Part shown: piece by piece, positions 1 to 34,487 of the stretch
Layout of the letters: each line of letters begins with the position of its first letter
Numbering within the stretch: the stretch's first letter is position 1
DNA from: Nitrospirales bacterium
GTDB lineage: Bacteria; Nitrospirota; Nitrospiria; Nitrospirales; UBA8639
Reading direction: 5' to 3'
Length of the DNA: 34,487 nucleotides
Assembly: GCA_022825885.1 (NCBI GenBank)
Contig: JAJDVY010000007.1
Span: forward strand, 1-34,487
The notes under the pieces: generated by a model
Database searches by the model: none
Seen by the model: the letters and a program-made list of their open reading frames with translations, nothing else
What the model was told of the DNA's origin: nothing
Program-made: the position numbers and the translations under genes

Positions 1-1
1 C

Positions 2-181
2 GGCAGCCCGCTCATCGGGCTGGGGCTGGCCCAGGGCAGCCGGGACTACCGGCTCGGGTGGCGCCTGGTCCCGGCCACAGCCGCGTCGGCCTTTGCCCTG
101 GAGGTCCAGGCCACGCGCCGGGAACCGGACGCGGCCATGCCGGAACACCGCGTCGGCCTCGAACTCTCGACCCGATGGTGA
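2..181 (+). CDS. C-terminal end of a probable outer-membrane beta-barrel protein (5' end outside window)
   Basis: An open frame enters from the left edge and stops with TGA at 179-181, giving the last 59 residues. The end has alternating polar and apolar residues: YRLGWRLVP, then a loop, then FALEVQATRRE, a loop, and a last strand VGLELSTRW. This is the pattern of the last strands of an outer-membrane barrel, with an aromatic last residue (Trp here, Phe more often). From memory it resembles the barrel ends of large autotransporter-like surface proteins, but the missing N-terminal part prevents a family call. Nothing can be said about its promoter or partners. Confidence 0.5.
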   Translation, partial: GSPLIGLGLAQGSRDYRLGWRLVPATAASAFALEVQATRREPDAAMPEHRVGLELSTRW

Positions 182-247
182 GGATACGGCACTGCGGGGC
201 GGGCTGTCATGCTCTCCGATCGCTCTTTCTGTCATCCCCGACCCCGA

Positions 248-292
248 TCGGGGATGACAGACAAAAGCGAAAAGCCTTGGATGCCCGATTGG
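248..292 (+). repeat. Direct repeat, copy 1
   Basis: Begins TCGGGGATGACAGACAAAAG (20 bases, 248-267). After a short variable part comes TGGATGCCCGAT at 278-289. The same two blocks recur at 724-743 and 753-764. A shorter third match, TCGGGGATGACA, lies at 322-333. Confidence 0.8.
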
Positions 293-723
293 AGCCTGTC
301 CTTGACGTTCTTCATCAAGTATCGGGGATGACAAGAAACACCTCCTGGCGCCTGCGGGCGGGGCTGTGCCCCGGTCCCGTCCATGCCATATGAGGGCGAG
401 GACTGTCTGAGCGCAGCGAGTTCCGCAGCCCACATACCAGGGACCGGGGCACAGGCACCCCCTCTTGGGGGCCACGCTCGGGCGCCACTGGTTTTGGGTC
501 CTTTTGCCGAAACAAAAGGACCTCGTCGTGTGGGGGCGAAACCCCACACTCCTCCTCCCCTCGTCGCGCGGGGCCGACACCCCACAGGAGAAAAGAAAGG
601 AAGGGCGGGCACCCAGGCCCGCCCCTACACACAAACACCATGATCCCGTAGGGGACGACCTGCGTGTCGTCCCGCGTCTTTCCAAACAACGGAACCCCCC
701 AAACCCTGGATCCCCGATCGGAG

Positions 724-767
724 TCGGGGATGACAGACAAAAGACAGAAGGCTGGATGCCCGATCGG
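724..767 (+). repeat. Direct repeat, copy 2
   Basis: Carries the same 20-base block as copy 1 at 724-743 and the same 12-base block at 753-764, with a 1-nt length difference between the blocks. The two copies bracket about 430 bp of palindrome-rich sequence, as two members of a dispersed extragenic repeat family would. Confidence 0.8.
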
Positions 768-785
768 GGATTCAGGGTCTTTGGG

Positions 786-3428
786 TTACCACCCTCTCTG
801 CTCCAATTCGGCCAGAAGGGCCGGGAGAATCACCAAGGCACAGACCATGGCCAGGATCAGCACCACCACCAGCAGGATGCCCAGGCTGGCCATGCCCGGA
901 TGACGCGAAAACCCAAGTGCTCCGAAGGACGCCATCGTCGTCAGGGCACTGAGAAACACGGCGTGAGACGTACTGCTCCGTATGACCCGGCCAATGGCAG
1001 GCGAGCCGGCTTCCCGTCTCCGCAGGATCAGGTAGATTCCGAAAGCAATCCCCAAGCCCAACACAAGCGGTAAGGCAATCACGTTGGCCAAATTCAGGGG
1101 AACACCCAAAACCAAACACGCGGCGACCGTCAACAGGAGCGTCAGGACCAGGGGCAGGAGAACAAGCAGGGTTTCGCCCAAGCGTCGAAGCACCGCGAAC
1201 AGCAACAGAGAGGACATCACGACGGCCATGATGGTCGCTTGGATACAGGCGTCGATAATTGTTTGCCCGCCTTCGATGATGCTTACGGGCGAACCGATCG
1301 CCCGCGGCGCTTTTTTCTGTACGCTCGACACAAACCGGCGTAGCGCCCGGTTCTCCTCGACGTTTTCGGCAGGGAACACCTCGACCCGGGTCCGGCCGTT
1401 TTGGGCGGAATAGTGACTCGTCAAACTTTCGGGCAACGTCTCCAATGTCATCTCATTCGGAGCCAGCAACCCTCGTAAACGTTCAAACCAGTTCGGCAAG
1501 TCTCCCACCAACCGCGCACGGAGGTCATGCACAAACAGCGTCGACCCGCGAGCATTGCGCAACAGGTCATCGATCGCTTGTTTGAGAGTTTTCAGGTTCT
1601 GGTCGAGATCCTCCTGCCGGTTGTCGGACTCATACGCACCAAGAGCAGCACGGAATTCTTTCATGGCCTGCACTTCTTCCTCTTCACCGGGCGGGTCGGC
1701 CACCGCCTGAGGAACAAGAACGGGCTCCAGCATCAGCGCCATCTCGTCGATCATGGCCAGTTTTTCTTCCTGGTCGCCGGGAACGAAACTTGAAAGGGTG
1801 AGCACGCGGTCGACCTCAGGCAACGATCGAAGACCCTTCGCCAACGCATCCGCGGCAGGCAGGTTGTCTGCCAACACCTGGATGACGTAGGGAGAGGTAT
1901 CCGGGTCGGCCAGCAACTCCTGAAAAGTGGAGACGCTTTCCGTCGAAGGATCCCGAAGGTGTAAGGCATTGACATCGAATGGCAGCCGAGGCACCACGAC
2001 GGCTGCAGCCACCACCACGGGGACCAGAATCCCGAGGATCACCCGCCGGTACCGGATCATGGCGCCCGACAACGGATTGTCCCGGGAACGGTCTTCCGGT
2101 TTGTTTGCGGGATTCGTCACACGGGCAAGCGGAAAGACGGTCAACAGCGCCGGGAACAACGTGAGATTCGCCAACAGGGCAATACCCATGCCAACCCCGG
2201 CAATGAGCCCCATTTCCGCAAACCCTCTATAGGACGTGGGGAGGAAAGCAAAAAAGCTGAGGGCCGCGGCAACTGCCGCGAGCGTCAGGGCCCCGCCGAC
2301 CCCGGTGACTGCACGCCTCAACACTGTCTCGTGATCGCCGCCGCGGGCCAACTCTTCACGATACCGCAAGCCGAATTGGATCCCGAAATCCACGCCAAGC
2401 CCGATGAACAAGACCGGGACAGATGCGGAAATGAAATTCAACGAGCCGACGGCCACCACCACAAAGAAAGCCGTCCACAATAAGCCCACCACCAGCGTAC
2501 ACAGCATCGCTCCCACGAGCCGAAGGGAGCGAAACCCGGCAATCAACACCACCGAGACCAGGATCAATGACAACCCCGCGGCCAATCCCGCACCCCGGGC
2601 AACCGTTTCCCGTTCTTCGGCTTCGATTGGAATGGGACCCGTCAGCCGGATTCGCACGCCCAACCGCTCTTCAAGACCGGTCGCGTGTCCGCGAAGGGAT
2701 TCCAGCGGACCTTCGGCCGCTTCCAGGTTCGAATAGTCCAGTCGCGATTTCACCAACAGAAATCCACGCGACGGGACGCCCTTGCCCGTCACGTCTTCGA
2801 GCATGGCCTGCTGCCAGGACGAGGTTGGAGGCTTCCCGAGTCGCTGGGCCTCAATGGCCCGGCTCAACAGGGTAAAAGCGTCGGCCAGGACCTTCTGCCG
2901 CTCCGGCGTAGAGTCCTCTTGCAGCGCCAGGGTGAGAATGGAAAAGAATCCTCGCAGGCTGGGATCCTGCGCGAGCGCCCCCAGGAAGGGGGACCATTCG
3001 GCCAGCCGTTCATCCAATCGCCAGAGTTCATCGACGTCGAAATACAGCAGTCCGTATTGATCGAAAAACTCATCCTGCTGGGGTTGATACACCGAAGCAA
3101 ATAACGAAGGCTGCCGTTCCAGAAGCCTCGCCAATTCGTGAACCGCAGCGCGCCTGGCCCCGGCGGCCCCCTGATCCACGACAACCAGGATCAAGTCGTC
3201 GAGTTGTGGAAACGTCGCATAGAAATCTTTCTGTAACTGCCTGAAGTGCAGGTCAGGATCCAATAAATGGACGGGGTCCGTATCGAGGATCAGGTTCTTC
3301 GCGGTATACACCGCGGACAGGCCCGTGGCGGCGAGGACGCCGATCACGACCCAGACGGCCGCTCGCCGGCAGTGATCCACCAGGCTGACCAGGAAAGCCT
3401 GGTACCCATGGCCTATCCGATCAAGCAT
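786..3428 (-). CDS. hpnN: RND-superfamily transporter, hopanoid transporter HpnN-like (MMPL type)
   Basis: 880 aa, ATG start, TAA stop. It is a full-length RND/MMPL exporter with two similar halves. A first membrane segment (about 23-45) is followed by a large periplasmic domain starting with the conserved DTDPVHLLDPD stretch. A block of helices follows, with the typical FIGLGVDFGIQFGLRYREE segment, then a second periplasmic domain (about 470-700) and a second helix block ending ALLAELEQRGW. Such proteins use the proton gradient to move lipids across the inner membrane. HpnN proteins move hopanoids toward the outer membrane. The HpnN name rests on remembered similarity of the helix-4 region; a more general lipid-exporting RND protein is possible, since no hopanoid biosynthesis gene is in the window. 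It lies 43 nt after the copper ATPase and may share its transcript. Confidence 0.8.
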   Translation of the reverse strand: MLDRIGHGYQAFLVSLVDHCRRAAVWVVIGVLAATGLSAVYTAKNLILDTDPVHLLDPDLHFRQLQKDFYATFPQLDDLILVVVDQGAAGARRAAVHELARLLERQPSLFASVYQPQQDEFFDQYGLLYFDVDELWRLDERLAEWSPFLGALAQDPSLRGFFSILTLALQEDSTPERQKVLADAFTLLSRAIEAQRLGKPPTSSWQQAMLEDVTGKGVPSRGFLLVKSRLDYSNLEAAEGPLESLRGHATGLEERLGVRIRLTGPIPIEAEERETVARGAGLAAGLSLILVSVVLIAGFRSLRLVGAMLCTLVVGLLWTAFFVVVAVGSLNFISASVPVLFIGLGVDFGIQFGLRYREELARGGDHETVLRRAVTGVGGALTLAAVAAALSFFAFLPTSYRGFAEMGLIAGVGMGIALLANLTLFPALLTVFPLARVTNPANKPEDRSRDNPLSGAMIRYRRVILGILVPVVVAAAVVVPRLPFDVNALHLRDPSTESVSTFQELLADPDTSPYVIQVLADNLPAADALAKGLRSLPEVDRVLTLSSFVPGDQEEKLAMIDEMALMLEPVLVPQAVADPPGEEEEVQAMKEFRAALGAYESDNRQEDLDQNLKTLKQAIDDLLRNARGSTLFVHDLRARLVGDLPNWFERLRGLLAPNEMTLETLPESLTSHYSAQNGRTRVEVFPAENVEENRALRRFVSSVQKKAPRAIGSPVSIIEGGQTIIDACIQATIMAVVMSSLLLFAVLRRLGETLLVLLPLVLTLLLTVAACLVLGVPLNLANVIALPLVLGLGIAFGIYLILRRREAGSPAIGRVIRSSTSHAVFLSALTTMASFGALGFSRHPGMASLGILLVVVLILAMVCALVILPALLAELEQRGW

Positions 3429-3471
3429 GCACGCTCACGTAAGGACAGCTTCAATGAATTCAAGAGAACCG

Positions 3472-5844
3472 TTACAATCTCAATTGTCTGAGCCGTAAGG
3501 CATTGGCAATGACCGACAACGAACTGAACGTCATGGCGACACTGGCGATGATGGGGCTCAGGAGAAGCCCCAGGAATGGATAAAGGAGACCCGCGGCAAT
3601 GGGCACTCCCAGCGCATTGTAGGCAAACGCAAAAAAGAGATTCTGCCGGATATTCTTCATCATGGCTTTGCTTAAGGTCCGGGCGCGAACCATGCCCCGG
3701 AGATCGCCTTTCACCAGGGTCATGCCCGCACTTTCCATTGCCACGTCAGTGCCCGTCCCCATGGCAACACCCACGTCCGCCGCGGCAAGCGCCGGAGCAT
3801 CGTTGATGCCGTCTCCGACCATCGCCACCACGTGCTCCTGCTTTTGCCATTGTTTGACCACCTGCTGCTTGTGTTCGGGCAGGACCTCGGCTTGCACGTG
3901 TTCCAGGCCCAGTTGCCGCCCCACGGCTTCGGCGGTCTGGCGATGATCACCCGTGACCATGACGATTGTGAGTCCTTCACGTTTCAGGGCATCCACCGCT
4001 TCGCCCGTGGCGACCTTGACGGGATCGGCGACGCCGATGAGACCAACCGGCTGCGCGTCAACCGCCACAAATATGACGGTTTGCCCTTCTTGCCGAAGAG
4101 CCTCACCGTGCCTGTTGAGTTCCAGCAATTGCTTCGACGGCACCCCCACGTCCCGTTCCAGAAACGGTCGATTCCCCAACGCCACGATTTTGCCATCCAC
4201 TTGCCCTTCCACCCCCTGACCGGTCTGAGAACGAAATTCTTCCACGTCACTGAAGGAAAGCCCTCGTTCCCGTGCACCCGCAACAATGGCTGCGGCCAAT
4301 GGATGTTCGCTAACTCGCTCGACACTGGCCGCCAGATAAAGCAGGGCTTCTTCATTCCATCCCGGTGCGGGAACAATTGACTGCAAAACGGGTTTTCCCT
4401 CGGTCAACGTGCCCGTCTTATCCAGCACCAGCATCGTCACTTTTTCCAATCGTTCGAGCGCTTCGGCATTCTTCACGAGCACGCCCGCGGTAGCGCCTCG
4501 TCCCATGCCGACCATGATCGACATGGGCGTCGCCAACCCGAGCGCACACGGGCAGGCAATGATCAGCACGGCCACGGCGTTCACCAGGGCATAAACCAGA
4601 CGAGGTTCCGGCCCGATGCTGGCCCACACGCCGAACGTGACGGACGCACACAACACGACGACCGGCACAAAATACCCGGCCACCGCGTCGGCCACCCGCT
4701 GAATGGGGGCACGACTGCGTTGAGCCTCGCTCACCATGTTGACGATCTGCGCCAGCATGGTCTCCTGGCCGACGCGTTTGGCTTCCATCAACACGGTGCC
4801 GGTTCCGTTCATGGTCCCTCCTATCACCCAATCCCCTGACCGCTTTTCAACCGGAATGGCTTCGCCCGTGACCATGGATTCGTCAACCGACGTCGAGCCT
4901 TCCAATACCTCCCCGTCCACCGGCAGTTTTTCGCCCGGACGCACACGGAGGCGGTCGCCAACGTTGACCCGTTCCAGGGGGATCTCCTCTTCCCGATCGT
5001 GACGTACGATCCTCGCAGTTTTCGGGGCCAACCCGAGGAGCGCCTTCAGCGCACCCGTGGTTCGACGCCGTGCCCTGATTTCCAACACCTGGCCCAAGGC
5101 CACCAGGACGATAATGACGGTTGCGGCCTCGAAATATACGGGTACGTCACCGGCCGGGGTACGATACGCCTCGGGAAACGCGCCCGGCAGAATCGTTGCC
5201 AGCGCGCTCGAACCGTAGGCCGCTCCCGTACCCAGGGCAATGAGGGTAAACATGTTGAGACGGCGGTTGACGATGGATGCCCACCCGCGCTGAAAGAACG
5301 GCAGCCCCACCCAGCCCATCACGGGCGTGGCCAGGACGAATTGCACCCAATTGGATAACCGGGGCGAAAGCACCTCCTGCAAGGGCCGGCCGGGGACCAT
5401 CCCGGCCATCGCCAACACCAACACGGGCAACGTCAGGACCACCCCCATCCAAAACCGGCGAGTCATGTCCACGAGTTCGGGATCGGGCTCGTCTTCTGCC
5501 GCGACGGTTGCCGGCTCCAAGGCCATGCCGCAGAACGGACACGCCGCTGGTTTGTCCGATACCACCTCAGGGCACATGGGGCAGACATACCGGGTCCCGG
5601 GTTTGGCCGGCGCCTCGTCCATGGACTGTTCGTACTTGCCGCTCAGATACCCGTCCGGGTCGACGCGAAACCGTTCTTCACATCGGGGATGGCAGAAATA
5701 GTACATCGTCCCCGCATGCTCATATTTCGCCGCAGCAGAAAGCGGGTCCACCGACATTCCACACACCGGATCCCGTGCCTGAGGCACACTGGCCATCATC
5801 AGTTCGCGGCGTTTGGATTTGGAAACGGATGGGTCCGGTGACAT
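3472..5844 (-). CDS. copA: Copper-exporting P1B-type ATPase CopA
   Basis: 790 aa. The N-terminal YHS-type metal domain has DPVCGM and CHPRC (about 51-55). A small Cys pair domain follows (YVCPMCPEV, then CPFCGM). The transport core has an actuator loop MVTGEAIPV, the metal-site CPC in helix 6 (431-433), the phosphorylation motif DKTGTLT (D475), the P1B-specific HP pair in SEHPL (about 512-516) and GDGINDAP (from 677). Helix 7 has Tyr-Asn (742-743) and helix 8 has Met-x2-Ser-Ser (771-775), the signature of Cu(I)-transporting P1B-1 pumps. It exports cytosolic Cu(I) using ATP. I chose the ATG at 5844 because AGAGAGG lies 9 nt upstream; an in-frame TTG at 5874 adds ten residues but has no support. 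There is no classical N-terminal CxxC MBD fold; the YHS and CxxC region takes its place. Confidence 0.95.
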
Positions 5845-5896
5845 CGCAATGGTCCTCTCTGGACGGATGGGCAATCCCTGCCGGTCTTCTCATAAG

Positions 5897-5925
5897 ATCA
5901 TACCCGTTCCAGATATTTTTCTCAG
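5897..5925 (-). promoter_or_regulatory. Possible sigma70-type promoter for copA
   Basis: On the minus strand, CTGAGA (5925-5920) is followed after 17 nt by TATGAT (5902-5897). These are 4/6 and 5/6 matches to the consensus boxes, about 52 nt before the copA ATG. No CueR-like 19-nt spacer with a clear dyad was seen. It is weak evidence on its own. Confidence 0.35.
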
Positions 5926-5973
5926 CTTGAAAACCAAGCAGGAGACGGCAAAATGCGAAGCGGACTCTTCCGG

Positions 5974-8061
5974 TTACGGGGACGGTACCACGAGGGGCGC
6001 ATTCGAGAGAACCGGCGTCACCGTTCCCACGTGGTAATTATGGCACGTTAAGCAGGTGTCTCCCGCTCGTGCTGCATGATGACACGTTGCACAAACGGCT
6101 TTCTTCATAGCTGAGAAGTTACTCCCAACGGGTATCGGGTTGGCGTCATCGACGGCTTCCGTGACCTCGGCGTCAGGGTTGAGCGTATGACACGTGAGAC
6201 AGCCTTTGTCGTCAAGCAAACTGAAATGGACCGCATGGGCAAAGCGCGTCACTTTCCGTTCATGGGAGGCCGGACGCGCCGCCGACCAATGAATCCGTTT
6301 CCGTTGACCGGCTTGAGTCTCGACACTGTGACACTTCATGCACAGCCCATGAGCCTTGGGGTTTGACAACGCCGTGAAAATCGCCTCGGCTGAACGTCCG
6401 TGTTTTGTTCCCGTTGATTGAACGGTCAGATCCAGCCATGCACACAAAAACGGATCGGCGTGTCCTACTGGGCGGTAGAGTATGACAAAATCCAAATCCT
6501 GACGATACCAGCCCCCAACCATGGTCCTCTTTTCACGTTCTCGGTCCGAGCGGATTGCCTGTTCTCCTTCACGATCTTCAAGCCGGACCACCGTCTCTTC
6601 GGCTCCCAGGGCGGACAACTCCATCGTTAAATGAGGTAGCCATTGTTGCTGTGCGTCACGAATCACCTCAACCGGCAATTGACCAATCAGGTCCGTAAAT
6701 TTCCGCGTACCGAGATTCGTTGTCGCCTGAAGCCGGTTCAACATTTCCCGTTGCCCCCTTTGGGTCAAATCGTCAAACAGCCTTTTCACAGCCCAGGTCA
6801 TCCTGCCTACGGCTGCGATTTCTTCATCCGTGGCATCCGACAGATCCGTGAAATCGTCAAACCCGGACAGGATAGCCAGGTCGTCAGCCACGGCAGGATC
6901 GGTTCCCAGCAACAACGCCATGAAAGGCGTGAGCCCGTTCTCGACGTTGGCATCGGCCGGCCATTCGCCAACGGAGACGCCATGCTCATGCAGCGTCTCC
7001 AGATCCAACCCCGGCAACCGCAAGAACGCAAGCCCCTTTGCCCCCGCCCGACCGATCCCTTTGATCTGCCCTGCATGACAACTTGCGCAAGCCGTCTCAA
7101 AGGTGCCCGTTCGCATAGTTTGACCGTCGTCATCAGGCCTATGGCAAGTGGTACAGGTTCCCGGAGCATCTTCCCTGAATTTGCCAAGAAAATGTTTCCC
7201 GATATGGGAATTGTGATCAAAGACCACCCGTGTACGCCGCTTGTACGGGTAACCTGAAAACGGCGGGTGCCCATTGGCGAAATCCGGGAATGCCCGGGCA
7301 TGACAGGTTTGACACTGTTGCTCGTCCATCGCGACCAGGTTGAAATGTTTCCCTCGATGCTCCCTGTGACACGTTGCGCAAGCCAATTGCGGCTCTCCCG
7401 TTTCCATCAAATTCGGCATCCAGGATGAAAGAACTCGAAACAACGGTACGGCGGCGGGCTGAGACATCCGGCTCAAACGTTCCGTGACGGCGGCCAATTC
7501 CTTTGAAGGACGCCCATGCGCCTCCAAGGCGTGGTCTCCGAGATGATGACACGTCAGACACCGCCTACCGTTCTCCTGCCCCGTTCCCGGCGCACCCAGT
7601 CCAAACACCAGATCCACAAGGCTTCCATGCACGGCCGTATGACAGTCCGCACAAGATCCGGCTGAGGCTCCATGCCCGAACGTGAGTTCTCCGGGAGAAA
7701 AGAAGGCCGACCCTTTCGGACCGGAGAGAAAGAGCAGCGAGAGACCAACCATGACCATGGAAAGCCAAAACGTGACCCTGCGTCGCACGGCCAGGAGACT
7801 GGGAATCGGCTGACACGCGGGAACGGACCGGCAACAGGTTCCGTCCGGCAAAGGCCCATCCTTACACGGTCCGCCCGGGGTTCGGGAACAATGCCACCGC
7901 GCCCCTTCCCATACCGGGACACATTCCATCGTGACCCGGCAGCGTCCCTTCTCGTCGGGGCCGGTCGAACAGGCCGGCTCTTCCGTCGCCCGTCCGCAAA
8001 CCCAGTTCCGGGTGGGCCGGGCAACGCGCCCTTTACGGAATCCATCGTCCTGCAAGCGCAT
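5974..8061 (-). CDS. Decahaem c-type cytochrome, inner-membrane anchored, with Cys-rich cytosolic N-terminus
   Basis: 695 aa, last gene of the electron-transfer cluster, starting 3 nt after the cytochrome b-like gene. Ten CxxCH motifs begin at residues 137, 168, 228, 250, 303, 325, 574, 621, 657 and 670. One membrane helix lies at about 97-114. Three Arg (93-95) precede it, so by the positive-inside rule residues 1-95 are cytosolic and the haems periplasmic. The cytosolic part has nine Cys (22, 31, 41, 47, 58, 66, 76, 77, 83) and many Gly/Pro, enough for a metal or Fe-S centre, though no standard motif fits. Residues 330-570 carry no haem and form a charged, mainly helical insert. From memory, similar N-termini occur in cytochrome c3-like proteins of sulfur-oxidising bacteria; their function is unknown to me. 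Likely role: periplasmic electron hub at the inner membrane. Confidence 0.85.
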   Translation of the reverse strand: MRLQDDGFRKGRVARPTRNWVCGRATEEPACSTGPDEKGRCRVTMECVPVWEGARWHCSRTPGGPCKDGPLPDGTCCRSVPACQPIPSLLAVRRRVTFWLSMVMVGLSLLFLSGPKGSAFFSPGELTFGHGASAGSCADCHTAVHGSLVDLVFGLGAPGTGQENGRRCLTCHHLGDHALEAHGRPSKELAAVTERLSRMSQPAAVPLFRVLSSWMPNLMETGEPQLACATCHREHRGKHFNLVAMDEQQCQTCHARAFPDFANGHPPFSGYPYKRRTRVVFDHNSHIGKHFLGKFREDAPGTCTTCHRPDDDGQTMRTGTFETACASCHAGQIKGIGRAGAKGLAFLRLPGLDLETLHEHGVSVGEWPADANVENGLTPFMALLLGTDPAVADDLAILSGFDDFTDLSDATDEEIAAVGRMTWAVKRLFDDLTQRGQREMLNRLQATTNLGTRKFTDLIGQLPVEVIRDAQQQWLPHLTMELSALGAEETVVRLEDREGEQAIRSDREREKRTMVGGWYRQDLDFVILYRPVGHADPFLCAWLDLTVQSTGTKHGRSAEAIFTALSNPKAHGLCMKCHSVETQAGQRKRIHWSAARPASHERKVTRFAHAVHFSLLDDKGCLTCHTLNPDAEVTEAVDDANPIPVGSNFSAMKKAVCATCHHAARAGDTCLTCHNYHVGTVTPVLSNAPLVVPSP

Positions 8062-8064
8062 AGG

Positions 8065-8880
8065 CTATCCCGTTGTATACACCGATATCACAATTGCGTG
8101 AACGAATGAGAGAATCAGGAGGCTATAAGCCACGGGAACGTGGATAAACAACCAGTATTTGAGCGTCCCCTGGAGTGTTTGCTGATAATCAAGATCATCC
8201 TTGGCGCGGATCAGGGCGCGCAACGCTTCTGCTCTTTCCCGTTCCTTTTCTCCTAACCCGCGGCCCAAAGACTCAAGATCCGTGAGAAGCGCACGACGGG
8301 AACGGGTGGAGTCGAAGAGATGGCTCCAATAGTTCAGCGGTCCGTCCAGAAAAGCGGCTAACCGGCGATCATGGAAATCCGCGAAGATCGTCGTATGATC
8401 CTCTGAAACGGTACGTTCAATGACGTCTTCAATTTTTTCACGGAGGCGCTCTCGCATGATGGGAATGCGTTCAAAGCTCACCGCCTCTCCACTCATCGCG
8501 AGTCGCCGCGACAGCACGTGTAACAGGATGAGCCCGACGATCCCGCTGACGGCACACGCCGCATACAACAGCGCCAGCGTGACTTCAAACAGACCATTTG
8601 GAACACGAAGTCCAATATGCAGGGCAACAAGCGCGAGGGTCAGCAGACCGCCAAACACGTGAAGCTGGAACCAATCAATGGACGCTCTCAACGGAAAAAC
8701 GGGAAGTCGATTGCGAAGATTGTACGTCATCAGGGCAACAAGGAAGACAAAGAGGAGCCACCCCGAGAGAAACGTGGTCCGGTAAGGTGAAACAACTGAT
8801 GCGGCGTACAGGCAGGCGAGGAGAAGGATGAGCACGCTCCAGGTCGCGAGGGCGACCCAATGTCGTGACACAAACGTCAT
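8065..8880 (-). CDS. Integral membrane di-haem cytochrome b-like protein
   Basis: 271 aa. The ATG at 8880 overlaps the stop of the gene before it (ATGA), which decides the start over an upstream in-frame codon. Five membrane helices are seen at about 8-30, 37-53, 71-91, 98-122 and 242-266. Helix 3 carries His74 and His88; helix 5 carries His247 and His261. Both pairs are 14 residues apart, the spacing of haem-ligand pairs in cytochrome b of bc1 complexes, so two b haems stacked across the membrane are predicted. Arg residues in the 2-3 loop and in a 115-residue polar loop (124-240) put both loops in the cytosol. His74/His247 would then bind the inner haem and His88/His261 the outer one. I cannot assign it to a named family. 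Context says it passes electrons between the cytosolic side and the periplasmic cytochromes. Confidence 0.75.
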   Translation of the reverse strand: MTFVSRHWVALATWSVLILLLACLYAASVVSPYRTTFLSGWLLFVFLVALMTYNLRNRLPVFPLRASIDWFQLHVFGGLLTLALVALHIGLRVPNGLFEVTLALLYAACAVSGIVGLILLHVLSRRLAMSGEAVSFERIPIMRERLREKIEDVIERTVSEDHTTIFADFHDRRLAAFLDGPLNYWSHLFDSTRSRRALLTDLESLGRGLGEKERERAEALRALIRAKDDLDYQQTLQGTLKYWLFIHVPVAYSLLILSFVHAIVISVYTTG

Positions 8881-9974
8881 CACCGGTTCAGCCGGCCAAC
8901 GAGGGCCGGAAGATCGTGCATCGTCAACTGTTCGGGAGGGCCTCCGGGTTTGCCTTTGTATCGCTCTGCCTGCGGGATGATTCGATCCAAGGCACTCCAT
9001 TGACTGCCGTCACGGGTGCCGGCAAGCGTTTGAATCGTCACGGCAATTTCGTCGGCGGCAACCAAACCGGCTTCCTTGTTGTGCAGCTTCAGATCGAGGC
9101 CTTCGATGATTTTCAGGATTGTCCTGACTTCCGGAACAGAAATCAGCGCGTCGATTGTCCGAAGTTCGGCCACGACGCGTTCAACGCGCTTCATCATCCC
9201 GGTTCTATACGTCCCGTTTTCCGTCGACTCGACAAGGGCGCGGAGACCGTATTCGAGATCGAGGGATTTCCCCACAACGTAGAGCATCCGTTTGTGCTCA
9301 GGGGACGCCTCGTCATTCTTCTTCCCCTCAGAGCGGAGAAACTTGTGGCGGATTTCGCCCAGCGACCACGACAACAACTCAAAGTCGTCACTCCCGGGTC
9401 CATGCCTTCCGACGTTCACCAACTTTTCATTGGATACGATGTGACATTGATAGCAGTTGGACGCAAGACGATACAGATCCTTGGGCCGAATCATGCCGGA
9501 ATCCTTGATTGCGGCAACACGCTTGGCCTTATGCTTGGGCGTCTCCTGTTCACGGGTCACGTTCTTCCCGCCGTAATCACCATGAACCTTCAGCCAGTCC
9601 TTTGCCGGACCATGGCAAGACTCGCAGGAGATGCCGGCAATGGCTTTGACCTTGTTCTTTCGATAGCCGGACGTGAAATGACAGGACACACAGGCTTCGG
9701 CCCTTTTCACGCGTCTGATCCCCATGTTACTGGCAATCTCCTTGGTCTGCTTCTTACGCGTCAACAGGTGAAAGGTTTTGGCGTGCCTGGTTTCTCGCCA
9801 GACGTGCACTTCCGCTTTGTGACATTCGCCGCATTCGTCCGGCCCCACAATGTTCAGAAGATCGTTTTCGGACAGATCGTCAGCCTCAATCTCACCATTG
9901 GAAAAGACCTGGAATCCCGGCACGAGACTGAAGCACACCAGAACCAGCCGGACCGCGGCACTGACGCGGTTCAT
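8880..9974 (-). CDS. Tetrahaem cytochrome c, c554-like
   Basis: 364 aa with an N-terminal signal sequence (hydrophobic 7-24). Four CxxCH motifs lie at 48-52 (CGECH), 95-99 (CVSCH), 117-121 (CESCH) and 174-178 (CYQCH). The order and surroundings (GPDECGECHK, VWRETRHAKTFH, CESCHGPAKDW, then a HGDYGGK loop) are those of the cytochrome c554 family of soluble periplasmic electron carriers, best known beside hydroxylamine oxidoreductase. Residues 200-364 extend past the haem part as a helical, charged domain without haem motifs. No hydroxylamine oxidoreductase is nearby, so the partner is more likely the membrane protein whose start overlaps this stop. It lies 71 nt after the ferredoxin gene. Confidence 0.85.
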   Translation of the reverse strand: MNRVSAAVRLVLVCFSLVPGFQVFSNGEIEADDLSENDLLNIVGPDECGECHKAEVHVWRETRHAKTFHLLTRKKQTKEIASNMGIRRVKRAEACVSCHFTSGYRKNKVKAIAGISCESCHGPAKDWLKVHGDYGGKNVTREQETPKHKAKRVAAIKDSGMIRPKDLYRLASNCYQCHIVSNEKLVNVGRHGPGSDDFELLSWSLGEIRHKFLRSEGKKNDEASPEHKRMLYVVGKSLDLEYGLRALVESTENGTYRTGMMKRVERVVAELRTIDALISVPEVRTILKIIEGLDLKLHNKEAGLVAADEIAVTIQTLAGTRDGSQWSALDRIIPQAERYKGKPGGPPEQLTMHDLPALVGRLNR

Positions 9975-10045
9975 CCGTCCATCACCTTCCTGAAGTGGGC
10001 CCGCAGGGCATTCACGTTCACCCCGGTCAAGTCACGCAACGATGA

Positions 10046-10513
10046 CTACGCGTCCAAAATCAACGTACCGGTGGGAATGGAAAAGCACAGGAAGCACCAG
10101 CCTGCCGCCGGTCTGTCCTGAAAGGATGACACGTACGAGACGGCCCCGGACTTGATGGCCGTCAGACATCTCCCGCATTTGCCGCTACGGCATCCCACGC
10201 GCACATTGACGTTATTTCTTTTGGCAAGTTCCAATAATGAGCCGATGCTCGGGTCCCAGAGACACGTCTTGCCCGACCTGGCAAAGACGACTTCAATACC
10301 CAAACCCGCAGGCGTGGCGGCTGACCTCGTACGCTTGCGCTCCAGGTGCCGCGCCGTCGCGGCCTGCACACGACGGCGGAACGCTTCACGGGCAAAGCGA
10401 CGCTGCTGCTTTCTGTATCTGATCCCACGCCACAACCCGACGAGCAAACCGGCGAGCCGACACAGGCCCGCCACGACGATACCGCCCCCGATTCCCTGTA
10501 TCACCCACTCCAT
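10046..10513 (-). CDS. Membrane-anchored [2Fe-2S] ferredoxin-like protein
   Basis: 155 aa. I chose the ATG at 10513, preceded by GAGG with a 6-nt spacer, over a GTG four codons upstream. One membrane helix (about 8-28) is followed by a run of basic residues (31-48), which places the C-terminal domain in the cytosol. Residues 72-155 form a plant-type ferredoxin domain with C108-x4-C113-x2-C116 and the fourth ligand at C143 (FLCFSIP), the standard pattern for a [2Fe-2S] centre. C84 and C140 are extra. It should carry one electron at a time between a cytosolic partner and the membrane. A cytosolic ferredoxin fixed to the membrane inside a cytochrome/barrel gene set is the unusual feature. The 107-nt gap after the barrel gene holds a short hairpin (10564-10568/10576-10580) with no clear T-run. 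Confidence 0.85.
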   Translation of the reverse strand: MEWVIQGIGGGIVVAGLCRLAGLLVGLWRGIRYRKQQRRFAREAFRRRVQAATARHLERKRTRSAATPAGLGIEVVFARSGKTCLWDPSIGSLLELAKRNNVNVRVGCRSGKCGRCLTAIKSGAVSYVSSFQDRPAAGWCFLCFSIPTGTLILDA

Positions 10514-10620
10514 CCTTTCCCTCACGGACCAGTCTTCGCTCTCGTCGCCGTCAAAACGTTGAAGCCCGTCTCAAGCGGGCCTCAGCCCCGTGCCCGCGGT
10601 CAGCAACACCTTCATCATCC

Positions 10621-12042
10621 TCAAAATTTCGTGAGCCATTCAAGACGCGCTCCATAGGACGGGTCGCGTCCTTCCTGCACCGCTCCAAAAGCATCGACTT
10701 GGGCCACGACATGACGACCGATGGCATGTTGATACCGAAAACCCGCGGCATAGGCCTCCCCATTGTCGACCTGATTGTTCGTATTCTTCCGGCCCCCCAA
10801 CTCAACAACAAGCTGTTGACGGGTCCGGTTGAAAAAGGCCTGATACCCGAGACTGCCTCCGGCGGCATTGTCGGCCTGATTGCCCAATGCGGCCGCATAC
10901 TGGCCCAATCCCACGGCGGCAAACAGAATCCCGGTTCGCCCGAGCGGTCCGCCGGTTTCAGGACCGCGAATGGCCGAGGAAAACTCACCGATTCCCCAAA
11001 ACGTATTGAGGTAGAGGAAATCCCGGGTATGCGGCGGGGTCCAGGAAATTTCATTGAATACCAAAGTGCCGCGGCTGGTTTGCGGCGTTTCACGCGTTGT
11101 TGGAAGCGAGGCATTGAAGGTCAACGTCGTATTGAAAGGCCCAATGCGCTGAACGCCTCGGAGTCCGGCAAACCAGGCATCACCCGTGTCCTCTCCCGCT
11201 TCGAGGTAGACAAGATCCAGATCGATCGTCGTCATGGGAAAGTCCGTTTCCGTAAACAGGCCGAAGAGTTGGGCATCCCGGTCGAGCCGGTTATTATCCC
11301 GGTACACGTTGCCCCACGCATAGAAGGCACTGAGCCGTACGTTCGACGTCCCCGGTAGTTGCAGGTTGTTGCGGACCAGCGAAACGGCGTCAGGATTACC
11401 CAGCCCCCCGCTATTGATCAGGATGCCGTCCTGAAACAGCACCGCTTGCCGGCCAACCGAAAAACCCACGTCGAGCATCCCGGTATCCTCACGATCAAGC
11501 GCCGGAACGATCTCTCCCAGGTCCCCTTCAAAGAATAGCGTCCTGACCACTGCGTTCAATTCGTCCTGAAAGCCTCCGTCAGGTTCAAACGACAGGCCGG
11601 TAAAACGGTTCTCACGATCCAAGGGGCGCAATCCGATCAACAGGCGCTCCGAGGCCGACAATTTGAGATTGGCGAACAGGTCGAGACGGTGAGCCCATTC
11701 AGAAACGCGCGTCGCGCCGTCATCGATAGTCTGCGCGGCCATCCGGTGTGTCCCGAATACCCAAAGGGATGGACGCCATACCGCGCCGGTGGGCAATTCG
11801 ACTTCCGGACCAAACGGCCCGGCTCCAAGAAACGGATCCCCCAATTCCAGAAGAAGCGCCGGACGTTCCGGCACGTCTTCCACTTGAAGCGGGAGAGGCC
11901 TGTCGGACAACCGGCTTTCTGATTCCATCTCCCCGGGTCGCGCCCCTGCCTCGCCTTGCCCTTCCGAGCCGGCCCATGCCGGTGAAAGCCCCATCAGTAA
12001 CGCCAGAACCATGAAGGGGGAAAGGCTGAACGCTCTCTTCAT
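10621..12042 (-). CDS. Outer-membrane beta-barrel (porin-like) of the cytochrome cluster
   Basis: 473 aa. A signal peptide with cleavage after AWA is near residue 24. The mature protein has many alternating amphipathic strands and ends WLTKF, with the C-terminal Phe recognised by the outer-membrane assembly machinery. Parts (for example VGRQAVLFQDGILIN) recall the alginate-export type of 16-18 strand barrels, but I do not assign that function. Its ATG overlaps the TGA of the pentahaem cytochrome gene (ATGA), so the two are translationally coupled. In known porin-cytochrome conduits a barrel surrounds or holds a multihaem protein so electrons can cross the outer membrane; the same role is inferred here. 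A simple solute porin made with the cytochromes is the alternative. Confidence 0.75.
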   Translation of the reverse strand: MKRAFSLSPFMVLALLMGLSPAWAGSEGQGEAGARPGEMESESRLSDRPLPLQVEDVPERPALLLELGDPFLGAGPFGPEVELPTGAVWRPSLWVFGTHRMAAQTIDDGATRVSEWAHRLDLFANLKLSASERLLIGLRPLDRENRFTGLSFEPDGGFQDELNAVVRTLFFEGDLGEIVPALDREDTGMLDVGFSVGRQAVLFQDGILINSGGLGNPDAVSLVRNNLQLPGTSNVRLSAFYAWGNVYRDNNRLDRDAQLFGLFTETDFPMTTIDLDLVYLEAGEDTGDAWFAGLRGVQRIGPFNTTLTFNASLPTTRETPQTSRGTLVFNEISWTPPHTRDFLYLNTFWGIGEFSSAIRGPETGGPLGRTGILFAAVGLGQYAAALGNQADNAAGGSLGYQAFFNRTRQQLVVELGGRKNTNNQVDNGEAYAAGFRYQHAIGRHVVAQVDAFGAVQEGRDPSYGARLEWLTKF

Positions 12043-13835
12043 TGGCCGGGTGTCCGGTCCTTTGGGACACCGTCAAATACCACGTCGCGCTCCCATAACG
12101 TCACGTGTCCTTCCACGACTCCTTCGGCGACGTCACGGGGACTCATTCCATAATCAAACCCAACCTCTTTGATGTCACCAATCAGATTGACCGGCACCAT
12201 GCCGAGTATCAGCTTGATCGTGGCGGCATAGGGACCGTTGCCCGTTAACCGGGCACCCGGGATCTCATACAACGCCCACCGGCTCCCGTGCGGTTCAATG
12301 CTGCTCCTGTGCTTTCTCACGTTTACCGGGCGTCCCAGCAGAACGCTTGACTGCGTAAGCGGACGTAGAAACGGCAACGGATCAAATGAAGGGTTGACCG
12401 GGATGATCCGTTCGCTCTCGCTGCCACGGAAGTTCCTGGTGACGAATTTTGATTGCAGATTGAACAGGTACGGGTCCGGCGGCAATTCCCCATTGTGAAC
12501 GTACCGTGAATGGGCATCTCGAAGATCGCCGTTGGGGTCCAGGTCGCCGGACTTGAAGATGACCGTTCCATCGCGGTCCGTCACCGTCACCTGCAAGTAG
12601 ACGACGCGCTCCGCATCAAAACCGGTTGGCACTCCATGACCCGTGGTGCCATTCCGTACCTGCACCTGAAACCGGATTCCTTCTTCATCGGCCCGTTCGG
12701 TCACGACTTCGCCGAGCGTAAATCCTGCCTGCAACAACTGTTTTCGCTGAACCAGATATTCGTCCAACAAGGCCAATTGCCGGTCCAGAATTTCACGGGC
12801 GTCATATCGTTCGTCAACGGAATTCCAGCGCTCGGGGAACACCGCGTCGCCGGGAACCTCGTCCTCAAACGCATCCGTCCCCCACCCGGCCTCATAATCA
12901 AACGTCAGCCACTCCCGGATGCTGGCGGCCTTCGCCGCGTCCGGATTGTGCGGAAAGATCCCGGGATGGATGACCGAATGATCCGGCCCGGGGAACATAT
13001 GATTGGTGCGTTTCCGCGGCTTGGTCTCGACGTCTCCGACCCGGGCGGCAGGCGCCACGGCGTATCCCGACGGTCGACCGGGCTCCGTTCCCATATGACA
13101 ATCCTGACAGGTGACGCCTGCCTTCGCAGACGGCGACGTCTTATACTCACTGAAGGTTTCCTCCAGACGGAATCCATTGAGCAAATTGACGTCGTGGCAC
13201 ACACCACAAAACCCGGGGGTCACGAGTTGAAAAAATTTCTTCGCGTCGGTATGGATGGTCCGGCCAGGTTTGCCTCGTTCGGTGTTGACCCGGTATTCCT
13301 CACTGTCAATCACACGCCGGAGTTCTTTGTTACCCGTCGGTCCGTAAACCGGTTCGAGCAGATCGCCCTCCACGATCTTCATCCGACCGCTTTCTTTCCC
13401 ATACGCTTGATTAATCCGGTGACAGACAATACAGGTCACACCCTCTCGAGAAACCGGATGCCGGTCAACGGTGCTCATGAATAACGGCTCTCCACGGTTC
13501 ATCCCCACTTGGGTGTGGCAACGAATACAGAAATCCCCGTTGGTTCCGTTGGTCCGTTTGAGGATGGTGCCGTGCATGGCATTGAACACGGGACTCATCT
13601 GAGCATAGGCGTGCGGGGATACCGACCATTCACGGTAATGATCTTCGTGACACGTTTTACAGGCGGCAGCCGAGGGAAACCGGTTGCCCCTCTCCAATGC
13701 CTCGTGCGCAGATTCGGAAGAAATTTCCCTGTCGCCGGTTGATTGTTCTGCCGCACCGGGCAGAACCGCCGTCGCACCCATCGCCATCAACAGCAATGGA
13801 AGCATCAGGCGGTTCGTTTTCAACCTTGACGTCAT
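12039..13835 (-). CDS. Pentahaem cytochrome c with C-terminal beta-rich domain
   Basis: 598 aa, first gene of the cluster. I chose the ATG at 13835; an in-frame TTG four codons upstream is less likely, and neither has a strong Shine-Dalgarno. A signal sequence covers about 1-28. Five CxxCH motifs lie at 59-63, 103-107, 135-139, 210-214 and 243-247, with surroundings (CKTCHEDHYREW, then CIRCH, CIVCH, CGVCHDV, CQDCHMG) like multihaem cytochromes of the c554 group. Residues 290-598 hold no haem and look beta-rich (GHGVPTGFDAERVVYLQVTV, then FKSGDLDPNG), possibly a sandwich fold for docking or surface exposure. The coupled barrel gene suggests it sits in or on the outer membrane. No catalytic signature for nitrite or hydroxylamine chemistry was recognised. 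Confidence 0.85.
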   Translation of the reverse strand: MTSRLKTNRLMLPLLLMAMGATAVLPGAAEQSTGDREISSESAHEALERGNRFPSAAACKTCHEDHYREWSVSPHAYAQMSPVFNAMHGTILKRTNGTNGDFCIRCHTQVGMNRGEPLFMSTVDRHPVSREGVTCIVCHRINQAYGKESGRMKIVEGDLLEPVYGPTGNKELRRVIDSEEYRVNTERGKPGRTIHTDAKKFFQLVTPGFCGVCHDVNLLNGFRLEETFSEYKTSPSAKAGVTCQDCHMGTEPGRPSGYAVAPAARVGDVETKPRKRTNHMFPGPDHSVIHPGIFPHNPDAAKAASIREWLTFDYEAGWGTDAFEDEVPGDAVFPERWNSVDERYDAREILDRQLALLDEYLVQRKQLLQAGFTLGEVVTERADEEGIRFQVQVRNGTTGHGVPTGFDAERVVYLQVTVTDRDGTVIFKSGDLDPNGDLRDAHSRYVHNGELPPDPYLFNLQSKFVTRNFRGSESERIIPVNPSFDPLPFLRPLTQSSVLLGRPVNVRKHRSSIEPHGSRWALYEIPGARLTGNGPYAATIKLILGMVPVNLIGDIKEVGFDYGMSPRDVAEGVVEGHVTLWERDVVFDGVPKDRTPGQ

Positions 13836-13977
13836 TGCCGCCCCCAAGGAGACAGGTCATTGGCGCAGAAGGATTCTTTGTCCTGACACCCTTCCACACG
13901 ACACCGAAATCCATGAACACAGGACTCAAACATTTCTACTTCGCTATTGCATGGGAATTCTGTCGCGAATCAAGCCT

Positions 13978-13998
13978 GTTACCCTGTCTCAGGGTAAC
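13978..13998. promoter_or_regulatory. 21-bp palindrome, candidate operator or leader hairpin
   Basis: Perfect 9-bp arms GTTACCCTG (13978-13986) and CAGGGTAAC (13990-13998) are separated by TCT. With the predicted start of transcription near 14008 it would cover about +11 to +31 of the cytochrome transcript. That suits a repressor site, or an RNA hairpin in the 173-nt leader. No T-run follows on either strand, so it is not a standard terminator. Confidence 0.6.
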
Positions 13999-14014
13999 GG
14001 CAAAAATTTGAGGG

Positions 14015-14042
14015 AGTATACGCAATTTAAGCTAATTGTCAA
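14015..14042 (-). promoter_or_regulatory. Sigma70-type promoter for the cytochrome cluster
   Basis: On the minus strand a perfect TTGACA (14042-14037) is followed after 16 nt by TATACT (14020-14015, 5/6). It lies about 180 nt before the pentahaem ATG and is the only near-consensus promoter found upstream of it. Confidence 0.65.
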
Positions 14043-14168
14043 ACCCTAGTAATTAGACCTTTCGATTTAAATCTAAACGGAACAATGATTCCGAATTCTG
14101 ACGGAATTCAACCGGTCAGTTGGCCTGGAAATACTGCAGAAGAACGGACGGGAACGCCTTTTTATTGA

Positions 14169-14198
14169 TTGGCAACCTTTCTCTTTTCGCAGTACAAT
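14169..14198 (+). promoter_or_regulatory. Sigma70-type promoter for the peroxidase gene
   Basis: TTGGCA (14169-14174, 5/6) and TACAAT (14193-14198, 5/6) are separated by 18 nt. Predicted start is near 14205, giving a leader of about 105 nt before the ATG at 14310. Confidence 0.5.
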
Positions 14199-14309
14199 AT
14201 GTCTATGCTTCTTGTTGGATAAGAGCCGCTGTGGTCACCTGAAACACGCCCCCCGGCGTTGTGTCCCCGACGTTGTTCATCGGAAATCTGACACGGGAAA
14301 GGAGTCGAC

Positions 14310-14915
14310 ATGAAACGATACTTCCCTCTCACCTTCCTGACCGGCTACGCAGCCGGCGTCCTGTTGATCCTGACGTTCATAGCCTGTGAGCAAGGGTACT
14401 CAGCCGAAACCGCCACGCACGGCACTGCCATGGCCCCTGTCTACTCTTTTACGTTGAACGATATTGAGGGGAATCCGCTCGCACTGGACACCTTTAAAGG
14501 AAAAGTTCTGCTCCTGGTGAATACCGCCAGCCTGTGCGGGAATACGCCTCAATACGAGGGATTGCAAACGTTGTATGAACAGTACCGGGAGCGGGGGCTG
14601 GAAATCCTGGCCTTTCCGGCCAACAATTTCGGGAAACAGGAACCCGGCACGAACGAAGAAATCAAATCCTTTTGTTACACCAAATACGCTTTGGAGTTTC
14701 CCTTATTCGGCAAAATCAGCGTTAAGGGAGAGGATATGCACCCCCTCTACCATTACCTGACCACCCAAAGCCCATTCCCCGGGGAGATCGAATGGAACTT
14801 CCAGAAATTTCTGGTCAATCGGGACGGAGAAATCATTGCCCGTTATCGACCGGGATTGAAACCACTCTCTGCCTCAATCATTGAGGAGATTGAACGCGCG
14901 CTCGACAGGAGCTGA
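14310..14915 (+). CDS. Lipoprotein-type, 2-Cys glutathione peroxidase family enzyme
   Basis: 201 aa, with AAAGGAG 5 nt before the ATG. The N-terminus is a signal sequence ending in a lipobox-like FIAC with Cys26, so the enzyme is probably a periplasm-facing lipoprotein; most bacterial homologues (BtuE type) are cytosolic and lack this. The peroxidatic Cys76 lies in NTASLCGNTPQY, Gln110 in FGKQEPG, and Trp162-Asn163 in EWNFQKF, so the catalytic tetrad is complete. Cys122 (IKSFCYTKY) is at the place of the resolving Cys, which points to a thioredoxin-like electron donor and not glutathione. It reduces hydrogen or lipid peroxides. It is divergent from the cytochrome cluster and could protect that system from peroxide, which is inference. 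Its stop is only 6 nt from the convergent gene. Confidence 0.9.
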   Translation: MKRYFPLTFLTGYAAGVLLILTFIACEQGYSAETATHGTAMAPVYSFTLNDIEGNPLALDTFKGKVLLLVNTASLCGNTPQYEGLQTLYEQYRERGLEILAFPANNFGKQEPGTNEEIKSFCYTKYALEFPLFGKISVKGEDMHPLYHYLTTQSPFPGEIEWNFQKFLVNRDGEIIARYRPGLKPLSASIIEEIERALDRS

Positions 14916-14921
14916 CAGGAA

Positions 14922-15263
14922 TCAGACTTCAAACTGGACGACCATTTCCTGTTCGATCGCCCAATCCGGCAGCCCCGGACTCAGCCCTTGCAGACTGCCT
15001 CCCGCGGCATGCCGGCAGTAAAATTCGACGAGGCCCTGAAACACCTGAACGTTCAACGGCCCGTCATATCCTTGAGGGGGCGTCACGAATAACGGTTCGT
15101 CCTCTTCCCGTGTAGCCGGCATCACGTCCACGTACACGTCAACAAACTCTTGCCCCCCGACCGTCAGGTCGAAGAAGACGCGCGAACCGTTTTTCACCTC
15201 ATCGCTCCCGGCTTCGGAAGCATTCACGAGGCAGCGTCGAAACGTCACGGTCGCGATAGTCAT
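14922..15263 (-). CDS. Hypothetical protein, 113 aa
   Basis: I do not recognise the family. The protein is acidic and beta-rich with no signal sequence or membrane helix, so it should be cytosolic. Segments such as SRVFFDLTVGGQEFVDVYVDVMP suggest a small beta-sandwich or barrel. The ATG at 15263 has no clear Shine-Dalgarno. It follows the HAD nucleotidase gene by 48 nt on the same strand and probably shares its transcript. Codon use matches its neighbours, and the frame is free of disruption, which support a real gene. Confidence 0.6.
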   Translation of the reverse strand: MTIATVTFRRCLVNASEAGSDEVKNGSRVFFDLTVGGQEFVDVYVDVMPATREEDEPLFVTPPQGYDGPLNVQVFQGLVEFYCRHAAGGSLQGLSPGLPDWAIEQEMVVQFEV

Positions 15264-15311
15264 GGAAGGAAACTCAGTGGCGTGAGAGAAGGCCCGTCCG
15301 GCGAAGTTTCT

Positions 15312-15872
15312 TCATGAGGCCGTGTCAGGACTCAGGCTGAGGGTTCGCCACAACTCATCCCAGCCGGATACGCGGGTTGCTCCGGGAGCGACGAACGTCC
15401 GGTTCCAGGGTTGATCCATCAAAAAGACCCGGACGCCTTGCTCCAGGTAATCATTCACGTGCTCGGGGTGATCGTCTACTGCCAGGACAATGCCTTCCGC
15501 CACGTCGGTCTTGTCCTTGGCGTGATGCAGTTCATCGAACGGAACGCCGTGTTCTTCCAGCCATGCCAGGGTCTGCGGCCGAGCCGTGGGGCGCCGTGCC
15601 GTGATCAGGACGATCCGGTACCCTTTCTGCAATTGCTGTAACACGCGTCGCGCATCGGGAACCAACGGAAGCGTTGGAATGCTGCGCTCGTGAAAATAAT
15701 CAAAAATCCGTTCGATCAGGCCCGGATCCAGATTGCTCGTATCAAGCCCACCGGCACTGGCATAGGTCTCCGAAGGCCACGGCCCACCGGTTAATTCATA
15801 GAAAATACGTTGAACTTCCTGCTCGGCCTGCGCCACCACGTTATCGATATCGACGGCAAACCCGGGTCGCAT
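15312..15872 (-). CDS. HAD-superfamily phosphatase, 5'(3')-deoxyribonucleotidase (NT5C) type
   Basis: 186 aa. Motif I is at the N-terminus, FAVDIDNVV, with nucleophile Asp8 and acid/base Asp10. Motif II is the Thr in VLITARRP, and motif IV is AVDDHPEH with the paired acids that bind magnesium. The order, short length and helical cap between motifs I and II fit the NT5C-like group, which removes phosphate from nucleotides or related small phosphates. Exact substrate cannot be told from the sequence. The ATG at 15872 directly precedes the motif I strand, leaving little room for another start. No partner in the neighbourhood points to a pathway. Confidence 0.8.
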   Translation of the reverse strand: MRPGFAVDIDNVVAQAEQEVQRIFYELTGGPWPSETYASAGGLDTSNLDPGLIERIFDYFHERSIPTLPLVPDARRVLQQLQKGYRIVLITARRPTARPQTLAWLEEHGVPFDELHHAKDKTDVAEGIVLAVDDHPEHVNDYLEQGVRVFLMDQPWNRTFVAPGATRVSGWDELWRTLSLSPDTAS

Positions 15873-16028
15873 AGGTGATCAATTCCTATCGTTGAGATGA
15901 AACACATACAAGTCGTCGGGATACGCTACGACCTCTTCTCCCTACATACCGTGGCCCACAAGCCCGGCGCAACATCTAAGGCGATGTAGGCACCTTGATC
16001 TCGCATCAGTCAGTGCAAAACAGGCATC

Positions 16029-16366
16029 TCAACTCAAGTTGAACGATTCAATTTCCTTGATAATTGCAAGCAAATTCGGTTTAGCAAATTGCATATAGTC
16101 GACGGGGATGCGATTGCGTTTGATATCAGGCGGAACGTGCTTGTGATGAGGAAAGGTAGAGGCGAGTGAAGATTCGTCGGGAAATCCAATTCTTCCCGCA
16201 TCCGAAGACGAAGCCCGTTGGAGAACGTCGCCTCTCCTTCGGTTGTTCCCGTAAAGGGGCTGGTCGACCAAACGCGAATCGTTGACTGGAGAATGGAAGG
16301 ACGATTCAGAATTTCGGTAACAAAGCGACTATAATCGGCAAGAGATCCGAGGGGATTTTCAGCCAT
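16029..16366 (-). pseudogene. Broken DUF6516-family gene (deletion with frameshift)
   Basis: The frame starting at 16366 gives [15 protein letters not shown] and then [14 protein letters not shown], which fit the first half of DUF6516 proteins. From about 16187 the similarity moves to the next frame, reading [20 protein letters not shown] and on to the stop at 16029. That is the typical DUF6516 C-terminal half with its His-rich core. The central strands normally found between these halves are missing. So a deletion of some tens of codons has joined two frames, and no single frame encodes a whole protein. DUF6516 genes often follow a small partner gene in toxin-antitoxin-like pairs, and the partner here is 1 nt upstream. 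Confidence 0.7.
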
Positions 16367-16367
16367 C

Positions 16368-16637
16368 TCAATACGCAGGCTGGACGCGCAAGGCGGCTGC
16401 GGGATCGCCTTGTTGGATTTGCTCGCTATAGGCAGTTTTGCGACGCCGCCACGTTTCGTAAATGCCTTTCCAGCGGCTGAAGTCCATTCGAGTTTCGTCG
16501 AAATCGTCGTATCGCGCAAGTTTTCCCGCACTCAAGAGGTCGTAAAAGTCTTGGCTGAGAATGCCGTATTTTTCTTCGTAGAGCGTAAGTCGCCGTTCAA
16601 GCTGCTTCATTTCAACAACGAGTTCGTGAAGTTCCAC
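16368..16637 (-). CDS. Small helical protein, partner of DUF6516 (toxin-antitoxin-like)
   Basis: 89 aa starting with GTG at 16637, supported by AAAGGAG 7 nt upstream. The first half is a coiled-coil-like helix (ELVVEMKQLERRLTLYEEKYG), followed by LSQDFYDLLSAGKL and an aromatic, charged helix ending in a weakly conserved tail. From memory this is the small protein coded directly before DUF6516 genes, probably its antitoxin or binding partner. It is intact while the following gene is broken, as expected for a decaying addiction pair in which loss of the toxin is tolerated. Its stop is 1 nt from the start of the broken gene. Confidence 0.7.
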   Translation of the reverse strand: MELHELVVEMKQLERRLTLYEEKYGILSQDFYDLLSAGKLARYDDFDETRMDFSRWKGIYETWRRRKTAYSEQIQQGDPAAALRVQPAY

Positions 16638-16660
16638 GATCTTTCTCCTTTATTGAATGG

Positions 16661-16690
16661 AGAGTACGGCAAGTCGATAAACAACGTCAA
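16661..16690 (-). promoter_or_regulatory. Possible promoter for the small TA-like pair
   Basis: Minus strand TTGACG (16690-16685, 5/6), 18 nt, then TACTCT (16666-16661, 3/6). The predicted start is near 16654, giving a short leader that includes the AAAGGAG site. The -10 box is poor. Confidence 0.3.
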
Positions 16691-16712
16691 TTGTTAGATA
16701 TTGCCCACCAAA

Positions 16713-16964
16713 TTACACGACCGCCTTTTCCGTCTCCGGGCGCTGCCACAGAATAGCCGGCATCAGGTCCTTAAAGGAATGTTCGGCAATCTCGGGGGCA
16801 GTCCGATGGTTAGCGATAATCAATTCAGGCGCAACGTCCATCAGAATTTCTTCAAATTCATCAAGATCGGCGGTCTCGATATGCAAACCTTGAATATCGC
16901 TTTGAGAATAGAAGACCTTTGCGTCGACATCCCACACGGCTTTCACTCTAACGGTGCGCTTCAT
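16713..16964 (-). CDS. DUF1902-family small protein, antitoxin-like
   Basis: 83 aa. GGGGAGG 5 nt upstream favours the ATG at 16964 over the GTG directly before it. The protein reads KRTVRVKAVWDVDAKVFYS, then a DIQGLHIETADLDEFEEIL core and a tail with MDVAPELI. This is the DUF1902 pattern, a HicB-like partial ferredoxin fold in which a beta-strand reads a 'xxDxxGL' turn and is followed by a helix. Such proteins are usually antitoxins next to a HicA-like toxin. No HicA-sized gene is next to it on either side, so it is an orphan or acts with something not recognised. It precedes the DUF6516 pair on the same strand. Confidence 0.75.
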   Translation of the reverse strand: MKRTVRVKAVWDVDAKVFYSQSDIQGLHIETADLDEFEEILMDVAPELIIANHRTAPEIAEHSFKDLMPAILWQRPETEKAVV

Positions 16965-17077
16965 CACAGCCTCCCCGGTTCAGGAATTCATGCGAAACTT
17001 CCTGCCTTTTGCATCTCAAGGAACGTTTGTCATTGAAACGAATATGGCAAACCATACTACGCATAACCCGGAACTGT

Positions 17078-18829
17078 CTATTCCCTGATCCGAAGCGTGC
17101 GCAGGCGGTTGAGGGCTGCAGCGATTTCAAAGGCGCGAGGCCGGGCGAAGTTGCCGGGGTGACGTTCACCCTGGTGATAGGGATCGAGGCCGTCCAAACC
17201 GGCGTCGTCAAACTGTTCGACGAGGCCTTGCACTATGGCTTTTATGCCCATGCGTCCGTCCAGGAAACGGCGGGACGCGAGATGCAGCGCATATCCGACC
17301 GCCCGGGTTTGGCTGACGTCCACGAGTTGTTCGACCCCGCTCATATTGATCACTTCATGCCCGAAGGTGATCGCATCCACGGACCTGGCCTCGATTTTTA
17401 TCTCGCGATTTCCACGGGAAGAATCGAGACTGTCACGCACGGGGACCCTGGACGTGCCCCCGGCTAACGGTGAAGTCGTTTCGATTGCCCGTTGCGCCGG
17501 GAACACTTGTGCGATGTGTTGCGCGTCCGCCGTCACATCCAGCGGCTGATAATCCCGCATGGCCATCACCGTGTCGGCCACGTCGAAATAATCGCCACAA
17601 CCTCCCATGACCAACACCGTGGACACCCCGTACCGTTCATACAGTTCGCGGACCCGGTCCACGAATGGAGTGATCGGTTCATGTTCCTTGTGTACCAGCA
17701 CCTGCATGCGGGCATCCCTGACCATGAAATTCGTCGCGGACGTATCCTCGTCCAACAACAGCGCAGTGGCACCGACCTCGACGGCTTCAAGAATCGAAGC
17801 GGCCTGACTGGTGCTCCCACTGGCATTGTCCGTTGAAAATTGCGTGGTCTCCCGCCCGTACGGCACATTGTTGATAAAACCGCTGATATCGACCCGTTCG
17901 ATTGAGCGTCCGTCTTCAGCACGAATTTTGACGGCCCGTTCCGTGGTCACGACGTACTCCCGTCCGTCTTCCGGCACGTGGGGATACACCCCTCGCTCCA
18001 AAGCCCGCAGAACCGTGGACTTGCCGTGATACCCGCCTCCCACGATCAAGGTGACGCCTTGAGGGATCCCGCAACCCGTTATCGAATGCGTGAGCCGACC
18101 GTCCCGAGAGACCGGATGCAGGAGTGGAATCGACACACGAAGCGACGCGGGCGTATGAAACGGTTGCGCCCATTGACGTGACAGAGGACGATCGGACGCC
18201 CCGCTGCTCCTTGGAAGAAGCGCCCCATCGGCGATGAAGGCCACCAACCCCAACGCATCGAGTTGGGCGCGGATGGATTCCTGATTATCCACACAAGCGA
18301 CAAACGCGCGTGCTTGCTCACGCTCAACGTGCTCCCACTTCAACGCCCGTTCCGCAAGCGCCGGGACTTCCCGGCAGAGCATGGCCTCGGCCTGGCGACC
18401 CAGAACCGTCCGGCCTTGTGCCGGCAGGCCGAGTGACAATCGCGCTTCGACCCATTCCGGCGTCACCTTCATCGCCGTTCGTTCCAATATCTCCTGGCCG
18501 CCTACGTCAATGAAAACAAGGCCGCTTTTGCCCATCCCCCGATTGCCCTGGCACACGTGACGGATCGCATGATGGACTTCGCGAATCAAGAAATCCTGCA
18601 ACGCCACGCGACGAACGCGACTTGAAAAAAGATCGGGCGGAAGTTTGGCCACGGCGGCGGAGACTCGCACTCGAATTTTGGAAGGGGATGCAAAAGGATC
18701 GCCCTGCACGTGATCGACGAACAGGGTAAACCAAGGAAAGGCATAGGCGCCTTGCAGGTCCTTGTATGCCTTGTACCCTCGTCCATCGATCCGGGCCAGG
18801 ATTGTTCTGAGATCTTCGACGGTACGCAT
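17078..18829 (-). CDS. Predicted ATPase of the ABC class (COG3044)
   Basis: 583 aa. Walker A is GGGYHGKST (264-272), an ABC-like signature region is ASGSTSQAA (336-344), and Walker B is LLLDEDTSATN (357-367). The N-terminal domain begins with the conserved IDGRGYKAYKDLQGAY element. There is no membrane helix, so it is a soluble ABC-type ATPase and not a transporter. The family is widespread, but I know of no firmly established reaction. It is the last gene after aguB, aguA and a dehydrogenase, starting 13 nt after the previous stop, so it is probably co-transcribed. The ATG at 18829 has no clear Shine-Dalgarno, but the conserved N-terminal element begins right after it. Confidence 0.85.
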   Translation of the reverse strand: MRTVEDLRTILARIDGRGYKAYKDLQGAYAFPWFTLFVDHVQGDPFASPSKIRVRVSAAVAKLPPDLFSSRVRRVALQDFLIREVHHAIRHVCQGNRGMGKSGLVFIDVGGQEILERTAMKVTPEWVEARLSLGLPAQGRTVLGRQAEAMLCREVPALAERALKWEHVEREQARAFVACVDNQESIRAQLDALGLVAFIADGALLPRSSGASDRPLSRQWAQPFHTPASLRVSIPLLHPVSRDGRLTHSITGCGIPQGVTLIVGGGYHGKSTVLRALERGVYPHVPEDGREYVVTTERAVKIRAEDGRSIERVDISGFINNVPYGRETTQFSTDNASGSTSQAASILEAVEVGATALLLDEDTSATNFMVRDARMQVLVHKEHEPITPFVDRVRELYERYGVSTVLVMGGCGDYFDVADTVMAMRDYQPLDVTADAQHIAQVFPAQRAIETTSPLAGGTSRVPVRDSLDSSRGNREIKIEARSVDAITFGHEVINMSGVEQLVDVSQTRAVGYALHLASRRFLDGRMGIKAIVQGLVEQFDDAGLDGLDPYHQGERHPGNFARPRAFEIAAALNRLRTLRIRE

Positions 18830-18842
18830 CGGAAAGAGGATT

Positions 18843-19778
18843 CTAGAGAGAAGGCTCGACCGGCTTGACGCTCACGCGAACGTTCGACAATTCCTCCAAC
18901 GCCACCATCAGGGCATGCGTGCCCGAGCGTCCATGTCCATGAGCCTGAACGGCAAGATACAGTTGATGCACCAATGACAGGCCCGGCAGGACAAGGCCCA
19001 TGCGCCGGCTTTCTTCCAGGGCCATGCCCATATCCTTGACGAAATGCTCGACGAAGAACCCCGGATCGAAATTTCGGACCAGAATTCGAGGGGCCAGGTT
19101 GTCCAAGGTCCAACATGCCGCGGCACCGCCCTTGATGGATTGCAGCATCGTTTCCAGGTCCAATCCCGCGCGATAGCCGTACAACAACGATTCGCAGACC
19201 CCGATCATCGTTCCGGCGATCGTGATCTGGTTGCAGAGTTTGGCGTGCTGCCCGGCGCCCGGCGCACCCTGGTGGATAATGGTCCGGCCCAGCGCTTCAA
19301 GAAGCGGCCGGACCGCTTCCACGACGCGAGCGTCTCCACCCACCATGATGGACAACGACGCCTTGCGCGCCCCGACGTCCCCGCCCGAAACCGGGGCATC
19401 CAGGAAATGCGCGCCGCGAGCCGTCGCGGCTTCCGCAATCATTCCCGTCAGGCGCGGAGGCGCGGTCGTCATGTCCACAAACACCATTCCCGCCCGCGCC
19501 TGATGAACGAGCCCTTCTTGACCCAAGTAGACGTCGGACACGTCTTGGGGGAATCCCACCATCGTGAACACCACGTCCGACGCATCGACGACCCGCGCCG
19601 GTGAATCCGCCCAGCACGCCCCTCGTCGAAGCAGTTCACGGGCTTTTGCGGGCGTTCGTGAAAAGACCGTGAGCGCATAATCCTTGGCCAGGAGGTGCCC
19701 GGCCATGGGCACTCCCATGACACCCGTCCCGATCCATCCGAGACGTAGCGGAGCAGGCAGTGTCAATGGTCCGGACAT
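18843..19778 (-). CDS. 3-hydroxyisobutyrate dehydrogenase-family oxidoreductase
   Basis: 311 aa. A Rossmann NAD(P) site GWIGTGVMGVPMAGHL is at about 14-29. The substrate loop is DAPVSGGDVGARKASLS, and the catalytic Lys is in GAGQHAKLCNQ. These are the family hallmarks of beta-hydroxyacid dehydrogenases, which include 3-hydroxyisobutyrate dehydrogenase, tartronate semialdehyde reductase and gamma-hydroxybutyrate-type enzymes. An Arg after the second strand (FSRTP) suggests NADP(H). The gene sits 16 nt after aguA and 13 nt before the COG3044 ATPase. A succinic-semialdehyde reductase role linked to putrescine breakdown is possible but only suggested by this position. Confidence 0.85.
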   Translation of the reverse strand: MSGPLTLPAPLRLGWIGTGVMGVPMAGHLLAKDYALTVFSRTPAKARELLRRGACWADSPARVVDASDVVFTMVGFPQDVSDVYLGQEGLVHQARAGMVFVDMTTAPPRLTGMIAEAATARGAHFLDAPVSGGDVGARKASLSIMVGGDARVVEAVRPLLEALGRTIIHQGAPGAGQHAKLCNQITIAGTMIGVCESLLYGYRAGLDLETMLQSIKGGAAACWTLDNLAPRILVRNFDPGFFVEHFVKDMGMALEESRRMGLVLPGLSLVHQLYLAVQAHGHGRSGTHALMVALEELSNVRVSVKPVEPSL

Positions 19779-19794
19779 GAGGAACGAAAAAGGG

Positions 19795-20913
19795 TTACCC
19801 GGCGGGCAAGGCAGGTTGTTGTTGAGTCAGACAATGCAACGTCCCGAACCCCCACGCCAGATCGACGGCGTGGACCCCGATCACGGGACGGTCCTGAAAC
19901 AATTCACTCAAAATGCCCAGGGCGATCCGGTCATGGGGATCATTAAACGTTGGGACCAGGACCGCCGCATTCGCAATATAAAAATTGGCATAGCTTGCCG
20001 GAAGCCGCTGGCCGTCAAAATACAGCGGGGCCGGCATGGGCAATGGCACAACCTGTATTTTTGCTCCATCCTCCAACGTCGCGTTCTCCAGGCGATCCAG
20101 ATTTTCAGCCAGTGCGCGATAATTGGCGTCACCGCTGTTCCGTTCCTGACACAAGACCACGGTCGTCGGATTCACAAAGCGACACACGTCATCCACGTGC
20201 CCATGGGTATCGTCCCCGGCAATGCCTTTGTTCAACCAGACGACGTTGGTCACGCCCAGGGATTCTTTGAACACCGACTCATAGTCCGCAGCCAGGAACC
20301 CCGGATTGCGGACCTGAACGGTACGATCCAGCAAACATTCTTCGGTGGCCAACGCAGTCCCGGCTCCGTTCACGTCGATGCTGCCCCCTTCCAGGACCAC
20401 CTTGTGGCCTTTGTGCGTGATGGGAAAAAGTCGGCATTTCAACCGTGAAGCCAGTTTGACCGGCACTCGATCGTCTTTTTCCCGGTCAGGGTAGCGGCCC
20501 CACGCGGTAAAGCGGAACCGTGCGATGGCCACTTCCGAAACCGGCCGGTCCCGCGTCACGAAAATTGGACCGAAGTCACGAGTCCATCCACGATCCGTCG
20601 CCATCCGAAAAAACTCGACAGCGGGAAGATCGACTCCGGCTCGCGTCAATACGCTCCGCGCACGATCCTCATGAGTCCGTGACTGAACAAGAATGCGGAC
20701 CCGTTCCCCATCCGCCAACTTCCGGACAATCTCCCCATAGACCCAATGAATGGCGCCCAGTTTCCCCGGCCAATCAGAGGCATTATGGGGCCAACTCAGC
20801 CAAGTGGCCTCATGCGGCTCCCATTCCGCCGGCATGCGAAACCCTTCTTGGTCAGGGGTTGGACTCACCGCCTTCTTTTGAGAAAGGAATGGAGTCCGGG
20901 ATGAGAGAAACAT
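19795..20913 (-). CDS. aguA: Agmatine deiminase
   Basis: 372 aa. It hydrolyses agmatine to N-carbamoylputrescine and ammonia in the cytosol. The family start RMPAEWEPHEATWLSWPHN is at about 26-44. Central residues TRDFGPIF and GDDTHGHVDDVCRF carry the guanidine-binding acids and the catalytic His, and the nucleophile is Cys361 in LHCLTQQQP near the C-terminus. I chose the ATG at 20913, which lies 1 nt after the aguB stop, because longer starts would overlap aguB and add low-complexity sequence. With aguB it makes a complete agmatine-to-putrescine route. Confidence 0.93.
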   Translation of the reverse strand: MFLSSRTPFLSQKKAVSPTPDQEGFRMPAEWEPHEATWLSWPHNASDWPGKLGAIHWVYGEIVRKLADGERVRILVQSRTHEDRARSVLTRAGVDLPAVEFFRMATDRGWTRDFGPIFVTRDRPVSEVAIARFRFTAWGRYPDREKDDRVPVKLASRLKCRLFPITHKGHKVVLEGGSIDVNGAGTALATEECLLDRTVQVRNPGFLAADYESVFKESLGVTNVVWLNKGIAGDDTHGHVDDVCRFVNPTTVVLCQERNSGDANYRALAENLDRLENATLEDGAKIQVVPLPMPAPLYFDGQRLPASYANFYIANAAVLVPTFNDPHDRIALGILSELFQDRPVIGVHAVDLAWGFGTLHCLTQQQPALPAG

Positions 20914-20914
20914 G

Positions 20915-21826
20915 CTAGCACTCGCCATCGTCGCTCTGGTCGAAGAACCGCTTCGTGATGCCGCCATAGGCATCGACCCGACGGTCCCGGAGAAAAGGCC
21001 AATGACGCCGGACTTCCTCAACCCTGTTCACGTTCACTTCGGCGAGGAGAATTTCTTCCTTGTCGATCGAGGCTTCGGCCAGGACCACGCCGAACGGATC
21101 GCACACGAATGAACTCCCCCAAAATTCAATGCCGTCTCCGCCCGTATCGGGTTGTTCATGACCCACGCGATTCACCGCGGCCACGAACACGCCGTTTGCA
21201 ATCGCATGACTGCGTTGGATGGTCTGCCAGGCACTGCGTTGCGACTCGCCTTCCCGTGCTTTTTCCGACGGATGCCACCCAATGGCGGTGGGATAGAACA
21301 GCATCCCCGCACCCCGTAACGTCGTGAGCCGGGCAGCCTCAGGATACCATTGGTCCCAACAGATGAGGGTGCCGATTGTCCCCGCGCTCGTCCGGATCGC
21401 CTGAAACCCTTTATCTCCCGGCGTAAAATAAAACTTCTCGTAATAGGCCGGATCATCGGGAATGTGCATCTTGCGATAGAGTCCGGCCATGGACCCGTCA
21501 CTGTCAATCACCACAACCGAGTTGTGATACATCCCGGCCGTCCGTCGTTCAAAAACCGGAACAACGATCACCACGTTGAGTTGCCCCGCCACCTTGCTCA
21601 ACGCCTCGGTCGAGGGACCGGGAATCGACTCCGCCAAATCAAACAGCGCCGTATCCTCCGTTTGACAAAAATATTGCGAACAAAACAATTCCGGCAGACA
21701 GACAACCGTGGCCCCGCGCCGTGCGGCTTCTTCGACTTTTCCAATGGCGGAATCGAGGTTCTCCTGAGACCCCGTCCCACACGCCATCTGGACCAGCGCG
21801 ATCGTCAGAGTATTTTCCGTGTTCAT
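20915..21826 (-). CDS. aguB: N-carbamoylputrescine amidase (nitrilase family)
   Basis: 303 aa, the usual family length. The Glu-Lys-Cys triad is Glu46 (CLPELF), Lys119 (YRKMHIPDD) and Cys156 (LICWDQWYPEAAR). The sequences CWDQWYPE and YYEKFYFTPGD are typical of the plant/bacterial putrescine branch of the nitrilase superfamily. It hydrolyses N-carbamoylputrescine to putrescine, carbon dioxide and ammonia. It is the first gene of a four-gene run with aguA, a dehydrogenase and an ABC-class ATPase. The ATG at 21826 has no clear Shine-Dalgarno. A -10-like TAGGCT lies just upstream, but its -35 is poor, so a leaderless start is only possible. Confidence 0.93.
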   Translation of the reverse strand: MNTENTLTIALVQMACGTGSQENLDSAIGKVEEAARRGATVVCLPELFCSQYFCQTEDTALFDLAESIPGPSTEALSKVAGQLNVVIVVPVFERRTAGMYHNSVVVIDSDGSMAGLYRKMHIPDDPAYYEKFYFTPGDKGFQAIRTSAGTIGTLICWDQWYPEAARLTTLRGAGMLFYPTAIGWHPSEKAREGESQRSAWQTIQRSHAIANGVFVAAVNRVGHEQPDTGGDGIEFWGSSFVCDPFGVVLAEASIDKEEILLAEVNVNRVEEVRRHWPFLRDRRVDAYGGITKRFFDQSDDGEC

Positions 21827-21909
21827 GAGGTGAGCCTACCGAAACCTCCGCCGTCCTACAACCCTTCTTTCCGGGACACATTGGCACCATGAACGGCAAA
21901 GAGGCGCCG

Positions 21910-23277
21910 TCACGAGACCGGCTGGTCCGCGAAGACGGAAGAGGGTTCCGGAAAGAGCAGGGCGGCGGGTTCTTGGGTGGCGAGCGTCGCGAGCGTCGCA
22001 CCGGCCAAGGACTGACGGACGGCCTGGTCGCGTTGGTGCAGCAGCGCTCCGATGGGATCGTTGCTTTGCGGCGGCACGTCGGTCCGGTCTTTATGCGCAA
22101 CGAGTCGAAGGATTTCCAGTACGGTGATCCGTTCGGGAGGGCGTCCCAAAGTTACGCCTTTGGGCTCGGCCGTCCGATACATCACACCGTGCTCCACGAA
22201 GTTTTCGACAAGGGCTTCCAGCGCGGAAAGAGGCACCCCTAATTTCGCCGCCAACTGTTGCGGCTGATAAGGAGGCTCACCGGCTGTATGCTGCCGTGTG
22301 ACGTGGACCAGCATGGTCAGGGCCAGGTGCTCCTGGAAAGCGGCGGTATCCTGTTTCCACCGGAGACGCGTCAGATAGGCCGTGGGATGTTGGTGATAAT
22401 AGGCGACTTGCGCGCCGACCAGGACGATCAACCAGCCCACGTAGAGCCAGAGGAGGAACAAAATCAGGATGGCAAAACCCGAATAGACGGCACTGTAGCG
22501 CGTGGCTCCGGCGACGAAAGAAGCAAACAGCATGCCGACGATTTTCCACAGGATCCCGCCCGTCACTCCCCCGACCAGGGCCGAGGCTACCGTCACTTGT
22601 GTGTGAGGAACGAATTTGTACAGAAAGGTAAACCCGAGACAAATCAGGACAAACGGCATGAGGGCCGTGATCCAGAGCACGGCGGTCCCCACGGGTTCGA
22701 TTCGTAAAATCGTTTGCACGAGCCAGTGGCTTTGGGCCGAGGCGATAGTGGCGACGGCCGTGAAGACGAGCACGGGTCCCACCAGCACCACGCTCAAGTA
22801 GTCGGTAAATTTTCTTGTCAGGGGGCGCGCGTCGCGCACGCGCCAGATATAATTGAGGGCTTCTTCGATTTTATCGATCAGTGAAAACGTGGTGTAAAAC
22901 AACCCTGCCAACCCAACGGCCCCCAAGGCGCCGACTTTGAGGTTATTGACGAATTCGACGATGTGGTCGGCGATCTCCGTGCCTTTTTCCCCCAAAGGCT
23001 CCAGTCCCTGGGCAAGCAGCGGTTCGAATTGTTGGTGGACGCCAAAGGCTTTCAGCACGGAAAACGTCACGGCCAGGAAAGGAACGAGGGACAGGAGCGT
23101 GGTCGAAACGAGACTGGTCGCCCGGATACTGAGCACTCCATCACGAAAATCCGAGATTGCCACCACGATCAACCGCAGGGGTTTCACATAGAGCGCCGGC
23201 AAACCCCGGAGCGTGGCGGAGTCCTGAATCCACAAGTCCCGGCGAAAGAATTTCTCGATTCGATGCAGGACGTTCAC
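21910..23277 (-). CDS. YihY/BrkB-family membrane protein with C-terminal winged helix
   Basis: 455 aa from a GTG at 23277, preceded by AAGGA with a 6-nt spacer; a TTG 29 codons upstream is unsupported. Six membrane helices lie in the first 310 residues with the family elements RATSLVSTTLLSLVPFLAV, KIEEALNYIWRV and SGFAILILFLLWLYVGW. The last 130 residues are soluble and include a winged-helix-like part (YQPQQLAAKLGVPLSALEAL). Such fusions are common in this family. Proteins of this group were once called ribonuclease BN, which was wrong. Their role is still unclear; membrane transport or envelope functions have been proposed. The gene is divergent from the TPR lipoprotein. Confidence 0.88.
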   Translation of the reverse strand: MNVLHRIEKFFRRDLWIQDSATLRGLPALYVKPLRLIVVAISDFRDGVLSIRATSLVSTTLLSLVPFLAVTFSVLKAFGVHQQFEPLLAQGLEPLGEKGTEIADHIVEFVNNLKVGALGAVGLAGLFYTTFSLIDKIEEALNYIWRVRDARPLTRKFTDYLSVVLVGPVLVFTAVATIASAQSHWLVQTILRIEPVGTAVLWITALMPFVLICLGFTFLYKFVPHTQVTVASALVGGVTGGILWKIVGMLFASFVAGATRYSAVYSGFAILILFLLWLYVGWLIVLVGAQVAYYHQHPTAYLTRLRWKQDTAAFQEHLALTMLVHVTRQHTAGEPPYQPQQLAAKLGVPLSALEALVENFVEHGVMYRTAEPKGVTLGRPPERITVLEILRLVAHKDRTDVPPQSNDPIGALLHQRDQAVRQSLAGATLATLATQEPAALLFPEPSSVFADQPVS

Positions 23278-23403
23278 GGGTTTTCCTTCATGATCGGTGA
23301 TTCCAATGGGTCCGGCACATTCGATACCCTGATCATGACGAAAGGCTACAGCGGACGTTCCCAAAAGTCCAGACTGTCGCCTCTATCACGAAAACCTCCA
23401 CGG

Positions 23404-23432
23404 TTGGCGAACCGATCAGATTCTCTTATGAT
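23404..23432 (+). promoter_or_regulatory. Promoter of the TPR lipoprotein, leaderless geometry
   Basis: TTGGCG (23404-23409, 4/6) and TATGAT (23427-23432, 5/6) are separated by 17 nt. The -10 box ends 8 nt before the ATG at 23441, so transcription would begin about 2 nt before it. No Shine-Dalgarno is present. Confidence 0.5.
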
Positions 23433-23440
23433 CCGTTGTG

Positions 23441-23998
23441 ATGAAATCGATCCTGCAAACAGTCGTGGCCGGGCTTGCCCTGGTTCTCGTCCTCACGGCT
23501 TGCGAAGAGCGGGAGGGCTCACCCCCTGCCTCAAAGTCTGAACCCGACCTGGTACGGGACCGTCATCATAACGAGCGGGAATTCGTTCTATTGGAGGCCC
23601 TTCGCCAAGCCGAAGCCCTGGAACAACCGGACAGCGCCCTTGCCGTCGCGTTACATGACGTCGGCGAACTGTATCGGGTCCGTGGGGACTTGGCTGCGGC
23701 CGAGCCTTATTTCTGGCGGGCACTGCCCGTGTGGGCGTCTTCGGTCGGAGCCATGGATCCCCACATGGCCATCACCTTAAGCAGCTTGGCTTTGATCTTT
23801 GAAGCCCGGAAAGAATATGCGAAAGCCATTCCCCTGGTGGAACAAGCGCTCAAAGTCCGGGAGGCGGCCTTCGGCCTTGACCATCCACGGATCGTTCCCA
23901 GTCTTGAACACTATGCCGGCTTACTTCGGCTTTTGAATCGTCACGAGGAAGCTGAACGGATAGACGCTCGAAGAGTGCGTATTGCGGCACCTTCATAA
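23441..23998 (+). CDS. Small TPR-containing lipoprotein
   Basis: 185 aa. A signal sequence with lipobox LTAC is followed by a Cys near residue 21, so the mature protein is a periplasm-facing lipoprotein. Residues 60-180 contain about three kinesin-light-chain-like tetratricopeptide units, for example ALHDVGELYRVRGDLAAAEP and MAITLSSLALIFEARKEYAK, which form a helical protein-binding surface. Its partner is unknown. A GTG one codon before the ATG (23438) is less likely as the start. The promoter is so close to the ATG that the mRNA is probably leaderless. Confidence 0.8.
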   Translation: MKSILQTVVAGLALVLVLTACEEREGSPPASKSEPDLVRDRHHNEREFVLLEALRQAEALEQPDSALAVALHDVGELYRVRGDLAAAEPYFWRALPVWASSVGAMDPHMAITLSSLALIFEARKEYAKAIPLVEQALKVREAAFGLDHPRIVPSLEHYAGLLRLLNRHEEAERIDARRVRIAAPS

Positions 23999-24032
23999 AC
24001 GGGCGAGTCAAATCGTTTCACCCTTCACCCCG

Positions 24033-24055
24033 GCCCTCTCCACAAGAGAGAGGGC
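24033..24055. terminator. Hairpin between convergent genes, possible bidirectional terminator
   Basis: GCCCTCTC (24033-24040) pairs with GAGAGGGC (24048-24055). CACCCC and GTGGGG next to it could extend the stem. It lies between the convergent TPR and Pal-like genes. There is no T-run, so it may instead be a dispersed extragenic repeat of the common CCCTCTCC type. Confidence 0.4.
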
Positions 24056-24132
24056 GTGGGGGAGAAGACAGTGTCATCGAACTGCTGATACCGACGGCAA
24101 TGACGACAAGAAAAAGCCGCGGAATCACAGAT

Positions 24133-24999
24133 CTACTCACGAGACGCCAGGTTCAAGTCCATGGAAAAATGCGCTCGCCGATTGGACCCGAGACAGGCTT
24201 TACTGAACACATGACAGACCGGCCGGTCTTTGCCATACGAGACCACCGTCATTTGACGAGCGGAAACCCCTAAATGCAACAAATACCATTTAGCAGTCTC
24301 GGCCCGTCTTTTGCCGAGAACGTAATTGTAGGCCTGCGTTCCCCGCTGGTCGCAATGCCCTTCAATGGTAATGCGGGCATATGGGTGTGACTTGAGCCAC
24401 TTTGCATTGGCTTCCAGGGTCTGATGAGACTGCTCGGAAAGTCGCCAACTGTCATAGTCAAAGAAGATATCCCTGAGGTCCTCTGAATCATCCGTGCCAT
24501 TTCTCCAGACATCATCTGTGTCATGTTCCAGGGCGTTATCCGTGGCATTTCCCCGGACATTATCATGAGCCCCCGTATTGCCCGACGCCATCAACTGATC
24601 CCGGGGCAGTGCCCGCGGCACCCCCTTGGTACCTTCAATTCCATGAACCTTCGTGGATGCACCCAATTCTTGGCTGCTGATCGAGCCGGGGAAAACGGAC
24701 GCAGGACTCTCCTGTCCTTTTCCGACAAGGGCGGTCTCAACTTGACCGTCATGAAAATCGCCAGATGATAAAGCTTGGACCACTCCGGCATCCAGGTTAT
24801 CTTCTGATAATGCCTCGTCAAACGACATCAAGGGCTCATTGGAAACGTCTTGCTCATTGATGTGCGCTGCCACTGTTTCCTCGTGTGAAGAAGACTCTTC
24901 CACTCCACTCACGCCACGAATGGACTTCTTTCCACACGCCGAAACCAGTAAGAGCAGACATGACAACGCAACCACGATAATCGATTGATGTGTTTTCAT
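24133..24999 (-). CDS. Pal-like peptidoglycan-associated lipoprotein with long linker
   Basis: 288 aa, with AAGGAGG 6 nt upstream of the ATG. The lipobox LVSAC gives a lipid-anchored protein, probably in the outer membrane. Residues 25-175 are acidic, Ser/Asn/Asp-rich and look disordered, with a degenerate repeat of the form (N/D)xTD(N/D) between about 143 and 170. The C-terminal OmpA-type domain starts at FFDYDSWRLSEQS. It has the peptidoglycan-binding residues in ITIEGHCDQRGTQAYN and the end NRRAHF, with a Cys pair (PVCHVFSKAC) seen in many Pal relatives. Pal proteins are usually near 170 aa, so the linker is unusually long. tolB and other tol genes are absent here, so it may be an accessory Pal. 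Confidence 0.85.
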   Translation of the reverse strand: MKTHQSIIVVALSCLLLLVSACGKKSIRGVSGVEESSSHEETVAAHINEQDVSNEPLMSFDEALSEDNLDAGVVQALSSGDFHDGQVETALVGKGQESPASVFPGSISSQELGASTKVHGIEGTKGVPRALPRDQLMASGNTGAHDNVRGNATDNALEHDTDDVWRNGTDDSEDLRDIFFDYDSWRLSEQSHQTLEANAKWLKSHPYARITIEGHCDQRGTQAYNYVLGKRRAETAKWYLLHLGVSARQMTVVSYGKDRPVCHVFSKACLGSNRRAHFSMDLNLASRE

Positions 25000-25318
25000 A
25001 GGACACCTCCTTCTTAGATGCTGCTCATTCCATATCTGTGCTTCACGGCACGGTTTCTACCTTCCGAAGAAGAGACTTCTGTTCATACCCAAACATGATA
25101 GATGCAAAAACGGGGCCAATTTTCAAGATTGGAGAAGGGATTGCCGTTCAGCTAAGCGTCGGACGTGCCGGTGATCAATGTCGAAAAGGCTTGTCAATAT
25201 TGGCGAAAATCTGTTTTGAGAGGGAAATATGACCGGAAGAGAAAAACGTCGAAAAAACGGGTCTGGCGCATTCGAGGCGGGGCTGTTGATGCTTTTTTTC
25301 AACAAGCGTTGCTTTTTA
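25000..25318. other. Intergenic region upstream of the Pal-like gene
   Basis: 319 bases between two minus-strand genes, more AT-rich than the genes. It holds the Shine-Dalgarno of the Pal-like gene at its left end and tandem hairpins at its right end. A minus-strand TTGAAA near 25127-25132 has no well-spaced -10 box, so the promoter is not resolved. No gene is seen in it. Confidence 0.5.
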
Positions 25319-25327
25319 TCAACGCTT
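25284..25327. terminator. Tandem hairpins at the end of the diguanylate cyclase gene
   Basis: Two adjoining inverted repeats are TGTTGA (25284-25289)/TCAACA (25299-25304) and AAGCGTTG (25304-25311)/CAACGCTT (25320-25327). The second spans the stop codon of the cyclase gene on the minus strand. A-rich loops give A-runs and not T-runs after the stems in the cyclase direction, so classical termination is uncertain. An mRNA 3'-end structure is the other possibility. Confidence 0.35.
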
Positions 25328-26404
25328 TGAACCACGTCCCTTCTCCAACGTGAGCCGTTCAAGCACCTGCGCGTTCATTTCTTCAGACCAGAATTGGTGG
25401 CACTGTCCGCCCTTGTCCTTTGCGCAATACATCGCCCGGTCGGCATGCGCAAGCAACACCTCGGGATCGGCGGCATCGGAAGGATACAACGCAATACCCA
25501 CGCTCGCCGTGACCGGGATAGTCCGATTTCCCACGGTGGCGGGTTGGGCGATGGCATCCAGGATCTTGTGCGCGACCTGCCCGGCATCCTGCCCCCGAGC
25601 CAAATCAGACAGCACCATGGCAAACTCATCGCCGCTGAGCCGAGCGATGGTATCCGTACTCCGTACGCAACGCACCAAGCGGTCAGCCATGATTTTCAGC
25701 AACGCGTCCCCGGTTTCATGGCCCAGGGAGTCATTGATCGACTTAAATTGATCCAGGTCAACGAAAAGAACCCCGACTCCCCGTCCATAACGCTTGGCCC
25801 GGGCCACTGCCTGCTTGAGGCGGTCGGCGAACAGAACCCGGTTGGGTAAACCGGTCAGGGGGTCGTGGTGGGTCAAGTGAAATATCCGCGCTGCCGTCTC
25901 TTTGCGAACCGCGGACAAAGACAAGGTGATCGAGACGTGCCTGGCAAGGACTTCAATCCATTGAATCGTGAACGGATCGAACGTGTCCCGATGTGTACCA
26001 TAGAGAGCCAGGACACCGATCTCCAGATCTCGCGTACGGAGAGGAACGACAAGTTGCGCCGGGTAGCGTCTCCCTCCCGCGAGACGAGACGCCTCGTCAG
26101 TCCGGCCACACGCTGCTTGCTGATGAAGCGTCTTCTGCGTTTTCATGACGGAGTCCATGTCATGCCGTTCCTCGTCGGTCAAACGAGCCGAATCCGCGTC
26201 CAAATCATGATCACCGGTCCGTGCATACACTGAGACATCTCCATCAGTCTCTCGTATTGCCACCCACGCCAGGGGATAAGAAAAACGGCGAGTCAGTTGA
26301 TCGCACAGACGCAGGACGCATTGTGAAAAAGAAGCCCCTTCCAGAACCTGTTCGCCCAGGTCCTGAAGCAGCGAGAGAAGTTCTTCCGGGATTAACGTCT
26401 TCAT
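25319..26404 (-). CDS. GAF-GGDEF diguanylate cyclase
   Basis: 361 aa. Residues 1-165 resemble a GAF sensor domain (SYPLAWVAIRE, PAQLVVPLRTRDLEIGVLALYG). The cyclase domain starts at HHDPLTGLPNRVLF (about 179). It has the magnesium residue in FVDLDQFKSIND, the product-inhibition site RxxD at 248-251 (RSTD), and the active-site loop SGDEF at 257-261, a known active variant of GGDEF. It makes cyclic di-GMP from two GTP in the cytosol, and the signal sensed by the GAF domain is unknown. It begins 9 nt after the nucleotidyltransferase stop, so it should share the amgK-murU transcript. Confidence 0.92.
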   Translation of the reverse strand: MKTLIPEELLSLLQDLGEQVLEGASFSQCVLRLCDQLTRRFSYPLAWVAIRETDGDVSVYARTGDHDLDADSARLTDEERHDMDSVMKTQKTLHQQAACGRTDEASRLAGGRRYPAQLVVPLRTRDLEIGVLALYGTHRDTFDPFTIQWIEVLARHVSITLSLSAVRKETAARIFHLTHHDPLTGLPNRVLFADRLKQAVARAKRYGRGVGVLFVDLDQFKSINDSLGHETGDALLKIMADRLVRCVRSTDTIARLSGDEFAMVLSDLARGQDAGQVAHKILDAIAQPATVGNRTIPVTASVGIALYPSDAADPEVLLAHADRAMYCAKDKGGQCHQFWSEEMNAQVLERLTLEKGRGSKR

Positions 26405-26413
26405 CTCCGGTTC

Positions 26414-27148
26414 TCATTCGGGAACGTTGATGATGCCCGCCTTCACGTCGTGTTGGGCCTGAGCGTAACGTTCCGGTGTCCCGACATCAGACCAGTATCC
26501 GGAAAACACGTACCCGGAGACCGTGGCTCCCCGTTGCAGCCACCACACGTAGGCATCGATAATAGACGAAACACTCCCTTGGGGAACGTGGCGCAGCATA
26601 AACGGATCGATCACGTGAATGCCGGCAAACATACGCCGGCACGGGGTCACGCCCTCCCGCTGAGCCGCATAGCCTTTCCCTTGGATACGTAAAACCCGGT
26701 CATCTTCGTCCGTCTCGATCACGCCCCAACGATCGACGTCGGGATCATCACGGAGCGCCATGGTGGCAAGCGCCTTTTTTCTCTGGTGACACGTCACCAG
26801 TTCGGACAAATCGAGATCCGCGATCGTATCCCCATTCAGCACGAGAAACGGTTCATCCCCAAAAAACGCTTCGACTTGTTTGATGCCGCCACCCGTTCCC
26901 AGCAACACCGGTTCCTCCGAATACGATAGGCGCATGCGCCATTGGGCGCCATCCCCCAACGCTTCTCTGATCTGCTTGCCGAGATAGTGCAGATTGATTA
27001 TCACGTTTTCGACACCATGGCGACGCAGCAACAGGAGATTCCATACCAGAAGCGGATGGGGTCCCAAGGGCAAAAGCGGTTTCGGAACGGACTCCGTCAA
27101 CGGACGGAGCCGGATGCCGAGCCCCGCCGCCAGGACCATGGCTTTCAT
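26414..27148 (-). CDS. murU: Sugar-1-phosphate nucleotidyltransferase, MurU-like
   Basis: 244 aa. The ATG at 27148 has GAGG 8 nt upstream and matches the family N-terminus MKAMVLAAGLGIRLRPLT. This is the nucleotide-binding loop of sugar nucleotidyltransferases, followed by KPLLPL. A second metal/nucleotide region has VLNGDTIADLDL, and the C-terminus has YWSDVGTPERYAQA. It is short like MurU, which converts N-acetylmuramic acid 1-phosphate and UTP to UDP-MurNAc. The kinase AmgK that makes this substrate is coded directly upstream, 10 nt away. Without that neighbour it could only be called a mannose/glucose-1-phosphate nucleotidyltransferase. Confidence 0.85.
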   Translation of the reverse strand: MKAMVLAAGLGIRLRPLTESVPKPLLPLGPHPLLVWNLLLLRRHGVENVIINLHYLGKQIREALGDGAQWRMRLSYSEEPVLLGTGGGIKQVEAFFGDEPFLVLNGDTIADLDLSELVTCHQRKKALATMALRDDPDVDRWGVIETDEDDRVLRIQGKGYAAQREGVTPCRRMFAGIHVIDPFMLRHVPQGSVSSIIDAYVWWLQRGATVSGYVFSGYWSDVGTPERYAQAQHDVKAGIINVPE

Positions 27149-27158
27149 GGGATTGTCC

Positions 27159-28274
27159 TCACTGCCATTCGGGAACGTAGGGCATGAGGTGCAGGCGCAA
27201 CGGTTCCAGTTCGGGATATTTTTCCAGGTTCCGTCGCACGTAGCCCAAGGTCCGGGGAATATCCGCCAAAAATTTGGGATTCCCCTTGACCCGATCAATA
27301 TACACGAATCGGCCGGCAGCTTTCAGATTACGTTGAATGCTCGTAAAATCAAAGAGCCGCCGAAACGCCGTACGATCCGTCAACAAGAAAAGCTCCTGCC
27401 TGTCCGCATCAAGCTCCGCGCACATCCCGGCCATGTACCGCTCAATCATCTCGTCAACAAAATCTTCATCCAACGCCACGTAGGAATCCCGGAGAAGCGA
27501 GGCCAGATCGTAGGTCGCAGGTCCCAGCAAGGCGTCCTGAAAATCGATGACCCCAAGTCGTTCACCATCCACCATCAAATTCCGTGAGTGATAATCACGA
27601 TGCGTAAACACCCGGGGTTGCCCGGCAAGCCATCCGGCGATGAAGGAAAATCCGTCGCGAATCACCCGCTCGTCATCCGCACGTATCGGCTTCTTGTCGC
27701 GCCTGGCCCAAATACCGTATTCCAAAAAATGCTCGAACTCCCACGTCAACAACGGAGCATCGAACGAGCGGGAGAAGGCCTGACAGTCATCGTCGCCGCA
27801 TGCCGTCAGTCGAAGATGGATCCGCACCAACGTATCAATGGCCAATGGATAGTATTTCCGGACGGCCGATTCCCCGTCCCTGCCGCATACATGAAACAGG
27901 GTCAGGTCGCCGAAATCCTCGAGATACAGGAGCCCGGCGGCTTCATCATAGAAATGCAGCGTAGGGACCGGGACCCCGGACCGGGCCAAGGGTCGCAGGA
28001 TATTGAGAAACGGCAGTTCCCTGATATCCGCGGCTGTTTCGCTCACGGCTTCTTCCGAGACCTTGAAGCCCTCGGGGTCCGCCAACTGCATGAGGATCAG
28101 CGAAGAGATGGGGGCATTGGTTAACTCGAGCCGGTAATACCGCCGGTTTGACGCGTCGCCGCACAACGGCACGCTACGAATTAACTCAGCCCGAAAGGGC
28201 AGCCGGGTTCGTAGCGTCGTCTCCAACAACACCGGGTCCGGTCGAGGAGATGAAGAAACAGCTTCAGATTCCAT
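27159..28274 (-). CDS. amgK: Aminosugar kinase, AmgK-like (APH family)
   Basis: 371 aa from the ATG at 28274; a TTG three codons upstream overlaps the predicted -10 box and is excluded. The phosphotransferase fold has a catalytic loop FTHRDYHSRNLM with HRD at 225-227 and Asn232, and a metal-binding VIDFQDALLGPATYDL with Asp244. AmgK phosphorylates the anomeric hydroxyl of MurNAc and GlcNAc, feeding MurU in cell-wall sugar recycling that bypasses de novo synthesis. An aminoglycoside-resistance role is unlikely given the MurU neighbour. No Shine-Dalgarno is present, and the mRNA is predicted to begin about 2 nt before the ATG. Confidence 0.88.
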   Translation of the reverse strand: MESEAVSSSPRPDPVLLETTLRTRLPFRAELIRSVPLCGDASNRRYYRLELTNAPISSLILMQLADPEGFKVSEEAVSETAADIRELPFLNILRPLARSGVPVPTLHFYDEAAGLLYLEDFGDLTLFHVCGRDGESAVRKYYPLAIDTLVRIHLRLTACGDDDCQAFSRSFDAPLLTWEFEHFLEYGIWARRDKKPIRADDERVIRDGFSFIAGWLAGQPRVFTHRDYHSRNLMVDGERLGVIDFQDALLGPATYDLASLLRDSYVALDEDFVDEMIERYMAGMCAELDADRQELFLLTDRTAFRRLFDFTSIQRNLKAAGRFVYIDRVKGNPKFLADIPRTLGYVRRNLEKYPELEPLRLHLMPYVPEWQ

Positions 28275-28282
28275 ACCGGTCA

Positions 28283-28311
28283 ATTATAAAATGTCTCATC
28301 GGCCCTGTCAC
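28283..28311 (-). promoter_or_regulatory. Promoter of the amgK-murU-cyclase operon, leaderless geometry
   Basis: Minus strand GTGACA (28311-28306, 5/6), then 17 nt, then a perfect TATAAT (28288-28283). The -10 box ends 8 nt before the amgK ATG, so transcription should begin at about 28276. Confidence 0.7.
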
Positions 28312-28451
28312 TTTGCAAAACCGGGATAGCCAAAGGTAAGCTATACTTCCGCAGAGGCCAAGTTGAACCGTTCGTGATGAACCATTGACTCCTCATACGA
28401 TGAACCGCACTCCCAGAAGAGTATCTTGACGAGAAAAGGAAGGGATTACGC

Positions 28452-29351
28452 ATGGAAATCGGATTTATCGGACTCGGCAAAATGGGTATGAATATGGTGA
28501 CGCGGCTCCGCCGGGACGAACACCGGGTGCTGGTCTTCGACCGGGCGCAGGACATGGTCACACAGGCGGAAGGAATCGGAGCGGTCGGGTCTTCTTCCCT
28601 GCAGGACCTCGTCTCGAAACTGGCCAAACCGCGCGCTATCTGGGTGATGGTCCCTTCGGGTGCACCGACGGAAGATACCGTTCAGGCCCTGGCGGGGCTG
28701 TTGGACCCCGACGACGTGATCATCGATGGAGGGAACACCAATTTCCACGACGACGTCCGGAGGGCTGCGGAATTGAGCACCAAGGAGATTCATTATATCG
28801 ACGCCGGAACCAGCGGCGGCATTTGGGGACTCCAGATCGGCTACTGCCTGATGATTGGCGGCGAAGCAACAGTCGTGCGCCGGCTTGAGCCGGTGTTCAC
28901 CACGTTGGCTCCGCAAGACGGATGGGCTCACGTGGGTGGTCACGGGGCAGGACATTACGTCAAAATGGTCCATAACGGCATTGAATACAGCATCATGCAA
29001 GGCTATGCCGAAGGATTCGAGTTGATGTCGAAAAGCGATTACCGCCTTGATTTACCCAAAATTGCCGACCTGTGGATGCATGGGAGCGTCGTGCGTTCAT
29101 GGCTGTTGGAACTCGGGGCCGCGGCACTCAAAGACGATCCCACGCTTGCCGGATTAAAAGGATACGTTCAGGATTCGGGCGAAGGCCGATGGATGCTGAT
29201 GGAGGCGATGGATAAGGACGTGCCGGTCCCCACCCTGTCCGCTGCGCTCTTCACCCGTTTCCGGTCCAGGCAAGAAGAATCGTTTTCGGAGAAAATGCTG
29301 GCAGCTCTCCGCCAGGCATTCGGCGGGCATAAGGTCAAAACGTCGACGTGA
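28452..29351 (+). CDS. gnd: 6-phosphogluconate dehydrogenase, decarboxylating, short (GndA/YqeC) type
   Basis: 299 aa, with GAAGGG 7 nt before the ATG. The NAD(P)-binding FIGLGKMGMNM is at 5-15. Substrate residues lie in DGGNTNFHDD and DAGTSGGIWG, and the catalytic Lys171 is in GHYVKMVHNGIEY. It oxidises 6-phosphogluconate to ribulose 5-phosphate and carbon dioxide. The length (about 300, not 470) marks the short type. Asp30-Arg31 at the end of the second strand (VLVFDRA) suggests NAD preference, though this needs assay. It is followed after 10 nt by zwf, and the two form an operon for the oxidative pentose-phosphate entry. Confidence 0.95.
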   Translation: MEIGFIGLGKMGMNMVTRLRRDEHRVLVFDRAQDMVTQAEGIGAVGSSSLQDLVSKLAKPRAIWVMVPSGAPTEDTVQALAGLLDPDDVIIDGGNTNFHDDVRRAAELSTKEIHYIDAGTSGGIWGLQIGYCLMIGGEATVVRRLEPVFTTLAPQDGWAHVGGHGAGHYVKMVHNGIEYSIMQGYAEGFELMSKSDYRLDLPKIADLWMHGSVVRSWLLELGAAALKDDPTLAGLKGYVQDSGEGRWMLMEAMDKDVPVPTLSAALFTRFRSRQEESFSEKMLAALRQAFGGHKVKTST

Positions 29352-29361
29352 ACAGAATACG

Positions 29362-30909
29362 ATGACGCAGACCGCACAACCGGAACAGTCCTTGCCGATT
29401 CGATCCGGATCCGGTGGAGGAATCGAACCTTGTACCCTTGTCATTTTTGGGGGATCCGGGGATCTCACCAAGCGTAAACTCCTGCCGGCCCTTTACAATC
29501 TGAAGCTGGATGGATCGCTGCCCGCCAATTACGCCGTCATCGGAATCGGACGCAAAGCCTGGACTGACGACGAGTTCAGGAGCATGGCGCGCGGCGGCAT
29601 CGAACAGTTCTCCCGGCAGTCTCTTCAACGGGACACATGGGCGGACTTTGCCCAACGCCTGCACTATTTCTCCGGAGCCAGCGAAGACCTCACGATGTAT
29701 GAACGGCTCCGAGGACGCATCGAAGAAATCGAGGTCCAATTCAATTTGCCGGGCAGCCGCATCTTCTATCTCGCCATTCCGCCCACCTCCTTCGGCCCCT
29801 CATGTGAAGGGTTGCGACACGCCGGGTTGATCTATCCGGCCGACCGGACTGATCGCGTCTCACGGGTCATTGTTGAAAAGCCCATTGGTCATGATCTCGA
29901 GTCGGCAAAATCCATCAATATGACGATCGGCGACGTATTCGATGAATCGCAAATCTACCGCATCGATCATTACCTCGGGAAAGAAACCGTTCAGAATATC
30001 ATGGTGCTCCGGTTCGCCAACAGCATTTTCGAACCGATCTGGAATCATAAATATATCGACCACGTCCAATTGACCGTGAGTGAGGAGGAAGGCTTGGGCA
30101 CCCGAGCCAGCTATTACGAACACGCCGGAGCACTCCGGGACATGGTGCAGAATCACATCCTCCAGCTCCTCTGCCTGATTGCCATGGAACCGCCTTACTC
30201 ATTGGACCCGGACGTCATTCGGAATGCCCGCATGGAGGTTCTGCGTTCCCTCCGCCCCATCCGCGGAACGGACGTGGAGCGCGCCACCGTTCGCGCGCAA
30301 TACACCACGGGAAGCATCAAAGGCCGGGAGGCTCCCGGGTACCGGCAGGAGGCCGGCGTCCGGCCGGGTTCGACAACGGAAACGTACGTGGCGCTTCGGT
30401 GTCACGTCGAAAATTGGCGGTGGTCGGGTGTTCCCTTTTATCTGCGAACCGGGAAAGCCATGCCGCGTCGCGCTTCGGAAATCGCCGTTCAATTCAAAGA
30501 CATTCCGGAAATTCTCTTCAATACCTCGCCTCAAACGCGCCAAGCTCCCAACGTCCTGACGTTTCGCATTCAACCCCAGGAAGGTCTGGCGTTGAGGATT
30601 ATGGCCAAAAATCCCGGAAGCCGGGCAACAACCCATCCCGTGGACATGAACTTCAATTACGACGATGCCTTTGCCGCACCCTCGCCTGAAGCGTATGAAC
30701 GGTTGCTGTTGGACGTGATGGCCGGAGACTCCTCGCTGTTCATGCGGCGCGACGCCGTAGAAGCCTCATGGGCCTGGATTACTGACATCCTGGATGGCTG
30801 GAACGCCCAAGACCAACGCTGGTTGCCCGAATATCCCGCAGGCACGTGGGGCCCCATCGAAGCCGACAAGCTCATCGCCACCGACGGCCAACAGTGGCGG
30901 TTGGTGTAA
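29362..30909 (+). CDS. zwf: Glucose-6-phosphate 1-dehydrogenase
   Basis: 515 aa, full family length. Nucleotide loop GGSGDLTKRKL is at 30-40, EKPIGHD at 172-178, and the substrate/catalytic motif RIDHYLGKE is at 200-208. It converts glucose 6-phosphate to 6-phosphogluconolactone with reduction of NADP (or NAD). No separate lactonase gene (pgl) is seen between it and gnd, so that step is either coded elsewhere or spontaneous. The gene begins 10 nt after the gnd stop. The residues before about 22 are extra relative to the first strand of the fold and look flexible. Confidence 0.97.
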   Translation: MTQTAQPEQSLPIRSGSGGGIEPCTLVIFGGSGDLTKRKLLPALYNLKLDGSLPANYAVIGIGRKAWTDDEFRSMARGGIEQFSRQSLQRDTWADFAQRLHYFSGASEDLTMYERLRGRIEEIEVQFNLPGSRIFYLAIPPTSFGPSCEGLRHAGLIYPADRTDRVSRVIVEKPIGHDLESAKSINMTIGDVFDESQIYRIDHYLGKETVQNIMVLRFANSIFEPIWNHKYIDHVQLTVSEEEGLGTRASYYEHAGALRDMVQNHILQLLCLIAMEPPYSLDPDVIRNARMEVLRSLRPIRGTDVERATVRAQYTTGSIKGREAPGYRQEAGVRPGSTTETYVALRCHVENWRWSGVPFYLRTGKAMPRRASEIAVQFKDIPEILFNTSPQTRQAPNVLTFRIQPQEGLALRIMAKNPGSRATTHPVDMNFNYDDAFAAPSPEAYERLLLDVMAGDSSLFMRRDAVEASWAWITDILDGWNAQDQRWLPEYPAGTWGPIEADKLIATDGQQWRLV

Positions 30910-30988
30910 CGGCCGGTTCCAATTTATCGATCTGAGAATCCAATGATACTTGTTTCCCTCTCCGAGGGCTAACCCGACAAGAACAACC

Positions 30989-31963
30989 ATGAGCCTTTCA
31001 TCGCTTATCAAAAATGACAAATCCCTGAGAAATAAAATCGGTGATGATTTTCAATTGTCAGTATTACGACAAAGGATCGAAAAAACCCGTCCATTATTGG
31101 CATCCCCCAATACGACTAACCACCAGTTAGTTGGGACGGCCTTTGACTATCTTCTGCGATTTTATTTGGAGAGACTCAATGAACTCCCATATCACTCCGA
31201 AAATCAATGGGTTGCAGAAAAAGCAAGAAATATACTGTTTGAATCTTGTGAGAGCACTCAAATTGAAAGATTTGAATGCTTAGAACAAGAATCCATAGAG
31301 ATCCATCAATGCTCACAACGTGAATCGATGATAGCATACGCTTTATCAATTCATTATCCTGATTCAGTTCTTCTGTCAGCCTATGAGCATAGCCTTAAAA
31401 TAATCGAGAAGGTTAAATGTCTACGAAAAGAATTTACCGAAACTGGTCGGTTATCCCGAGAATTTATTAGACAAACATTGTGCATGGCTTATATTGATCC
31501 TGTCCTTCGATCTGGACGCGGGGTTGAATGCATAGGTACAGATGCGGATAAACTGGACATTGAAGATATCGAAAAACAATTTTTTCTCATTGATGATAAG
31601 TTGTTTAAATCCAAAAACAGATGTTTATTAAATCCTATATTTGGTAAAGGCTCTCAACTTGTAGGTGGTGCGGATGCCGATTTGATAATCGATGATAAGT
31701 TAATCGATGTCAAAACAACCAAGAAACTTGAATTACCTCTCAGCGATTTTTGTCAAATCATCGGTTATCTATTACTCCATAGAATCGGTGGAACTTCCTC
31801 ATGTAGCGGAGAATTCAAAATCGAGCAATTAGGCATTTATTATTCAAGATATGGCTACCTGTTTTTATTTAACGTCAAGGATTTGATCAGTGAAAATTCA
31901 TTAAATGAATTCACCAAATGGTTTGAAAATTATGTGCGTAAGGAAAAAAGAGAAACTATCTGA
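30989..31963 (+). CDS. PD-(D/E)XK (RecB-like) nuclease-domain protein in an AT-rich gene
   Basis: 324 aa from the ATG at 30989; the TTG at 30950 is unsupported. Residues 220-264 read GGADADLIID, then KLIDVKTTK and QIIGYLLLH. This gives the full RecB-like nuclease set: Asp231, Asp240-Val-Lys242 (the D/E-x-K pair), and Gln256-x3-Tyr260. An N-terminal LVGTAFDYLLRFYLERL helix is a recognisable element from memory in uncharacterised proteins of this sort. It has no helicase or methylase partner here. Base composition is far more AT-rich than the flanking sugar genes, so it was probably acquired horizontally. A role in DNA defence or repair is possible, but no function is shown. There is only a weak ribosome-binding site. 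Confidence 0.6.
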   Translation: MSLSSLIKNDKSLRNKIGDDFQLSVLRQRIEKTRPLLASPNTTNHQLVGTAFDYLLRFYLERLNELPYHSENQWVAEKARNILFESCESTQIERFECLEQESIEIHQCSQRESMIAYALSIHYPDSVLLSAYEHSLKIIEKVKCLRKEFTETGRLSREFIRQTLCMAYIDPVLRSGRGVECIGTDADKLDIEDIEKQFFLIDDKLFKSKNRCLLNPIFGKGSQLVGGADADLIIDDKLIDVKTTKKLELPLSDFCQIIGYLLLHRIGGTSSCSGEFKIEQLGIYYSRYGYLFLFNVKDLISENSLNEFTKWFENYVRKEKRETI

Positions 31964-32067
31964 CAATGTACGAGTTCAGACATATATGGGAATGTCTGCC
32001 ATCACGCATCACCGCTGGCGAGGGAGCTCTGACTAAGTTGGAAGTTGAAGAAAATGGCAGGCACAGC

Positions 32068-32084
32068 AAAACGCCAAGCGTTTT
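32068..32084 (+). terminator. Possible weak terminator after the nuclease gene
   Basis: AAAACGC (32068-32074) and GCGTTTT (32078-32084) form a 7-bp stem with loop CAA, ending in a T-rich arm and followed by ATCTT. It lies 105 nt after the nuclease stop and before the small membrane protein. Confidence 0.35.
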
Positions 32085-32125
32085 ATCTTGAAGCCCGTGC
32101 CGGCAAGTGATAGGGTGACGGCATC

Positions 32126-32416
32126 ATGACTTTTGACGCTTTAAAATCCGTTGAGGAGTTACAGGAAGCCGGCATTCCGGAGCCACACGCCAAAGCCCAA
32201 GTCCGGCTCCTTCAAGAGGTCATTGAATCCGACCTCGCCACGAAACGGGACTTGGAAGAGCTTAGAAAATCCATGGCACACGACTTGAACGAACTAAGGC
32301 AAGCCACGAAACTCGACCTGAAAGAGCTTGAACTTCGCTTGACCATTAAACTTGGTTCGATCGTGGTAGTAGTGATCGGACTGCTGGTGGCTCTTTCAAG
32401 ACTCAAAATCCTTTAG
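32126..32416 (+). CDS. Small coiled-coil membrane protein (DUF1640-like)
   Basis: 96 aa. The first 30 residues (FDALKSVEELQEAGIPEPHAKAQ) form a helix pair typical of these small proteins. A charged coiled coil follows (about 38-72, SDLATKRDLEELRKSMAHD and similar heptads). The last 20 residues are one hydrophobic helix (IVVVVIGLLVALSRL). Such proteins are common in bacteria, often in several copies near mobile or repeat-rich DNA, and their function is unknown. Predicted topology is a membrane-anchored coiled coil facing the cytosol. It is convergent with pgi. Confidence 0.7.
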   Translation: MTFDALKSVEELQEAGIPEPHAKAQVRLLQEVIESDLATKRDLEELRKSMAHDLNELRQATKLDLKELELRLTIKLGSIVVVVIGLLVALSRLKIL

Positions 32417-32484
32417 GTTCCCTTGTTCGTCAAGTCTATGGTCCAGACTTACCCTCAGGCACTCTGCCTCCCCTGATTCCCTCT

Positions 32485-34254
32485 TTACTCAGACAATCCT
32501 GGCAATGCCTCCTCGACCGCCTGCAGGATTCGCCTGCCCCCGGCTTCCACGTCGCAGCCGAGATGAATCCGGAGCACCCGCCGGTTTCGCGCGCACAGAC
32601 TTTTCATATCTCCCAGGGCCTGGGCGGCCGCCAACGTCCCAAATGCATAGGGCTCTCCGGGAATAGCCAGATCCTCTTCGTGGTCCGCGGTGACCTGAAG
32701 GAACACCCCGGAATTGGGGCCACCCTTATGGAGTTGACCGGTGGAATGAAGAAAGCGCGGGCCGTACCCCAACGTCGTCGCGACCCGTTTCGCATCACGA
32801 ATGATGGCACGAATACGTTGGAAAGCTTCATGAACCGCCGGCGTCCGTTCAAGATACGCATTGATCGCCACGTAATCTCCGGTCCGTACACGGGAGAGAT
32901 GCGCGGCCATCGCATGGGGCAATGAAGATGTGCCATGTAACGCTTGACGATTTGCCTCATCGGTGAAGAGACGAACGTCGCCATCCGTGATGATGGGGAA
33001 TTCCTCCGGCAATCGTCCATTCTGTTTGAATTCTTCGAGATAGAACTTGGTAAAATCCTTGCTTTCCTGGACGTTGGGTTGATCGAACGCGTTGATTCCC
33101 AACAGAGCACCGGCGGTGGCGGTCGCGATCTCCCAATGGAAGAACTCCTGACCGAGATTCATCAAATTCGTGCAATCAATACGCACGACCGGATGTCCCT
33201 CCGATGCCAAAGCATCGACAATGGCATCTTGCTCTGAAACGGCCCCATCCGCATAACGGATATACACAAACACACGATCGTTCCCGTAAACGTGCGCATC
33301 CTTCAGTGGTTCATCATCGACCGGAATGAGGCCCGTGTTTTCTTTCCCCGTACTTTCGGCTATCAACTGTTCCAACCAAGCCCCCAAATCGCTGATGGCG
33401 GGAGAGGTGACAAACGTCACCTTGTCATGACCGGCTTTGGCCAACGTCCCCAGAACCACCCCCAACGCAACCCCGGGATTGTCCGGTGCCGGCACGCTCG
33501 AATCGCATCGTTGACGCATGCGTTCGGCCCGAAGCAGAAGCGCCTCGACGTCCACGCCCATGGCGGCGGCCGGCACCATGCCGAAGTTGGACAAGGCCGA
33601 ATAACGCCCTCCGACGTCGGGCACACCCGGAAAAATCGCTCGAAACCGGAGTTCCCGCGCCAAACGTTCCAGGAGGGAACCCGGATCGGTAATCGCGACA
33701 AAGTTTTCGCCGGCGCGATCGCCCTTGATCCGTCGCATCCGTTCAAAAAAGTATTGTTGGAACACCAGCGGTTCGGTCGTCGAACCGGACTTACTCGCCA
33801 CGATACACAGCGTCCGTTCGAGATCGACTCTTGCTTCAACACTCCTCACTTGCGAGGGAACGGTACTATCCAACACGTGCAGTTCGGGATAGCCGGGAAC
33901 AACGCCGAAGGTCATCCGGCACACTTCAGAACAGAGGCTGCTCCCGCCCATGCCCAACAAGAGAATATGGGTAAACCCGCCGGATGCTACTTCGCCGGCA
34001 AACGCCTGCAACCGCGAGACGTGGCCGATCTGTTGTTCAGGAAGAGACAGCCAACCAAGGGCACCCCGAATGACGGCCTGATGCGCGGGGTCCTCATGCC
34101 ACAATGCAGGATCCTTGGCCCAGAGCCTGCGCACAAAATCCTTGGCCTGGACTTCATCCAGTGCCGCCCGCACAGCCATGTCGTATGATCCCACCACAAA
34201 GGTCTGGCGGTTCAAACCTTGATCACGCGCCCGTTCCTGATCGTTAGCACTCAT
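32485..34254 (-). CDS. pgi: Glucose-6-phosphate isomerase, Tal-Pgi-like form
   Basis: 589 aa. Phosphosugar-binding segments are LLLGMGGSSLCSEV, CIVASKSGSTTEPL, SALSNFGMVPAAAMG and GKENTGLIPVDDEPL, and the C-terminus has LHKGGPNSGVFLQVT. It interconverts glucose 6-phosphate and fructose 6-phosphate. From memory the sequence is closer to the isomerase half of fused transaldolase-Pgi proteins than to classical Pgi, but no transaldolase part is fused here. It supplies glucose 6-phosphate to the gnd-zwf branch, from which it is separated by the AT-rich insert. The ATG at 34254 lacks a clear Shine-Dalgarno. Confidence 0.9.
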   Translation of the reverse strand: MSANDQERARDQGLNRQTFVVGSYDMAVRAALDEVQAKDFVRRLWAKDPALWHEDPAHQAVIRGALGWLSLPEQQIGHVSRLQAFAGEVASGGFTHILLLGMGGSSLCSEVCRMTFGVVPGYPELHVLDSTVPSQVRSVEARVDLERTLCIVASKSGSTTEPLVFQQYFFERMRRIKGDRAGENFVAITDPGSLLERLARELRFRAIFPGVPDVGGRYSALSNFGMVPAAAMGVDVEALLLRAERMRQRCDSSVPAPDNPGVALGVVLGTLAKAGHDKVTFVTSPAISDLGAWLEQLIAESTGKENTGLIPVDDEPLKDAHVYGNDRVFVYIRYADGAVSEQDAIVDALASEGHPVVRIDCTNLMNLGQEFFHWEIATATAGALLGINAFDQPNVQESKDFTKFYLEEFKQNGRLPEEFPIITDGDVRLFTDEANRQALHGTSSLPHAMAAHLSRVRTGDYVAINAYLERTPAVHEAFQRIRAIIRDAKRVATTLGYGPRFLHSTGQLHKGGPNSGVFLQVTADHEEDLAIPGEPYAFGTLAAAQALGDMKSLCARNRRVLRIHLGCDVEAGGRRILQAVEEALPGLSE

Positions 34255-34355
34255 GGGTTTGATTCAACGTGTCACTGAGGTTCCCGGTATAAGAATAGCC
34301 CGAACCTGTCATTCCTCCTGTGGAAACCGGAAAACGCGAAGACACTGGATTCCCT

Positions 34356-34380
34356 AAATTCACAAACGAAGTGCAACACT
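34356..34380 (+). repeat. Probable left terminal inverted repeat of an IS30-family element
   Basis: AAATTCACAAACGAAGTGCA and the following ACACT lie 17 nt before the transposase ATG, where the left end of an IS30-family element is expected. The right end lies outside the window, so the repeat cannot be matched and the exact tip is uncertain. Confidence 0.4.
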
Positions 34381-34395
34381 TTGTTAAGGTGTTGC
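34373..34395 (+). repeat. 7-bp inverted repeat directly before the transposase start
   Basis: GCAACAC (34373-34379) and GTGTTGC (34389-34395) flank a 9-nt loop and end 1 nt before the ATG. In RNA form it could cover the start region and limit transposase translation. Confidence 0.6.
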
Positions 34396-34396
34396 C

Positions 34397-34487
34397 ATGG
34401 GACGCTCATACACACATCTCACCCTTGAAGCCCGCTGTCAAATGGCCTACTTACACACCACGGGACACTCGATCCGCCAAATCGCGG
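34397..34487 (+). CDS. IS30-family transposase, N-terminal part (cut by window edge)
   Basis: The ATG at 34397 opens a frame that runs to the window end with 30 residues. It starts GRSYTHLTLEARC and continues to HSIRQIA, matching the N-terminal helix-turn-helix of IS30-family transposases (typically 'HLT.EER..I..L...G.S.R.IA'). This domain binds the element ends. The DDE catalytic part lies beyond the window. A small hairpin just upstream overlaps the region where a ribosome would bind. The insertion lies 142 nt upstream of the pgi start, so it may disturb or supply the pgi promoter. Confidence 0.8.
   Translation, partial: MGRSYTHLTLEARCQMAYLHTTGHSIRQIA

Follow-up and report, generated by a model that had tools for sequence, protein, structure and literature searches.

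Structure of the cluster

The analysed stretch, called the window below, comprises positions 1 to 34,487 of contig JAJDVY010000007.1 from Nitrospirales bacterium (UBA8639; GCA_022825885.1). Six genes, all on the minus strand, occupy positions 5974-13835. From the 5' end their order is pentahaem, barrel, [2Fe-2S], tetrahaem, cytochrome b, decahaem (Table 1).

Table 1. Features of the cluster in the window
Feature	Position	Strand	Comments
Candidate operon promoter	14015..14042	-	TTGACA, 16 nt, TATACT; ~180 nt ahead of the pentahaem start
Pentahaem c-type cytochrome, 598 aa	12039..13835	-	5 CxxCH
Outer-membrane barrel, 473 aa	10621..12042	-	C-terminal Phe; AlphaFold pLDDT 86
Membrane-anchored [2Fe-2S] protein, 159 aa	10046..10525	-	Pfam Fer2
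Tetrahaem c-type cytochrome, c554 family, 364 aa	8880..9974	-	4 CxxCH; PF13435
Di-haem cytochrome b, inner membrane	8065..8880	-	WX3HX13H x2 + SGXXG
Decahaem c-type cytochrome, 695 aa	5974..8061	-	10 CxxCH

An earlier sequence-only reading of this DNA had described six same-strand genes with 19 CxxCH motifs in total, and both observations were reproduced. The motif counts are far above chance, the means after residue shuffling being 0.003 to 0.07 and the maximum 2. The same reading had listed two ATGA overlaps and a 3-nt gap. The gap is found between the cytochrome b and decahaem genes, and one 4-nt ATGA overlap between the pentahaem and barrel genes, whereas the tetrahaem and cytochrome b genes share a 1-nt TGATG overlap.

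The candidate promoter fits the consensus in 11 of 12 positions. Its TTGACA and TATA are unchanged across five species, with diverged surrounding sequence. Since all six genes are under purifying selection (dN/dS 0.17-0.38), the substitution patterns show the cluster to be real and in use.

Distribution

The six families are found together across many phyla. In 71 of the 72 loci whose contig extends far enough, the gene right after the pentahaem gene is that of the barrel, and the tetrahaem, cytochrome b and decahaem genes are all present in 24 of the 34 loci with full flanks. Co-occurrence in other genomes, on which the sequence-only reading had staked its proposal of a single trans-envelope redox system, was thus observed, and the genes are co-conserved. 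Among 79 Nitrospirota genomes, strong cytochrome b and pentahaem matches occur in the same eight, and one further genome has the pentahaem match alone. Within the genus, 6 of 14 species carry the cluster. No conserved neighbours hinting at a substrate were observed near the cluster beyond an Fe-S protein and a reductase. A glutamate dehydrogenase-like gene, named by sequence alone, lies near the cluster in only 5 loci.

Relation to PCC4

The sequence-only reading named no characterised system with this composition. However, it had already been described as the putative porin-cytochrome cluster PCC4, proposed by He et al. 2017 from a few genomes of iron oxidisers without a functional test (PMC5566968). 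In their model PCC4 is an extracellular conduit that brings electrons into the cell, with cytochrome b exchanging with quinone. Subgroup I comprises Hyphomicrobium, and Subgroup II Zeta-, Gamma- and Alphaproteobacteria and Planctomycetes (PMC5566968).

PCC4 combines a porin with periplasmic tetra-, penta- and decahaem cytochromes and with an inner-membrane protein that carries WX3HX13H in TM3 and TM5 and SGXXG in TM4; it has no extracellular cytochrome, and a redox gene lies upstream of the tetrahaem gene. The window contains all of these. Its cytochrome b has the motifs W69-H73-H87, S111 G112 G115 and W242-H246-H260, conserved in 50 homologues, and the two membrane histidine pairs noticed earlier, H73/H87 and H246/H260, are conserved at 98-100%. 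The pentahaem and tetrahaem proteins have no lipobox, the decahaem protein is TM-anchored, and the redox gene is that of the [2Fe-2S] protein. By gene content and by the WX3HX13H and SGXXG motifs, the cluster appears to match a reduced operon of the PCC4 family.

There are three differences. The redox gene encodes an anchor and the [2Fe-2S] domain only, without FAD/NAD domains. The pfam13247 Fe-S gene, which in Subgroup II lies upstream of the inner-membrane protein gene, is missing. Finally, the host, a presumably nitrite-oxidising relative of Nitrospira, belongs to Nitrospirota, whereas the text of He et al. lists no Nitrospirota for PCC4. All window genes have one direction, as in the complete relatives. 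Two Hyphomicrobium loci (L094, L096) and a Rhizobiales locus (L095) show the traits of Subgroup I, that is, no Fe-S gene and genes in two directions. Hyphomicrobium-type loci lack the usual reductase near the cluster; the tetrahaem gene there adjoins a different gene, for what by its sequence looks like a 2Fe-2S/FAD/NAD reductase. Targeted literature searches for such a composition in Nitrospira or sponges yielded nothing, and neither a functional test of PCC4 nor a biochemical study of any cluster protein was found in the literature.

Loss of the reductase domains

In most relatives the [2Fe-2S] domain forms the C-terminal end of an FAD/NAD(P)H reductase that is anchored in the membrane and has FAD_binding_6, NAD_binding_1 and Fer2 domains, and a gene encoding a cNMP-binding multi-[4Fe-4S] protein adjoins the cytochrome b gene. 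Culturable bacteria with all seven genes include Thalassobaculum litoreum and Tistlia consotensis (loci L045 and L049). The window protein has a TM segment (residues 11-29) followed by positive charges, and aligns with residues 351-435 of the 435-aa reductase from the nested sister L020, which also has the Fe-S gene (Fer4_11 = PF13247). As judged by this alignment, it is what remains of the reductase without the FAD and NAD domains, namely the anchor and the ferredoxin domain at the C-terminus. The earlier description of a cytosolic [2Fe-2S] protein needs a small correction, the protein being anchored in the membrane.

Each of the six species of the genus that carry the cluster has the short [2Fe-2S] form, and neither the window nor any of these six genomes contains the pfam13247 gene. 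Because the clade with the short form (support 100) sits inside Nitrospiria having the complete set, the loss of the FAD/NAD domains and of the [4Fe-4S] gene in this lineage is, by tree topology, derived. An assembly gap is ruled out as the cause, all six species (95-100% complete) being alike. Relocation of the reductase was rejected as well: the L020 reductase as a query matches only the [2Fe-2S] gene in the genome of the window. One weak NAD_binding_1 protein (C49, 320 aa) is present in 12 of the 14 species, whether or not they carry the cluster.

One could suppose that the operon, having lost its NAD(P)H input, is a decaying remnant being shed by the lineage. The lost domains and [4Fe-4S] gene agree with this, as do the loss of a Cys-rich stretch of the decahaem protein in a near relative and the restriction of the cluster to under half of the genus. 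However, six frames are open and under the purifying selection described above, including the shortened [2Fe-2S] gene, which keeps its Cys motif; the promoter is conserved, and the short form is common to all cluster-bearing species of the genus. We consider decay hardly probable.

FNR-type reductases with a terminal [2Fe-2S] domain usually receive electrons from NAD(P)H. Since most relatives fuse an FAD/NAD(P)H reductase to the same [2Fe-2S] domain, a link to the pool of ferredoxin or NAD(P)H in the cytosol, and not to quinols alone, is plausible.

The periplasmic cytochromes

The pentahaem protein consists of a Sec signal, a five-haem domain and a C-terminal Ig-like domain, and has no lipobox; a lipobox-like motif occurs in just 1 of 83 homologues. 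The best PDB match of its AlphaFold model (pLDDT 84) is 5ze8, the pentahaem c552 of Thermochromatium tepidum (Z 22.8, 353 aligned residues). The order of the five-haem and Ig-like domains is the same in both. However, the identity is 23%, and no barrel partner is reported for c552 in the literature examined.

The match to the ExtKL model NF040886 (42 bits, E 4e-11) is below its curated cut-off of 250 bits, and by this profile the protein is a distant relative of Geobacter ExtKL. In the extHIJKLMNOPQS cluster of Geobacter sulfurreducens, a porin adjoins a pentahaem protein of this related family. The cluster also encodes an Fe-S protein, a cytochrome b and cytochromes with 4, 10 and also 12 haems, and its extHIJKL part has no outer-membrane cytochrome (PMC5877670, PMC6148476). 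The ExtI porin goes with ExtKL, and deletion of extI impairs selenite and tellurite reduction (PMC5877670). Unlike ext, the window has neither selenocysteine nor rhodanese, and a plant-type [2Fe-2S] protein instead of Rieske. As read from its sequence, the mature pentahaem protein has ten Cys, every one of them a haem Cys, which rules out ExtKL-type selenoprotein chemistry.

The tetrahaem protein matches PF13435 (E 3e-16) and c554 (PDB 1bvb, E 2e-10). The decahaem protein has a Cys-rich N-terminal stretch (residues 22-83, predicted to be cytosolic), a sole TM helix (96-114) and a periplasmic haem part. The stretch contains 9 Cys, is kept in most homologues and was missed in the earlier reading. 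Conserved extra His number 10 for the 10 haems of the decahaem, 4 for the 4 of the tetrahaem and 7 for the 5 of the pentahaem protein. They would suffice to ligate all 19 c-haems, suggesting wires and no enzyme.

The outer-membrane barrel

The barrel was modelled as an 18-strand channel of the OprD/Occ/AlgE type, superposed end to end on Occ, OprD and AlgE structures. The match to OccK7 (Z 28.3, rmsd 2.9, 322 aligned, residues 90-473) reflects shared fold only, the sequence identity being ~10%. Residues assigned as pore-facing have balanced charges (12+/14-) and point to no substrate.

In MtrAB-type conduits a decahaem protein plugs a far larger barrel of about 26 strands. As in MtrCAB, MtoAB and PioAB, the window encodes multihaem cytochromes together with an outer-membrane barrel. 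However, it has a soluble five-haem protein and a predicted 18-strand channel, and in the inner membrane it has a b cytochrome partnered by a [2Fe-2S] protein. No large barrel around a decahaem plug was found in the window: the barrel model has 473 residues, its gene partner is the soluble pentahaem, and it is predicted to be too narrow for an MtrA-like plug. MtrB-like barrels are missing from the best structural matches, although this absence by itself is no proof. An MtrAB-like conduit, with a cytochrome within the barrel, is thus disfavoured by the model of the barrel and by the c552-like pentahaem protein.

An alternative is true extracellular electron transfer, in which the pentahaem protein binds to the barrel or enters it, and electrons leave for solid or large acceptors outside the cell, for example Fe(III) or Mn(IV). 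He et al. proposed an extracellular conduit for PCC4, though with inward electrons (PMC5566968), and a family related to that of the pentahaem protein has been proposed to assemble into nanowires (PMC11976967). Six-coordination is possible for all 19 haems, and ExtHIJKL alone, without an outer-membrane cytochrome, gives partial metal-oxide reduction in Geobacter. On the other hand, the barrel model fits substrate channels over its whole length, and the operon encodes no surface cytochrome or lipoprotein. This alternative seems rather unlikely, if the strongest of the competing ones.

Possible function

Gene content, domains, motifs, conservation, co-occurrence and nested loss are established at the sequence level. 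The explanation that we favour, with about an even chance of being right, is that the cluster, as a reduced form of PCC4, is a quinone-independent wire from cytosol to periplasm that serves a small redox partner let in through a dedicated channel. In the complete relatives, which have seven parts, electrons from NAD(P)H would enter the FAD and [2Fe-2S] of the membrane-anchored reductase and traverse the inner membrane via the two b haems, with the cNMP-binding multi-[4Fe-4S] protein as a possible relay or gate. The decahaem and tetrahaem proteins would then hand them to the periplasmic pentahaem protein, to which the 18-strand outer-membrane channel would admit the small redox-active partner. 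With the FAD/NAD domains and the [4Fe-4S] protein lost, the [2Fe-2S] domain in the lineage of the window needs another cytosolic carrier, and it would exchange electrons with ferredoxin or an unlinked reductase. We infer the outward direction, the order of carriers, the dispensability of quinone, and the role of the channel and its substrate. Sequence does not fix the direction of flow, and an exchange of cytochrome b with quinone, as in the model of He et al., may still occur.

A stronger version, which we regard as unlikely, is that the operon of this nitrite-oxidising lineage has switched from NAD(P)H to the pool of ferredoxin that the ferredoxin-dependent 2-oxoacid oxidoreductases of the host use. 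It would form a quinone-independent path from ferredoxin to the outer membrane with a dedicated channel, the 9-Cys stretch of the decahaem protein being a new metal-binding entry.

Inward flow, as in the model of He et al., would have Fe(II), Mn(II) or another donor, perhaps a small molecule in reduced form, feed the chain towards quinone or, uphill, towards ferredoxin or NAD(P) for carbon fixation. PCC4 is reported from Fe(II) oxidisers and drinking-water-filter bacteria (PMC5566968). OFTM isolates account for 15 of the 80 loci; MAGs from the Oslofjord tunnel, a site known for Fe/Mn-oxidising biofilms, bear this label. The host genes for a molybdopterin-oxidoreductase and a ferredoxin-dependent 2-oxoacid oxidoreductase, fitting a nitrite oxidiser with the rTCA cycle, also agree with this. 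However, nitrite probably supplies the electrons of the host already, and electron transfer from Fe(II) or Mn(II) to NAD+ is strongly uphill, whereas the operon encodes no pump. Given also the usual electron source of FNR-type reductases, inward flow appears distinctly improbable.

Implications

New here are the loss of the reductase and the [4Fe-4S] protein in one lineage, the prediction of an 18-strand channel, the c552 fold of the pentahaem protein and the supply of His for 19 haems. PCC4 is conserved in many phyla and on the cytosolic side usually ends in an NAD(P)H/FAD/[2Fe-2S] reductase; therefore the published quinone model may be incomplete. The modelled PCC4 barrel resembles a small-molecule channel, unlike a cytochrome sheath. 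If the favoured explanation is true, many organisms called extracellular electron transferrers by counts of porins plus cytochromes may instead have a small molecule as electron acceptor in the periplasm. The lineage of the window, with its naturally deleted domains, provides a built-in test of the electron input of the chain.

Co-occurrence and organisation of the cluster

The sequence-only reading, which assigned the six genes to trans-envelope electron transfer, was to be given up if the six families were not found together in other genomes. The cluster genes do co-occur, both across loci and across Nitrospirota genomes, so the reading is not refuted on this count. A search with the pentahaem protein as the only query, one genome per species, yielded at least 80 loci; those among the matches listed belong to Nitrospirota, Nitrospinota, Pseudomonadota, Planctomycetota, Verrucomicrobiota, Acidobacteriota, Gemmatimonadota, Latescibacterota, Hydrogenedentota, KSB1, Calditrichia and Myxococcota. 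Among these matches, the barrel gene immediately follows the pentahaem gene in 71 of the 72 loci with sufficient contig reach, the sole exception (L025) having a second pentahaem gene between the two. Among the listed loci with full flanks (n=34), tetrahaem, cytochrome b and decahaem genes are present in 31, 27 and 25, respectively, and all three in 24. The same eight of 79 Nitrospirota genomes have strong matches to both cytochrome b and the pentahaem protein, with one more matching the latter only. The barrel is rare in an even sample of 296 Nitrospirota genomes: five have it, chiefly from the genus to which the window belongs.

The window is contig C35 of a draft genome (2.38 Mb, 95.5% complete). 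Its nearest named relatives at the cluster locus, among the matches listed, are Nitrospira/Nitrospirales MAGs (L017 to L019, L075); this kinship and molybdopterin-oxidoreductase genes suggest that the host oxidises nitrite. The pentahaem and barrel genes overlap by 4 nt (ATGA), the tetrahaem and cytochrome b genes by 1 nt (TGATG), and 3 nt separate the latter from the decahaem gene. All six genes have dN/dS of 0.17-0.38 in pairwise comparisons with three or four relatives. The promoter hexamers are mostly conserved across five species, with diverged flanking sequence. The dyad-like sequence also occurs in the corresponding upstream regions of L017, L018, L019 and L075, and some relatives have an additional GGAATGT-CGTTCC dyad; these dyads may be an operator for the operon's regulator.

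Features of the window and of related loci
Feature	Position	Strand	Remarks
Dyad-like GGAAT-N-ATTGTTCC	14078-14093		~40 nt upstream of -35 box
Candidate promoter TTGACA-16-TATACT	14042-14015	-	near-consensus; ~180 nt upstream of pentahaem gene
Six-gene cluster	5974-13835	-	co-directional: pentahaem c, barrel, [2Fe-2S] protein, tetrahaem c, cytochrome b, decahaem c
Copper-type P1B ATPase	3472-5874	same as cluster	YHS and heavy-metal-binding domains; immediately downstream of decahaem gene, gap ~100 nt
6-phosphogluconate dehydrogenase, glucose-6-phosphate dehydrogenase, phosphoglucose isomerase-like gene	28452-30906, 32488-34254		grouped at opposite end of contig
7-8-haem fusion	L022:5758-7938, L023:13798-15864, L026:3175-5283, L076:13548-15476		two c554-like domains
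Reductase-like sequence	L095:7793-8980	-	[2Fe-2S] domain N-terminal
Three ExtKL-like multihaem proteins	G000:C4:7672-10127, C46:61227-62051		422-452 aa

Haem proteins and barrel

The penta-, tetra- and decahaem proteins have 5, 4 and 10 CxxCH motifs, well above residue shuffles. Conserved additional histidines in these families number 7 for 5, 4 for 4 and 10 for 10 haems, respectively, which is compatible with six-coordinate electron-transfer haems. Cytochrome b contains WX3HX13H twice, and SGXXG. The decahaem protein starts with a nine-cysteine stretch followed by VRRR and a single TM helix; by the positive-inside rule the stretch would be cytosolic, and could thus plausibly hold an Fe-S or Zn site. 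A 7-8-haem fusion occupies the place of the tetrahaem gene in members from Acidobacteriota, KSB1, Gemmatimonadota and Calditrichia.

The pentahaem model (single chain without haems, pLDDT 84) matches T. tepidum c552 (5ze8) with Z 22.8 (353 aligned, 23% identity). It has the same five-haem and Ig-like architecture, common also to Geobacter ExtKL and cable-bacteria pentahaem proteins (PMC11976967). Three further ExtKL-like multihaem proteins are listed in the table; weak matches of this kind turn up in the majority of the Nitrospirota genomes searched, whether or not a genome has the cluster. The barrel model (single chain, pLDDT 86) can be overlaid along its whole length on 18-strand Occ/OprD channels and on AlgE (Z 24-28); its predicted pore-facing positions, assigned from strand alternation alone, show charge balance and many conserved Arg and Asp/Glu.

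Reduction of the cytosolic side

Most relatives encode a ~430-aa membrane-anchored reductase (FAD_binding_6, NAD_binding_1) of which the [2Fe-2S] protein forms the C-terminal domain, and, between the tetrahaem and cytochrome b genes, a ~590-aa protein that combines cNMP-binding domains with a multi-[4Fe-4S] ferredoxin portion, PF13247 among its domains. What remains in the window gene is the TM anchor plus the [2Fe-2S] domain, Cys motif included; the FAD/NAD part is absent. This short form is common to all six cluster-bearing species of the genus, and a genome-wide search found no cNMP/[4Fe-4S] gene in any of the six. On the pentahaem tree, the short form is a single clade (support 100) nested among Nitrospiria whose reductase is complete (L020, L021), so the reduction is derived. 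The [4Fe-4S] gene is also present in L020, and its absence requires at least three changes on this tree. The Cys-rich stretch of the decahaem protein is also lost in one relative, L075. Given these losses, the cytosolic side of the system is the part undergoing trimming. In Hyphomicrobium/Rhizobiales (L094, L095, L096), where the usual C-terminal type is absent, the reductase-like sequence adjoins the tetrahaem gene and looks like a non-orthologous substitute for the NAD(P)H input.

Possible mechanism

The genes and motifs of a cytosol-to-pentahaem chain are present in the window, and such a chain, with a partner admitted by the channel, is probably how the system works. We infer the order of carriers, the direction, independence of quinone and the partner. 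Electrons would enter from a cytosolic carrier at the anchored [2Fe-2S] domain, cross the inner membrane through the two b haems, and pass via the deca- and tetrahaem proteins to the periplasmic pentahaem protein, which may trade electrons with a small partner let in by the dedicated channel. The nearest tested precedent is the ext system of Geobacter, which points both ways: an extHIJKL-only strain without an outer-membrane cytochrome partly retains metal-oxide reduction (PMC6148476), but strains that lack the porin ExtI are impaired in reducing selenite and tellurite (PMC5877670). Strictly extracellular electron transfer is therefore kept as a rival.

The putative porin-cytochrome cluster PCC4 comprises a porin, 4-, 5- and 10-haem cytochromes and an inner-membrane protein with two WX3HX13H motifs and SGXXG (He et al. 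2017, PMC5566968). A redox gene lies upstream of the tetrahaem gene, and Subgroup II adds a pfam13247 gene (PMC5566968). The window agrees with the cluster definition but lacks this Fe-S gene; thus we file it as a PCC4 that belongs to neither subgroup and derives from the complete form. A literature search that covered few subscription journals found no functional study of PCC4. He et al. placed the electron donor outside the cell and the quinone pool at the end of the route (PMC5566968); the predicted FAD/NAD(P)H reductase of most members speaks for a link to a cytosolic cofactor in place of, or besides, quinone.
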